Positions 1-57,157 of a DNA stretch of 57,157 nt are shown here, piece by piece. How positions within the stretch are numbered: the stretch's first letter is position 1; each line of letters starts with the position of its first letter. A program made the position numbers and the translations under genes. Origin of the DNA: Puniceicoccus vermicola (lineage in GTDB: Bacteria > Verrucomicrobiota > Verrucomicrobiia > Opitutales > Puniceicoccaceae). The notes under the pieces are model-generated. The model made no database searches. It saw only the letters and a program-made list of their open reading frames with translations, and had not been told where the DNA came from. The DNA lies in contig NZ_JACHVA010000141.1 in NCBI RefSeq assembly GCF_014230055.1, forward strand, positions 1 through 57,157, in the 5' to 3' direction.

Positions 1-810
1 CGGGTAAGTCCCTCGACGGTCAGTAACCTCAACCAGAAGATTTACGAGCGTATTGAGGAGTGGCGGCAGAGGCCGCTCAGGAATCGCTACGTGTATACCT
101 ACCTGGACGGCCTTTGGCTCAAGCGGGCTTGGGGAGGCGAGGTCGAGAACGTCAGTATCCTCGTGGCCATCGGAGTGAACGAGATGGGATTCCGCGAGGT
201 GCTCGGAGTGAGCGAGGGCATGAGCGAAGACAAGGAGAGCTGGAGGAACCTGCTTCGCAACCTATACGGGCGGGGACTGCGCCGGATCGATCTGGCGATC
301 TCCGATAAGGCAGCCGGGTTGATCGAGGCCTTACCGGAGTTTTATCCGCAAGCCAAATGGCAACGATGTGTCTTCCACTTCCATAAAAACATCCTACACA
401 AAGTGCCCAAACAAAAGCGCGAGGAGGTGATCCCTATGCTCAAGGCAATCCATGCCCAGGAAGATGCCCAAAGTGCCCGCGAAAAAGCAATCTCCGTGGC
501 CGCCAAGCTCGAAGACTTGAAGCTCGGTCCTGCAGCCAGCATCCTGCTTCAGGGAATCGACGAATCGCTCACCTACTACCGTTTCCCCAGAGAGCACCAC
601 CGCAGCATCCGCACCAACAATATGCTCGAAAGGATCATGAAGGAGATACGTCGCAGAACCCGAGTGGTCGGAAGCTTCCCGGACGGGAAAAGCGCTCTCA
701 TGCTCGCCTGTGCCAGACTCAGACACATCGCCACAAAATCATGGTCAGATACCCGAAAATACATGGATATGACCAAGCTTGAGGAAATCGAACTTCAACA
801 AACCGCCTGA
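1..810 (+). CDS. IS256-family (mutator) transposase, 5'-truncated by window edge
   Basis: The reading frame is open from base 1 to the TGA at 808-810, so the true start is upstream of the window; the GTG at 91 is only an internal codon. The first codons read like the conserved segment before the first catalytic Asp (STVSNLNQKI..., then WRQRPL). The DDE residues can be placed as D of YLDG, D of ISDKAAG and E of NNMLERIMKEIRRRTR, with the usual VVGSFPDG tail. It catalyses cut-and-paste or copy-out movement of the element. About 269 residues are visible of a family length near 400. Nothing in the visible part is broken, so the element could be active. Confidence 0.93.
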   Translation, partial: RVSPSTVSNLNQKIYERIEEWRQRPLRNRYVYTYLDGLWLKRAWGGEVENVSILVAIGVNEMGFREVLGVSEGMSEDKESWRNLLRNLYGRGLRRIDLAISDKAAGLIEALPEFYPQAKWQRCVFHFHKNILHKVPKQKREEVIPMLKAIHAQEDAQSAREKAISVAAKLEDLKLGPAASILLQGIDESLTYYRFPREHHRSIRTNNMLERIMKEIRRRTRVVGSFPDGKSALMLACARLRHIATKSWSDTRKYMDMTKLEEIELQQTA

Positions 811-818
811 AAATCGCC

Positions 819-836
819 AGCCCCCCATGGGGGGCT
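819..836. terminator. Perfect 18-bp palindrome after the transposase
   Basis: AGCCCCCCATGGGGGGCT is a perfect inverted repeat 8 bp after the transposase stop. It has no loop and no T-run, so it is not a canonical intrinsic terminator. It may still protect the 3' end or limit read-through within the IS. Confidence 0.35.
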
Positions 837-924
837 ATTGACATCAACATCAACTAAACATCATAAAACAATCACCAACGCCTTGAGGCACTTGGACCTT
901 TTTGCGAAAGATTTTGGACACTAA

Positions 925-996
925 CGGGAACGCATCAGAAATCAACGCTCCCGAACGGCGCCTAAGACTTCGAAACGGCTATCGCCATTCCGCTCC
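925..996. repeat. REP-like repeat, copy A, truncated by the IS
   Basis: This 72-bp stretch matches the right-hand part of the two 101-bp repeats at 4877-4977 and 5066-5166 (shared blocks CGGGAACGCATCAGA, ATCAACGCTCCCG, GACTTCGAAACGGC, TATCGCCATTCCGCTCC). It contains the GGC-TATC-GCC hairpin and ends in CTCC, i.e. GGAG on the other strand. The left half, with the GTAG-headed hairpin, is absent because the IS ends exactly where homology begins. Confidence 0.75.
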
Positions 997-1436
997 AAAT
1001 TACCAATTCGTAAATCACTCGCAATTTCAGGCTGCCCCGTTGAAGCGATGGCTAATCCGAACGATATGAGACCCGTAAGAATGAATTCCCGGCCAAGACG
1101 TTCCGATGCCATCAGAAACGTGTCCCTATATGGGTTGGCAAGTGCCAGCAGAGCCGACCTCCTATCCAACTCCAAGACTAAACATTGCTATTCCCTCTCA
1201 ATGACGTAAGTAAAAGGACTGATACGCCGGGATCATGATTCATATCTCGCAGTGAAGGAATGACTTCCCCGATTGAGATCGGTGAGCTAATGCCATCCGT
1301 CTTACGACAAAATGCTACCCCCATTCTCCTGAAAGCATCTTCAATGGGTCCTCGGCGGGACGATCATCAAATTGCCAAAAGTCTACCTTCAGCAGATTGG
1401 CCCGTCACCCCCTGTAGAATAAACACTATTCTGGAA
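997..1436. other. Non-coding stretch with no recognised feature
   Basis: About 440 bp between the truncated repeat and the 3' end of the S8 protease gene. Small open frames exist on both strands (942-1175 minus, 1260-1475 plus), but I recognise no domain in them, and the minus one is partly a translation of the repeat. No terminator with a T-run is seen after the protease stop. Confidence 0.5.
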
Positions 1437-4400
1437 TCAAGGGGTGATTTTCAGCCGGTAAAATCGAGAATCTGAAACGTCTTGACCGCTAATTTCGACT
1501 GTCACAGATTTAGATCCGTCTTCATTCAATGACTCCTCAATGTTCTGAACATTGGTATCCGAATCGACAACATCCCACTCGATCAAATCGTCCGAATATA
1601 GGACCTGAATGCATTCAAGCGGAACATCTTCACGCATATTGAAAGAGAATTCTCGAACATCCCCTTTCGATTTCAGGCTAACGCCTTCGGTTCCGCTAGG
1701 ATCTCCCAAAACGAAATCAACCATGTTTTCGATGCCGTCCCCATCATAATCGAATCCGCTTAGAGAATAATTCCCTGGGCCACCAAAGTTCCTCACCTGA
1801 GAATCCAACCAATTTGCATAGGCTGCGGCAGGAAATCCATTCACTGAAGGAATGGTAACCGTCATCTTAATCGGGACCGTTAATTCTGAACCAATCGGTG
1901 CATCCGTCACCACCAATAACGATGCATAGTAAATCCCGGAAACGGATGGATCGGGCGAAAATGTCAACTCAATCTCCTCCATCTGCTCAGCGTTAAGAAG
2001 CCCCCCCGACGGATTGACTGAAAGCCAGTTTGCGGACTCGAAAATTGGGAGGGATTCAGCCGATTGCGCGGACTCCTGTGAGTCTATTTGCGCAACACTC
2101 GATCCGGCCGAAACTATCGCAGTCCATTCCCCGGGGGCGACCCCATAGTTGTATAAAGAAAGACTGTTATCCGTCAAAATAGAGCCAGCCTCGACGGTCA
2201 CTTCAATCGATTCTGGAAATACCGAAAATTTGGAAACGGGGACTCTCAGTTTAACACCAGATGCTCCATTGATCGCATTTATCGTAAATGGAATGCCCGT
2301 ATAAAATTCACTTACACTTGCGAAAATCTCATAAGTGTTCCCGGGTAGTCGAATCGAAAAGCGACCTTGAGAATCACTCGTGGTCATAAATTGCTCACCA
2401 TTTGCTTCCAAGATGACACTCGCGTTGGGCAAAGGATCATATGAAGAAACAACCGTTCCCGAAACATTAACCGTATTCGATGCCGTCGCGGAAAAAGAAA
2501 AGGATTGGCTAGTACGGCTGCTAGGCCCGCCGCTCTTCAGCACAATCGAGTAGCTTCCTGTATATGGCACAGGCGTATTTCCGTAGCAAAAGAAACGTAA
2601 ATTCTTATCTCGGTAAGACTGCCCCGGCTGGAGGTTGCCAATCGAACGATTTCCGAAGTTCATGCTATCGAACCCCATAGGAATATTTGTATACAATTCT
2701 TCGGGACTCGCCTCGATATCACTATAGATCACATAGGCAGTGGTGTCCGAAATGTTTGTAATCGTATACTCCACCACCACGGTCTCGCCTGGATTGATAA
2801 ATCCGTCACCGTTATTGTAGGGAGAAATTGATTTCGGGTCAGAAATAGCCACATCTGTGATTGAAAACTGACCTCCAATAACTGGGGTGTCCCCGGGGTC
2901 GCTGTCTTCTGTTGCACCAAGCATAGCCTGCACATTCAGCCGTCCGCCAGTTGCAACCGCTCCAGAAAACGCACCTAGCTTGTCGACGGTGGATAGCAGC
3001 CTCGACTTAAGACCTTGACCATTGACTGAACTTACAGATTTCAAAAGCGCTAGCGCACCCGTTACTTGTGGCGCAGCCATTGAGGTCCCTGAAATCAAAG
3101 CATAGGAGGATTCTGGATAAGTGCTATAGATCGTATCTCCTGGCGCGGCAAGATCGACCGTAGATGCCCCATAATTTGAAAAGGAAGCGAGGTCATCGTT
3201 GTAGTCACTAGCCGCCACAGAAATGACATTCGGGACATCGTAGCAAGAAGGATAATAAGGAACTTGATCGGTATCAACGGGCGGCTCATCGAGGAGAGCA
3301 TTCCCGGCAGCAGCAATAAAAAGAACGTCTGCATTGGATGCGGCCCGTATCGCGTCCTCATACAAAATTGGTGGATTTCTTGCCTCAGGACGGCCAAAAC
3401 CACCAAAACTATTGTTGATCATTTTTGCACCATTACTGACAGCGTAATTAGTCGCATCAATTGCGGCAGAGAATGAGATCCAACGGCCCGAACTTCCGAT
3501 CTTCAGAGGCATAATGCTGACTTTCCAACAGACACCCGATATTCCAATACCATTGTTACCTCTGGCCCCGATAATTCCGGAAACGTGGGTTCCATGACCA
3601 TTCTGATCAGATGGATCATTGTCGGGCTTCAACACTGCCGTAGAAGAAGAATTAGGATCCCATGAGTTTCCAACAAAATCCCATCCGTTTACGTCATCGA
3701 TAAATCCGTTTTGATCATTATCTATACCGTCCCCGGGAATTTCGTAGACATTTGTCCATAAATTCTCTTTTAGATCCGGGTGGTCGAGTTGGACTCCACT
3801 GTCAACAACCGCAACGACAACATCTGAAGATCCCGTGCCGACATTCCACGCAATGGTTGCTCCGATGTCCGCCCCCTCTGTACTGCCAGACCATTGACCA
3901 GTATTTTCGAGCGCCCATTGAATATAAAAATCTTCGTCATCTGGAATCGTGCCAGAAAAGAACCCGATATTATCGGCTTCTGCAACACCGCGAAGATCCC
4001 AATCTGGCTGACCAGCAAGAAATGCCTCTTCAAATGATCGAACAATAGAATCGACAGAGTTCAGAGCCGGAGAACTCGTAGCTACGATAAAAACCGGTGC
4101 TGTCGACAATTGGCCTCGAAGATAATATCCATTCACGGACATCCACTCCTGAAGGTCTTCTTTCGTCGCCCCATCGGGGAGGCGAATCATCGCGTGGTCA
4201 CCAACGACAGCGCTCGACCAAACCGCTTTCGTCTCTCCGTCTATCGAACTTTCCATAACGCTTTCAACCAAAACGTTCGGATAGGAAAAGTTTTTCACCC
4301 GGTATAAGGATTTCCTCACGAATCGCCCATCAGAGTCAGTCGGCATATCCCGAGCATCTAGCAAAACTGCATCTTCCAAGAGCCCTGCCATCGGTCCTAT

Positions 4401-4613
4401 CTCTGGCTGTGCAGAAGGCATGCTTGCATTATTCGCTGTCAACTTTTCCTGAGAAGCCAATGGCGCCGACGCAACCTCTTTATCGTGTCCCTGATCTCCA
4501 ACGCCTTGTAAAACGGAGGGATCGACAATTTCGTCCCGACTGCTCGATTGAAAAATCAGGAAGAAGGAAACGACAAGAGCGGCGGCAACTAAAGCGACTA
4601 TTTTCTTTTTCAT
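1437..4613 (-). CDS. Secreted subtilisin-family (S8) serine protease, multidomain
   Basis: 1058 residues. The N-terminus (MKKK, then a hydrophobic run to about residue 22) is a signal peptide or anchor, followed by a long pro-region. The S8 catalytic domain covers about 255-555: Asp271 in VDSGVQLDHPD, His340 in NGHGTHVSG, oxyanion Asn438 in AAAGN and Ser511 in SGTSMAAP, so the triad is intact. After it come immunoglobulin-like segments: a CARDB-like region around 580-700, a carboxypeptidase-regulatory-like segment (VSGTVVSSYDPLPNASV), a BACON-like segment, then an AAAYANWL...DYDGDGI calcium-type loop and a C-terminus ending FYRLKI. Such tails are common in secreted Verrucomicrobiota proteins and probably serve surface sorting (inference). 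Likely an extracellular or surface protease. No Shine-Dalgarno is seen before the ATG; it stands alone between repeat-rich regions. Confidence 0.9.
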   Translation of the reverse strand: MKKKIVALVAAALVVSFFLIFQSSSRDEIVDPSVLQGVGDQGHDKEVASAPLASQEKLTANNASMPSAQPEIGPMAGLLEDAVLLDARDMPTDSDGRFVRKSLYRVKNFSYPNVLVESVMESSIDGETKAVWSSAVVGDHAMIRLPDGATKEDLQEWMSVNGYYLRGQLSTAPVFIVATSSPALNSVDSIVRSFEEAFLAGQPDWDLRGVAEADNIGFFSGTIPDDEDFYIQWALENTGQWSGSTEGADIGATIAWNVGTGSSDVVVAVVDSGVQLDHPDLKENLWTNVYEIPGDGIDNDQNGFIDDVNGWDFVGNSWDPNSSSTAVLKPDNDPSDQNGHGTHVSGIIGARGNNGIGISGVCWKVSIMPLKIGSSGRWISFSAAIDATNYAVSNGAKMINNSFGGFGRPEARNPPILYEDAIRAASNADVLFIAAAGNALLDEPPVDTDQVPYYPSCYDVPNVISVAASDYNDDLASFSNYGASTVDLAAPGDTIYSTYPESSYALISGTSMAAPQVTGALALLKSVSSVNGQGLKSRLLSTVDKLGAFSGAVATGGRLNVQAMLGATEDSDPGDTPVIGGQFSITDVAISDPKSISPYNNGDGFINPGETVVVEYTITNISDTTAYVIYSDIEASPEELYTNIPMGFDSMNFGNRSIGNLQPGQSYRDKNLRFFCYGNTPVPYTGSYSIVLKSGGPSSRTSQSFSFSATASNTVNVSGTVVSSYDPLPNASVILEANGEQFMTTSDSQGRFSIRLPGNTYEIFASVSEFYTGIPFTINAINGASGVKLRVPVSKFSVFPESIEVTVEAGSILTDNSLSLYNYGVAPGEWTAIVSAGSSVAQIDSQESAQSAESLPIFESANWLSVNPSGGLLNAEQMEEIELTFSPDPSVSGIYYASLLVVTDAPIGSELTVPIKMTVTIPSVNGFPAAAYANWLDSQVRNFGGPGNYSLSGFDYDGDGIENMVDFVLGDPSGTEGVSLKSKGDVREFSFNMREDVPLECIQVLYSDDLIEWDVVDSDTNVQNIEESLNEDGSKSVTVEISGQDVSDSRFYRLKITP

Positions 4614-4876
4614 AGGAGGAGACCGAATTCGTAAATGGAGCTGCTCAAGAACGCGAGCAGAATATTACTTTTCTTAAACCTCCCATCGACAAGGACAACC
4701 TAATCCCTCCCAAACGTAGAATAAGAAGTCCTATTCGATCAGATTCCGAGAGAATTACGAATTACCTAATCCCGAACCTCGAATCCCCTTCAATCGGTGG
4801 CCCCAAGGGCGACCCCTAAATCGCCAGAACTGAGCGAAGACATCAGGCTGAGCGGGTAACCCGATCCAGCGTCTTA

Positions 4877-4977
4877 GTAGGACAGCAGCTTTAGCTGCGT
4901 CCCGGCGGGAACGCATCAGAGATCAACGCTCCCGCACGGAGCCCAAGACTTCGAAACGGCTATCGCCATTCCGCTCC
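4877..4977. repeat. REPIN-like repeat, copy B
   Basis: A 101-bp element with a hairpin at each end. The left end is GTAG followed by GACAGCAGCTTTAGCTGCGTC (stem GCAGCT/AGCTGC, loop TT). The right end is the GGCTATCGCC hairpin followed by CTCC, i.e. GGAG in the opposite orientation. A short tetranucleotide head before a hairpin is the usual form of REP sequences moved by RAYT transposases. Copy C repeats it 189 bp further on with a few substitutions. It lies in the 581-bp intergenic region 4614-5194, which otherwise holds only a small CTGCTC/GAGCAG inverted repeat near 4640-4659. Confidence 0.75.
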
Positions 4978-5065
4978 ACATTCGTTCCTTAACCAAAGGG
5001 AGCCACTTCACCCAGCAAGACCGCGCAGCTGAAGCTGAGCGGGTACGTCCCGATCCAGCGTCTCA

Positions 5066-5166
5066 GTAGGACAGCAGCTTCAGCTGCGTCTCGGCGGGGA
5101 TGCATCAGAAATCAACCTACCCGCATGGAGCCCAAGATTTCGAAACGGCTATCGTCGTTCCGCTCC
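5066..5166. repeat. REPIN-like repeat, copy C
   Basis: Second complete copy of the 101-bp element, again running from GTAG to CTCC. The stem is kept while the loop changes (CAGCT-TC-AGCTG here, CAGCT-TT-AGCTG in copy B). The preceding 25 bp (GATCCAGCGTCT...) is also shared with copy B, so the duplicated unit extends to about 130 bp. It ends 29 bp from the 3' end of the DUF1439 gene. Confidence 0.75.
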
Positions 5167-5194
5167 AAATTTCCCTTTCCCCTTCTCCTAGGAC

Positions 5195-5749
5195 TTAGAG
5201 TCCCAAGGTGACTTGGATCTCTTGGTCGCGGATCTCAAATCCTTTGAGAACGGCAGCAGCCAGAGCGATCTTGAAGTCTTCGGTATTCAACTTGTAGACG
5301 GGGATGTCCTGAAGAAATTGCTGTGAGGCCTTGGTCACGGCTTGGACCACTTGATCCGAGAGATTCGAGGGAACACCGGGGATGTCGATTTTATCGACGG
5401 TCGGCTCATTGAGGAAGAACTGGAGTGTCTCGGAATCATAACGAAGTCCCGAGGAAAGCTGAACGCTTCCGGAGTAGGACTTGCCCAAAAGGCCTCCGCC
5501 GAGTCCGACTTTGGCGTCCATCCCAATCTCAATCCGATTGGAGGACTCCAGGAGCTTAACCACTGGATTCGAGTAAGTCACCTCGACAACAGTGAGATAG
5601 GTATCGCTCTTGGGGAAAGCCGTTTCCAACGCTTTATCGATCATTGGTTGGGTGATCGAGACGGTGATTCCCTTCGTCTTCAGGAAGATGAAGGAGGCGA
5701 TGCCTAGGACGATAAGAATAACGAGAGCGATAGTCAGCTTTTTACCCAT
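5195..5749 (-). CDS. DUF1439 (YceB-like) membrane-anchored protein
   Basis: 184 residues. An N-terminal hydrophobic helix (about residues 5-24) follows MGKK. The rest looks like the DUF1439/YceB fold: an amphipathic segment (ITQPMIDKALETAFP), alternating beta-strands, and a C-terminal FEIRDQEIQVTLGL strand. E. coli YceB is a lipoprotein of unknown role; here there is no lipobox Cys, so it is probably held by an uncleaved anchor and faces the periplasm. The family has been compared to lipid-binding tubular folds, but its function is unknown. It is a single gene with no obvious partner. Confidence 0.65.
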   Translation of the reverse strand: MGKKLTIALVILIVLGIASFIFLKTKGITVSITQPMIDKALETAFPKSDTYLTVVEVTYSNPVVKLLESSNRIEIGMDAKVGLGGGLLGKSYSGSVQLSSGLRYDSETLQFFLNEPTVDKIDIPGVPSNLSDQVVQAVTKASQQFLQDIPVYKLNTEDFKIALAAAVLKGFEIRDQEIQVTLGL

Positions 5750-6023
5750 AGGCGAAATCTTCCTAAAATCCGCACAAGGAGCAAGTCCTGAGAATCACGA
5801 ATTATTCACAAAAGTCCCTTTTTCAGGGTAATTCCTACAATTTCGTTACGTCCCGCCATCCCTTTTCGCCAAGGCTCATGCACCTTCTCCAGAAATTCAA
5901 AGGACTTTTCTACCCACACTTGGAGAGACTCCAACCATAGTCCTCTCAATCCGGAGCACCTTCATTTTCTTCTAGATCGGTATACTCACCCATCCAAATC
6001 CCCACACGATCCGCACCTCCCCC
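5750..6023. other. Intergenic region upstream of the DUF1439 gene
   Basis: About 270 bp between the start of the DUF1439 gene and the clpC terminator. It must hold the promoter of the DUF1439 gene (minus strand), but I see no convincing -35/-10 pair and no repeat. Confidence 0.4.
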
Positions 6024-6055
6024 TAAAAAAAAACGGCGCCCCGAAGGACGCCGTT
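6024..6055 (-). terminator. Rho-independent terminator of the ilvE-mcsA-mcsB-clpC operon
   Basis: Read on the minus strand, a GC-rich stem (AACGGCG...CGCCGTT with inner CC/GG pairs, loop near TTCG) is followed directly by a run of nine T. It lies 24 bp past the clpC stop codon. Confidence 0.9.
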
Positions 6056-6078
6056 GTAAAAGTTTCTGGACGAATCGA

Positions 6079-8565
6079 TTAGACCGAAGAGGAGGTTTCC
6101 TGACGGAATGTCAGTTCCTTGCGGTCTGGATTCTTGTCGATCTGAATCGGTTCGCCGGGCTTAATCGATCCGCCGAGGATCTCTTCGGCCAATCCATCCT
6201 CAATGTAACGCTCAATGGCGCGACGGAGAGGGCGGGCGCCGTATTTCTCGTCATACCCTTCCTCGAGGAGGAAGTCGCGAGCGGCGTCGGTCAGCGTGAA
6301 GAAGATGCCGCGGTCCTTCAGGCGATCCAGCACGGTCTTCAATTCGAGATCGACGATCCCCTTCATGTGGGTGCGGTCGAGTGGACGGAAGATGATCAAC
6401 TCGTTCAAACGATTCAGGAACTCTGGCTTAAAGAGCCTCTTGGTCTCGTCGAGAATCCGATCCCGAGCCTTGTCGAAATCAGCCATGGTGTCTTCCGAAC
6501 CAAATCCCATGGAGGAATTCTTCTGGAGGATCTCAGCTCCGACGTTCGAAGTCATGATGAGAATCGTGTTCCGGAAATCAACCCGGCGACCGAGGCTGTC
6601 GGTCAAGCGACCTTCTTCCAGGACTTGGAGGAGGAGCTGAACCACATCCGGATGCGCCTTCTCGATTTCGTCGAGGAGGATGACCGAATACGGACGGCGG
6701 CGAACCGCTTCCGTCAACTGCCCACCTTCTTCATAGCCGACGTAGCCGGGAGGCGAGCCGATGAGACGCGAGACGGAGAATTTCTCCATATACTCGGACA
6801 TGTCCACCTGAATGATGGCATCTGAGCTGCCGAACATCGATTCTGCCAAGGTCTTGGCCAAGTGAGTCTTCCCCACCCCTGTCGGCCCGAGGAACATGAA
6901 CGAACCGATCGGGCGGCGAGGATCCTTGAGATCCGCACGCGAACGACGCAAAGCCCGAGAGATTGCAACCGTGGCCGGATCCTGCCCAATGACTTGAGAC
7001 TGCAGATCCTGCTCGAGGTGGAGCAATTTGGCACTGTCCTGCTGCTCCATCCGGGTCAGCGGGATGCCGGTCCAGTCGGAGATCACATGAAGGATGTCGT
7101 CGTCGCTGACGGTGATTTTCTGCTCTTCCCGGCTCTTTTTCCAGGCCTCGAGCTTCTCTTCCCGTTCTTTGCGAAGGCGTTTTTCCTCATCGCGGAAGCG
7201 GGCGGCATCCTCGAAGTTCTGAGCGCTGATGGCCTCTTCCTTCTGGGTGCAAACGCCGTCAATCCGGTCCGTGTATTCCTCGATCTCCGGAGGACGCTCC
7301 AGTGAGTTGATGCGGGCGCGCGAGCCCGACTCGTCGATCACGTCGATCGCCTTGTCTGGGAGAAAACGGCCGGTGATGTAGCGGTCCGAGAGCTTGGTCG
7401 CGATCTCGAGAGCTTCATCGGTAAACTCTACCTTGTGGTGCTCTTCGTATTTCGAACGAATGCCCTTGAGGATCTGGATCGAATCTTCGACCGAGGGAGG
7501 ATCGACCTTGACCGACTGGAAACGTCGATCGAGTGCACTATCCTTCTCAATGTGCTTGCGGTATTCGGCCAACGTCGTCGCGCCGATGCACTGCAACTCG
7601 CCACGGCTGAGGGCTGGCTTGAAGATGTTCGAGGCATCCATGGCCCCTTCGGCGGCTCCGGCCCCGACAATGGTGTGGAGCTCGTCGATGAAGAGGATGA
7701 CGTTCCCGCACTTGCGGATTTCGTCCATGACTGCCTTGATCCGCTCCTCGAACTGACCGCGATATTTTGTGCCCGCAACCATCAAAGCGAGGTCGAGGGT
7801 GATCACGCGTTTATCGAGGATAATCTCCGGAACCACGCCCTGCGAAATTTCCTGGGCGAGGCCTTCGACGATCGCCGTCTTCCCCACCCCGGCTTCTCCA
7901 ATGAGGACCGGGTTGTTCTTGGTGCGCCGGCAGAGGATTTGAATGACGCGACGGATCTCCTTCTCGCGGCCAATGACCGGATCGAGTTCCCCTTTCTTCG
8001 CCATTTCCGTAAGGTCACGACCGAAGGACTTGAGCGCCGGCGTTTTCACTTCCTTGCGCTCTTCCTGTGGATTCGAGCCGACCCCTGCTGCTTCGGCGCC
8101 CGCTTCCGGGTTCTCGCTGAAGTTCGGATCGAGCTCGATGAGGATTTCGTTCCGGCAGCGTTCGATGTCGACGTCGAGTGAGCGAAGTACGCGCGCGGCG
8201 ACTCCGTCCCCCTCCCGCAAGAGACCCAGCAGAATGTGCTCGGTCCCCACATAGCTGTGGTTGAGGGCCTTGGCTTCTTTATTGGCCAGGGCCAGCACCT
8301 GCTTCACGCGGGGGGTGTAAGGGATGTTGCCGGTCGGCTTGGTCTCGGGACCTGTACCCACCTGCTTTTCCACAGCGCTGCGAACGGTATCCAAACTCAA
8401 GCCGAGCTTCTGGAGGACGTTGACCGCTACGCCTTGACCCAGGTTGATCAGGCCGAGCAATAAGTGTTCGGTACCAACGTAGGTGTGGTGAAAACGGTCG
8501 GCCTCCTTTCGGGCGAGAGCGAGGACCTGCTGCGCGCGAGGCGTAAAATTGTTCATCGGCTCCAT
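6079..8565 (-). CDS. clpC: ATP-dependent Clp protease ATPase subunit ClpC
   Basis: 828 residues, normal ClpC length. Two Clp N-terminal repeats (about 5-145) bind adaptors or phosphoarginine-marked substrates. AAA-1 has Walker A GEAGVGKT at 223-230 and Walker B ILFIDELH at 290-297. A UVR motif lies near 436-470 in the linker, which is the mark of ClpC rather than ClpA or ClpB. AAA-2 has Walker A GPTGVGKT at 560-567. A hexamer unfolds proteins and feeds them to ClpP, which is not encoded here. The start at 8565 is supported by GAAAGG five bases upstream; a second ATG three codons in is possible. It is the last gene of the run with mcsA and mcsB, 63 bp after mcsB. In Firmicutes McsB marks substrates for ClpCP, so the cluster implies the same pathway here (inference). 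Confidence 0.97.
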
Positions 8566-8628
8566 ATATACCTTTCTATTACGGTGTGATCAAAGAGTCA
8601 ACGGGCACATGATTTTTGTCCCATTGGG

Positions 8629-9717
8629 TCAAGATGGCGCTGCGTCATAATCCGGTTCAGCGATTGCGGAGAAGTTGCGCCGCGCCGAGGAAGCGCGGAG
8701 TGCGTCCCGGGCCGCAGATTCGATTTCGGATTCCGCAAGATACTGCACATGAGCGGGTTGGGCTTCAATAAAGAGCCGATCCACCAGACAGCGCGTGTCC
8801 TTGGGGAACATTCCAAAATCGGTTCCGAGCCGGATCAATGACAGCAGACTCATACCCTCTCCTGAGCTTAAAAGATGCCCGTTTCGCAGAATTCCATAAG
8901 CGCGCCCGATCCGGTCGAGGATCCGGTTGCGATCGGTCTGCAACAAGCGCATCCGGGCGTTTTCTTCCTGCACCCGGACCGTCTTGAGAACGTTGGCCAG
9001 TCTTTTCAAGATGGCCTCCTCGGATTCGCCCAAGGTCTGCTGGTTGGAAATCTGGAAAATGCTGCCCGACGCATCGGAACCCTCCCCGAGCCAACCGCGG
9101 ACGACGAGCCCGATCTGGTTCACGGCGCGGATGACTTTTTCCATGTTTTTGGTGATCACGAGACCGGGCAGGTGCATCATCACCGAAGCCCGCAAACCGG
9201 TGCCCACATTCGAGGGGCAGGCGGTCAGGAAACCGAGGTCTTCCGAATAGGCAAAATCGAGCGTCTCCTCGAGTGAGTTGTCGAGGGCGTTGATCGTCGT
9301 CCAGACTTTATCGAGATGAAATCCTGCCAGCATCGACTGAATCCGCAGGTGGTCCTCTTCGTTGATCATGACCGCGCAGGACTGATCGCCGTTGATGACC
9401 ACCCCGGCCCCGGACTGGGATTCGATCAACTCCCGGCTGACCAAGTGGCGCTCGACCAGGATCTTACGCTCCATCTCCGAGATGTCCTCCATCCGCAGGG
9501 AAACGGACGAATCCATCCCCTCCGCTCCTTCGATGGCCTTACGACAAACTTCAAAGACTTCGTTCCGATTCTCGTCGGTCGACTGGTTCGGGAAGATGTG
9601 GCCCGCCAGATTCCGCGCGAGGCGGATGCGGGTACTCAGAATAATCGGGATCGACGAGGTGTGCTGATGGGTCAGCTCCGAATCGGCCCGAATCAGAGAC
9701 TCAATTTTAAGCTCCAT
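8629..9717 (-). CDS. mcsB: Protein-arginine kinase McsB
   Basis: 362 residues from the ATG at 9717. An open frame extends 19 codons further upstream, but that part overlaps mcsA; the chosen start overlaps the mcsA stop by 11 bp, typical of translational coupling. The phosphagen-kinase-type catalytic domain is evident: STRIRLARNLAG near the N-terminus, MINEEDHLRIQ (the NEED loop), CPSNVGTGLRASVMMHLPGL and GEGSDASG...QISNQ. McsB phosphorylates arginine side chains in proteins; in Bacillus the product is a degradation tag read by ClpC. The adjacent McsA is its activator. The family is best known from Firmicutes, and its presence outside them is notable. Confidence 0.95.
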   Translation of the reverse strand: MELKIESLIRADSELTHQHTSSIPIILSTRIRLARNLAGHIFPNQSTDENRNEVFEVCRKAIEGAEGMDSSVSLRMEDISEMERKILVERHLVSRELIESQSGAGVVINGDQSCAVMINEEDHLRIQSMLAGFHLDKVWTTINALDNSLEETLDFAYSEDLGFLTACPSNVGTGLRASVMMHLPGLVITKNMEKVIRAVNQIGLVVRGWLGEGSDASGSIFQISNQQTLGESEEAILKRLANVLKTVRVQEENARMRLLQTDRNRILDRIGRAYGILRNGHLLSSGEGMSLLSLIRLGTDFGMFPKDTRCLVDRLFIEAQPAHVQYLAESEIESAARDALRASSARRNFSAIAEPDYDAAPS

Positions 9718-10213
9718 CGTTTTTTTCTTTCTCCAATTTGCGCAATTGGTCGCGGTAAACCGCGGCGTCTTCAAAGCGTTCCTCGCGGACCGCCGATTCC
9801 AATTGCTTTCTCAATTCAGCTTCTTTCTTCCCGGTCGCCTGACGGCGGATGCCGTGGACGGGCACCTTCCCTTCATGCATCAGGCCCGGCTGGATTTTGC
9901 CCAGCAGGTCCGGAAGAATCGGTTCAAAGGCTTCATAACAGTCGGGACATCCAAAACGGCCCGTCTCCTGGAGCTGCCCATCGTCGCATCCGCACTTCGG
10001 GCAGGCGTGAACCTCCCCGGACTGCTTCTGCGCGGCGGCCACGACTCCTTCTGCCAGTTTGGCGAACGGCTCGATATCAAAGTCCGCGGCCATGCTGTCC
10101 TTAAATTGACAGGACTCGCACAGATCGACCTTGCGGATCTCACCGTCTACAATCTGCGTTAGGTGGATTGTCGCCGGCTTCCCGCAGTGGATGCACTGTT
10201 TTGGTTTCGCCAT
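9707..10213 (-). CDS. mcsA: McsA, zinc-binding activator of McsB
   Basis: 168 residues. Two zinc-finger-like clusters: C7-x2-C10 with C32-x2-C35, and C71-x2-C74-x-C76 with C89-x2-C92. A C-terminal UVR motif lies near 130-160 (LESAVREERFEDAAVYRDQLRKL). This is the McsA layout. McsA activates the arginine kinase McsB and helps it engage ClpC. The gene ends inside the first codons of mcsB. It starts 31 bp after the ilvE stop, so all four genes are probably co-transcribed. No ctsR repressor gene is present, in contrast to the Firmicutes operon. Confidence 0.93.
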   Translation of the reverse strand: MAKPKQCIHCGKPATIHLTQIVDGEIRKVDLCESCQFKDSMAADFDIEPFAKLAEGVVAAAQKQSGEVHACPKCGCDDGQLQETGRFGCPDCYEAFEPILPDLLGKIQPGLMHEGKVPVHGIRRQATGKKEAELRKQLESAVREERFEDAAVYRDQLRKLEKEKNDGA

Positions 10214-10244
10214 CTATAAAAGATGAGCGAAATCCTGACGCGGG

Positions 10245-11111
10245 TCAAATCCGAGTGCCGTCCCCAGAGACCTGTTCCTTATATTTTTCGAGAAGTTTCA
10301 GCGTCTTCGGCCCAGGGCGCCCGTCTCCGATGACGCGGGCGTCGACTTCGACGACCGGAACAATCTCCGCCGCCGTTCCGGAAACGAAGCACTCATCGGA
10401 AACCCAGATGTCGTAGCGGGTGAGATTTTTCTTCTCCACCTTCATGCCACTCTTCTCGGCAATTTCCAGAACCGCGTCGCGGGTGATGCCGCGAAGGCTA
10501 CCCGAAGCGGTATGCGGGGTGACGAGAGTATCGCCCTGGATGATGAAAACGTTGTCGCCACTGCATTCGGCCACGTAGCCCTGATCGTTGAGCATCAGTG
10601 CCTCAAGGTGGCCGCTGGCCTGAGCCTCGATCTTGGCGAGAATGTTGTTCAGGTAGTTGAGCGACTTGACCATCGGCGGGAGCGACGCCGCTCCGAGACG
10701 ACGCGTCGGCACGGTCACGATCTTCAACCCTTCCTCGTAAAAACGCTTCGGGAAAAGCTCGATGGTGTCGGCAATGATCACCAGCCCCGAAGGTCCGCAG
10801 CCTTTCGGCGAAAGACCCAGTGAGCCCACGCCCCGGGTCACAATCAAGCGGATGTAGCCGTCGGTCAGGCCGTTGACTCGGCATGACTCGCAGACGAGCT
10901 CCCGCATTTCATCCCGTGTCACGGGCATATCGAGCAAAAGCGCCTTCGCCGACTGCTCCAGTCGGATCAAATGCTCTTCGAGCTTGAAAATATTTCCACT
11001 GTAGAGGCGGATCCCCTCAAAAACGCCATCACCGTAAAGGAATCCATGGTCGAACACCGACACTTTTGCGTCTTCTTTCTCGACGAATTCACCATTCAAA
11101 TAGACCTTCAT
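10245..11111 (-). CDS. ilvE: Class IV aminotransferase, branched-chain type
   Basis: 288 residues, PLP fold type IV. N-terminal VYLNGEFVEKEDAKVSVFDHGFLYGDGVFEG is the family hallmark, the PLP lysine is K149 in MVKSLNYLNNILAK, and SGDNVFI and SGTAAEIVPV lie in the C-terminal half. The best fit is branched-chain amino-acid aminotransferase (last step of Val/Leu/Ile synthesis); D-amino-acid aminotransferase or aminodeoxychorismate lyase are less likely because of the overall length and the GYIRLIVTRGVG segment. First gene of the minus-strand run with mcsA, mcsB and clpC. Confidence 0.85.
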   Translation of the reverse strand: MKVYLNGEFVEKEDAKVSVFDHGFLYGDGVFEGIRLYSGNIFKLEEHLIRLEQSAKALLLDMPVTRDEMRELVCESCRVNGLTDGYIRLIVTRGVGSLGLSPKGCGPSGLVIIADTIELFPKRFYEEGLKIVTVPTRRLGAASLPPMVKSLNYLNNILAKIEAQASGHLEALMLNDQGYVAECSGDNVFIIQGDTLVTPHTASGSLRGITRDAVLEIAEKSGMKVEKKNLTRYDIWVSDECFVSGTAAEIVPVVEVDARVIGDGRPGPKTLKLLEKYKEQVSGDGTRI

Positions 11112-11289
11112 TCATTCGCGGTATGATGCAGACGTCGTTTCGTGTCCATCCGAAATCCAAAGTAGAATACCTTATTTGGTCAGGAAGAACTTTTTATAGA
11201 ACCAAAAGTTCACGGAAAACGTCATTGCACTTCGCGCTTACGAATATAACCCTTCCGAATAGCTTTCATTAACAGAATAAGGAAAAAAA
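11112..11289. promoter_or_regulatory. Divergent intergenic region ilvE / sdhC
   Basis: 178 bp between two divergent operons, so it must carry both promoters. It is AT-rich in the sdhC-proximal half. A TTGCAC near 11222 and a TATAAC near 11242 are possible sdhC promoter elements, but the spacing (14 bp) is short. AAGGA lies seven bases before the sdhC ATG and is a good ribosome-binding site. Confidence 0.4.
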
Positions 11290-12078
11290 ATGAGTCCCAT
11301 CGGATTATTCCGCACTTCTCTCGCGAAGAAATTCGTGATGGCAATCACGGGTATCATACTTGTCGGATTTGTCCTCGGCCACATGCTGGGGAATTTGCAA
11401 GTATTTGGCCCGCCAGAGGCGATCAATGAGTACGCCTACTTTTTGCATCACATTCTCCCGTGGGAGATTCTCTGGGTAGTACGCATCGTGCTACTAGCCG
11501 CAGTCGTTCTCCACATCGTTTCGGCCGTGATGCTCGTTATCGAGAATCGCCGAGCACGGCCGGAGACCTACGAGAAGCAAAAATACATGCAGGCTTCCTT
11601 TGCCGCCCGCACGATGAAATACTCGGGGCTGATCGTCCTGGCTTTCATCATCTTCCACCTGATGCACTTTACGGTGCAGAACATCGATCCGGCCTTCCAC
11701 AACCTGCGCTACGATCTGGATGGGAAGGACACTCAGGACGCCTACGCCATGATCATCCTTGGCTTTTCCAACGTCTGGGTCTCGGGATTCTACATCATCG
11801 CCATGGGCCTTCTCTGCTGGCACCTCTCACATGGGGTTTCCAGCATGTTCCAGTCGCTCGGATTCCGGAATGAAATCTGGCGCCGCCGACTGAACTGCAT
11901 CGCTCTGGCTTTCGGCCTCCTGATCTTCGCCGGGTTCAGCATCATCCCGATCACTTCGATGATCTCATGGTATGGCGGGCCCGACATCGTCTACGGCTCC
12001 GAAGTTCGTCAGGCCACCGAGAACTGGAACGGAGAGACTCCGATCCACGTCACCTACCCGGACTCGGCCCACCACTAA
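11290..12078 (+). CDS. sdhC: Succinate dehydrogenase cytochrome b subunit
   Basis: 262 residues with five hydrophobic helices (about 18-38, 60-84, 111-130, 160-180, 202-222). Candidate haem-ligand histidines are H31 (GHMLGN), H75, H123/H126 and H178/H181. This is the single-subunit, di-haem type b558 anchor found with three-gene sdhCAB operons (Bacillus, Bacteroidota, PVC), not the split SdhC/SdhD of proteobacteria. It anchors the SdhAB dimer to the membrane and passes electrons to quinone. AAGGA lies upstream of the start. First gene of sdhCAB, 27 bp before sdhA. Confidence 0.93.
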   Translation: MSPIGLFRTSLAKKFVMAITGIILVGFVLGHMLGNLQVFGPPEAINEYAYFLHHILPWEILWVVRIVLLAAVVLHIVSAVMLVIENRRARPETYEKQKYMQASFAARTMKYSGLIVLAFIIFHLMHFTVQNIDPAFHNLRYDLDGKDTQDAYAMIILGFSNVWVSGFYIIAMGLLCWHLSHGVSSMFQSLGFRNEIWRRRLNCIALAFGLLIFAGFSIIPITSMISWYGGPDIVYGSEVRQATENWNGETPIHVTYPDSAHH

Positions 12079-12105
12079 TTTGCGCAAAGCTAAGGAACAC
12101 ACGTC

Positions 12106-14085
<1,980 letters not shown>

Positions 14086-14105
14086 TTCGAAAGGAACAGA
14101 ATCTC

Positions 14106-14867
14106 ATGAAACTTCACCTGAAAATCTGGAGACAAAAGAGCGCCAACGCCGCTGGCGGCTTCGAGAGCTACGAACTGCCCGATGTATCGGAAGGCTCTTC
14201 GTTCCTCGAAATGCTCGACATCCTTAATGAGCAGCTTGTTGACAAGGGCGAGCCCCCAGTAGCCTTCGACCACGATTGCCGCGAGGGGATCTGCGGAATG
14301 TGCTCCATGGTCATCAACGGCCAGCCGCACGGACCCGAAAAGGCCACTACCGCCTGCCAGCTGCACATGCGTCATTTCAAGGACGGCGACACCATCACCA
14401 TTGAGCCCTGGCGCGCCAAGGCCTTCCCTGTTCAAAAGGATCTGGTTGTCGATCGCACCGCCTTCGACGGTATCATCCAATCCGGCGGCTTCATTACCGC
14501 CCGCACTGGGAGTGCGCAGGACGCCAACCTCACGCCAATCGGCAAAGAGGTCGCCGACAAGGCCATGGACGCCGCCGCCTGCATCGGCTGTGGTGCCTGC
14601 GTCGCCGCCTGCCCGAACGGATCGGCAATGCTCTTCGCTGGAGCCAAGGTCACCCACCTCAACTCCCTCCCGCAAGGGAAGGCCGAGCGCGACCGCCGCG
14701 TCCTCGGCGTCGTTCACGCCATGGACGAAGCCGGTTTCGGAAACTGCACCAACTACGGCGAGTGCCAGGAAGCCTGCCCGAAGGAGATCAAGCTCGACGT
14801 CATCGCCAAGATGAATCGCGACTACGCCTTGGCCTCCGTCCGCAGCTTCTTCTCCAAAGCCGGATAA
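14106..14867 (+). CDS. sdhB: Succinate dehydrogenase iron-sulfur subunit
   Basis: 253 residues. [2Fe-2S] ligands C58, C63, C66 and C84 (CREGICGMC); [4Fe-4S] ligands C159, C162, C165 with C169 ([12 protein letters not shown]); [3Fe-4S] region C214, C220, C224 ([12 protein letters not shown]). It carries electrons from the SdhA flavin to the membrane haems. It is the last gene of sdhCAB, 20 bp after sdhA, and is followed by a strong terminator. Confidence 0.97.
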
Positions 14868-14893
14868 AACCGGCCCACAGAAATCTTTTCACA

Positions 14894-14927
14894 AGACCCT
14901 CCCCGAAACCGGGGAGGGTCTTTTTTT
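14894..14927 (+). terminator. Rho-independent terminator of sdhCAB
   Basis: An 11-bp perfect stem AGACCCTCCCC / GGGGAGGGTCT with loop GAAACC, followed by seven T. It lies 26 bp past the sdhB stop. Confidence 0.95.
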
Positions 14928-14931
14928 GCCA

Positions 14932-15043
14932 GGTAGCGCGGCTTGGCCCAAGCCGCACCCCAGTTCAAATCCACCAACCCATAACTATCCAACCAACCCA
15001 GCTCCCATCCCACGCAATGCTCGATGAGCCATCGAGCGCTACC
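14932..15043. repeat. REPIN-like element 1 (112 bp)
   Basis: Starts GGTAGCGC and ends GCGCTACC, a terminal inverted repeat. Just inside the left end lies GCGGCTTGG-C-CCAAGCCGC; inside the right end lies GCTCGATG-AGC-CATCGAGC. Each end therefore reads inwards as GTAG followed by a hairpin, the structure of a REP; the pair in opposite orientation with a spacer of about 60 bp is a REPIN. It starts 4 bp after the sdhCAB terminator. The copy at 15613-15724 has the same 112-bp length with only a few substitutions. Confidence 0.9.
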
Positions 15044-15051
15044 CATCCAAA

Positions 15052-15100
15052 GGTAGCGCGGCTTGGCCCAAGCCGCACCCCAGCTCGAATCCACCAACCA
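15052..15100. repeat. Solo left half of the REPIN-like element
   Basis: GGTAGCGC, the GCGGCTTGG/CCAAGCCGC hairpin and the following ACCCCAGCTCGAATCCACC match the left half of the 112-bp elements. The homology then stops, and the right half with its hairpin is missing. It lies 8 bp after element 1 and 58 bp before the short RAYT start, so it may be the REP that the transposase gene carries at its own 5' side. Confidence 0.8.
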
Positions 15101-15158
15101 AACCCTGGCAAAACTTTTCTCTTTGACCTCCAAGCTCCCCATATAGAGCATTTCCTCA

Positions 15159-15617
15159 ATGCCGGATTTCGAAAGAAAGCGTCTTTTCCACACTCCTCCG
15201 ACTTGGGTGCCCGACGATTCCGCTTTTTTCATCACGGTTTGCTGCGATCCTCCCAGAAAAAACCAACTGTGCCATTCCCGGATCGCTGAACAAATCCACG
15301 AATCCGTCGTCCATCGCCAGAGATCTCACATCTGGTTCGTCTCCCTCTTCCTGCTAATGCCAGATCACCTTCATACCATATTACGCTATGACCGTCGTCG
15401 GCAGCCTTTGGATATTCTGATCAAGAACTGGAAACGCTATCTCGCCCGATTTGCGAAAATCCAATGGCAAGATGGCTTCTTTGATCACCGAATCCGCACC
15501 CTTCAAGAATACCGAGAAAAGGATTCTTACATTCGCCAAAATCCAGTCCGAGCCAACCTCTGCAAACGCCCCGAAGACTGGCCCTACGTATGGGACCTGG
15601 AAAATCTAGACCGGTAG
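15159..15617 (+). CDS. REP-associated tyrosine transposase (short RAYT, Y1 family)
   Basis: 152 residues, IS200/IS605-like Y1 fold. Seen: FFITVCC strand, the HUH motif as H70-L71-H72 in LMPDHLH, WQDGFFDHRIR, and the presumed nucleophile Y124 in SYIRQNPVRANL. RAYTs are single-copy, domesticated relatives of IS200 transposases that cut and move REP/REPIN DNA. This gene is bracketed by such elements: a full and a half copy on its 5' side and a full copy on its 3' side. Its TAG stop lies inside the GGTAGCGC head of the downstream element. The motifs are intact, so it is probably functional. No strong Shine-Dalgarno is seen. Confidence 0.9.
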   Translation: MPDFERKRLFHTPPTWVPDDSAFFITVCCDPPRKNQLCHSRIAEQIHESVVHRQRSHIWFVSLFLLMPDHLHTILRYDRRRQPLDILIKNWKRYLARFAKIQWQDGFFDHRIRTLQEYREKDSYIRQNPVRANLCKRPEDWPYVWDLENLDR

Positions 15618-15724
15618 CGCGGCTTGGCCCAAGCCGCACCCCAGTTCGAATCCACCAACCCATAACTACCCAGCCAACCCAGCCCCTATCCAACGCAATG
15701 CTCGATGGGCCATCGAGCGCTACC
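15613..15724. repeat. REPIN-like element 2 (112 bp)
   Basis: Full copy with GGTAGCGC and GCGCTACC ends and both internal hairpins (GCGGCTTGG-C-CCAAGCCGC and GCTCGATG-GGC-CATCGAGC). Compared with element 1 the stems are unchanged while loop and spacer bases differ. The first five bases overlap the RAYT stop codon. It ends 65 bp before parA. Confidence 0.9.
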
Positions 15725-15789
15725 TCAACATCCGACCTCCCGCACTTTTTCTTGCTTCCCAGCGGCGGATACGAACACTCCTCTTCTCC

Positions 15790-16584
15790 ATGGAAAGCCC
15801 TGTATTCGCGATTGCTAATCAAAAGGGGGGTGTCGGTAAAACGACGTCCGCCGTCAACCTTTCTGCCGGTCTGGCCGCGAACGGGATCGACACCCTTCTC
15901 ATCGACCTTGACCCGCAGGCCAACGCGACCAGCGGCCTGGGCCTGGAAAAAGAAGAAGGCACCAGCGCCTACGGCCCTCTTATGGGGGAAGGCACCCTCT
16001 CGGAGAAGATCGTCGAGTCTGGCCGGGAACATCTTTTCGCCATTCGCTCGGAACGTGACTTGGTCGCTACCGAGGTCGAGCTTCCGCGCGATGAGGATTA
16101 CCTCTTCCGCCTAAAGGGCCTGATCGACGCCGTCCGCGAGGAATACGGATTTGGGGCGATCATCCTCGACTGCCCTCCTTCTTCGACGGTCCTCTCCCTC
16201 AACGCCCTCGCTGCAGCCGACTATCTCGTCGTCGCCTTGCAGTGCGAATATCTTGCGATGGAAGGTCTCGGCGAAATCCTCAGCATGCAAAAGCAGATCA
16301 AGGAAGGCGGGGTGAACAGCAACCTCGAGGTCGCTGGCATCCTCATGACGATGTTCGATATCCGCACCAACCTTTCCAATCAGGTCGTCTCCGAGGTGCG
16401 TTCCCACTTCGGCGATCAAGTATTCTCCTCGGTCATCCCCCGCAACATTCGCCTCACGGAGGCTCCTAGTTTCGGGCAAACGATTTTTGAGTATGAAAAG
16501 TCCAGCTCCGGGGCTCTGGCCTACGAAAAACTGGCCCAAGAGTTCATCTCCCGCTTCGGTCTGAAACCGTCCAAGGGCGAATGA
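15790..16584 (+). CDS. parA: ParA/Soj-family ATPase
   Basis: 264 residues. Deviant Walker A K12-GGVGKTT, followed by LLIDLDPQANATSGLG and IILDCPPSS, typical of chromosomal ParA/Soj. These ATPases bind DNA non-specifically and move ParB-parS complexes during chromosome segregation. No parB follows; instead the stop overlaps the rnc start by 4 bp. ParB could be elsewhere, or this could be an orphan ParA-like positioning ATPase. A REPIN lies between the preceding RAYT and this gene. Confidence 0.93.
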   Translation: MESPVFAIANQKGGVGKTTSAVNLSAGLAANGIDTLLIDLDPQANATSGLGLEKEEGTSAYGPLMGEGTLSEKIVESGREHLFAIRSERDLVATEVELPRDEDYLFRLKGLIDAVREEYGFGAIILDCPPSSTVLSLNALAAADYLVVALQCEYLAMEGLGEILSMQKQIKEGGVNSNLEVAGILMTMFDIRTNLSNQVVSEVRSHFGDQVFSSVIPRNIRLTEAPSFGQTIFEYEKSSSGALAYEKLAQEFISRFGLKPSKGE

Positions 16585-17273
16585 GTCAGACCCAGGAGAT
16601 CGAGAAACTCATCGGCTATCGCTTTGAGGACTCCCGTCTCCTCGAAGAAGCCCTTACTCATCCCTCCGCCTTGTCCGAGGGGATTGCCACGCGGACCAAC
16701 CAACGCCTCGAATTCCTCGGGGACGCCGTTCTCGAGCTCGTCGTTAGCGAAAAACTCTTTCGTGAGAACCCCACGGCCGCCGAGGGGCAGATGACCACCA
16801 CTCGCGCCAGCCTCGTCCGCGGCCCATCCCTCGCCGATCTTGCCCGCCAAATGGGGCTCGGGGAGCATCTCATAATGGGCGAAATCGCCCGCCAACATCG
16901 TACCCACGAAAACAAAGCGGCCCTGGAGGATGCCTTCGAAGCCATCTTCGGGGCCATCTACCTCGACGGCGGACTCGAAGCCTCCCGCCAAGTATTCGGT
17001 CGACTCTTCGGCGAGCGCTCCTTCGATGTCGAGACCTTCGTCTCCACCGAGGAAAACCCCAAGGGTGCGCTTCAGGAGGAAACCCAGTCCGACCCGTGCG
17101 GCGAACGTCCCGTCTACGAGATTGTGAAAATCGACGGCCCACCCCACGAACGCCTTTTCGAATCTACAGTCAGCATCGGCGGCCAAGTTTACGGCACTGG
17201 ATCCGGCCCCTCCAAAAAAGTAGCCGAAACCGAAGCCGCCCGGCAAGCGCTCGAAAAACTCCGGAAGGGTTGA
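16581..17273 (+). CDS. rnc: Ribonuclease III
   Basis: 230 residues. RNase III signature 42-54 (RLEFLGDAVLELV, with E44 and D48), second metal-site residues D117 and E120 in ALEDAFEAIFGA, and a C-terminal double-stranded-RNA-binding domain (about 155-228) ending KKVAETEAARQALEKL. It processes rRNA precursors and degrades double-stranded RNA. The ATG overlaps the parA stop (ATGA). The exporter operon starts 89 bp downstream with no clear terminator between. Confidence 0.96.
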   Translation: MSQTQEIEKLIGYRFEDSRLLEEALTHPSALSEGIATRTNQRLEFLGDAVLELVVSEKLFRENPTAAEGQMTTTRASLVRGPSLADLARQMGLGEHLIMGEIARQHRTHENKAALEDAFEAIFGAIYLDGGLEASRQVFGRLFGERSFDVETFVSTEENPKGALQEETQSDPCGERPVYEIVKIDGPPHERLFESTVSIGGQVYGTGSGPSKKVAETEAARQALEKLRKG

Positions 17274-17362
17274 TCTTTCGAAAACCCACTCCGCGAAAAT
17301 CCGCAATAAATTCTTCATTGTCTTTGCGTGGAGAGGGAAAAGGTCTACAAGATGGATCTTCC

Positions 17363-18946
17363 ATGCATTTTCCCCGGCTTATCACCGCCTTCTGCTTTCT
17401 GGCTACCAGTGCCTATTCGGATCCCGGAACCGTCGCTGATTCTGTAGCGGCGATGGACGCACCCGAGACCACGAAGTCCAACGAAGGCCTTGTGCTGCCC
17501 CTCAGAGATGCGCTCCAGATCGGCCTTCAGTCCAATTACAACCTCCGGGTCCAGACGCTGAATCCCCTCATTGCTCAGGAAGACACCAATATCGCCGAGT
17601 CGACTTTTGACCCCACGCTTTCCGCCTCGGTTTCCTGGGCCGAGTCCAAATCCGCCCAGGCTTCCAGCACTCTGGATGGCGCCGCCCAGCCCCAGGACAA
17701 GGACATGACGACCGATGCCAACATTTCCAAGCGTTTCAGCCCGGGAACCGAAGTCACCGCCGGCACTGGTTTTAACCGCTACGAGACCAACTCCTCCAAC
17801 GCCCTTCTCGATCCGGATTATCGGTCCGACTTCGGCGTCGAGATCCGCCAACCCCTTCTCCGCAACTTTGGCCGCGACGTCAATCTCGCCCCCCTTCGCA
17901 GCGCGGAGTCGGGCTACATCCAGAGTCAGATCGAGTTCGAAGACTCTCTCGCGAACTTTTTCGACACCCTCATCACCGCCTACTGGCAAGTCGCCGCAGC
18001 GAAAAGACGCCTCGAGCTTAGCCAATCCAGTATCGACCTTGCCAAGACTATTCTCGACCGCACGAAGAAGGAATTCGACCTAGGGCTCGCCACTCGCTCC
18101 GACATTCTCCAGTCCCAAGCCGAACTGGCCACCCGCATGGAGAATCGACTGGGATTTGAGAAAGAGCTCGCCGATGAAAAGGACCGCCTCCGGTTCATCC
18201 TCGGAGAGGACCTCGCAACCCCTTCCGCCCGCTTCGCCACCGTCGACCTTCCCGAGCCCCCGGTGGAGACCGAATCCCTTTCCGCCATTCTCACGGGCGC
18301 CCTCAATTTTGACCCCACCCGGCGGGCTCTGGAAAAGGAATTGGACCAGCGTTACTACGACCTCGTTGTCGTCAGCAACACGACCCGGCCAAACCTCGAT
18401 CTCGTCTTGGGCGGTGACTACCAAGGGCGCGAAGATGAGCTGGGAGAATCCTACCGCCGCGCTTGGGATCAGGACGGCTATCGTTGGCGGGCCGGAGTCG
18501 AACTCTCCTTCCCTTGGGGGTTCGCCGAACAAAAAGCCCGCAAGCGCCAAACCGTTCTACGACTCCGACAAACCGAAATCCAAATTTCCGAGGCCGAGGC
18601 CCTGGTGCGCCAGGAAGTCCGCACCGCCTGGCGCCAACTCGAGAACGGAAAGGCCCAGCTGAAAACTGCCCGGGCCACAGTCCTTCTCCGAAAGGAAGTT
18701 CTCTTGAGCGAAGAAGCCCGCCGCGAGCGAGGACTGTCCGACATCAGCGATGTCCTGGACGCCGCCCGTCTTCTCGACGATGCGCGCCTGCGTGAGGTAA
18801 ACGCGACCCTCGCGACCATCCTCGCCCACACCCGGCTTGGCCAGCTCGATGGGACCATTTTCGAGGAAAACGGTTTCAACCCTCAGCACCTCATCGGTCG
18901 CAATCTTTCCGAGAATTCCAGCCAGCCCGAGGATCCTCAATCATGA
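17363..18946 (+). CDS. TolC-family outer-membrane efflux protein
   Basis: 527 residues from the ATG at 17363. An open frame runs 89 codons upstream but is rejected because it overlaps rnc and lacks a signal peptide; MHFPRLITAFCFLATSAYS at the chosen start is a good signal sequence. Two outer-membrane-efflux repeats are seen: long coiled-coil helices (about 150-260 and 370-470) and beta segments such as FGVEIRQPLLRNFGRDV. It forms the trimeric channel of a tripartite exporter. Its stop overlaps the next start by 4 bp, and adaptor, ATPase and permease follow directly. Confidence 0.9.
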   Translation: MHFPRLITAFCFLATSAYSDPGTVADSVAAMDAPETTKSNEGLVLPLRDALQIGLQSNYNLRVQTLNPLIAQEDTNIAESTFDPTLSASVSWAESKSAQASSTLDGAAQPQDKDMTTDANISKRFSPGTEVTAGTGFNRYETNSSNALLDPDYRSDFGVEIRQPLLRNFGRDVNLAPLRSAESGYIQSQIEFEDSLANFFDTLITAYWQVAAAKRRLELSQSSIDLAKTILDRTKKEFDLGLATRSDILQSQAELATRMENRLGFEKELADEKDRLRFILGEDLATPSARFATVDLPEPPVETESLSAILTGALNFDPTRRALEKELDQRYYDLVVVSNTTRPNLDLVLGGDYQGREDELGESYRRAWDQDGYRWRAGVELSFPWGFAEQKARKRQTVLRLRQTEIQISEAEALVRQEVRTAWRQLENGKAQLKTARATVLLRKEVLLSEEARRERGLSDISDVLDAARLLDDARLREVNATLATILAHTRLGQLDGTIFEENGFNPQHLIGRNLSENSSQPEDPQS

Positions 18947-20040
18947 AGAAAACTATCCTTTTCATTATCATTCTCGCTGCCCTGGGGGGAGCCAGTTGGT
19001 ACTTCTGGAACGCTTGGCAAAAATCGCGGAACCAAGATCTCAAAAAAGACCAACCCTCTTTCGAGGTCGTTCGCCGCACCATCGAGCAGAACATTGAGGC
19101 CGCCGGAATCGTCGAGCCCAAGATTTCCATCGAGGTCCGCTCGGAAATCAGCGGCCGCATCGACACCATCCTCGTCGAAGCCGGCGATACCGTGGAGCGC
19201 GGACAGAAACTCATCGAGCTCGACCGCAGCACTCTTCAGAACGAACTCTCCGAGGCCGAACGGAACCTTCAGGCCTATCAGCTCCGAGTCGCACAAGCCG
19301 AGCGCAACTTCAACCGCTTGCGAACCCTCAGTGAACAAGAATTTGCCCGCACCAGCGAACTCGAGGATGCCCAGACCGAGTTCGAACTGTCGAAGCTAGA
19401 CCTCGAGGTTCGCCGCACCCGGGTCGAGACCGCCCGCGACAATCTCGATAAAGCCACCATCCTCGCCCCTCAGTCAGGCGTCATTTCCGCACTCGATGTC
19501 AATGAAGGCCAGGTGATCGTCGGCGCCACTTCAGTCAACCAAGGCACTCTTCTCATGAGAGTGAATGATTTGAGTGAACTCGTAGTCCGATCCTCCATCA
19601 ACGAGGTCGATGTCATGCGCATCGACGAGGATACCACCGTCAAGATCAGCTTCGACTCCATCCCCGACTTGGTCATCGACGGCGAAATCACAGAAATTTC
19701 CCGCTTCGGCAGCGAGGAAAACAGCGTCCGGGTATTTCCGGTCGAAGTCACTTTTCCCGCCGTCGACGAGCGTCTGCGATCCGGGATCACCGCCAATCTG
19801 GTCTTCCCCATCGAAAAGGTTTCCGACGTGCCAGCCGTCCTGATTTCGGCGGTGTTCAAGATTCGAGGGAAACAGACTCTGGTAGTCCTCCAGCCCGACG
19901 GCGACTATGATCTCAGGGAGGTGAAGACCGGGCTCAGCGACACCGAGTATGTGCAGATCATCGACGGGGCCGAACCGGGCGAAAAGGTCTCCCTCACTCG
20001 TCCTCCGGGGATGGAACGCATGACCCGCCCCATCCAATGA
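18943..20040 (+). CDS. macA: MacA-like periplasmic adaptor (HlyD/RND membrane-fusion family)
   Basis: 365 residues. N-terminal membrane helix about 4-22. A split biotinyl-lipoyl domain (EVRSEISGRIDTILVEAGD; later ATILAPQSGVISALDVNEGQ) flanks a coiled-coil hairpin (about 95-165) with many Glu/Arg. Beta-barrel and membrane-proximal domains follow. It links the inner-membrane ABC transporter to the outer-membrane channel. It overlaps the preceding gene by ATGA and the following gene by 4 bp. The four-gene order fits a MacAB-TolC-type exporter; the substrate is unknown. Confidence 0.88.
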   Translation: MKKTILFIIILAALGGASWYFWNAWQKSRNQDLKKDQPSFEVVRRTIEQNIEAAGIVEPKISIEVRSEISGRIDTILVEAGDTVERGQKLIELDRSTLQNELSEAERNLQAYQLRVAQAERNFNRLRTLSEQEFARTSELEDAQTEFELSKLDLEVRRTRVETARDNLDKATILAPQSGVISALDVNEGQVIVGATSVNQGTLLMRVNDLSELVVRSSINEVDVMRIDEDTTVKISFDSIPDLVIDGEITEISRFGSEENSVRVFPVEVTFPAVDERLRSGITANLVFPIEKVSDVPAVLISAVFKIRGKQTLVVLQPDGDYDLREVKTGLSDTEYVQIIDGAEPGEKVSLTRPPGMERMTRPIQ

Positions 20041-20753
20041 TGAGCGGGCCGAATCCCAAACCTCGTGGAGAAACTCTCCTCCGCCTCGAATCCATCCAGA
20101 AGGAGTACGAGCTCGGCGAAACGACCGTGCGTGCCCTCGATGGTGTCGACCTCGAGATTTGCCGCGGCGATTATTCCGCCATTCTCGGTCCCTCCGGCTC
20201 AGGGAAGAGTACGCTTATGCACATCCTCGGGTTCATGGACCAGCCCACTGGCGGCAAGATGTTTATGGGTGATCGCGATGTCAGCCGCATCCATCGAGGT
20301 GAGCAAGCTCAACTACGAGCTACCGAAATCGGATTCGTCTTCCAGTCCTTCAATTTGCTCTCCCGCCTTTCGGTCATTGAGAACGTCCTCCTTCCCGTCG
20401 AATACGCCCGCCGCAAGATGGAGCAGCCCGACAAAACCGCCAAGGAGATGCTCGATCGCGTGGGACTCAGCCACCGCGTGCATCACCGCCCCTCTCAACT
20501 CTCCGGAGGAGAACGCCAGCGGGTCGCCATCGCCCGTGCCATGATCAACCGCCCTCGCATTCTCCTTGCCGACGAGCCAACCGGGAACCTCGACAGCCGC
20601 AATGCCGCCAACATCCTCGACTTGTTTGATCGCCTAGCCGACGAGGGCAATACCCTCGTCCTCGTTACTCACGACGAATCGATCGCCCAGCGGACTCGCC
20701 GAGTCATCCGCGTACTCGATGGGAAAGTCACCGAAGAGGAGGTCGAACGATGA
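20037..20753 (+). CDS. macB: ABC transporter ATP-binding protein, MacB/LolD type
   Basis: 238 residues. Walker [10 protein letters not shown]-loop [16 protein letters not shown], signature [14 protein letters not shown], Walker [13 protein letters not shown] and H-loop LVTHD are all intact. It belongs to the MacB/LolD/FtsE group that works with FtsX-like permeases. In E. coli MacB the ATPase and permease are one chain; here they are two overlapping genes. It energises the exporter by mechanotransmission across the membrane. Confidence 0.93.
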
Positions 20754-21982
20754 TCCTAGTCACCATCGCCAAGCAGGGAATTCGTGAGGTCTGGAGCCAC
20801 AAATTCCGCAGTTTCCTCTCCATGATCGGGATCATTCTCGGGGTGGCCTCCCTCGTCGCCATGATCGGGGTCGTCCAGGGTATGATTAGAAACTTCACCG
20901 TCTTTTTTGAAGAAACGGGAGGGATCGAAAAGGTCACCATTACTTCCAAAGAACCTCCGGAGAGCCAATCCCACATCGCCTTCCTCTCTCCGGGACTCAG
21001 CCTTTCCGATGTCGAAGCCATTCAGGCTTCCGTACCTCTCGCCGAGTACGTCACCCCGCAGGTTGAATTTGGTTGGACCCGGATCGTCCGCGGCAGCCGC
21101 CGCATGGGCAACCGAGTCCAGGGAGTGACTTCCGACATCCAACTCATCGAGAATTACCCGATCGCCCGCGGACGATTTGTCGGAGATCTCGACAATCTTC
21201 ATGCCCGCCCGGTCGCCGTCATCGGTGCCGAAGTCGTTCGCCGCCTCTACGAGCCCGACGAAGATCCCCTCGGATCGCAAATCCGCATCAAGAATCAGCC
21301 CTTCACCGTCATTGGCATCCTCGAGGACTTTGAATTCGACCAGAACGGCCGCAACGCCCTCCGCTGGAAAAACTGGCGAGTCTTCATTCCCTCCCGCACC
21401 GCGGCCCAACGATTCCGCGGCGATGAAACGGTCAGCGAGATCCTCCTCAAAGTCTCCCGCTACGAGGACCTCCGCGATCTCATTCCACAGGTCGAGAATG
21501 TCCTCCTCCAGCGTCATAACGGCATCGAGGATTTTGAAATCCAAACCCGGGAAGAACAGCTCGCAGAATTCGAGAAGCTCGAAAACTCCTTTACCTATTC
21601 TCTCGGCGGCGTCGCTGGCATTTCCCTTCTCGTCGGTGGGATCGGCATCATGAACGTCATGCTCGCCGTCGTCTCCGAACGGATCCGCGAAATCGGCGTC
21701 CGCAAGGCCGTGGGCGCCCGCGCTTCCGACATCTTCTTCCAGTTCCTGGTCGAGTCCACCGTCATCAGCGTCATCGGAGGCATTTTCGGGATCGTCCTCA
21801 GCGTAGGGTTCCTCCAACTCCTCTCTGCCTTCATCCCTGGAGGAGCCAACATCAACCTATTCCCGGGCAACGCAATGATCTTCGGCTTCGCCTTCAGCGC
21901 TGCCGTCGGGGTCTTCTCCGGCCTCTATCCAGCCCTCAAAGCAGCACGGCTCGATCCCATCGAAGCCCTACGCTACGAATAA
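20750..21982 (+). CDS. MacB-type ABC transporter permease (FtsX family)
   Basis: 410 residues. The first membrane helix (about 22-42, RSFLSMIGIILGVASLVAMIG) is followed by a large periplasmic MacB_PCD domain (45-270), then three helices at about 285-310, 335-360 and 370-395. C-terminal PALKAARLDPIEALRYE is the family ending. It starts inside the last codons of the ATPase gene. It works with the preceding channel, adaptor and ATPase as a tripartite exporter for a drug, peptide or lipid-like substrate that cannot be named from sequence. Confidence 0.92.
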   Translation: MILVTIAKQGIREVWSHKFRSFLSMIGIILGVASLVAMIGVVQGMIRNFTVFFEETGGIEKVTITSKEPPESQSHIAFLSPGLSLSDVEAIQASVPLAEYVTPQVEFGWTRIVRGSRRMGNRVQGVTSDIQLIENYPIARGRFVGDLDNLHARPVAVIGAEVVRRLYEPDEDPLGSQIRIKNQPFTVIGILEDFEFDQNGRNALRWKNWRVFIPSRTAAQRFRGDETVSEILLKVSRYEDLRDLIPQVENVLLQRHNGIEDFEIQTREEQLAEFEKLENSFTYSLGGVAGISLLVGGIGIMNVMLAVVSERIREIGVRKAVGARASDIFFQFLVESTVISVIGGIFGIVLSVGFLQLLSAFIPGGANINLFPGNAMIFGFAFSAAVGVFSGLYPALKAARLDPIEALRYE

Positions 21983-22019
21983 CCCGCATCTACAAATTCA
22001 GCCCTGCGCTCCCAGTAAA

Positions 22020-22055
22020 CTATTTTTAACCTGGTTACTTTTAAATTATTGACAT
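22020..22055. promoter_or_regulatory. AT-rich dyad motif, site 1 (ACCTGGT core)
   Basis: TATTTTTAACCTGGTTACTT contains the dyad TAACC-T-GGTTA at 22027-22037 with T-rich left and A-rich right flanks, then TTGACAT at 22050-22056. It lies in the 101-bp gap between two convergent genes, so here it cannot be a simple promoter operator of either. The same motif occurs at 26771, 30721, 38416 and 47531. Confidence 0.55.
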
Positions 22056-22083
22056 AGCACGAAACTGAAAATTTTCGCTAATT

Positions 22084-24438
22084 CTAGAAGAGGAGGCTCG
22101 TAAATCCGAAGTTCACCTGAAAATTCCCTTCACGGGTATCCCCCTGGCGGAAAATCATTTTGGCTTCGAGCAACCAGGCATTTCCCAGCCGATGTCGCCA
22201 TCCATAAGCCTGCTTGGTGATCGTCTGCCGCTGACCGCTGTATCGCATTTCGAAAAGGAGCCAATTATTGCGATTCACGGCGACCTCAGCATCCCAGAGA
22301 AGTTCGTTCACCTCGTGCTGCAACGATTGAAAATACCACGTGCTCTCCCAGCGGTCGCCATCCCGAAGGCTGAGCCCGGGAACGAACTCAATGAGAGTCA
22401 CCCTCTCCGTTTCCACTCTCGTGAAAAGTTCGAGCCCCAACCACGGAGCCGGATCGGCTGCGAAGGCAAACATAGTGTTGTCGGGCAGACTCTCCGCCCC
22501 CGCCCGGCTCTCTATAAAATCCTGATAGATCGCAAAGGTTCCCAAATCGCGAAGAAGAGAGGGATTCTCAAAATCACCGGCCAAAAACCGGTTTTCCCAG
22601 CCAATTCGCAATACTTGCTCCGCCCCGTTATCGGACCGATACACCAGATTGGAAAATCCAAGAGGATCCACTCCACTCGTGTAGACATCGGGATAAATAT
22701 TGGGAATGTCCGGCTCTCCCATTCCAGATTGCGGCATCCAACGGTAGCCCATCATCGGTCGGGTCTGGTGAACCAGGCCATTGATGTTCCAGATTTCACT
22801 CTTCACCGGCCACTCCCGGTAAAAATCGGTCCCGAGATCAAAACCAAGCTCGAAGAGCGTCGAGCTGCCATCATCCCCCGATTTCTGAACATTCTGATAA
22901 ACCCGCTCCCGGACTCCCCCGACCGGAGTTATCGTGAGCCAACTTGCGGTCGGTAGCGTGTAACTCAAGCGGTAGGCAGCCTCCCCTCGGCTCGCCGAAG
23001 CTTGATCCGCTCCAGTATAATCCTCCCGTTCCAATTGGGAGAAATTGACCCAACCTTCATGAACGATTGGGGTATCTCCCAGAAACGCAGGATTCAAATC
23101 CAAGGTGACCGACGGCGTCGCCTCAAGCGATTCGCTCATGTCGAGCGTCCGGAATCGACCCAAAGCCGAGAAACTAAATGGTCCCAGTGGCACCAACACT
23201 TCCGAAAAGGATTCGGGAGCAAAGTAACGGTTTTCAAGACCGGGTCGAAAATCCCGCAAGACCTCAGTGTCTGAGCGAAACTCAAACTGGTTGACGAAAC
23301 TCCAACCCTTCCGCTGATTCGCCATCCCTTGTGCCAAAACGTAACCACGGGAACGCTCGATCGGATTCCCAAAACGATCCACCCCTCGTAAAGAAGAACT
23401 GCCTTGGTCGTAGATGTAGCCCCCCAGGACTGATCCATCCGTATAATATTCGCCCGACTCTGACTCCTCGCTCCAATTGAAATTCGGCGAGAGCAACCAT
23501 CCACGTCGCCCAAAGTACGAAACCGAAGGGCTCAAACGAAGAAAATCGGTCGCTTTGAAGGACAACCCAAATTCACCGTAGGTCCCCAACGTATCGCTAA
23601 AGCCGCCTCCGAGATCAAAAGAGATCCCCAAGTCCCAATCACGCATCCAAGCCTTGGGCAAATAGAGAATCGGAACCGGGCCGACTCCGATCGTGACCCC
23701 GTAGAGGGTAATATATTGCTCTCCACTTCGATGCCGAATCCGATCCGCATAAACCCTTGGACCCCAATCATTCGGATCCGAAAGAAAAACACCGGCGTGG
23801 GTTAAATTCGTTTCATCCTGATCGGCCTCAACCTTTTCAGCATCAACCAGAAAACTGCCACTTCCCGCCCGAATATTCTGCCCCTCCAAGGTCCCCTCAC
23901 CGCGGGTTTCACCAGCGGCCACATTCAGCGAGGTCGCGTTCATTCGTCCATAGGGAAAGCGCACCGAAACCCCATCCTGAGCAGAGACGGAGCGACTTTC
24001 CATCCCCAGGACCGCGGAGTTTGCACTCATGATGAAAGGGATCTCCGTATAAGACTGAGGCCACCAGACCTCGAAAAAATCACCGCTCCGGCGTTTCGGG
24101 GTTCGATCAAAATCATTGCCAGTGTTATCCAGCTGAACCCCTCCGTTCGCTCGAATAATTCCGTTCTCCCGGTCCCACGAAATCGTCCCAGCGTTCATCC
24201 GATAAGGGCCGTAGTCTGCCTCAACCGGACCGGCCGCCGTAATCGTGTTGGACTCAAAATCGTAATCCAAATTACCGGACGAAAGAATCTCCAGCGGACT
24301 TTCCGGCATCGAGACTCCATCCTCCGCCCCCAAAGATCCGGTGCTTCCGAGCAAACTGAAGAAAAATGAGGTCCACAAAGCACGACCTACTCGAGAAGTA
24401 CGCCGAATCGCTGGGGATTGTGTTGAAGTGCGGATCAT
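22084..24438 (-). CDS. lptD: LPS-assembly protein LptD-like (OstA) outer-membrane protein
   Basis: 784 residues from the ATG at 24438. The frame is open for 27 more codons, but those run into the glgB leader, and the chosen start gives a signal sequence (an Arg-rich N-region, then ALWTSFFFSLLGSTGSLGA). The N-terminal OstA beta-jellyroll is seen in SGNLDYDFESNTITAAG and the following GPYRMNAGTISWDRENGIIRANGG. The PILYLPKAWM segment and the long C-terminal beta-barrel ending NFQVNFGFTSLLF (terminal aromatic) fit LptD, which inserts lipopolysaccharide in the outer leaflet. No partner lptE is visible nearby. Divergent from glgB with a 58-bp gap. Confidence 0.82.
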   Translation of the reverse strand: MIRTSTQSPAIRRTSRVGRALWTSFFFSLLGSTGSLGAEDGVSMPESPLEILSSGNLDYDFESNTITAAGPVEADYGPYRMNAGTISWDRENGIIRANGGVQLDNTGNDFDRTPKRRSGDFFEVWWPQSYTEIPFIMSANSAVLGMESRSVSAQDGVSVRFPYGRMNATSLNVAAGETRGEGTLEGQNIRAGSGSFLVDAEKVEADQDETNLTHAGVFLSDPNDWGPRVYADRIRHRSGEQYITLYGVTIGVGPVPILYLPKAWMRDWDLGISFDLGGGFSDTLGTYGEFGLSFKATDFLRLSPSVSYFGRRGWLLSPNFNWSEESESGEYYTDGSVLGGYIYDQGSSSLRGVDRFGNPIERSRGYVLAQGMANQRKGWSFVNQFEFRSDTEVLRDFRPGLENRYFAPESFSEVLVPLGPFSFSALGRFRTLDMSESLEATPSVTLDLNPAFLGDTPIVHEGWVNFSQLEREDYTGADQASASRGEAAYRLSYTLPTASWLTITPVGGVRERVYQNVQKSGDDGSSTLFELGFDLGTDFYREWPVKSEIWNINGLVHQTRPMMGYRWMPQSGMGEPDIPNIYPDVYTSGVDPLGFSNLVYRSDNGAEQVLRIGWENRFLAGDFENPSLLRDLGTFAIYQDFIESRAGAESLPDNTMFAFAADPAPWLGLELFTRVETERVTLIEFVPGLSLRDGDRWESTWYFQSLQHEVNELLWDAEVAVNRNNWLLFEMRYSGQRQTITKQAYGWRHRLGNAWLLEAKMIFRQGDTREGNFQVNFGFTSLLF

Positions 24439-24496
24439 TCCGTGTGAACATTGCACCAACCAGACGCGAAAGCTCCAACCCAAAAAGACACAGACT

Positions 24497-26716
<2,220 letters not shown>

Positions 26717-26770
26717 ACCGGAGCCGAGATATCCTCTACATTTTAGGGCCAAAATCCTTTTGCCAGTGTT

Positions 26771-26800
26771 AATTATTTTACCTGGTTAAATCTGTTTGAC
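26771..26800 (+). promoter_or_regulatory. AT-rich dyad motif, site 2, upstream of a long RAYT
   Basis: AATTATTTTACCTGGTTAAA (dyad ATTT-ACC-T-GGT-AAAT) is followed by TTTGAC at 26795-26800. The dyad-to-TTGAC spacing is the same as at site 5 before the other long RAYT. The ATG of the RAYT is 30 bp after TTGAC, so TTGAC may be a -35 box with the dyad as an upstream operator. Confidence 0.55.
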
Positions 26801-26829
26801 GTTTCTGGTTTAAATTGGGAATCTAACCC

Positions 26830-27789
26830 ATGCGCAGAAAAAGATTAAAAATCCAAAAAAAAACCTCATACTACCACCTCATGAGCCGTACCGTTAATGG
26901 AGAGGACATGTTTGGAAATCGGGAGAGGGAGATTTTGAGGAAAATGATCTGGCAGGTTTCTGAGTTTTCTGGGGTCAGGATCATCACTTATGCGGTCATG
27001 AAGAACCACTTTCACCTACTGGTCGAGGTTCCCTCCGATGTGCGGGTTTCGGATGATGAGATTGTTCGCCGCTACCGTCGGCTCTACCCCGCTCCAACTC
27101 CTTGGCAGCCCATGCGAGCAGAGATTTTGGAGGAACATCTTCATCAAAACACCCTGGAAGGGATCGCTCTGCGAAAGGCCCTTACAGGGAGGATGCATGA
27201 CATTTCCTGGCTGATGAAAACTCTCAAACAGCGTTTTTCCCTCTGGTTTAATAAGTCCCGGGATCGTTTTGGTCCGGTGTGGTCAGAGCGATTTAAGAGT
27301 GTTCTCGTTGAAGGCGATCGGTGGGCACTGAAAACTGTAGCTGCCTATATCGATCTCAACGCCGTACGGGCGGGTCTCGTTGAGGATCCGAAAGACTATC
27401 GATTTTGCGGCTATGGGGAAGCGGTTGGAGGCGGGAGATTGGCTCGCTCCGGGCTTTCTCTGGTCGATAAGGATCTGGCTGGTTATCGCCAAACCCTCTA
27501 TGGGGCCGGATCTGGTGAAAAATCGGAAAAGCATTCAATCACCCGAGAAGAAGCCGTCCGCGTGCTGACCAAAGAAAAGGGGAAATTGCCTCTCTCCGTC
27601 GTTCTGCGATGCCGCGTTCGCTACTTTACCGATGGGAAAATCCTCGGCTCTCCCGAGTTTGTTGAGGCGAGGAGCCAATCCGATCCTGAGGGGAACAAGG
27701 TCTTGCCTCGAAGACCCTACCCAATGAAGGGAGCCGACTGGGGAAATCTCTCTGTCGGAAATGGCTTAAGAAAAAAGCTATTCAGCTAA
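26830..27789 (+). CDS. Transposase IS200-like / RAYT, long form, copy 1
   Basis: 319 residues. N-terminal Y1 transposase domain with HUH motif H60-F61-H62 in MKNHFHLLVE, a conserved MKTLKQRFSLWFN helix, GPVWSERFKS, and presumed nucleophile Y174 in AAYIDLNAVRAGLV. The C-terminal third (about 200-319) is an extension lacking in the short RAYT; I recognise no named domain in it. The gene at 47590 encodes a paralogue of the same length with very high similarity. All motifs are intact. It lies between glgB and the 3' end of cinA and has no REPIN of the 112-bp type beside it; the preceding ACCTGGT dyad may be its recognition or control element (inference). Confidence 0.88.
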   Translation: MRRKRLKIQKKTSYYHLMSRTVNGEDMFGNREREILRKMIWQVSEFSGVRIITYAVMKNHFHLLVEVPSDVRVSDDEIVRRYRRLYPAPTPWQPMRAEILEEHLHQNTLEGIALRKALTGRMHDISWLMKTLKQRFSLWFNKSRDRFGPVWSERFKSVLVEGDRWALKTVAAYIDLNAVRAGLVEDPKDYRFCGYGEAVGGGRLARSGLSLVDKDLAGYRQTLYGAGSGEKSEKHSITREEAVRVLTKEKGKLPLSVVLRCRVRYFTDGKILGSPEFVEARSQSDPEGNKVLPRRPYPMKGADWGNLSVGNGLRKKLFS

Positions 27790-27811
27790 GATGAAAGCAA
27801 GCGCCCTCTCC

Positions 27812-29095
27812 TCATTCCTCACAAGGACAGGCAAGGAAATCATGGAGCTTGTAGCGATTGAGCGTGCGGCGGGCCCAGTCCAACGTCTCGTTGACCGCCC
27901 TTTCTTTCACAGCGACCCGATCTCCCGGAAGAACTAGCCTCTTCGACCAAACTCCGGAGGGAGAAAAGTGGGCGGCGTAAACCGTTCCTACCGGATTCTC
28001 GGCGGTTCCTCCATCCGGTCCGGCAAATCCGGTGACAGCCAATGCATAGTCCGAACCCAAGCGCTCGGCAGCCCCGGTTGCCATGGCTACTGCTGTCTCG
28101 GCACTCACCGCTCCGTGCTGCTGGAGAATCGGTTCTGGAACATCCAACATTTGCACCTTCGTCGCATTGGTGTAGGCGACCACTCCACCGGCAAATACTT
28201 TGGAAGCTCCCGGGATATCGGTGAAGGAGCTCGCGAGAAGCCCGCCAGTACAAGATTCGGCGACTGAAAGCGATCTCTCCCAACAGCGAAGCTGCAGGAT
28301 CAATATCTTCGCCAACGAATCATCCCCGAATCCGAAAAAGTTCTCTCCGAGCATCAAACGGCATTCTTCGCCCACCTGATTGACAGCCGCCGTACCCGTA
28401 TCTGGGCCGGAGGGCGATAGACGGACATCCACGATCCCCGCATGCGCACAAAATGCGAACTGCACATGAGGACGGCTCTCCATGATCGACGCTAAACGAG
28501 TCTCCACCGCCGACTCCCCTAGACCCGCGGTCCTCAACTGGAGCCATGAGGAGCAGTCACACAAGCAACCTTTGGACTCCAGCTCTGGAAGAACTTTTTC
28601 TTCCAACATCGGTCGCAGCTCCGACCGCGGTCCTGGCAAGAGGTAGACAAAACTCTCCTCTCGGTGAATCTTGAGCCCCGGCGCGGTACCCCAGCGGTTT
28701 TCAATGATCTCCGCCTCGGGTGGGCGCAGGCATTGCCGCAGGTTGTTTTCGGACATGCTCCGACCTAGAGACTGAAATTTTTCGCGGATGACTTTCTCCA
28801 CCGAAGAATCATGGACCAGCTTGGATCCTAGAACCTTGGCCATTGCTTCCTTGGTCAAGTCATCTGCTGTCGGCCCCAGCCCCCCGGTTACGAAAACGAT
28901 ATCAGCGAGCTTCATCGACGCAGCGATCGACTCCGCAATCTCGTCAACGTCGTCCCTGACCACATGAGCATGAACCAAATCCCCGCCTCGTCTCGAGACG
29001 AGTTGCCCGATGTATCCTAGGTGAGAATTTTCGCGGATCCCGAGCAAAAGCTCATCGCCCACGTTGACTACTGCTACTGAAAATTTATGGCTCAT
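27812..29095 (-). CDS. cinA: CinA family nicotinamide mononucleotide deamidase-related protein
   Basis: 427 residues. The N-terminal MoCF-biosynthesis (COG1058) domain covers about 5-170 (VGDELLLG, VFVTGGLGPTADDLT). The C-terminal CinA/PncC domain covers about 275-420 (VAESCTGGLLAS, GGVVAYTNATKVQML, VTGFAGPDGG...PVGTVYAA). The full-length protein combines ADP-ribose pyrophosphatase and NMN deamidase functions in pyridine-nucleotide salvage; the name comes from competence induction in pneumococcus. Its start is only 8 bp from the putative uvrC start on the other strand, so promoters must overlap the coding ends. Confidence 0.93.
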   Translation of the reverse strand: MSHKFSVAVVNVGDELLLGIRENSHLGYIGQLVSRRGGDLVHAHVVRDDVDEIAESIAASMKLADIVFVTGGLGPTADDLTKEAMAKVLGSKLVHDSSVEKVIREKFQSLGRSMSENNLRQCLRPPEAEIIENRWGTAPGLKIHREESFVYLLPGPRSELRPMLEEKVLPELESKGCLCDCSSWLQLRTAGLGESAVETRLASIMESRPHVQFAFCAHAGIVDVRLSPSGPDTGTAAVNQVGEECRLMLGENFFGFGDDSLAKILILQLRCWERSLSVAESCTGGLLASSFTDIPGASKVFAGGVVAYTNATKVQMLDVPEPILQQHGAVSAETAVAMATGAAERLGSDYALAVTGFAGPDGGTAENPVGTVYAAHFSPSGVWSKRLVLPGDRVAVKERAVNETLDWARRTLNRYKLHDFLACPCEE

Positions 29096-29103
29096 GGAAT
29101 TAA

Positions 29104-30666
29104 TTGCAGCGGGTTTCCCCGTCGTTTGACAAAATAGGAAGCTACAGAGATCCTGAAAAATTGCGAACTCGAGAGACAGGTAAAATCAAGGAAATTCTTC
29201 GTCAATTGCCTCACACACCAGGTGTATACCTGATGAAGGACCGCCTTGGCGAGGTGATCTATGTAGGAAAGGCGAAAGACCTGAAGAAACGCGTGTCTTC
29301 CTATTTCCAGCCAGGACGCTTCCGTCAAATCGACCAACCGAAGATCCGGACCATGGTCACTCTGGTTCACGATCTGGAAACCATCGAGGTGCGCTCGGAG
29401 GCGGAGGCCATTCTTCTCGAAGGTCGGCTGATCAAGGAATATCGCCCTCGTTACAATACCGATTTCACTGACGATAAGCGCTTCCTCCTCATCCGCGTCG
29501 ACGTTTTCAACGATGTTCCCAAATTCCGGCTCTCCCGGAACCGAACACAAGATGGCTCCATCTACTTCGGCCCCTTTGCCCACGCCGGCCCCCTCCGTCG
29601 AACCCTCTCGCAGATGCGCCAAAAATTTGGCATCATCCTCGCGGACGCCTCTCCCAAAAACCTCCCCGATGGACGGATCCGACTATATGACGACGCACGC
29701 TCCGAAATCTACGGTCACCCCAACGAGCTCACTGTTGAGGAATACCAAGAGAGAGTCCAAGAGGCCTGCACCTTCCTCGACGGGAAAAGCCGCGAGTGGC
29801 TCAAAGACCTGGAAACGGAAATGCGGGAAAAAGCCGCCGAACATCGTTTTGAGGAAGCTGCGGCTCTCCGCGACACCCTCCTGGCCCTTCGCAAAACCAT
29901 TCAACAAACCCGGAAATTCACTCGATCCCTTCCTGAACACAACCTTTCCAAAGACGGGGCCGCACGCCTCACCGAAGCCCTCAATCTGGACGAGCCCCCT
30001 ACGTCCATAGAGTGTTTTGACATCAGCCACATCTCTGGGAGTTTCACTGTAGCCTCCATGGTTCGGTTTGTTGATGGTCGCCCCGAAAAGAAGAACTACC
30101 GGCGTTTCAAGATTCGCTCTTTCGACGGGAACGATGACTTCCGCTCCATGGAAGAGGTCGTAGGTCGCCGCTACCGACGGATGGCCGAGCAAGGCCAGAA
30201 ATTTCCAGATCTCGTCGTCATCGATGGAGGTAAAGGCCAGGTAACGGCAGCACTCCGGGCCTTCCTCATCCTCGACCTCGAACCCCCTCCTCTCATCGGC
30301 TTGGCGAAAAGGGAAGAGACCATCATATTCGCCAGCGAGCGGGCACCCCTACGCCTCCCCCTCCACGATCCCGGCATCCGGCTGCTCCAGCGAATCCGCG
30401 ACGAAGCGCACCGCTTCGCGAATGGCTTCAATGCCGAGCTCCGATCGAAAAAAATCCGCGAATCCGTTCTCGATGACATTCCCGGCCTCGGACCGAAGCG
30501 AAGAGAAACGCTCATCCAAGCCTTCGGATCAATCCATCAAATCCGCAGCGCCACCCTCGAAGAGCTCTCAAATGTCAGCGGAATCGGCCCCAACTTCGCC
30601 CGTCAGATCTACGATCATCTTCAGCGCGCCCAAGGCGGGCCGGCGGGGAACTCCCCCACTCCTTAA
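29104..30666 (+). CDS. uvrC: Excinuclease ABC subunit C
   Basis: Up to 520 residues. GIY-YIG nuclease domain (PGVYLMKD, VIYVGKAKDLKKRV), UVR motif that binds UvrB (AAEHRFEEAAALRDTLLALRK), RNase H-like second nuclease (ECFDISHISG, FPDLVVIDGGKGQV) and C-terminal double helix-hairpin-helix (DDIPGLGPKRRETLI; NVSGIGPNFA). It makes both incisions in nucleotide-excision repair. It is shorter than the 610-residue E. coli form, with a compact middle. The start is uncertain: no ATG lies before the conserved domain, so TTG at 29104 or TTG at 29161 must serve. It diverges from cinA. Confidence 0.94.
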   Translation: MQRVSPSFDKIGSYRDPEKLRTRETGKIKEILRQLPHTPGVYLMKDRLGEVIYVGKAKDLKKRVSSYFQPGRFRQIDQPKIRTMVTLVHDLETIEVRSEAEAILLEGRLIKEYRPRYNTDFTDDKRFLLIRVDVFNDVPKFRLSRNRTQDGSIYFGPFAHAGPLRRTLSQMRQKFGIILADASPKNLPDGRIRLYDDARSEIYGHPNELTVEEYQERVQEACTFLDGKSREWLKDLETEMREKAAEHRFEEAAALRDTLLALRKTIQQTRKFTRSLPEHNLSKDGAARLTEALNLDEPPTSIECFDISHISGSFTVASMVRFVDGRPEKKNYRRFKIRSFDGNDDFRSMEEVVGRRYRRMAEQGQKFPDLVVIDGGKGQVTAALRAFLILDLEPPPLIGLAKREETIIFASERAPLRLPLHDPGIRLLQRIRDEAHRFANGFNAELRSKKIRESVLDDIPGLGPKRRETLIQAFGSIHQIRSATLEELSNVSGIGPNFARQIYDHLQRAQGGPAGNSPTP

Positions 30667-30718
30667 ACCTTCCTCCCTCCGGATGCTAACTCATTCCACA
30701 TAGCGAAGTCCGGTCAAC

Positions 30719-30744
30719 TTATTTTTAACCTGGTTAATTTTATC
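30719..30744. promoter_or_regulatory. AT-rich dyad motif, site 3
   Basis: TTATTTTTAACCTGGTTAAT holds the perfect 13-bp dyad TTAACC-T-GGTTAA at 30725-30737. It lies 53 bp after the uvrC stop and about 110 bp before the manC start. An AGGTCAAG downstream is TTGACC on the other strand. Confidence 0.55.
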
Positions 30745-30848
30745 AGGTCAAGTATCGGCGTCGATGAGAACATTCGCCCTCGTCGATTTCTCGGCAAAAA
30801 GAGCGAAAAATGATTCCACTCTCGAGGCACCCCCGTAGACTTTGGCCA

Positions 30849-31928
30849 ATGGAAGTAAAAAGATCTGCAGTCATCATGGCGGGAGGTCGGGGGGAACGAT
30901 TCTGGCCTCAGAGTCGCCTTACCCGCCCCAAGCACCTCCTTCCCATTGTCGGCGAATCGCCGATGCTCCGCCAAACTGTGGACCGCCTCAAAGGATTGGT
31001 CGAACCTGAGCGAGTATGGGTGATCACCAATCAAGAGCAGGTCGAAGCGGTTCGGGAGATCTGCCCGGAAATCCCCACCGAGCAAATTGTCGCCGAGCCC
31101 GTGGGACGCGACACAGCTCCAGCCGTAGCTCTTGCCGCCCTTTTGGTTGAGAAGAGTGTCGGCGACCACGCTTTTGCCATGCTCCCCGCCGACCATGTGA
31201 TTCAAAATACCGAGGCTTTCCGCAAGGACCTGCTTGCGGCCTTCGAGGCTGCGGAAAAAGACGCTGTAATCGCAACGGTGGGGATTGATCCAACCTTTCC
31301 GGCCACCGGGTACGGTTACATTCAGGCGGATTCCGCAGAAGCGTCCAACGTCTTTCCGGTCCGAAGGTTTGTCGAGAAGCCCGACCTCGAAACCGCTCAA
31401 TCCTACCTCGACGAAGGTAATTATTTTTGGAATGGCGGAATCTTCGTCTGGCGTCCGGGAACCATCCTCGGTGCGATTGAAACACACTGCTCCGAATTGC
31501 ATGCTTCCTTTTCCGCGATCCGCTCGGCTCTCTCTTCGGGAGAAGCTCTCACCGAAATTCTTCCGCGGGAATATCCTCAACTGGAAAAAATCTCTATCGA
31601 CTACGCCGTCATGGAGAAGGCGGACAATGTGGTCATGGTCCAGTCGACTTTTGACTGGGACGACGTGGGCTCCTGGCCCGCGATCGAGCGCCATTTCCCC
31701 AAAGATGAGAACGGCAACATTCTCAAGGGGACCACGGTATCGGAGGATAGTAGCGACAACCTGATCATCTCCGAAGGCGATCACCTCGTCGGAATTGTCG
31801 GCGTCGACGATCTCATGGTGATCCACACCGGCGATGCCACTTTGATCTGCCCGAAAGACCGCGCCCAGGATGTGAAGAAACTGGTGAAAAAGATCGAGGC
31901 GCTGAAAGACGGGAAGAATTATCTTTGA
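30849..31928 (+). CDS. manC: Mannose-1-phosphate guanylyltransferase
   Basis: 359 residues from the ATG at 30849, which begins the conserved strand VKRSAVIMAGGRGERFWPQS; an earlier in-frame ATG at 30810 adds 13 atypical residues. Nucleotidyltransferase signature AGGRGERFWP, PKHLLP, VGRDTAPA, LPADH and FVEKP are all seen. It forms GDP-mannose from mannose-1-phosphate and GTP for polysaccharides. It has only the transferase domain, without the C-terminal phosphomannose-isomerase half. First of four tightly packed genes; its TGA overlaps the ruvX ATG (TGATG). Confidence 0.94.
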   Translation: MEVKRSAVIMAGGRGERFWPQSRLTRPKHLLPIVGESPMLRQTVDRLKGLVEPERVWVITNQEQVEAVREICPEIPTEQIVAEPVGRDTAPAVALAALLVEKSVGDHAFAMLPADHVIQNTEAFRKDLLAAFEAAEKDAVIATVGIDPTFPATGYGYIQADSAEASNVFPVRRFVEKPDLETAQSYLDEGNYFWNGGIFVWRPGTILGAIETHCSELHASFSAIRSALSSGEALTEILPREYPQLEKISIDYAVMEKADNVVMVQSTFDWDDVGSWPAIERHFPKDENGNILKGTTVSEDSSDNLIISEGDHLVGIVGVDDLMVIHTGDATLICPKDRAQDVKKLVKKIEALKDGKNYL

Positions 31929-32410
31929 TGAACCAAGCCGAATCCTGGCTAGCCATTGACTACGGGACCAAGCGAATCGGCCTCGCCCACGCCGATGAAG
32001 TTCGCGTTCCCGTCCCCCTCAATGCCGCGATCGACGGAGACGAAAACTCGCGCCTCGACTATATTGAGAAAGTAATCGGAGAAAAACGGGTTAAAGCGAT
32101 CATCCTCGGCTACCCGGCTCGTCCGGATGGCACCGCCGGGGAAATGGCGAAAGTCGTCGAAGGCTTCCGAGATCGCCTGACCGAACGCTGTCCCCTCCCG
32201 GTCCATCTCGTCGACGAGCGGCTCTCTTCCCAAGATGCTGGACAGCACTGGAACCTGAAAAAGGCCCGTCGCAAACGCAAGACCGGCCAGCTGGACTCCG
32301 CGGCCGCGACCCTCATCCTGCGCGAGTATTTGGACAGCCTCGGACCGCTTCCTTCTGAACTCCTGCTTGATCCCGACCCCGACAACTGCGACCATGATTT
32401 CCATGCCTGA
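31928..32410 (+). CDS. ruvX: Putative pre-16S rRNA nuclease / Holliday junction resolvase YqgF
   Basis: 160 residues. RNase H-like fold: LAIDYGTKRIGLA (D11) at the start, ILGYPARPDG, VHLVDERLSSQDA and a C-terminal DSAAATLILREYL with the last acidic residue. YqgF trims the 5' end of 16S rRNA in E. coli and was first proposed as a resolvase. The ATG at 31928 overlaps the manC stop by one base; the TTG just before is not needed. It is embedded in a sugar-nucleotide run, so the link is probably transcriptional only. Confidence 0.92.
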   Translation: MNQAESWLAIDYGTKRIGLAHADEVRVPVPLNAAIDGDENSRLDYIEKVIGEKRVKAIILGYPARPDGTAGEMAKVVEGFRDRLTERCPLPVHLVDERLSSQDAGQHWNLKKARRKRKTGQLDSAAATLILREYLDSLGPLPSELLLDPDPDNCDHDFHA

Positions 32411-33386
32411 AACCTCCGAAGCCTCGACCATTGGTCGCCAGATAATGGAACTGGAGGCACAAGCGATCCACGCAGGTGCCGAACGACTGGGCGACGAGTT
32501 CAATCAAGCGGTCGAGATCATCCTCCGCACGGCCGGCAAGGTTGTGATCATTGGAATCGGAAAATCGGGCCAGATCGGGCAGAAAATCGCCGCGACCTTT
32601 CGCAGCACCGGGACTCCGGCTGTCTTTCTCCACGCAGCCGAAGCGGTTCACGGCGACCTCGGCCTCTTCGCTTCCGGTGATCCAGTTCTGGCAATTTCCA
32701 AGTCGGGCGCCACAGAAGAAATTCTACGTCTTGAGCAGGCGATCAAGAAAACCGGATCCCCGATCATTGGCATCCTCGGCAATCGCAATTCACCAATGGC
32801 CAGTTGGGTCGATGTCGTTCTCGACGCCTCGGTGGAAAAGGAGGCCGACCCCTTGGGAGTCGCCCCCACCTCGAGCGCCATCCTCGCTCTCTCAATCGGT
32901 GACGCCCTCGCCGGAGCTCTCGTCAAAGCCCGCGGGTTCACCCGCAACGATTTTCTCAGTCTCCACCCTTCCGGCCAGCTCGGTAAGGCCCTCAATCTCA
33001 ACGTCGAGTCGGTCCTTCATCACCCCGACCAAGTTGCCATCGTCGGCCCCGACGCCACCGTGAAGTCGGTGCTCTTTGCCATGACCCGCAAACCACTCGG
33101 AGCCGCCTGCGTAGTGGACCTGAATGGTTGCCTCCTCGGGATATTCACCGACGGGGACCTCCGCCGGGGGCTTGAAGCGGACGAAAACCTCCTCACGCAC
33201 GAAGTCGGGGAATGCATGACCGCCAATCCCGTCTGCGCCGCTCCCACGATGGATCTCCAGACCGCCGCCGAGCTCATGGAAGCCCGATCCTCTCAAATCT
33301 CTGTTCTACCCGTAGTCGAGCCAAGCGACCGAAAGCTCCTCGGGCTCATCCGTCTTCACGACATTTATCAACCTTCGGTCTCCTGA
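32394..33386 (+). CDS. kdsD: Arabinose-5-phosphate isomerase, KpsF/KdsD family
   Basis: About 330 residues; ATG at 32394 or 32403 (both overlap the ruvX end; neither has a clear ribosome-binding site). SIS domain about 35-190 with VVIIGIGKSGQIGQKIA and LAISKSGATEEIL, and the conserved HAAEAVHGDLG. Two CBS repeats follow (about 200-330), with LLGIFTDGDLRR and LLGLIRLHDI. It interconverts ribulose-5-phosphate and arabinose-5-phosphate, the first step towards KDO of lipopolysaccharide. It fits with manC and the sugar aminotransferase beside it. Confidence 0.93.
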   Translation: MISMPETSEASTIGRQIMELEAQAIHAGAERLGDEFNQAVEIILRTAGKVVIIGIGKSGQIGQKIAATFRSTGTPAVFLHAAEAVHGDLGLFASGDPVLAISKSGATEEILRLEQAIKKTGSPIIGILGNRNSPMASWVDVVLDASVEKEADPLGVAPTSSAILALSIGDALAGALVKARGFTRNDFLSLHPSGQLGKALNLNVESVLHHPDQVAIVGPDATVKSVLFAMTRKPLGAACVVDLNGCLLGIFTDGDLRRGLEADENLLTHEVGECMTANPVCAAPTMDLQTAAELMEARSSQISVLPVVEPSDRKLLGLIRLHDIYQPSVS

Positions 33387-33388
33387 CC

Positions 33389-34549
33389 ATGTCCATTCCC
33401 CTCTTCGATCTCACCCGCCAAAATGATGCGCTCATGGATGAGCTGCTCGCTACCGCCGAACGCGTTCTCCGCTCCGGCCGCTACATTATGGGCGACGAAA
33501 TTGACGGCCTCGAGGCTGAAGCAGCTCAAGCTCTCGGCAGCGTGAACTCCCTCGCCGTCAGCTCGGGCACAGACGCGATCCTCCTCGCTCTCATGGCTGC
33601 TGGCATCGGACCTGGCGACGAAGTCATCCTCCCCGATTTCACGTTTTTCGCCACAGGCGGATGCGTCGCCCGCACCGGAGCCCGCCCCGTATTCGTAGAC
33701 GTCTGCCCTTACAGCTATAATCTCCTTCCCGAAGCGGTCGAAGCGGCGATTACGGAAAAGACCCGGGCGATCATTCCCGTGCACCTCTTCGGACAGTCAG
33801 CAGACATGTCCCGCTTGATGCCCATCGCCCAGAAACATGGGCTCCGGGTAATCGAAGACTGCGCCCAATCCATCGGCGCCAAGCACCATGGCGACTATGT
33901 CGGCTCCATCGGCGACTACGGGGCGATCAGCTTTTTCCCCACCAAAAATCTCGGTGGATTCGGTGATGGCGGCCTCGTCCTCGCATCTGATCCCATCGAC
34001 TTCGGGCGGGCCAAGATCATGCGGGTTCACGGGATGGAGCCTAAATACTATCACCCCGAGACCGGTGGAAACTTCCGCATGGACGCGATTCAAGCCGCTC
34101 TCCTCCGGATCAAGCTTCCCCACCTCTCCTCCTACAATGCAGGTCGCCAAGCCAATGCAGAGTATTACCTGAAAACCTTTGGCGAAAATCCACAGGTCTT
34201 CAGCCCAACGGAAGACACCGCCACCGCTACCCAACCTGAGGCCCGCCTCATCCTTCCCCTCACCTATTCTCACAACGAGGTTACTTGGAACCAGTTCACG
34301 GTCCGCATCCCCGGCGAAGGAGCTCGGGAATCTTTCCGCAATCACCTTCAGGAGCACGAGATCGGCACGGAGATTTACTATCCCCTCCCACTGAGCCAGC
34401 AAAAGTGCTTCGAACGGTATTCGCCCGACGCCTGCCCGACCGCCGCAATGGTCGCAGACGAATGCGTGAGCCTCCCGATCTTCCCGGAACTCACCTCCGA
34501 CGAACGCGAGAAAGTTGCCGAGGCAGTCCTCTCCTGGCTAAACCAGTAG
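33389..34549 (+). CDS. DegT/DnrJ/EryC1/StrS sugar aminotransferase
   Basis: 386 residues from the ATG at 33389, 2 bp after the preceding stop; a longer frame upstream overlaps kdsD and is rejected. PLP fold type I: VSSGTDAILLAL near the N-terminus, VIEDCAQSIGAKHHG, and PLP Lys186 in FFPTKNLGGFGDGG; NFRMDAIQAALLRIKL and the GTEIYYPLPL end fit the family. These enzymes put an amino group on a nucleotide-linked keto-sugar for O-antigen, glycoprotein or secondary-metabolite sugars. The exact sugar is not known. Last gene of the manC run. Confidence 0.9.
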   Translation: MSIPLFDLTRQNDALMDELLATAERVLRSGRYIMGDEIDGLEAEAAQALGSVNSLAVSSGTDAILLALMAAGIGPGDEVILPDFTFFATGGCVARTGARPVFVDVCPYSYNLLPEAVEAAITEKTRAIIPVHLFGQSADMSRLMPIAQKHGLRVIEDCAQSIGAKHHGDYVGSIGDYGAISFFPTKNLGGFGDGGLVLASDPIDFGRAKIMRVHGMEPKYYHPETGGNFRMDAIQAALLRIKLPHLSSYNAGRQANAEYYLKTFGENPQVFSPTEDTATATQPEARLILPLTYSHNEVTWNQFTVRIPGEGARESFRNHLQEHEIGTEIYYPLPLSQQKCFERYSPDACPTAAMVADECVSLPIFPELTSDEREKVAEAVLSWLNQ

Positions 34550-34817
34550 CCAACACTTTCGGATTATTTTCGCACCGCTCACAGAAATCCACCGTCGAGC
34601 GGCTCTCCCCATTCTGAGATCTGTCTGCAGAGCACCCATTTCCCCGAGATTACCGGGAATTTCGGAGAAATTTCGGTGACATTCGAAAAAGGAAACAGGT
34701 TTTCCAGTTGAAATTAGAATTGGCTCCTAGTGTGCTATAGAGCACATGGCGCATTGAGCCAGAACCCTCTGAAATCGAAAATCTCCACCTCCGAATTCCC
34801 GGGACCTACCTACTATT
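34550..34817 (+). promoter_or_regulatory. Intergenic region upstream of the dynamin-like gene
   Basis: 268 bp with lower GC than the flanking genes. GTGCT-ATAG-AGCAC at 34732-34745 is a 5-bp-arm inverted repeat; the TGCTATAGA in it resembles an extended -10 box (TGnTATAnT). A TTGAAA at 34708 is too far from it for a standard -35. This is a plausible promoter/operator for the GTPase gene, but unproven. Confidence 0.35.
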
Positions 34818-36938
34818 ATGAGAACTGAAATCCGAGACTTTTGCTCAACACTCTCCCAAACCCTAAAACCTTTTCAGGAGTCGGTCGATAAGGCCCTCCC
34901 GGAAATCCATCGTGCCGCTGAGCCCTTCGACCTCGGCGACCTCCTCAACGGTCTCAAAGCCGACCGCGAGGAAATGAAGAAGATCATTGAGCAAATCGAA
35001 AATGAGGAAGCCTACCTCCTGATCTTCGGACCGCTCAAAAGCGGAAAGTCGACGCTAATGAACGCCATCAGCGGCTCCTACGTGAGTGAGGTCTCAAGCC
35101 TCCCGGCCTACCCGTGCCTCGTCTACGTCCGCCACACCGAAACTCCCCAATACTCCCTTCGCCGTTACGATGGGACCACCACTTCCTTTCCGGACAATTC
35201 CACCCTGCAGCAGGTCGTTCGCGACGCCCATACCGATCTCGCCCGCGCCATCAAGGAAACGGAAGACCGCGGCGAAACCTTTGATCCGGAGGCTCATTTC
35301 AAACAGGCGATCCGTCGCGTCGACATCGGCCTGACCGCAACGGAACTCGACCAAGGAGCAGCCGTCCTGGTCGACACTCCTGGGCTCTTCGCCAAGATGA
35401 AGTTCGGATACGACCGCATGACCCGCGACTTCCGAGATCGCGCGGCCTGCGCGATCTTTGTCGTGAAAGCCGACAACCTCTACCTCGAACCGGTATTCGA
35501 CGAGTTCAACGATCTCCTCTCGAACTTCAGCCGGATCTTCCTGGTGGTGAACACCGACCACTCCAAGAAGGATCTCGAGCCAGACGGACGCTTGCGCCCC
35601 AGCCTCGAAAGCACCGATCCGGACCGCGTCATCGAGACTTTCCGCTCACTGGCGGTCAACACCACCATTCGCCATGCCTTCGAGGAAGGCCGCCTTCAGG
35701 TTTATCCGATCGACCTCCTCCATTCCGCCCAGAAGGTCTTGAGCAAAGATTCCCTCTCCTCCGAAGAAATCGACGGAGGTCCCGGACACGAGCGCTTCCA
35801 GGCATTGAACGATGACCTCGAGGAATATCTCAACGGAAGCGGCTACGTTCGCGAATTTAAAACCGACACCTTCCGTCGTGTCGACCGGATGCAAGGAGGA
35901 TTGGAAAACCATCTTGGTCCCCGGGCCGTCGACCAATTCCAAATCCTGAAGCAGAACGTCGAGAACCGCGTCCAAGCCGCAAACGATCAAGTCGCGGCGG
36001 TCGATATTCTTCGCGAGATCGATTGGAACGAGTCCTTCGCCGAAGCAATGCAGGAGCACGAGCAAGTCCTCAAATCGGATTCCGAACGCTACCTCAAACG
36101 CCTGACCACCCGCGTCTCCGACGTGATCGACGGATGGTTCGAATCCGACGAGAGCCTACTCCAACTCGAGAAAGATCGCCTCGAACCTCTTCTGGAACGC
36201 GAGGCTTCGACGATGATGGATGAGAGCCGTCAACGCATGCGCAGCCTTCTCTCCGAACCGAACGCAGGGGCAAAATTTTCTCCGGACGAAGTAAGCGCGC
36301 TGATGTCGCTGAAGATCGATCTGAACCGGCGTCTTCTCAGTGAAATGGAGGCCGCAGAGTCTCCGGGAGGGACACCACCCGCTTCGGTGAAGATCCCGCC
36401 GGAAGAAATTCCCGTCAATCGCGCATTTCTCGACTATCTCCTCCTCCGCACCAGAAAGCGCGTCCGCAAGGCTCTCTTCGGCAATCTCGAAACTCCGTCC
36501 AAACCGTTGGCACCCGAACAGAAAGAGAAGCGCCTCGGAGACGATAGCCGCCAATTCCTGTCCGACTATCTCAAGGAGCAGATGATCTCAAACCTAGTGG
36601 ACCACCCGCGTCAGGCCGGTTTGGAATACCTGAAGTCCTTCGTGGGCCGTTTCCAAGCGATGTTGGAGGAACTTCTCGACGACCATCGCGAAAAGGCGCT
36701 CGAAGAACTCGAGGCCGCCCGCCGGGCGCAGCGTCAGCACGAAATCATCGAAAAGAACTGCACCCGTCTCCGAAACGACTTCGAGTCCCTCCGGAAAAAG
36801 CTCGATTCCATTCGCAACGAGTTCGCTCCTGCCCCGCTTGAAATCGAGGCAGACGAAGAGGAGGGTTCTTCCGAGGAAAAGGAAGAAGCTGTTTCGGAAG
36901 ACGAATCCGACAACGAAACGGAAGAGAAGGAATCCTGA
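34818..36938 (+). CDS. Dynamin-family large GTPase
   Basis: 706 residues. G1 P-loop GPLKSGKS at 71-78; G3 DTPG at 186-189; G4 NTDH at 245-248 (variant of N/TKxD). The rest is long, charged helix (about 300-700), as in dynamin stalks, with a very acidic Glu/Ser tail. No transmembrane helix is seen, so membrane contact would be peripheral or absent. Bacterial dynamin-like proteins remodel or repair membranes, or act in phage stress; the partner here is unknown. It is monocistronic: own upstream region, and a terminator 43 bp after the stop. The similarity is to YjdA/CrfC-like single GTPases more than to paired DynA/B (inference). Confidence 0.85.
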   Translation: MRTEIRDFCSTLSQTLKPFQESVDKALPEIHRAAEPFDLGDLLNGLKADREEMKKIIEQIENEEAYLLIFGPLKSGKSTLMNAISGSYVSEVSSLPAYPCLVYVRHTETPQYSLRRYDGTTTSFPDNSTLQQVVRDAHTDLARAIKETEDRGETFDPEAHFKQAIRRVDIGLTATELDQGAAVLVDTPGLFAKMKFGYDRMTRDFRDRAACAIFVVKADNLYLEPVFDEFNDLLSNFSRIFLVVNTDHSKKDLEPDGRLRPSLESTDPDRVIETFRSLAVNTTIRHAFEEGRLQVYPIDLLHSAQKVLSKDSLSSEEIDGGPGHERFQALNDDLEEYLNGSGYVREFKTDTFRRVDRMQGGLENHLGPRAVDQFQILKQNVENRVQAANDQVAAVDILREIDWNESFAEAMQEHEQVLKSDSERYLKRLTTRVSDVIDGWFESDESLLQLEKDRLEPLLEREASTMMDESRQRMRSLLSEPNAGAKFSPDEVSALMSLKIDLNRRLLSEMEAAESPGGTPPASVKIPPEEIPVNRAFLDYLLLRTRKRVRKALFGNLETPSKPLAPEQKEKRLGDDSRQFLSDYLKEQMISNLVDHPRQAGLEYLKSFVGRFQAMLEELLDDHREKALEELEAARRAQRQHEIIEKNCTRLRNDFESLRKKLDSIRNEFAPAPLEIEADEEEGSSEEKEEAVSEDESDNETEEKES

Positions 36939-36980
36939 AACAATTACGACAGGCGAAGAGGCATCCAGCCTCTCGCCGAC

Positions 36981-37012
36981 AAAAAAGGGGACAGAATCTG
37001 TCCCCTTTTTTT
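36981..37012. terminator. Bidirectional intrinsic terminator
   Basis: AAAAAAGGGGACAGA-ATC-TGTCCCCTTTTTTT: a GC-rich stem with an A-run on one side and a T-run on the other. It lies between the convergent GTPase (plus) and dapL (minus) genes and can serve both. Confidence 0.93.
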
Positions 37013-37047
37013 GTTAGCAGCTTTTCCGGCTGCACGCGAAAGATCGC

Positions 37048-38298
37048 TTAGAACGAGAACTCGTATTTCGCGAGACGGTTGCGAATCTCGTCGATTACCC
37101 GTTTCTCATTTTCCTCACCATGCGCTTCAAAAGTCACGGAGAAGCGGACATACGCCCCGACGTCATCCCAAGGCACGGTGCTGACCAACTCATTGCGGAT
37201 CAGCCACTGGCTAAAGTCTTCACCCGTCGCAAACTCGATGGCATCCCCACCCGACTCGGGCTTCGCAGACTTCGGTGCCTTCACATAGAGGAAGAAACTA
37301 CCCGATGGCTTCTTCGCATCGAAACCGGAGAAGCGGAGCGCTTCGACCAGTTTGCCCATACGACGAGAATACTTCGCAGAAATCTCCTGAGTAATCCAAG
37401 GACGGGACAAGGCAGCCTCACCAGCTTTCTGAATCGCCAGGAACTGTCCCGAGTCGGAATTATCTTTGACATGGCCGTAAGCCGAAACGATCAGAGGATT
37501 TCCGACGACGAAACCGATGCGCCAACCGGTCATATTGAAACCCTTTGAGAGCGAATGCAGCTCGATGGCCACATCCTTCCCTCCCGGGACCTGCAAAATC
37601 GATAGCGGCTCGCCTTCAAAAATGAGAGCCGCATAGGCTGCATCCTGAATGACGATGATCTCGTTCTTTTTCGCAAACTCGACTACCTCTTCAAAAAATT
37701 CCTTCGTCGCGGAAGCACCGGTCGGGTTGTTCGGATAGTTGAGGACCATCATCTTGGCCTTCTTGAGAACATCCGCAGGGACGGCCTTCAGGTCTGGCAA
37801 AAATCCATTCTCCTCCTTGAGCTCCATGTTGTAGACCTCGCCGCCGTAGTATTTGGCGTGAGTCCCCAAAACGGGATAACCGGGAGTCGTCATCAAAACC
37901 ACGTCGCCGGGATTGATGAAGCAGGCGGGCAACATCGAGAGAGCGGTCTTTGAGCCGATCGAGTGCAGGATCTCGTTTTCCGTATCGAGACCGGTCACTC
38001 CGAAAACTTTTTCCATATAATGAGCGGCGACCTTTTTAAAGGACTCCGATCCATTGTCGGCATACCCCCGATTCTCGCTCAATGCGGCCTCGTGTTGCAG
38101 AGTCTGGACCACCTCCGGGTAGGCCATTTGGTCGGGCTCACCCACTCCCATATCAATGAGAGCCTTCTTGGGGTGCTCCTTCACCGCAGCACGCTTCGCC
38201 CGTTTAATCTTCTCGAACTTATAGATGGCAGTATCCTTGCCAAAGCTCTGACCCCCGATCCGATCGGAAAATTGCGACTGAATGAAAGATTCTTCCAT
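37048..38298 (-). CDS. dapL: LL-diaminopimelate aminotransferase-like class I aminotransferase
   Basis: 416 residues, PLP fold type I. MGVGEPDQMAYPEVV, the GYADNGSESFKKVAAHYM segment, NYPNNPTGASAT and PLP Lys252 in ELHSLSKGFNMTGWRIGF fit the DapL group. DapL turns tetrahydrodipicolinate directly to LL-diaminopimelate, the shortcut of lysine and peptidoglycan-precursor synthesis known from Chlamydia, plants and Verrucomicrobium. Other class I aminotransferases share the fold, so the exact substrate is probable rather than proven. Convergent with the GTPase gene and divergent from panC. Confidence 0.8.
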   Translation of the reverse strand: MEESFIQSQFSDRIGGQSFGKDTAIYKFEKIKRAKRAAVKEHPKKALIDMGVGEPDQMAYPEVVQTLQHEAALSENRGYADNGSESFKKVAAHYMEKVFGVTGLDTENEILHSIGSKTALSMLPACFINPGDVVLMTTPGYPVLGTHAKYYGGEVYNMELKEENGFLPDLKAVPADVLKKAKMMVLNYPNNPTGASATKEFFEEVVEFAKKNEIIVIQDAAYAALIFEGEPLSILQVPGGKDVAIELHSLSKGFNMTGWRIGFVVGNPLIVSAYGHVKDNSDSGQFLAIQKAGEAALSRPWITQEISAKYSRRMGKLVEALRFSGFDAKKPSGSFFLYVKAPKSAKPESGGDAIEFATGEDFSQWLIRNELVSTVPWDDVGAYVRFSVTFEAHGEENEKRVIDEIRNRLAKYEFSF

Positions 38299-38410
38299 GG
38301 TTTCAATTTTTTTAGCAAGAATCCAAACGAAGCAAGGAGGAATGAGAATATCCCCCAGTCCAAATCAATTTCTTTCCTCAAACCTTGAGGATTTCATTCC
38401 CGTCAATCTG

Positions 38411-38440
38411 TAAAGTAATTTTAGCCTGACTACTTTTACA
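38411..38440. promoter_or_regulatory. AT-rich dyad motif, site 4
   Basis: TAAAGTAATTTTAGCCTGAC followed by TACTTTTACA: a weaker copy of the ACCTGGT dyad (core AGCCTGACT, outer arms GTAA/TTTAC). It lies between divergent dapL (113 bp away) and panC (about 150 bp from its ATG), where it could influence either promoter. Confidence 0.4.
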
Positions 38441-38590
38441 CTACCCAAACTCCTCACGAGAGTCGGACTCTCCTGACGGCAACATCCCCTCTTATAGGAT
38501 CATAAATTAATCGTCATTTCGCCGGATACGGGCCTGCGCGCACGGTTTTGTTTGAAAAACTTACGAAATTCCCCTTTCTCTCAACAGCTT

Positions 38591-39433
38591 ATGCAGGTCA
38601 TCCGGTCCATTAACGAAATGCAATCGACTTCGATTTCCAATCGAAGCAAAGGCCAATTGATCGGTCTCGTTCCCACGATGGGAGCTCTTCACGAAGGCCA
38701 TGCCAGCCTGATTGACACGGCAAAAGAAAAATCCGACATCACCATCGTTTCGATTTTTGTCAACCCGACCCAATTTGCGCCCAGTGAAGATTTCCAGCAG
38801 TATCCTCGCGAGTTGGAGCACGATCTGGCCCTCTGCGAAAAACATGGTGTCGACATCGTCTTCGCTCCCTCGGAGGAGGACATCTATCCGAAAAGCTACT
38901 CCACTTTCGTCGAAGAAAATGTAGTCAGCAAAGGTCTCTGCGGCATCTCCCGGCCAAATCATTTCCGCGGGGTCACCACGATCTGCGCCAAGCTTTTCAA
39001 CATCGTCCGCCCGGATGTCGCTGTTTTCGGCCAAAAAGATGCCCAGCAGTGCGCCGTCATCCGGAAAATGATCGACGATCTCCAGATGCCGATCGAGTTG
39101 GCCATCTCACCGACGATCCGCGAAGAGGACGGTCTCGCCAAGAGCTCCCGCAATCAGTACCTCACGCCCGAGCAACGCAAGGATGCCGGATTGATTTTCA
39201 AAGCCCTGAGTGAAGGAAAGTCCCTCGCGGACAACGGAGTTCAAAGCGTGGATCGGATCATTGCCGAAGTCACCCACACCTTGGGAACGAGCCGACGACT
39301 CCGCATCATTTATGCCTCCATCGTCGATAAGATGATGATGCAGCCCGTCAAAGAGGTAAAGTCCGGGGAGTGTCTGATCGCTGTCGCCTGTTGGCTCGAC
39401 CAAGTCCGACTCATCGACAATATTGAACTGTGA
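38591..39433 (+). CDS. panC: Pantothenate synthetase
   Basis: 280 residues from the ATG at 38591; a TTG 13 codons upstream is in frame but those residues lie outside the family. ATP-binding VPTMGALHEGHASLI, IFVNPTQF, FGQKDAQQ and the KMSKS-like AKSSRN loop are all present. It joins pantoate and beta-alanine to form pantothenate for coenzyme A. panB and panD are not in the window. nadB follows after 48 bp on the same strand, so the two cofactor genes may be co-transcribed. Confidence 0.95.
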   Translation: MQVIRSINEMQSTSISNRSKGQLIGLVPTMGALHEGHASLIDTAKEKSDITIVSIFVNPTQFAPSEDFQQYPRELEHDLALCEKHGVDIVFAPSEEDIYPKSYSTFVEENVVSKGLCGISRPNHFRGVTTICAKLFNIVRPDVAVFGQKDAQQCAVIRKMIDDLQMPIELAISPTIREEDGLAKSSRNQYLTPEQRKDAGLIFKALSEGKSLADNGVQSVDRIIAEVTHTLGTSRRLRIIYASIVDKMMMQPVKEVKSGECLIAVACWLDQVRLIDNIEL

Positions 39434-39481
39434 TCTTCCCCTAGATCTCTACCCCTTCTCTACCTATTCTCTCTCCTAACA

Positions 39482-41086
39482 TTGAAGACTTTCGAATTTG
39501 ATGCCGTTGTCGTTGGCAGCGGAATAGCCGGTTTGAGTTTTGCACTCGGGCTCGCCTCACGAGGCCGCTCCGTCTGCATCGTCACCAAAAAAAATCGGGC
39601 GGAATCGAACACCAACTACGCTCAAGGCGGGATCGCCTGCGTAACCTCGAGCACCGACGATTTCCAGATGCACGTCGAAGACACCCTCGAGGCGGGGGAT
39701 GGTCTCTGCAACCGTGAGGTCGTCAACCAGATCGTCCAAGAGGGTCCGGCACGCATCAAGGAGATGATCGAGATCGGGGTGGATTTCTCTCAACTTGAGG
39801 ACGGACGGGTTTCTCTCGGCAAAGAAGGAGGGCACTCCAAGCGCCGTATTCTCCACGTAAAAGACGTCACTGGACGCGCCATCGAGCAAGCGCTGCTTCA
39901 CGCGATCAACGAGCACCCCAACATCGAGGTGCGCGAGCACTGCATGGCGATCGACCTGATCACCACTCGGAAGCTCAAAAAGTTCGGATTCAACACGACC
40001 GATGAGGACAATCGGGTTGCCGGCATCTATTGCTTCAATGAAGCCGACCATTCTGTCTTCGCCCTCCGGACACCAGCCGTTCTCCTCGCCACAGGAGGGA
40101 TCGGCCAAGTATACCAATTTACCACCAATCCGGACATCGCCACTGGTGACGGAGTCGCAATGGCCTACCGCGCCGGAGCCGAAATCCGCAATCTCGAGTT
40201 CGTCCAGTTTCACCCGACCGCCTTCTTCGCGCGCGACGGAAAACGCTTTCTCATCAGCGAAGCGGTCCGCGGCGAAGGCGCCATCCTCCGCAACAGTGAC
40301 GGCGAACCCTTCATGGAGCGCTATCACCCACGCAAGGATCTCGCTCCACGCGATGTAGTCGCCCGTGCCATCGACTCCGAGATGAAACGTTCGGGGGCTG
40401 AGCACGTCTTCCTCGACATCACCTCCAAATCGAAGGAGGAGCTCGAAGAGCGCTTCCCCACCATTTACGCCCATTGCCGGGAGAACGGGATCCAGATTGA
40501 GAAAGAGCTGATCCCCGTAGTCCCCGCCGCCCACTACTTGTGCGGAGGAGTCGCTACCTCCCTCACGGCGGAAACATCGCTCAAGGGACTTTACGCTTGT
40601 GGCGAGGTAGCCTGCACTGGCCTCCACGGAGCCAATCGGCTCGCCAGCAACTCTCTCCTCGAGGCGCTCGTTCTCGCCCACAGGGGGGTCGAGTCCGTTG
40701 ATCAGTTTTTATCCGATCATCCCGAGGAAATCCGTAACCTGCCGCCTTGGGTCGACGGGAACGTCAGCAACTCGGACGAGCGTGTCATTCTCTTCCACAA
40801 CTGGAGCGAGCTCAAACGCACCCTGTGGGACTACGTCGGCATCGTCCGCACCACGAAACGACTCGAGCGCGCACGGGCCCGCATCCAGCTCCTTTCCCGC
40901 GAGATCAACGACTACTACTGGAACTTCCGGGTTGAACCGATGCTCCTCGAACTCCGCAACATGGTTCAGGTGGCCGACCTCATGGTCCAGTGCGCGCTCC
41001 AACGCAAAGAGAGCCGCGGACTCCACTACATTCTCGACTACCCTTCTCTTTCCCCGGAAGCCCTCGATACCAAGATCATTCGCTGA
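39482..41086 (+). CDS. nadB: L-aspartate oxidase
   Basis: 534 residues starting at TTG 39482, the only in-frame start before the FAD fold. FAD-binding VVVGSGIAGLSFALGLA (about 10-26), NYAQGGIACV, substrate loop HPTAFF, and the EVACTGLHGANRLASNSLLEALV region are seen, with a helical C-terminus. It oxidises aspartate to iminoaspartate, the first step of de novo NAD synthesis with quinolinate synthase (not present here). The fold is shared with succinate dehydrogenase SdhA, but the CTGLHGANRLASNSLLEA motif and length fit NadB. Confidence 0.95.
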   Translation: MKTFEFDAVVVGSGIAGLSFALGLASRGRSVCIVTKKNRAESNTNYAQGGIACVTSSTDDFQMHVEDTLEAGDGLCNREVVNQIVQEGPARIKEMIEIGVDFSQLEDGRVSLGKEGGHSKRRILHVKDVTGRAIEQALLHAINEHPNIEVREHCMAIDLITTRKLKKFGFNTTDEDNRVAGIYCFNEADHSVFALRTPAVLLATGGIGQVYQFTTNPDIATGDGVAMAYRAGAEIRNLEFVQFHPTAFFARDGKRFLISEAVRGEGAILRNSDGEPFMERYHPRKDLAPRDVVARAIDSEMKRSGAEHVFLDITSKSKEELEERFPTIYAHCRENGIQIEKELIPVVPAAHYLCGGVATSLTAETSLKGLYACGEVACTGLHGANRLASNSLLEALVLAHRGVESVDQFLSDHPEEIRNLPPWVDGNVSNSDERVILFHNWSELKRTLWDYVGIVRTTKRLERARARIQLLSREINDYYWNFRVEPMLLELRNMVQVADLMVQCALQRKESRGLHYILDYPSLSPEALDTKIIR

Positions 41087-41125
41087 TCGATCGGGTTACC
41101 AGTCAAGCCTCCACGATCGATCCCA

Positions 41126-41140
41126 GCAAACCTGGTTTGC
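41126..41140. other. Perfect 15-bp palindrome GCAAACC-T-GGTTTGC
   Basis: Lies in the 60-bp gap between convergent nadB and the phospholipase-D-like gene. It shares the ACCTGGT centre of the AT-rich dyads, but its flanks differ. There is no T-run, so it is not a standard terminator. Confidence 0.4.
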
Positions 41141-41146
41141 GTGTCC

Positions 41147-42634
41147 TCAGAAAGTGCTCGCGCCGGATTTCTCCATGATCCAGTAGAGAATTTTCCGGAA
41201 CGGAGACGAATCGCGATACTCACTGAACTTCGCACTGGTCACGAGATCTGAAGGAACCCCTTCCCGTCCACGTTGGAATCGATTCGTCCAAACAAAGTCG
41301 AAATAATCTCCCGCACTGATGAAGACCGGGCTCGTGGACGGGCCGGTAATGCTCACCGAGGTTTCCAGATTCAGATTGTCGAGATTCCTGCGAGTCCAGT
41401 TGGCCGATCCGAGAACCAGCGTATCCTGAACCTTCCCATATTGAAATAGAGCCATCTTGGAGTGGAACTGCTCGCCCTCCGTAAGATACCACCGGACTTC
41501 CACTCCTTGATTCACAAGCCACTCCGCCACCTGGCGGTTTGGGATCCCATTTTTCTCGCGGCCGAAAGCATCCTTATTGGGATCCATTAGCAAGCGCACC
41601 TTCGCCCCCCGCTGGACCGCCCGAGCCAGGGCCGCCCGAAGATCCATATCCGAAAAGTAGAAGAGAGCCAGGTCGGCCTGATCGGCCCGCTCCAGCCGAT
41701 CAATTCGATCCAAAAGTTCCCGCTTGATCGCCTTTTCGGTCAAGATCACCGCCGAGAGACTGGTTTCATTCCCCGAGACTGGGCCGTATTCACGTTCTAA
41801 ATATTTCTGGATCTTCTGAGGAAACTCATTTCCGGTCGTCATTCGATAAACCGCTTGCTCGGTTCGCAAGAGGTCGGCCGCAAGCGCCCCTTCAAAGGCG
41901 ATCGCCACGTTTCCATGAAGTGCGCTGGCACTGTGGGGATTGCCCGAGGTCACAAAACCTTTCAAATTCCCTTCTCGGTCAGCGGTCACCAGCGTCTTGC
42001 GATGATTCGCCTTAAAATTCAGTAACTCCAACATCGCCGGCAAACCGATTTCCCCTTCACCAATCGGGTTGGAAATCAAATCGCCCTTCGGATCTCCCCA
42101 CCATTGAAAAAGGGTTCGCCAGAAAGGAGAAAAGACCCGGTTGCTGTCCCTCAGTTGACGAATATCAGTCAACACTACCTCGATGCCGTTGCGCCCCAAA
42201 GTTTCAAAAAGAGGCTGCTCGACCGCCCCGTAAAGAGTATTCAGGGGATCCGAAATGAGGATGATCGGCATCTCCGGATTCTTCGTTCGAGCCTCGACCA
42301 ATGCGTCGATCAACCCCTCCGAAAGAGACTCCACGTCCGCGCCTTCGGGAACCCCACCCGCGAACTCGTTGATCAGAAAGAAATCGGCAACAACAAATCC
42401 CTCGGCCTCACGGATCTGACGAAACAATTCCTCAAAAATCTCCTGCCGCATCCACCGTTCTCCGCCCTCCGTGCGAGCCGTCACATCGGAGTAGAATTGG
42501 ATTTCCTCGGGCCCGAGGATTCGGTCGGTCCCCCGATAATCAAGACCATCCGGAAGAGGCTTCGCGATGTGATAAAATCCGAGAAGGCCCACGGTCAGGA
42601 TAAAGATGAGAAAGAGAAGGAGCAAAAACCGCAT
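41147..42634 (-). CDS. Phospholipase D-like domain protein
   Basis: 495 residues from the ATG at 42634, 23 bp after the EamA gene stop; a longer frame overlaps that gene. An N-terminal membrane helix (MRFLLLLFLIFILTVGLLGF) is followed by two PLD half-domains: NHRKTLVTAD...GFVTSGNPH in the first, FHSKMALFQ...LVLGSANWTRRNL in the second. Both keep the His and Lys of HxKx4D but not Asp at the usual place (Ala then Asp in the first, Gln in the second). It resembles cardiolipin-synthase-like or nuclease-like PLD proteins. Activity is uncertain. Last gene of a six-gene minus-strand run. Confidence 0.8.
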   Translation of the reverse strand: MRFLLLLFLIFILTVGLLGFYHIAKPLPDGLDYRGTDRILGPEEIQFYSDVTARTEGGERWMRQEIFEELFRQIREAEGFVVADFFLINEFAGGVPEGADVESLSEGLIDALVEARTKNPEMPIILISDPLNTLYGAVEQPLFETLGRNGIEVVLTDIRQLRDSNRVFSPFWRTLFQWWGDPKGDLISNPIGEGEIGLPAMLELLNFKANHRKTLVTADREGNLKGFVTSGNPHSASALHGNVAIAFEGALAADLLRTEQAVYRMTTGNEFPQKIQKYLEREYGPVSGNETSLSAVILTEKAIKRELLDRIDRLERADQADLALFYFSDMDLRAALARAVQRGAKVRLLMDPNKDAFGREKNGIPNRQVAEWLVNQGVEVRWYLTEGEQFHSKMALFQYGKVQDTLVLGSANWTRRNLDNLNLETSVSITGPSTSPVFISAGDYFDFVWTNRFQRGREGVPSDLVTSAKFSEYRDSSPFRKILYWIMEKSGASTF

Positions 42635-42657
42635 CCCCCAAACCTTGAACGAGAAGG

Positions 42658-43551
42658 CTATTCGACTCCAGCCACAAACAGCATCAAGTAAATTGCCACA
42701 AGGATAAGGAGCGATCCCCCCAGGCGGGCCGCCAGAATCCATCGGGGCAGCTCGCCCTCTCGATTGCCAAACCAGAGCCCGATCGTCGAAACAAGAACCA
42801 CCGCCCAGAGGCCACGACTAGAGTAGAGCGTATTGGTGACCGTGGGATCTTCGTAGGTCAATGCCACCCCGAGAAGCAACGCTTGCAACCCAAGAATCCC
42901 GGCTCCCCAGAGGACCCATGGCCAAGCTTTCCGCGAAACGGAACGAAGCGGAGCGTTGAAAAATGGAATAAGCCCCAAGGAGAAAATGCTCACCGAAACA
43001 AAGAGCACCATGACAAACGCCGGCCTTCCAAAATCGATGGACCATGCCGACACTAGATTGTCGCAGGTCGCGAAAAACATAGATGATAGGAGCGCCCAGC
43101 CGATCGCTGGCAAAACTCCTTTCCCCGCGGCAGCGGCATTACGTCCAATCCCGAGTAGAGCCACCGCGAAGCCTGCCAGAACCACAGCCATCCATCCGGC
43201 AAACGACAAATCGTGCCCGAAGAACAAGCTCGCGAGAATCGCGACAAAGATCACTTTTGTCCCCATCGTCGGGGTGACCACCGATACATCACCGACTCGA
43301 ATCGCCACAAAGGTGAAGGTCTGCCCGAGAAAAAAGAATACCGCCGCGATCAATGGGAGATGGATACGGTCCCAATGGACTGGCTCGGTTTGAAACGGCA
43401 GCAGACCGAGAATCAGAATGCCCATCGCAAGATTTGAGAGGAACAGAGTCCGAATAAATCCGACACCCTCTTCAAATCCGCGCTTTAGGAACAGCGATGA
43501 AAGAGCGTACAGGAATGCCGACAAAAGCGGCAATAACAGAAGCGGATGCAT
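42658..43551 (-). CDS. EamA/DMT-family membrane transporter
   Basis: 297 residues from the ATG at 43551; the upstream open frame is a shadow of the preceding gene. Ten hydrophobic helices as two five-helix EamA repeats: the first starts MHPLLLLPLLSAFLYALSSLFLK, the second near GVLPAIGWALLSSMFFATCDNLV. EamA proteins export metabolites or amino acids; the substrate cannot be told from sequence. The start is 4 bp after the stop of the FAD gene, so translation is probably coupled. Confidence 0.85.
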   Translation of the reverse strand: MHPLLLLPLLSAFLYALSSLFLKRGFEEGVGFIRTLFLSNLAMGILILGLLPFQTEPVHWDRIHLPLIAAVFFFLGQTFTFVAIRVGDVSVVTPTMGTKVIFVAILASLFFGHDLSFAGWMAVVLAGFAVALLGIGRNAAAAGKGVLPAIGWALLSSMFFATCDNLVSAWSIDFGRPAFVMVLFVSVSIFSLGLIPFFNAPLRSVSRKAWPWVLWGAGILGLQALLLGVALTYEDPTVTNTLYSSRGLWAVVLVSTIGLWFGNREGELPRWILAARLGGSLLILVAIYLMLFVAGVE

Positions 43552-43555
43552 CACT

Positions 43556-44527
43556 CTACCCTCTGAGATGGGAACCGAGAGCCCATCCGGAGAGAGCCGC
43601 TGCCTCAACCCTGGCTCCGCCAAAAGCATCCCCTGCGAGCCCGAGCGAAAATGACTCGTCCCAGAAGAAATCAGACTTCCAGAACGACAGAGGCACATTG
43701 AAACGCCAGCGATGGACGGCACCCGAAACGATTTTCGCACTCAAGTAGGGCTCCGCAGCCTGCTGCAAGAGAGGCAATCGCTCCTCATTCGGGACGTCCC
43801 AATACCTTCTGGCAAAATCCGGAGTGCTGTGCACGGTTACCGCCGACACATCTGGAGAAATGCCCTTGCGCGAATTGTCCCCAATCCAGACAAGACAGCC
43901 CTCCTGCAGCTTCATCGCTCCCGGCTCAGGGATCCCACTGGGCCCATCGAGAATCAACAAGCCCGAGAGACAGGGATCGTAGTCGATTCCACAGAGACCG
44001 TCCCAATCCTCCTGTGACAACGAAATCCCGGAACCCCGGAGAAGGTCGACCGATTGAGGAACTGGCGCCGTCAAAATCAGAATATCCGATTCGTAAATCT
44101 CGCCCGACTCGGAGTGAGCCCTCCACCCTTCCGTAGACCATTCTGTCCCAGTAAGGCGAACCGATCGATCCACATCGAGATCGGCAGCCAATGCTTTCGG
44201 GATATCCGTCATCCCCGAAACTCCACAATATCGAGGATGTTCCTCTGGAGAAGAATCCCAGGGTGCCCGTCGAAACCATTCCTGTATCGTACCGGACGCC
44301 TTCCATTTTTTGATCCAGCTCCCAAACTCCTCGGATCGCACGGTCACAAACTGGGCGCCGTGATCGAGTCGTGCGCCCTCCATCCGTCGGGTAGCCATCC
44401 GGCCGCCAAAGCCTCGCCCTTTCTCAACGATCTTCACCTTCGCACCGGATTGCTGCAATCGGGTCGCCACCATCAAGCCGGAGATTCCTGCCCCGACGAC
44501 GAGAACGTTCTTTCCTTCTAAGCTCAC
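43556..44527 (-). CDS. FAD/NAD(P)-dependent oxidoreductase, renalase/amine-oxidase-like
   Basis: 323 residues. N-terminal FAD-binding fold NVLVVGAGISGLMVATRLQQ, then VEKGRGFGGRMATRR and LDHGAQFVTVRS, the pattern of bacterial renalase-like proteins. The C-terminus (LAGDAFGGARVEAAALSGWALG) closes the FAD site. Bacterial renalases oxidise aberrant dihydro-NAD(P) isomers, which is the likeliest role, but this is family-level inference. It lies 15 bp after the epimerase gene and 4 bp before the EamA gene. Confidence 0.82.
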   Translation of the reverse strand: MSLEGKNVLVVGAGISGLMVATRLQQSGAKVKIVEKGRGFGGRMATRRMEGARLDHGAQFVTVRSEEFGSWIKKWKASGTIQEWFRRAPWDSSPEEHPRYCGVSGMTDIPKALAADLDVDRSVRLTGTEWSTEGWRAHSESGEIYESDILILTAPVPQSVDLLRGSGISLSQEDWDGLCGIDYDPCLSGLLILDGPSGIPEPGAMKLQEGCLVWIGDNSRKGISPDVSAVTVHSTPDFARRYWDVPNEERLPLLQQAAEPYLSAKIVSGAVHRWRFNVPLSFWKSDFFWDESFSLGLAGDAFGGARVEAAALSGWALGSHLRG

Positions 44528-44542
44528 CGGGTAGGTCTACTC

Positions 44543-45454
44543 CTACCCGAGGATCTCCGCAAGCGCTGGTCCCAATTTGGGGTGCCGGAATTCAAAAGAG
44601 TCCGCCTGAAGAACCGCCGGAGCCGCATCCACCCCTTCGTACAAAGTCGAGATCCCCATCTCACCGAAAGCCATCCGCACCATCACCTTCGGGACGGGCA
44701 AAACGGCGGGGCGGTCCAGCGCATCGGCCAGAGTTTTCACAAACTCCTCGTTGGTCACCGCGTCGGGAGCGACTAGATTCACCGCGCCTGAATAGGAGGA
44801 CTGAAAAATCAGGTGGAGACAGATCCGTGTATAATCTTCGAGGGAAATCCAAGGGAACGGTTGCTCTCCTGAGCCGATACGCCCACCCACTCCGGACTTG
44901 AAGATCGGAAGCAGCTTCGCCAACGCTCCGCCCTCCGGGGAGAGGACGACTGCTGTCCGCAACCTGCATACGCGCGGGATGAATTCCTCGGCCTTTCGCG
45001 CCTCTCCCTCCCAGTGATGGCAGACCCGCGAAAGAAAGTCCGTGCCCTCCCCGGCGGACTCATCCAATTGGGCACCCATCGGTGTTGGTGGGTAGAAGTT
45101 GATTCCAGAAGCCGAGAGAAAAACCTTTGGAGGAGTGGGTAAATCCCGGAGGGCCCGAACCAGAAGACGAGTCGAGCGAACCCGGCTTGAATAGATGCGC
45201 TCCCGGACTTCACCGGTCCAACGCTGGGCAATCGGCTCACCGGCCAGATGAATGACCGCATCCGTTCCGGTGAGAGCATCTTCGTCGATTTTACCCTCAT
45301 CCGGCTGCCAAAGAATCGTTCCTTCGTCACCGGAACGACTGATCACCCGGACCTCGTGCCCCGCTTTCTCCAGCGATTTCCGGACTGCGGATCCGATCAT
45401 TCCCGTTCCGCCGGTGATTGCGATTTTCCAACTCTGATTCTCCTCTTCGGTCAT
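44543..45454 (-). CDS. TIGR01777-type NAD-dependent epimerase (YfcH-like)
   Basis: 303 residues from the ATG at 45454 (AAGGAT just upstream); a TTG eight codons earlier is possible. Rossmann motif ITGGTGMIGSAVRKSLEKAGHEV, then VIHLAGEPIAQRWTGEVRERIYSSRVRSTR and SASGINFYPPT (catalytic Tyr variant), and a C-terminal DUF1731-like segment ending EFRHPKLGPALAEIL. The family is a subgroup of extended short-chain dehydrogenases of unknown substrate. It lies 42 bp after the M14-like peptidase gene. Confidence 0.88.
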   Translation of the reverse strand: MTEEENQSWKIAITGGTGMIGSAVRKSLEKAGHEVRVISRSGDEGTILWQPDEGKIDEDALTGTDAVIHLAGEPIAQRWTGEVRERIYSSRVRSTRLLVRALRDLPTPPKVFLSASGINFYPPTPMGAQLDESAGEGTDFLSRVCHHWEGEARKAEEFIPRVCRLRTAVVLSPEGGALAKLLPIFKSGVGGRIGSGEQPFPWISLEDYTRICLHLIFQSSYSGAVNLVAPDAVTNEEFVKTLADALDRPAVLPVPKVMVRMAFGEMGISTLYEGVDAAPAVLQADSFEFRHPKLGPALAEILG

Positions 45455-45496
45455 ATCCTTACATCTATCAAAAACCAATATTTCGCAATCGAAGCC

Positions 45497-46300
45497 TCAG
45501 GTTCGTCGACGATCCTCAATCCACTGGAGTGGATCCCCAAAGATTCTCAGCGCCTCGGCGTGAGCGTTCACACGCTTTTCCAAAGGAAACTCGCTAGGAG
45601 TCTCAAGCGTGTAGCTCATCGTCGTATGGTGTTGGAGCAAGTAGATCTGCTCAGGCCAAAGATCCCGGAGCTCGGGATTGCTAGGAGGGTGAATCAACCC
45701 GGGAGAGGTCGTAGGCCAACCATCAATTTCGCCACTCGCGTCGAGCCCGACCGTTCTCTCGATACTGAAAAGCAAGCCCTGACAAGGATTGGCATAGGCG
45801 CGGGGATTGTGCTCGTAAAGATAACCTCCTTGGGCTTCCCAATCTTCGTGCAGTCCGAGCGCAGCCTGAAACTTCCAACCCGAGCCGGCGAGGCAACGGC
45901 AATGCGCGACAGACTCAGCCGCTTGGAAAGCCTTGTAATCCCGATTGAGGTCGACACCGTCGGCCGTCTCACGAGTCCCGCGGACCAGGCCTGTAGGATT
46001 GAGGACGGGAAAGATCACCCACCCAAATTCGTCAGAGAACGCCCCGGACTCCAAAGCTTGAGCAATCGCCAATGGACCCGCCGGCTCGTCCCCATGCACC
46101 CCAGAGGACACGTAGAGAGATTTCTCAGCGTTCAAATTCCGCGTCAGGACTGGGAGAGAAAATCCCGAAACTTCTGCGAACATTTCCACCGAAAACCCCG
46201 CCGAAACGCCAAGATCGCGAATCCTTTCAAGATACTCCGGGACCGAAAACAAATCTCCCGGAGGCGATTGCTCCCGTCCCTTCTCCCGATTCAAGCTCAC
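45497..46300 (-). CDS. M14-family zinc carboxypeptidase / succinylglutamate desuccinylase-like
   Basis: 267 residues. Zinc site: H69 and E72 in SSGVHGDEPAG, third ligand H151 in LGLHEDWE; substrate-Arg motif GVDLNRDY. Lengths and motifs fit the M14 group that includes MpaA (murein-peptide amidase) and AstE/aspartoacylase. No signal peptide is seen, so it probably acts on a small peptide or acyl-amino acid in the cytoplasm. Its ATG overlaps the stop of the preceding gene (ATGA). Confidence 0.8.
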   Translation of the reverse strand: MSLNREKGREQSPPGDLFSVPEYLERIRDLGVSAGFSVEMFAEVSGFSLPVLTRNLNAEKSLYVSSGVHGDEPAGPLAIAQALESGAFSDEFGWVIFPVLNPTGLVRGTRETADGVDLNRDYKAFQAAESVAHCRCLAGSGWKFQAALGLHEDWEAQGGYLYEHNPRAYANPCQGLLFSIERTVGLDASGEIDGWPTTSPGLIHPPSNPELRDLWPEQIYLLQHHTTMSYTLETPSEFPLEKRVNAHAEALRIFGDPLQWIEDRRRT

Positions 46301-47460
46301 AAAGCCGCCGCACGAAGTGCCTGATCCAGATCCTCGATCAAATCCTCCGTCGCCTCAATTCCTGGGGAAAGACGAACCAACTCCGGCTTCAACCCCGCCG
46401 AATATTTCTCCTCTTCCTCCATCGACGAATGACTCATCGAAAAGGGGAGTTCGATCAAGGACTCAACTCCCCCAAGACTAACGGCCAATTGGAAAATCCG
46501 TACCGCTTTCACAAAGCGAATCGGATCCACCTTCTCGGTTTCCAGCTCAAAAGAAAGCATCCCTCCCGGCCCAGACTGCTGTCGCTCCACGACCTCCTTT
46601 TGAGGGAAATCGGGCAAACCGGGGAAATTGACAGAACGAATCTCTTCCCGCTCCGAAAGGAACTCCGCAATTTTGATCGCATTCTCCTGGTGAGCCTTCA
46701 TCCGAGCCCCAAGGGTCTTCACCCCCCGCAGGACCAGCCAAGTATCGAAAGGCCCCTGTCCCAAACCCACAGACGCGATAATGTACTCGATCTCATCTGC
46801 GTAGGTCTCATCCCGACAAATCACAGCCCCCCCCATCACATCGCTATGACCGTTCAGGTATTTCGTCGTAGAATGAATAATGATATCCGCCCCCAATTCA
46901 AAGGGACGCTGGAAAACCGGTGTCAGAAAAGTGTTGTCCACCACCGAGATCAACCCCCGCTCGCGGGCAAAAGCCGTCATGACCGCGATGTCCACAACCC
47001 GCATCATCGGATTTGTCGGCGTCTCGATCCAAATCATCTTCGTCTCAGGACGAACGGCCGCCCGAACCGCTTCCTCATTTTCCATTTCAACCAGAGAAAA
47101 CTGAATCTCAAATCGGCGCAAAACCCGTAGGAATAATCGAAGCGTCCCCGCATAAGCATCCCGCCCACAAACCACGTGGTCCCCAGATTTTAGAAGAAAC
47201 AATACAGCCTGAATCGCAGCCATCCCACTCACGCAAGCCCAAGCCCGATGCCCACCTTCCAGACTCGCCAAATTCTGCTGCAAAGCCTCGCGGGTAGGAT
47301 GATCCACCCGACCATAATTAAAATGGGGAGGCTCCCCGGGAGTCGGGAAGGAAAAGGTCGAAGACGGATAGATCGGCGTAGTAATGGAGCCGTGGGTGTC
47401 ATCGTTATAAACCCCCGCGTGCACCGCCCGCGTGTCCAAATGCTGTTTTCGGTCACTCAT
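46297..47460 (-). CDS. metB: Cys/Met-metabolism PLP enzyme (cystathionine gamma-synthase/lyase family)
   Basis: 387 residues. DTRAVHAG at the N-terminus, TPIYPSSTF, NYGRVDHPTREALQQNLASLEGG, GRDAYAGTLR, ETPTNPMMRVVDI, VVDNTFLTP and PLP Lys200 in HSTTKYLNGHSDVMGG are all diagnostic of the family. Cystathionine gamma-synthase (methionine synthesis) and gamma-lyase (cysteine synthesis) are hard to tell apart by eye; either fits. It heads a minus-strand run of six genes (46297 down to 41147) with small gaps or overlaps. Confidence 0.9.
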   Translation of the reverse strand: MSDRKQHLDTRAVHAGVYNDDTHGSITTPIYPSSTFSFPTPGEPPHFNYGRVDHPTREALQQNLASLEGGHRAWACVSGMAAIQAVLFLLKSGDHVVCGRDAYAGTLRLFLRVLRRFEIQFSLVEMENEEAVRAAVRPETKMIWIETPTNPMMRVVDIAVMTAFARERGLISVVDNTFLTPVFQRPFELGADIIIHSTTKYLNGHSDVMGGAVICRDETYADEIEYIIASVGLGQGPFDTWLVLRGVKTLGARMKAHQENAIKIAEFLSEREEIRSVNFPGLPDFPQKEVVERQQSGPGGMLSFELETEKVDPIRFVKAVRIFQLAVSLGGVESLIELPFSMSHSSMEEEEKYSAGLKPELVRLSPGIEATEDLIEDLDQALRAAAL

Positions 47461-47529
47461 TAACCCCTCTTCTAGGCGCTAGAACCCCCTCCTGACCAGC
47501 GGAATAACCAAGATCTTCATCCAACTGAG

Positions 47530-47557
47530 TATTTTTGTCTGACTAAAATTACTTGAC
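47530..47557 (+). promoter_or_regulatory. AT-rich dyad motif, site 5, upstream of a long RAYT
   Basis: TATTTTTGTCTGACTAAAAT: the core is GTC-T-GAC instead of ACC-T-GGT, so both arms changed together and the dyad is kept. TTGACAT follows at 47553-47559 at the same distance as at site 2. The RAYT ATG is 33 bp after TTGAC. It is also 70 bp upstream of metB on the other strand. Confidence 0.55.
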
Positions 47558-47589
47558 ATCCAATCCATCTTCCGAGAGGATCTGTTTAA

Positions 47590-48549
47590 ATGAAGCCGAT
47601 ACGCCTAAAATCGGAAAAACAAACTTCCTACTACCACTTGATGAGTCGTACGGTAAATGGGGAGGCCTTGTTTGGGTCGAGAGAAAGGGAAATCCTTCGA
47701 AAGATGATTTGGCAAGTGGCTGAATTTTCGGGGATCCGGGTGATTACTTATGCGGTGATGAAAAATCATTTTCATCTCTTGGTGGAGGCGCCCCCTAAAT
47801 CTACTGAAATTTCGGATAAGGAGTTGGTTCGGCGGTTTCGCGTGCTCTACCCTGAGCCGACTCCCTGGCAGCCGATGCGGGCAGAGGTATTGGAGTGGCA
47901 TTTACAGAATCAGACTCCAGAAAGTGAGGCTTTGCGGCTTTCGCTCACCCATCGGATGCACGATATCTCCCTGCTTATGAAGACGTTAAAACAGCGATTC
48001 ACCCGATGGTTCAATCAATCGCGGGATCGTTTTGGCCCTCTTTGGTCGGAGCGTTTTAAGAGTGTATTGGTCGAGGGAAATCACTGGGCCTTGCGCACGG
48101 TTGCGGCCTATATCGACCTTAACGCAGTTCGATCGGGATTGGTCGAGGATCCGAAGGATTATCGTTTCTGTGGATATGCGGAGGCTCTGGGAGGGAGCAA
48201 ACTGGCACGTAGAGGGTTGGCGCTTGTCGATCCGGATTTGGCGGGATATCGACAGACCCTCTATGGAGCCGGGGCGGGACCCAAAGATGGGAAGATCTCG
48301 TTCAACCGCGAGGAAGCTCTGCGAGTCTTGAATGAAACGCGTGGGGAACTGCCGCTCGCAACCATATTACGATGCAGAATTCGTTATTTCAGCGATGGCG
48401 TTGTTCTGGGATCCAAGGAATTCGTCGAGGCTCAGATTCGTGCCCGAGGGAAGGAGAGAAAGCATCCCGCCGTTCCGAAAGCCATGAGAGGCGCTCAGTG
48501 GCGAGGTCTTTCGGTTGCGCAAGGACTTCACAAAAATCTTTTCCAGTAG
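47590..48549 (+). CDS. Transposase IS200-like / RAYT, long form, copy 2
   Basis: 319 residues, the same length as copy 1 at 26830 and collinear with it. HUH motif H60-F61-H62 in MKNHFHLLVE, MHDISLLMKTLKQRF, GPLWSERFKSVLVEG, and presumed nucleophile Y174 in AAYIDLNAVRSGLV are kept. The C-terminal extension is also shared (REEALRVLNETRGELPLATILRCRIRYFSDG). Differences are scattered, not clustered, which fits an old duplication or separate horizontal entries rather than a fresh insertion. The surrounding DNA is not repeated beyond the ACCTGGT-type dyad and TTGAC upstream. It lies 68 bp before the RND efflux operon. Confidence 0.88.
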   Translation: MKPIRLKSEKQTSYYHLMSRTVNGEALFGSREREILRKMIWQVAEFSGIRVITYAVMKNHFHLLVEAPPKSTEISDKELVRRFRVLYPEPTPWQPMRAEVLEWHLQNQTPESEALRLSLTHRMHDISLLMKTLKQRFTRWFNQSRDRFGPLWSERFKSVLVEGNHWALRTVAAYIDLNAVRSGLVEDPKDYRFCGYAEALGGSKLARRGLALVDPDLAGYRQTLYGAGAGPKDGKISFNREEALRVLNETRGELPLATILRCRIRYFSDGVVLGSKEFVEAQIRARGKERKHPAVPKAMRGAQWRGLSVAQGLHKNLFQ

Positions 48550-48617
48550 AATCTCCACGAACCGATTGGGGCTCTGGACAATCGACGATCGAAAGGCTAC
48601 GTTTTGGCCTTCTTCGC

Positions 48618-50066
48618 ATGCTCCGCCTTGTCTCATTCCTCTCTAGTATACTGATTCTATTGGTCGGCGGGGGCTGTGCCTCGAATCCACGCCCGCTCGC
48701 CCAAGAGGCTGCCGAGAAACGGATTCCGGGATTGGCCGAAGAATCTGATTCGAGTGAAATCATCACCGACTACTCCGAAATGTGGGTAGTGGACTTCGGG
48801 GATCCTCGACTCGAAAGACTCATCGCGACCACCTTGGAGGAAAATCCTGACGCCGAAGCCGCCGCGGCTCAACTGCGCGCGGCGGTCGCCACGAGCCGAA
48901 TCGTCGGTGCCGATCGGCTACCCCAAATTTCCGCGCAAGCCACCGGAGCCCGAGCTCGAACAGTCAATCAGGTGACCTACCCCGGGATTGGCGAGAGCGT
49001 CGTTTCCCAAACCTCCAGTCGCTACGAGTTGGGGCTCAACCTATCGTGGGAAGTCGATCTCTGGGGACGAATCGCCGACGCCCGCCAAGCTGCGATTTTT
49101 GATCAAGAGGCTTCGGCGGCCCAATATGCAGCGACCCGCCTCGCGCTCTCCACCTCTGTCGCTCGCGCCTGGTTCCAAGCGACGGCCCTCACCCTCCAGC
49201 AAAAGATTGCCAGAAAGCAGCTAGAGGTCTCTGAAAAGAGCCTACGCGCTACCGAGGCCCGGGTGAATCGCGGCCTTCTCGGAAGCCTTGAGCTCAGCTT
49301 GGCGCGATCCCAAGTCGAAAGCTCCCGCGCCACCCTACAGTCCCGGATACGGGAAAAGCGCAATGCCTACCGACTCGTCCAAGCCCTGTCAGGAGCCTTC
49401 CCCGACGGAGAATTTACTCCATCGGAAGATTTACCCATTCTCCAGACCCCGCCCCCCTCATCGCTTCCCGCAGAAATCCTTGCCCGCCGCCCCGACCTGA
49501 TCGCCGCAAGTCTACAAATCTCGGCCGCGGACTCTCGCGTGAGCGAGGCCGAAAAGAGTCTGATCCCCAGCATTTCTCTTTCCGGCAGCTACGGCACGGC
49601 CAGCAACGAGCTCTCCGACTTGCTCGACAGCAATTTCACCGTGTGGAATCTTGCGGGAAATCTCCTCCAGCCCATCTTTCAGGGCGGACGTCTCCGGGCC
49701 GAAGTCGAACGCCGCGAAGCTGTTCTTGCCGCCGCAATCGCCGACTTCGAGTCCACCCTCTTGACCGCTTTCCGCGAGGTCGAAGACACCCTCGACAGTG
49801 ACGCCTATCTCCGCACCGCCGCCGGACAAGCGCAACAAGCGGCAGTCCTCGCGCAGGAAGCCGCGTCTGTCGGATTCGACCGTTACGAACGGGGCCTCAT
49901 CGAGCTCCTCGACGTCCTCGAACTCCAGAACCGCGCCTTCGAAGCCTACAACATTGCCGTCGACCTCCGACTCGCCGCCCTTCTCAACCGCATCGATCTC
50001 TACGCAGCCCTCGGTGGAGGGTTCGAACCCGCCGTGGAACCCATTCCAACTCTTTCTCAAAAATGA
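48618..50066 (+). CDS. NodT-family RND outer-membrane lipoprotein
   Basis: 482 residues from the ATG at 48618; the open frame upstream is a shadow running over the RAYT 3' end. Signal peptide with lipobox ending LLVGGGC, so Cys20 is the lipidated residue. Two outer-membrane-efflux repeats with long coiled helices, plus the NodT/OprM-type DLWGRIADARQAA and ILARRPDLIAASLQI. It forms the outer channel of a tripartite RND pump. The stop overlaps the adaptor start by 4 bp. Confidence 0.92.
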   Translation: MLRLVSFLSSILILLVGGGCASNPRPLAQEAAEKRIPGLAEESDSSEIITDYSEMWVVDFGDPRLERLIATTLEENPDAEAAAAQLRAAVATSRIVGADRLPQISAQATGARARTVNQVTYPGIGESVVSQTSSRYELGLNLSWEVDLWGRIADARQAAIFDQEASAAQYAATRLALSTSVARAWFQATALTLQQKIARKQLEVSEKSLRATEARVNRGLLGSLELSLARSQVESSRATLQSRIREKRNAYRLVQALSGAFPDGEFTPSEDLPILQTPPPSSLPAEILARRPDLIAASLQISAADSRVSEAEKSLIPSISLSGSYGTASNELSDLLDSNFTVWNLAGNLLQPIFQGGRLRAEVERREAVLAAAIADFESTLLTAFREVEDTLDSDAYLRTAAGQAQQAAVLAQEAASVGFDRYERGLIELLDVLELQNRAFEAYNIAVDLRLAALLNRIDLYAALGGGFEPAVEPIPTLSQK

Positions 50067-51277
50067 AGAAAGCCCTTCTCACTTTCCTCGTTCTCTTCGC
50101 CGCCACCGGTGTGGCGGCACTCATGATTTGGTCAAAGCCAAAGCCCGCTTCGCGTCCATCCGAGGTCATTGCGACCCCGATCGAAATTCTGGTGGTGAAA
50201 GGCTCCGAGACGACACTCACCGTCAACGCTCAGGGGACGGTTTCGCCGCAACTGAAGGCCACCCTCGCGGCCGAAGTAGGCGGCCTCATCACGAGCGTCT
50301 CCGAACGGTTTGACACCGGAAAATTCGTAGAGAAAGGAGAAGTCCTCCTAACCCTTGATCCCACTGATTACGAAGCGGCTGTCTCAGAATCGAAAGCGAA
50401 CCTGCGATCAGCGCAGACCACTCTGGTCCAGGCCCAAGCCGACGCGGATCAGGCGATTCGCGACTTGGAGGAGGTTGGCGTCACCGATCCATCTCCGCTG
50501 GCCCGCCGGGAGCCCCAACTCGAACAGGCTCGGCTCCGGGTGGATTCAGCCGAGGCCGCCCTCGCGCTTGCCGAGAAAAACCTCGCCCGGACAAAAATTC
50601 GAGCTCCCTTCAACGGACAGCTCGTGGAAACACTGGTCAATGTCGGAGACGTTCTTTCCAACCGGGGAACCCCCGTCGCCACCTTATACGGAACGGAATT
50701 CGCCGAAGTTCACCTCCCCCTCGCACGCGCCGACATTCTTCACCTCTCTCTCCCCGATGGACCCGAGGAAATTGCCGACGACCCCGAAACCAAACCGCGA
50801 GTCACCCTGAGCCTCGGAGAAGGATCCGGATCAACAACAGTCTCCGGATGGATCGATCGACTGGCCGGAACGACCGATCCAGTCACCCGTCTTCGCGATG
50901 CAATCGCGCTTTTCGAAGACCCCCTCGACCTTCAAGGATCGGGCGAGAAGTCCGTCCCCTTCGGCTCGTTTGTCTCGGCTGAAATCGAAGGGATCACCCT
51001 CGACCCCGCCTACCGTCTTCCGATTGCGGCCCTCGTCGGCCAGGACCGCGTCCGCATCGTATATGAGAACGACCAACTCCGCGAGCAAACCGTGACCGTC
51101 GTGCAAATCACCTCCGACGATTTCATCGCGACCGAGGGCCTCACGGACGGAGACCGCGTGAGCTTGACCCCTCTGAACATCTACGCACCGGGAATGCTCG
51201 TCCGGCCAGTCAATTCGAATTCTGAAGAAACCGAGTCTTCTCAGCCCGCGGAAACCGATCCCTCCTCCGATTCATGA
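50063..51277 (+). CDS. RND efflux periplasmic adaptor (membrane-fusion protein)
   Basis: 404 residues. N-terminal anchor KKALLTFLVLFAATGVAALMIW. Lipoyl halves (TLAAEVGGLITSVSERFDTG; TKIRAPFNGQLVETLVNVGD) flank a short coiled-coil hairpin (about 100-165). Beta-barrel and membrane-proximal domains follow, and the last 20 residues are Ser/Glu-rich. It bridges pump and channel. 4-bp overlaps on both sides mark an operon. Confidence 0.9.
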   Translation: MKKALLTFLVLFAATGVAALMIWSKPKPASRPSEVIATPIEILVVKGSETTLTVNAQGTVSPQLKATLAAEVGGLITSVSERFDTGKFVEKGEVLLTLDPTDYEAAVSESKANLRSAQTTLVQAQADADQAIRDLEEVGVTDPSPLARREPQLEQARLRVDSAEAALALAEKNLARTKIRAPFNGQLVETLVNVGDVLSNRGTPVATLYGTEFAEVHLPLARADILHLSLPDGPEEIADDPETKPRVTLSLGEGSGSTTVSGWIDRLAGTTDPVTRLRDAIALFEDPLDLQGSGEKSVPFGSFVSAEIEGITLDPAYRLPIAALVGQDRVRIVYENDQLREQTVTVVQITSDDFIATEGLTDGDRVSLTPLNIYAPGMLVRPVNSNSEETESSQPAETDPSSDS

Positions 51278-54200
51278 TCGCCTGGTTTGCTAAAAACGGA
51301 GTCGCCGCCAACCTACTGGCGATCATCTTCTGTGTCGGCGGGATTTTCGTTGCCCTTAGCATAAAGCTCGAGCTCTTCCCTCAATTCACCCTCGACACCG
51401 TCGTGATATCTGTCCCCTATCCCGGCGCAGCTCCGGAGGACGTCGAGGAAGGGATCTGTCTCCGCATCGAAGAGGAAATCCAAGACCTTCAAGGAATTGA
51501 TAAAGTCACATCGACTGCAGCAGAGGGCATGGGAGTAGTGGTCGCTGAGGTGCAACGGGGCTACTCGACCGAACGCCTCCTCGACCGCATCAAAACCCGA
51601 GTTGACGCTATCGACAACTTCCCCGAGGAGGCTGAGGAGCCGGTCATTGAGCAACCTGATATCGAGCGAGACACCATCACCATTGCCATTTACGGGGACC
51701 TGAGCGAGAAGAGCCTCAAAGCTCTCGGTGAACGCGTGCGCGACGAGATCACTCTCCTTCCCGGAGTCTCCTCCGCTGAGGTCACTGGCGTCCGGGATTT
51801 CGAAATTTCGATCGAATTGAGTGAGGCCCGACTCCGCGAATTTGGACTCACCTTCGCGGACGTCTCCGCGATCCTCCGAAGTTCCTCTCTCGATCTTCCC
51901 GGCGGCTCCATCCGCGCGGAACAAGGCCAGATCCTCCTCCGCTCCAACACCCTGGCCAAAGACGATAAGGCCATCGGCGACATCATCCTCCTCTCGCAAC
52001 CTGACGGGGGAATCGTCCGGGTCCGCGACGTTGCGACGCTCGTGGATGGGTTCACGATCGACCCCTTGCTGACCCGGTTCAATGGGAAGCGCGCCGCCAT
52101 GGTCCGCGTCTTCGAAGTCGGAGACCAGAACCCGCTCAACATCAGCCGTCAGATTCGCGACTATGTCGCTGCCGAAAAACTACAACTCCCCGAAGGCGTG
52201 GAAATTGACGTCTGGCGTGATTTCTCCATTTATCTCCGGGATCGCCTCAATCTCCTGATCAACAACGGTGTCATCGGGTTCCTCCTGGTTCTGGCCGTCC
52301 TCGCGCTCTTTCTCCGTCCCCTCCTCGCTCTCTTTGTCAGCATCGGAATTCCCATCTCGTTCCTGGCAACCATCCTCATCATGCCCTCGCTCGGGTTGAC
52401 GATCAACCTAGTGACCCTCTTTGGCTTCATTCTGGTCCTGGGGATTGTCGTGGATGATGCCATCGTCGTCGGCGAAAGCGTCTTCTCGGATTTCCAAAAG
52501 AATGGTCCTGGCGTCGACAGCGCAATTCGGGGGACCCACCGCGTGTCGATCCCCGTCACCTTTGCGGTTCTGACGACCGTTGTCGCCTTCTGCCCGATCT
52601 TTCTTGTCCCCGGAACCATGGGCAAACTCTTCTACGGAATCCCGGCGGTGGTGATTCCGACCCTGCTTTTTTCGCTCGTGCAGAGCAAACTGGTCCTCCC
52701 CTATCACCTGAGTCTCTGCCGCGTCGGTCAGCGCGAGCGCAAAGAAATCGGCCGCCTCCGCAAAGTTCAGCTCCTCATTGCCGACAGCCTGGAGAGGTTC
52801 ATCGACAATGTCTATCGCCCTCTCCTAAAAGTCGCCCTTTCCTGGCGGTATCTAACCACCGCGATATTCATAGCCACCCTCCTCTTTACCGTCGGACTTC
52901 TCGGCAGCGGATGGGTTCGCTCCATCTTTCTCGCCCCCGTTCCCTCCGACTACATCGTCGCGCTGATGAACATGCCGGACGGGGCACCCTACACGATGAC
53001 GGAAGCCAACGTCGCCCGTCTGAATAAAGCCCTCGAGGAGGTTCGCGAGGAATTGAAAGAGGAAGGACTCCGCGACCCGATTCGTCACCTCTCCATCACC
53101 CGGGGCGGAGCCCAATTCCAGGGCGGAGGTCCCGGGGGCAGCGGTTCGCGCACGAACAAAATCGGGCAAGGAGAAATTGCCCTCGAGCTCGTCGATCCAG
53201 AAATTCGCGACATCTCAGCCCCCGACCTCGCCGACCGCTGGCGCCAGAAAGTTGGCCAGCTTCCGGGGATCCGAGACCTCACCTTCCAAGCCGAAGCCGC
53301 CAATCCCGCGGGCTTCGCGATCAACATTCAACTCACCGGAAATCGCTTCGAAGACTTGGAGGCGGTCGGCAACCGAATCAAAGAAGACCTGAACTCCTAT
53401 GCCGGAGTCTTCGACGTCCGGGATTCTTACGAGAAGGGTAAGGACGAAATAAATTTAAAGATCCTCCCCTCGGCTCGAGCCGCCGGCTTCACCCAAGCCG
53501 ATCTCGCCCGACAGGTCCGTGGGGCCTTTTACGGGGATGAAGTTCAACGTATCCAGCGAGGCCGTGATGAAATCAAGATCATGGTCCGCCTGCCCGAAGG
53601 ATCGCGGGATCAACTCTCTTCTCTGCAAAATATGTGGATCCGAAACGCCCAAGGCGATCCAATGCCACTGCGCAACGCAGTAGATTTGGAGATGGGCAAA
53701 GGATTTTCCGAAATCACCCGTATCGACCGACGCCGTGCCGTCAACGTCTACGCGGACGCCGATGATGCGATTACCAACGTGAACGACGTAATCAAAGACC
53801 TTCAGGAAAAAACCTTTCCCGAGCTCGAAAAGAACTTTCCGACTGTAAACATATCGATCGAAGGGGAAAACCGGGAACAGAAGGAAATCCAACTCAAGAT
53901 GGCCGAAGGGGGCGCCCTGGCTGCGTTGATCATCTACGCGCTCCTTGCCGTCCCCTTCCGCTCCTACGCGCAGCCCCTGATCGTCATGTCTGTCATTCCA
54001 TTCGGCATCGTGGGAGCGATCGGAGGACATTGGATTACGGGTCAGGATTTCAGCGTTCTCTCGCTCTTGGGCTTGGTGGCCCTCTCCGGGGTAGTCGTCA
54101 ACGACAGCCTCGTCTTAGTGGATTTCATCAACCAGCAAGTCCGCGAAGGGCAACCTCTCCTCAAAGCGGTCCGTGAATCCGGCGCTCAACGATTCCGTCC

Positions 54201-54414
54201 CGTGCTGCTCACTTCCCTGACCACCTTCGTGGGACTCATTCCCATCCTTCTCGAAACGAACCTACAGGCGCAGTTCCTGATTCCCATGGCGACCTCTCTC
54301 GCCTTCGGCATCCTCTACGCCACCTTCATCACCCTCTTCCTTGTCCCCTCCGCATATCTGATCCTCGAAGACATCAAGGACCTGTTTCGACGCGAGAATG
54401 AGGTGGCAGGATAG
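51274..54414 (+). CDS. RND efflux pump, inner-membrane (AcrB/HAE1-like) subunit
   Basis: 1046 residues, normal RND length. Helix 1 near 10-30; first porter domain; membrane block from about 335 with the proton-relay GIVVDDAIVVGESV in helix 4; second large loop from about 570; second membrane block from about 880 (ALIIYALLAVPFRSYAQPLIVMSVIPFG, GLVALSGVVVNDSLVLVDF). A Gly-rich stretch (GGAQFQGGGPGGSGS) lies in the second loop. It is a proton-driven exporter of the hydrophobe/amphiphile type; the substrate is unknown. Last of three genes; no T-run terminator follows, only the tandem array. Confidence 0.94.
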   Translation: MIAWFAKNGVAANLLAIIFCVGGIFVALSIKLELFPQFTLDTVVISVPYPGAAPEDVEEGICLRIEEEIQDLQGIDKVTSTAAEGMGVVVAEVQRGYSTERLLDRIKTRVDAIDNFPEEAEEPVIEQPDIERDTITIAIYGDLSEKSLKALGERVRDEITLLPGVSSAEVTGVRDFEISIELSEARLREFGLTFADVSAILRSSSLDLPGGSIRAEQGQILLRSNTLAKDDKAIGDIILLSQPDGGIVRVRDVATLVDGFTIDPLLTRFNGKRAAMVRVFEVGDQNPLNISRQIRDYVAAEKLQLPEGVEIDVWRDFSIYLRDRLNLLINNGVIGFLLVLAVLALFLRPLLALFVSIGIPISFLATILIMPSLGLTINLVTLFGFILVLGIVVDDAIVVGESVFSDFQKNGPGVDSAIRGTHRVSIPVTFAVLTTVVAFCPIFLVPGTMGKLFYGIPAVVIPTLLFSLVQSKLVLPYHLSLCRVGQRERKEIGRLRKVQLLIADSLERFIDNVYRPLLKVALSWRYLTTAIFIATLLFTVGLLGSGWVRSIFLAPVPSDYIVALMNMPDGAPYTMTEANVARLNKALEEVREELKEEGLRDPIRHLSITRGGAQFQGGGPGGSGSRTNKIGQGEIALELVDPEIRDISAPDLADRWRQKVGQLPGIRDLTFQAEAANPAGFAINIQLTGNRFEDLEAVGNRIKEDLNSYAGVFDVRDSYEKGKDEINLKILPSARAAGFTQADLARQVRGAFYGDEVQRIQRGRDEIKIMVRLPEGSRDQLSSLQNMWIRNAQGDPMPLRNAVDLEMGKGFSEITRIDRRRAVNVYADADDAITNVNDVIKDLQEKTFPELEKNFPTVNISIEGENREQKEIQLKMAEGGALAALIIYALLAVPFRSYAQPLIVMSVIPFGIVGAIGGHWITGQDFSVLSLLGLVALSGVVVNDSLVLVDFINQQVREGQPLLKAVRESGAQRFRPVLLTSLTTFVGLIPILLETNLQAQFLIPMATSLAFGILYATFITLFLVPSAYLILEDIKDLFRRENEVAG

Positions 54415-54460
54415 GTCGAGGGTAGACCGGTTTGATCGACGAGTGCTTCACGGGCTGTGC

Positions 54461-54833
54461 GTAGAAATGGCTATCGCCATTCCTCTCCATAGCGAAACGA
54501 AATAGATGAGGTCCAGCGACAGATCCAAAGTGGGGAGGATGCTTCAGCACCTCCCGTCACACTTCCGCGCAACCCGAAGAAATGGCTATCGCCATTCCTC
54601 TCCAGAACGAAACGAAATAGACGAGGTCCTGTGGCAGATCCAAAGTGGGGAGGATGCTTCAGCGCCTCCCGTCGCACTTCCGCGCAACCCGAAGAAATGG
54701 CTATCGCCATTCCTCTCCAGAACGAAGCGAGATAGACGAGGTCCTGCGGCAGATCCAGAGTGGCGATGATGCTTTAGCACCTCCCGACGCATTTCCGCGC
54801 AACCTGTAGAAATAGCTATCGCCATTCCTCTCC
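54461..54833. repeat. 115-bp tandem repeat array with REP-like hairpins
   Basis: Three full units and a fourth start. The GGCTATCGCCATT core begins at 54469, 54584, 54699 and 54814 (last copy AGCTATCGCC), a constant period of 115 bp. Each unit carries AATGGC-TATC-GCCATT followed by CCTCTCC, and a second hairpin GGAGG-TGCT/AGCA-CCTCC. The first and fourth copies are preceded by GTAG. The core and CTCC end match the dispersed repeats at 925-996, 4877-4977 and 5066-5166, but the rest of the unit differs. It lies between the RND operon and the XRE gene. The small open frames in it are translations of the repeat; the period is not a multiple of three. Confidence 0.9.
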
Positions 54834-54837
54834 GAGC

Positions 54838-54876
54838 AAAAAAGAGACCCCGCTTCGATCAACGAAGCGAGGTCTC
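54838..54876 (-). terminator. Intrinsic terminator of the XRE gene
   Basis: On the minus strand GAGACCTCGCTTCG / CGAAGCGGGGTCTC (loop TTGAT, one mismatched pair) is followed by six T. It ends 28 bp after the regulator stop codon. Confidence 0.88.
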
Positions 54877-54903
54877 GCAAAAATAAAAACTGCCTGAGAA
54901 TTT

Positions 54904-55209
54904 TTAGTCGCGGCCGTGGCGGGCGACAGAGATCGCAGCAGTGGCAGCTTCTTCCTTTTCTTGGTCACTTGCACCTTCGGAAAGACCGAAGAAAGCGCCA
55001 AGGGGAAGCTTGAGGATATCGGAGAGGAGGAGTAGCTCCGCATCGTTAACACGGCGGATTCCGGCTTCAATCTTGGACAGACCGGCGCGGGAAAGATCCC
55101 AGCCCCTAGCTGCACACTCTGAAGCGAGTCCTTGTTGGGTGGAGCCACGCTCCATGCGCATCCTGCGCAGATTTCCTCCGATTAGGTTCTTTTTTTCTGA
55201 TGGTTCCAA
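54904..55209 (-). CDS. XRE-family helix-turn-helix regulator
   Basis: 101 residues. HTH_XRE domain about 10-70: NLRRMRMERGSTQQGLASE, the SRAGLSKIEAG recognition helix, then RVNDAELLLLSDIL. The remaining 30 residues are acidic with no recognised domain. The start is TTG at 55209, supported by AGGA with six bases between; no ATG gives the whole HTH. A single gene with its own terminator. The inverted repeats at 55231-55257 upstream make autoregulation likely (inference). No toxin partner is adjacent. Confidence 0.88.
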   Translation of the reverse strand: MEPSEKKNLIGGNLRRMRMERGSTQQGLASECAARGWDLSRAGLSKIEAGIRRVNDAELLLLSDILKLPLGAFFGLSEGASDQEKEEAATAAISVARHGRD

Positions 55210-55230
55210 TGTTCTTCCTGGTTGAATTCA

Positions 55231-55257
55231 AATCCCCCTGAGTGGGGGATTCCCCCA
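55231..55257 (-). promoter_or_regulatory. Overlapping inverted repeats upstream of the XRE gene
   Basis: Three 5-base arms alternate: CCCCC (55234), GGGGG (55244) and CCCCC (55252). AATCCCCC/GGGGGATT form one dyad; TGGGGG-ATT-CCCCCA forms a second that shares the middle arm. They lie 22-48 bp before the TTG start, the usual place for an XRE autoregulatory operator. Confidence 0.55.
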
Positions 55258-55904
55258 TAACATCCACAGAATTGCTCCGATGTCCAATTATTTCTAACTA
55301 AATACGGAGCTTATTTTGGGTAAATTCCCCATTTAGTTGCAAATCAATAGCTTCCAGAGCCGCTCCGCATGTAGCTATCTGCCTGTAAAGTTAATATAAA
55401 AACGAACTTCTTTATCCTAAACAGATTCCAGAGCATTTCAATCGGAATGATCCCAAAATGGAACAAACCTCAAAATCCAGCAACTGTGCCTCTCTCGACT
55501 TCAAGGCTTCTAAATTCCAATGGCGTTAAAGTGAGACAAATTCCCAAGGGAAAGGGAGAATGTTATTCCGAAACGCCCCGGCAAAGTCAGAACTCAGAGG
55601 CGTCGATTCTTAAGAGTGTCTCTTCGCCTACATTCACCATTTCCCAAAAATCTTTCTCCGAGCTTACTCTCCGCAATCAGAACGGAACGATGTCAACGGA
55701 TCCCACCCGGCTGGCTGTCATCCAAAAATTCAAAATGTCGGCTCCAGGAGGGTCTGATCCAAAAATCGAGTTCTTCTCATTTTCTATACTCACCGAGCAG
55801 ATCTTAAAAATTAAACGAATTCCGCAACTCACTATGGGAACATCCCCCACAAAACCTGGAAAAGGACAAATTTTCGCCCACTCATCTTTGTCAAAACTTT
55901 ATAA
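55258..55904. other. AT-rich intergenic region before the IS4-family element
   Basis: About 650 bp of lower GC than the flanks. One open frame (55447-55959 plus) is rich in Ser, Thr, Lys and Pro, has no recognised domain, and its end lies within the IS, so it is not accepted as a gene. The switch in base composition suggests acquired DNA or decayed sequence. Confidence 0.4.
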
Positions 55905-57157
55905 ATACCACTACTGTCCAGTTAGGAAGTCGTTGAAGTTGAGTTGGTTAGATAATTGAGTTTCGTCAAAATTTGTGAAGGATTCTGTAAATAGCTGATT
56001 GATATGAACTTTCTGAAAAGCGTTAACACTCAGAACTTGCAGAATCCGGGTCAAACTGTGGTCGAGGCAGAGAGTCTTTTTGAGACTGGCGACGAGAAGA
56101 TAGGTGCAGATGGCGATCCAAATTTGGGTTCTGACGGCATTGTCCGAGGTTCCGAAGAAGGACTTGATCCGCAGGTTCTGTTTGATCCATTTGAAGAAAA
56201 GTTCGATCTGCCAGCGGCTCTTGTAGACCAAGGCGACGGTCAATGCTGGGATGGAAAAATTGTTGGAAAGGAATACCAAGTCCTTGCCAGTCTCCTCGTC
56301 GAAGAAACGAACTCGACGCAAAGCAATGGGATATCGTTCCTTGGACAGGGCTCCGCTCAGACCGATTGTTTGATCGCTGCGCAGACCTGTGATTTTGGCA
56401 ACTCTGCGGGACTCCCGGACATAGCAGTCGAGGTTGCGTTTGGCACGGATAACGAAGAACGCTCCGGCCTGGCTGAGGCCGAAGAGTCGACCGAAGTCGA
56501 GGTATCCACGATCCATTACATAGATCGTTCCGGGAGAGACTGGCATTCGGTCGAGGAAAGACACATCGTGTTCCCGTCCCTTCGTAACGTCGATGAACAG
56601 CGGGATAGAGCCTTGAAGTTCGAACTGCGTGTGGATCTTTACCGCCGCTTTCGTGGAACGAAAGTCCGCCCAAGGGAAGAGAGTCAGGCAAAGATCGATG
56701 GTGCTCGAATCGACCGCGACGACCATGCCATCGAGACCCATCGGGTTCGTCTCGCCTGCCTAAAGTCTCCGCGTCCTTCGAATGAGGATATGAGCCATGG
56801 CTTCGTAGACGCGCCAGTCCCTCCATTGGTTGGCATATGCCAAATTGGTGCGGGTAATGTTGCCGCGAAACCCCATCGCGTAAGCGTTTTGATTCCCGCG
56901 CAAACAAGCCTCGATCTCGCGCAACCCCTCCCGGTAAGTCAACTGGGCAAAGACCATGGCAAGGAATTGGTCGCGTGCGGTAAATCCGCGACTGCTCTTG
57001 GGCATCGGGTAAAGCTTGATGCATCGGTCGAACTCCTTCCGGTCCAAGCCATCGGTAATCTGAGTAAAAACGAGCCTGCCAGCGTTCATCCGTTATTGAG
57101 AACGAATGCGACGGAAGGTCGCCAGCCGATTCAAATGCGTGACAACCTTTATCCTGT
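55905..57157 (-). mobile_element. IS4-family insertion sequence, cut by window edge
   Basis: The transposase 3' end runs straight into the presumed terminal repeat (CCACTACTGTCCAGTTAGG at 55907-55925), the stop codon lying inside it. The opposite end would lie beyond 57157. The family is set by the transposase: a DUF4372 N-terminus and the Y-2-R-3-E-6-K signature. Confidence 0.75.
55911..57089 (-). pseudogene. IS4-family transposase interrupted by one in-frame TAG
   Basis: Two open frames, 57089-56760 and 56741-55911, lie in the same reading frame and are separated by a TAG at 56762-56760 plus six sense codons (AGETNP). Together they give about 392 residues, a normal length. Part 1 carries the DUF4372 N-terminal domain (ARDQFLAMVFAQLTYREGLREIE when split: ARDQF, LTYREGL). 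Part 2 has the DDE residues: D in AVDSSTIDLCL, D in VMDRGYLDF, and E in the Y-2-R-3-E-6-K motif (YKSRWQIELFFKWIK). Relatives usually read RRLYAGE here, so a Tyr codon (TAT/TAC) probably changed to TAG. Unless the amber codon is suppressed, the element cannot move by itself. Confidence 0.85.

Follow-up and report, generated by a model that had tools for sequence, protein, structure and literature searches.

A probable low-copy REPtron in Puniceicoccus vermicola, whose natural hairpin variants suggest what its transposase reads

The locus lying between two genes of Puniceicoccus vermicola that I take, from their translations, to be sdhB and a parA-like gene is very probably a REPtron, that is, a single-copy Y1/HUH transposase (RAYT/TnpAREP) amid hairpin repeats that are its presumed substrate. 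As a REPtron with short perfect palindromes it is an ordinary system of a known kind. What the comparison adds is a testable recognition rule: the natural variants of the hairpin suggest, from sequence comparison, that the foot and the apex with its loop are read by the enzyme, the middle of the stem being free.

The window, i.e. the whole stretch of 57,157 nucleotides that was analysed, is contig C141 of a genome of 5.2 Mb (143 contigs, 96% complete). Between the end of sdhB at position 14867 and the start of the parA-like gene at 15790 come, in this order, REPIN copy 1, 8 bp, a left half-element, the transposase gene and REPIN copy 2 (Table 1). The first-pass annotation had delimited two 112-bp copies with inverted ends exactly as in the table, and both were recovered there, 94% identical over their entire length and bounded by the termini GGTAGCGC/GCGCTACC; as is expected of a REPIN, the 112-bp unit consists in both copies of two inverted REPs separated by a short spacer. 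The short Y1 transposase with HUH and Tyr motifs that it had placed between the elements is likewise present (152 aa, with the motifs MPDHLH and YIRQNP). Two features go beyond that annotation, namely the left half-element and the position of the stop codon, whose TAG (15615-15617) is the TAG inside the GTAG opening REPIN copy 2.

Table 1. Features of the locus, in positions of the window
Feature	Position	Strand	Description
REPIN copy 1, 112 bp	14932..15043	+	left REP GGTAGCGC[GGCT]TGGCCCA[AGCC]GC, spacer, right REP inverted [TCGA]
REP hairpin L, copy 1	14933..14956	+	mid-stem tag GGCT
REP hairpin R, copy 1	15019..15042	-	mid-stem tag TCGA, loop GCT
Left half-element, 48 bp, upstream of transposase	15052..15099	+	96% identity with copy 1 positions 1-48
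REP hairpin L, half-element	15053..15076	+	tag GGCT
Predicted RAYT/TnpAREP gene, 152 aa	15159..15617	+	HUH residues 70-72; catalytic Tyr124 by alignment
REPIN copy 2, 112 bp	15613..15724	+	94% identity with copy 1; overlaps RAYT stop codon
REP hairpin L, copy 2	15614..15637	+	tag GGCT
REP hairpin R, copy 2	15700..15723	-	tag TCGA, loop GCC

Read inwards, each REPIN end comprises GTAG, one unpaired C, a perfect 8-bp stem and a 3-nt loop, and the earlier description of GTAG followed by a perfect hairpin stands with that single C in between. The left hairpin is GCGGCTTG-GCC-CAAGCCGC and the right one GCTCGATG-GCY-CATCGAGC (stem-loop-stem in both cases); the left hairpin of the first reading was real, but its stem took in one base of the loop. 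Both window REPINs fold, as DNA, into two local hairpins, with z = -4.84 for copy 1 (0 of 200 shuffles equally stable) and z = -2.98 for copy 2 (4 of 200). The family consensus is G-GTAG-C-GC-N4-TG-GCY-CA-N4'-GC-A; among the hairpins of the genome itself, foot, apex and loop are fixed, and the middle four pairs vary yet remain paired. Since all 23 exact hairpins of this genome have a G before and an A after the pattern, a C and an A stand opposed and unpaired at the foot.

Although Pfam Y1_Tnp matches the 152-aa protein weakly (E 0.017), the NCBIfam model REP_Tyr_transpos (NF047646) does so at E 5.7e-22 with 78.2 bits, just below its cut-off of 80 bits, which is a curated threshold and no defining trait. 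In an alignment of the window protein with 54 chosen relatives (alignment A2), all 55 sequences match the NCBIfam RAYT model at E <= 1e-3; H70, H72 and Y124 are invariant in 7 of 7 sequences and at least 90% conserved across the 55. Among solved structures, the only distinct sequence matched by phmmer was that of E. coli TnpAREP (4er8, E 3e-8). The available part of PMC6006769 assigns GTAG contacts to W94, Q95, E100, H101 and R104 of the E. coli protein; in the phmmer alignment W94, Q95, H101 and R104 are retained and E100 is replaced by D, the counterparts in the window protein being W103, Q104, D109, H110 and R113. An AlphaFold2 model built from the 55-sequence alignment (pLDDT 90.1) has 4er8 as its best structural match (Z 15.6 over 138 residues, rmsd 2.6, identity 20-23%), followed by IS608 (Z 10.9) and ISDra2 (Z 10.2), and Foldseek agrees on 4er8 (E 1.1e-7). 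The predicted fold, the family profile and the active-site and GTAG-contact residues support the assignment of the window protein to RAYT/TnpAREP. A search of phage records gave no match to the protein, and plasmid records held only distant RAYTs (9 records, all below 60% identity).

A scan of a genome collection gave 378 confirmed relatives, the best 80 of which were kept as named loci, 54 of them entering alignment A2; 78 of these 80 belong to Verrucomicrobiota, Kiritimatiellota or Lentisphaerota, the other two (L109 and L118) carrying no phylum label. Together with the window and five order-level relatives they make up 86 loci, in whose counts near-duplicates (L045 = L100, L046 = L119, L072 and L073) are kept, and so are L138 and L145, where a chance hairpin entered the pair comparison. 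GTAG hairpins, 286 in all, lie within 900 bp of the RAYT gene at 76 of the 86 loci, and the remaining 10 loci have no GTAG hairpin of the searched form within that distance. With any of eight other tetramers at the head (CTAC, CATC and six permutations of GTAG), the search gave 0-4 hairpins each. Coming on top of fold, profile and active-site and GTAG-contact residues, the 76 loci support the first-pass reading of a RAYT with cognate inverted GTAG hairpins. At L109, the RAYT gene stands amid 14 same-strand hairpins in the 900 bp on either side, mostly at ~85-bp spacing.

Hairpins occur in both orientations at 62 of the 86 loci. For each of these, the most frequent hairpin in one orientation within 900 bp was compared with the most frequent in the other. 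The two differ at 44 loci and have identical 5' arms at 18. Differences fall on stem positions 3-7 in 107 of 310 cells, versus 13 of 248 at positions 1, 2, 8 and 9 (Fisher P about 1e-18 for the mid-stem excess, a guide only since the loci are related), and at a differing position both hairpins are paired in 109 of 120 cells. Among 13 distinct subfamily hairpins, all of the 104 cells are paired and 24 double changes occur; the search pattern had fixed the two foot and the two apex pairs but not the pairing of the middle. The covariation score is 0.622, as opposed to 0.126 for shuffled sets (0 of 500) and 0.011-0.131 for slid controls, and the first loop base is G in 13 of 13.

Hairpin characters were also mapped on a RAYT tree of 87 rows and 141 columns, itself poorly resolved (47 of 83 inner branches open), in which the RAYTs of G035 (same order) and Coraliomargarita sp. 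SDUM461004 (L045 and L100) do not differ in any tree column. With L045, L046 and L073 dropped, 84 rows remained, 73 of them labelled with the commonest hairpin on either strand, and changes were compared with 500 shuffles. The first two loop bases required 13 changes versus 27.6 in the shuffles (minimum 21), stem position 8 required 18 versus 33.4 (minimum 27), position 9 17 versus 26.1 (minimum 17) and position 7 27 versus 37.5 (minimum 30). Positions 3, 4, 5 and 6, with 17, 21, 25 and 21 changes versus 19.4, 23.0, 25.7 and 23.8, lie inside the shuffled range, and positions 1 and 2 (7 and 2 changes versus 7.9 and 2.0) are uninformative because they are nearly invariant. Taken as one word, positions 4-7 required 50 changes versus 59.0 (minimum 54), a weak tracking of the tree that speaks against a wholly free middle and probably owes something to position 7 and to close relatives. 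By these change counts, the evolution of apex and loop follows that of the enzyme; that of the middle follows it weakly or not at all.

The RAYT gene ends precisely on the TAG of a GTAG at 12 of the 86 loci (e.g. window 15614-15617, L072, L073, L074, L102 and L105). Among the genes that read into a hairpin, 12 of 16 stop at GTAG where frame alone would give one third (P 0.0008), or 11 of 15 without one near-duplicate (P 0.0018), the loci being related. PMC3733652 mentions REPs that overlap RAYT genes at their 3' end.

In single-stranded DNA each REPIN end would take the form of a GTAG followed by a short hairpin. The RAYT would bind GTAG, the foot of the stem and the apex and loop, nick close to the bound hairpin with Tyr124, and move or copy the 112-bp REPIN, on rare occasions also the gene, to other sites. 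From the hairpin variants I infer that the middle four base pairs go unread by the protein. The full rule, that the RAYT of this clade reads only GTAG, a two-pair foot and the apex and loop, the mid-stem being an unread, replaceable tag that needs pairing alone, with many REPINs unlike-tagged, is put forward tentatively, its chances being somewhat short of even. If it is true, the hairpin may be regarded as a modular address in single-stranded DNA: foot, apex and loop would set enzyme specificity, and the middle would mark the end and the lineage and change fast. The dozens of related loci serve here as a natural mutagenesis set for RAYT recognition.

A rather unlikely alternative is that the unlike tags were themselves selected, each end folding alone and a single long hairpin or cruciform being avoided. 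It would account for the unlike hairpins at 44 of the 62 loci that have both orientations and for the local folding of the window REPINs, and the like-ended units fold as a long hairpin in 5 of 5 cases and locally in 0 of 5. Against it, only 23 of 43 unlike-ended units fold as local hairpins, 20 of 43 still folding best as one long hairpin, the nearest relatives L072 and L073 included, and arms are identical at 18 of 62 loci; protection against long-hairpin formation is thus borne out only partly. In the available text of PMC3733652, REP heterodimers and alternative complementary stem residues across GTAG families have 'no obvious explanation', and the suggestion is made there, close to the present alternative, that unlike partners escape the clearance of large hairpins.

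Turning to the host genome, a search with the 112-bp element gave 12 matches, of which only the two window copies are full-length; as both lie at the RAYT, there is no direct sign of REPIN transposition elsewhere. The pattern GTAGCGC-N4-TGG-NN-CA-N4-GC has 23 exact occurrences versus 0 for the reversed control, and in 23 of 23 the middle four bases are complementary between the arms, a pairing that the pattern did not demand. Their tags are GGGT (15), GGCT (4), TCGA (2), GGTT (1) and GCCA (1); the 15 hairpins tagged GGGT may be owed to another or a lost RAYT. Tandem arrays are among them, three hairpins at 233-bp spacing on C82 and five on C130. The former (L005-L007, G000:C82:58850-59347) is made of three tandem 233-bp units, each with one GGGT-tagged hairpin plus flanking DNA, and is a REP-anchored tandem duplication. 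Two further inverted pairs, tagged GCCA/GGGT, lie on C83 and C127; in the C127 pair the GCCA hairpin has an altered foot. When two mismatches were allowed, 55 matches versus 53 for the reversed control were obtained, i.e. chance level; inspection by eye placed about 8 of the 32 additional matches in the hairpin family, as complete or almost complete palindromes. A test for cover of the dispersed hairpins by open reading frames found spurious frames even over those copies in the window that are intergenic.

The expectation of tens to hundreds of copies is upheld weakly, with 2 full REPINs and 23 exact hairpins that lie partly in local tandem arrays, and in place of the single RAYT expected the genome has several RAYT-like genes. 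A second REP family (pattern GTAGNGAGAGCNTCCNGCTCTC) has 192 exact hairpins versus 0 for its reversed control, lies on other contigs (e.g. C16, C92, C80 and C23), partly in dense arrays, and adjoins two of the RAYT-like genes (L014 and L018). Given 2 full copies and 23 hairpins versus 192 in that other family, the window REPtron counts as low-copy, and it is one of several in its genome. The window also contains two 319-aa Y1_Tnp genes (26830-27789 and 47590-48549; Pfam E about 1e-12), with no bracketing inverted repeat pair within the 1.5 kb examined. The genome has more than 30 open frames, about 300-340 aa long, that match the RAYT profile weakly, and this longer Y1 family is therefore abundant.

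Among the best 80 relatives, the nearest are L072 and L073 (BACL24/Opitutales MAGs, 56% identity). They have the same anatomy as the window, with REPINs on both sides and the downstream one supplying the stop codon, and their hairpins (left GGTAGCGC-[TGCG]-TGGCYCA-GC; right tag -[GCTT]-) keep the foot, apex and loop of the window hairpin with other middle tags. The exact hairpin pattern occurs 16 times in the L072 genome (control 0), 13 times in that of L073 (control 1) and once in G001 (control 0), so that 3 of the 10 genomes searched are positive; it was found in none of the other seven, which include G002 (same genus) and G003 (same family). Read by eye, the sdhB-parA junctions of G002 and G003 have neither RAYT nor REPIN, and the G002 spacer offers no clean empty site; G002 has three RAYT-like matches, all on other contigs, and G003 none. 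In G001 the sdhB sequence is not beside parA, hence this genome lies outside the junction comparison. Across 52 genomes to order level, 18 have any RAYT match and only 6, this one included, have one with E below 1e-30. The distribution of the gene is patchy, and in this it differs from the RAYTs for which the available part of PMC8049555 describes vertical inheritance.

It is quite improbable that the locus is an autonomous insertion sequence of IS200/IS605 type (15052-15724) with an adjacent 112-bp MITE derivative, in which the whole unit jumps, gene included. The left half, the gene and the right end do have the layout of an IS bounded by hairpins, and the locus is missing at the same junction in G002 and G003. 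However, a multi-copy gene transposing as a unit would be expected of IS200/IS605, and the genome has one high-identity copy of the window RAYT, the next RAYT-like matches reaching at most 39% identity; the termini are inverted GTAG hairpins, as in REPINs, and the modelled fold has TnpAREP as a closer match than IS608 or ISDra2. This reading was dropped on the single-copy gene and the fold. A reading of the hairpins as plain transcription terminators or regulatory palindromes, to which the transposase is incidental, is hardly credible and was dropped too. The first REPIN does follow directly on an apparent sdhB terminator, and the hairpins of the window are situated between genes; the GTAG head, however, is strict (286 hairpins versus 0-4 for each of eight other tetramers at the 86 loci), hairpins surround 62 of 86 RAYT genes in both orientations, and loop and apex track the RAYT tree.

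As regards known systems, the REPtron of the window has in common with E. coli TnpAREP (4er8, group 2) the fold, the HUH and Tyr residues, the GTAG-contact residues and the GTAG head, and past the aligned part the window protein has 9 residues versus about 30 in E. coli TnpAREP. Opitutus terrae, a verrucomicrobium, can be set beside it as well. GTAG REPs (GTAG-17, -19 and -20) are found there too (PMC3733652); the GTAG-17 and -19 dimers of O. terrae, with a spacing of 1-2 bp, differ from the unit of the window. The same text gives homodimers, heterodimers, complementary stem alternatives and REPs overlapping the transposase gene as general for GTAG families, and literature searches on RAYTs of Verrucomicrobia, compensatory stems and Opitutus REPs added little to it.

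Other comparisons draw on the available portions of PMC3116915 and PMC8266576. The GI REPIN of Pseudomonas fluorescens SBW25 is, as here, an inverted REP doublet near a RAYT, yet it is symmetrical and predicted to form a single long hairpin, whereas the window unit has unlike ends and two hairpins (PMC3116915). In the Marinomonas REPtrons Ma and Mb the REPs are concentrated near the RAYT gene, likewise here, but stem length and loop differ from the window hairpin (PMC8266576). E. coli REPs are longer, bulged palindromes in contrast to the short perfect ones described here, and compared with E. coli TnpAREP the window protein has a longer N-terminus and a shorter C-terminus, as do group 3 RAYTs (PMC8266576). 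The recognition of short perfect palindromes by group 3 RAYTs was studied there with two enzymes; the hairpin trait of that group (short perfect stem, short loop, G first) is present in the window hairpins, a likeness at the level of the hairpin.

Within the same source (PMC8266576), the REPtron Sm of Stenotrophomonas maltophilia shares with the window the GTAG head, a perfect 8-bp palindrome and hairpins around a Y1 gene; its loop is GCT and that of the window GCC or GCT, both of 3 nt with G first. Unlike Sm, the window hairpin has an unpaired C between GTAG and stem, facing an unpaired A. For the Sm REP, the loop G is reported as critical, changes in the central and upper stem as moderate in effect, changes at three bottom positions as improving cleavage, and mismatches near the middle as affecting or almost eliminating it. 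As to the loop and the requirement for pairing, Sm agrees with the window comparison; it differs from what the comparison predicts here, namely bottom pairs that are conserved and a centre that is free.
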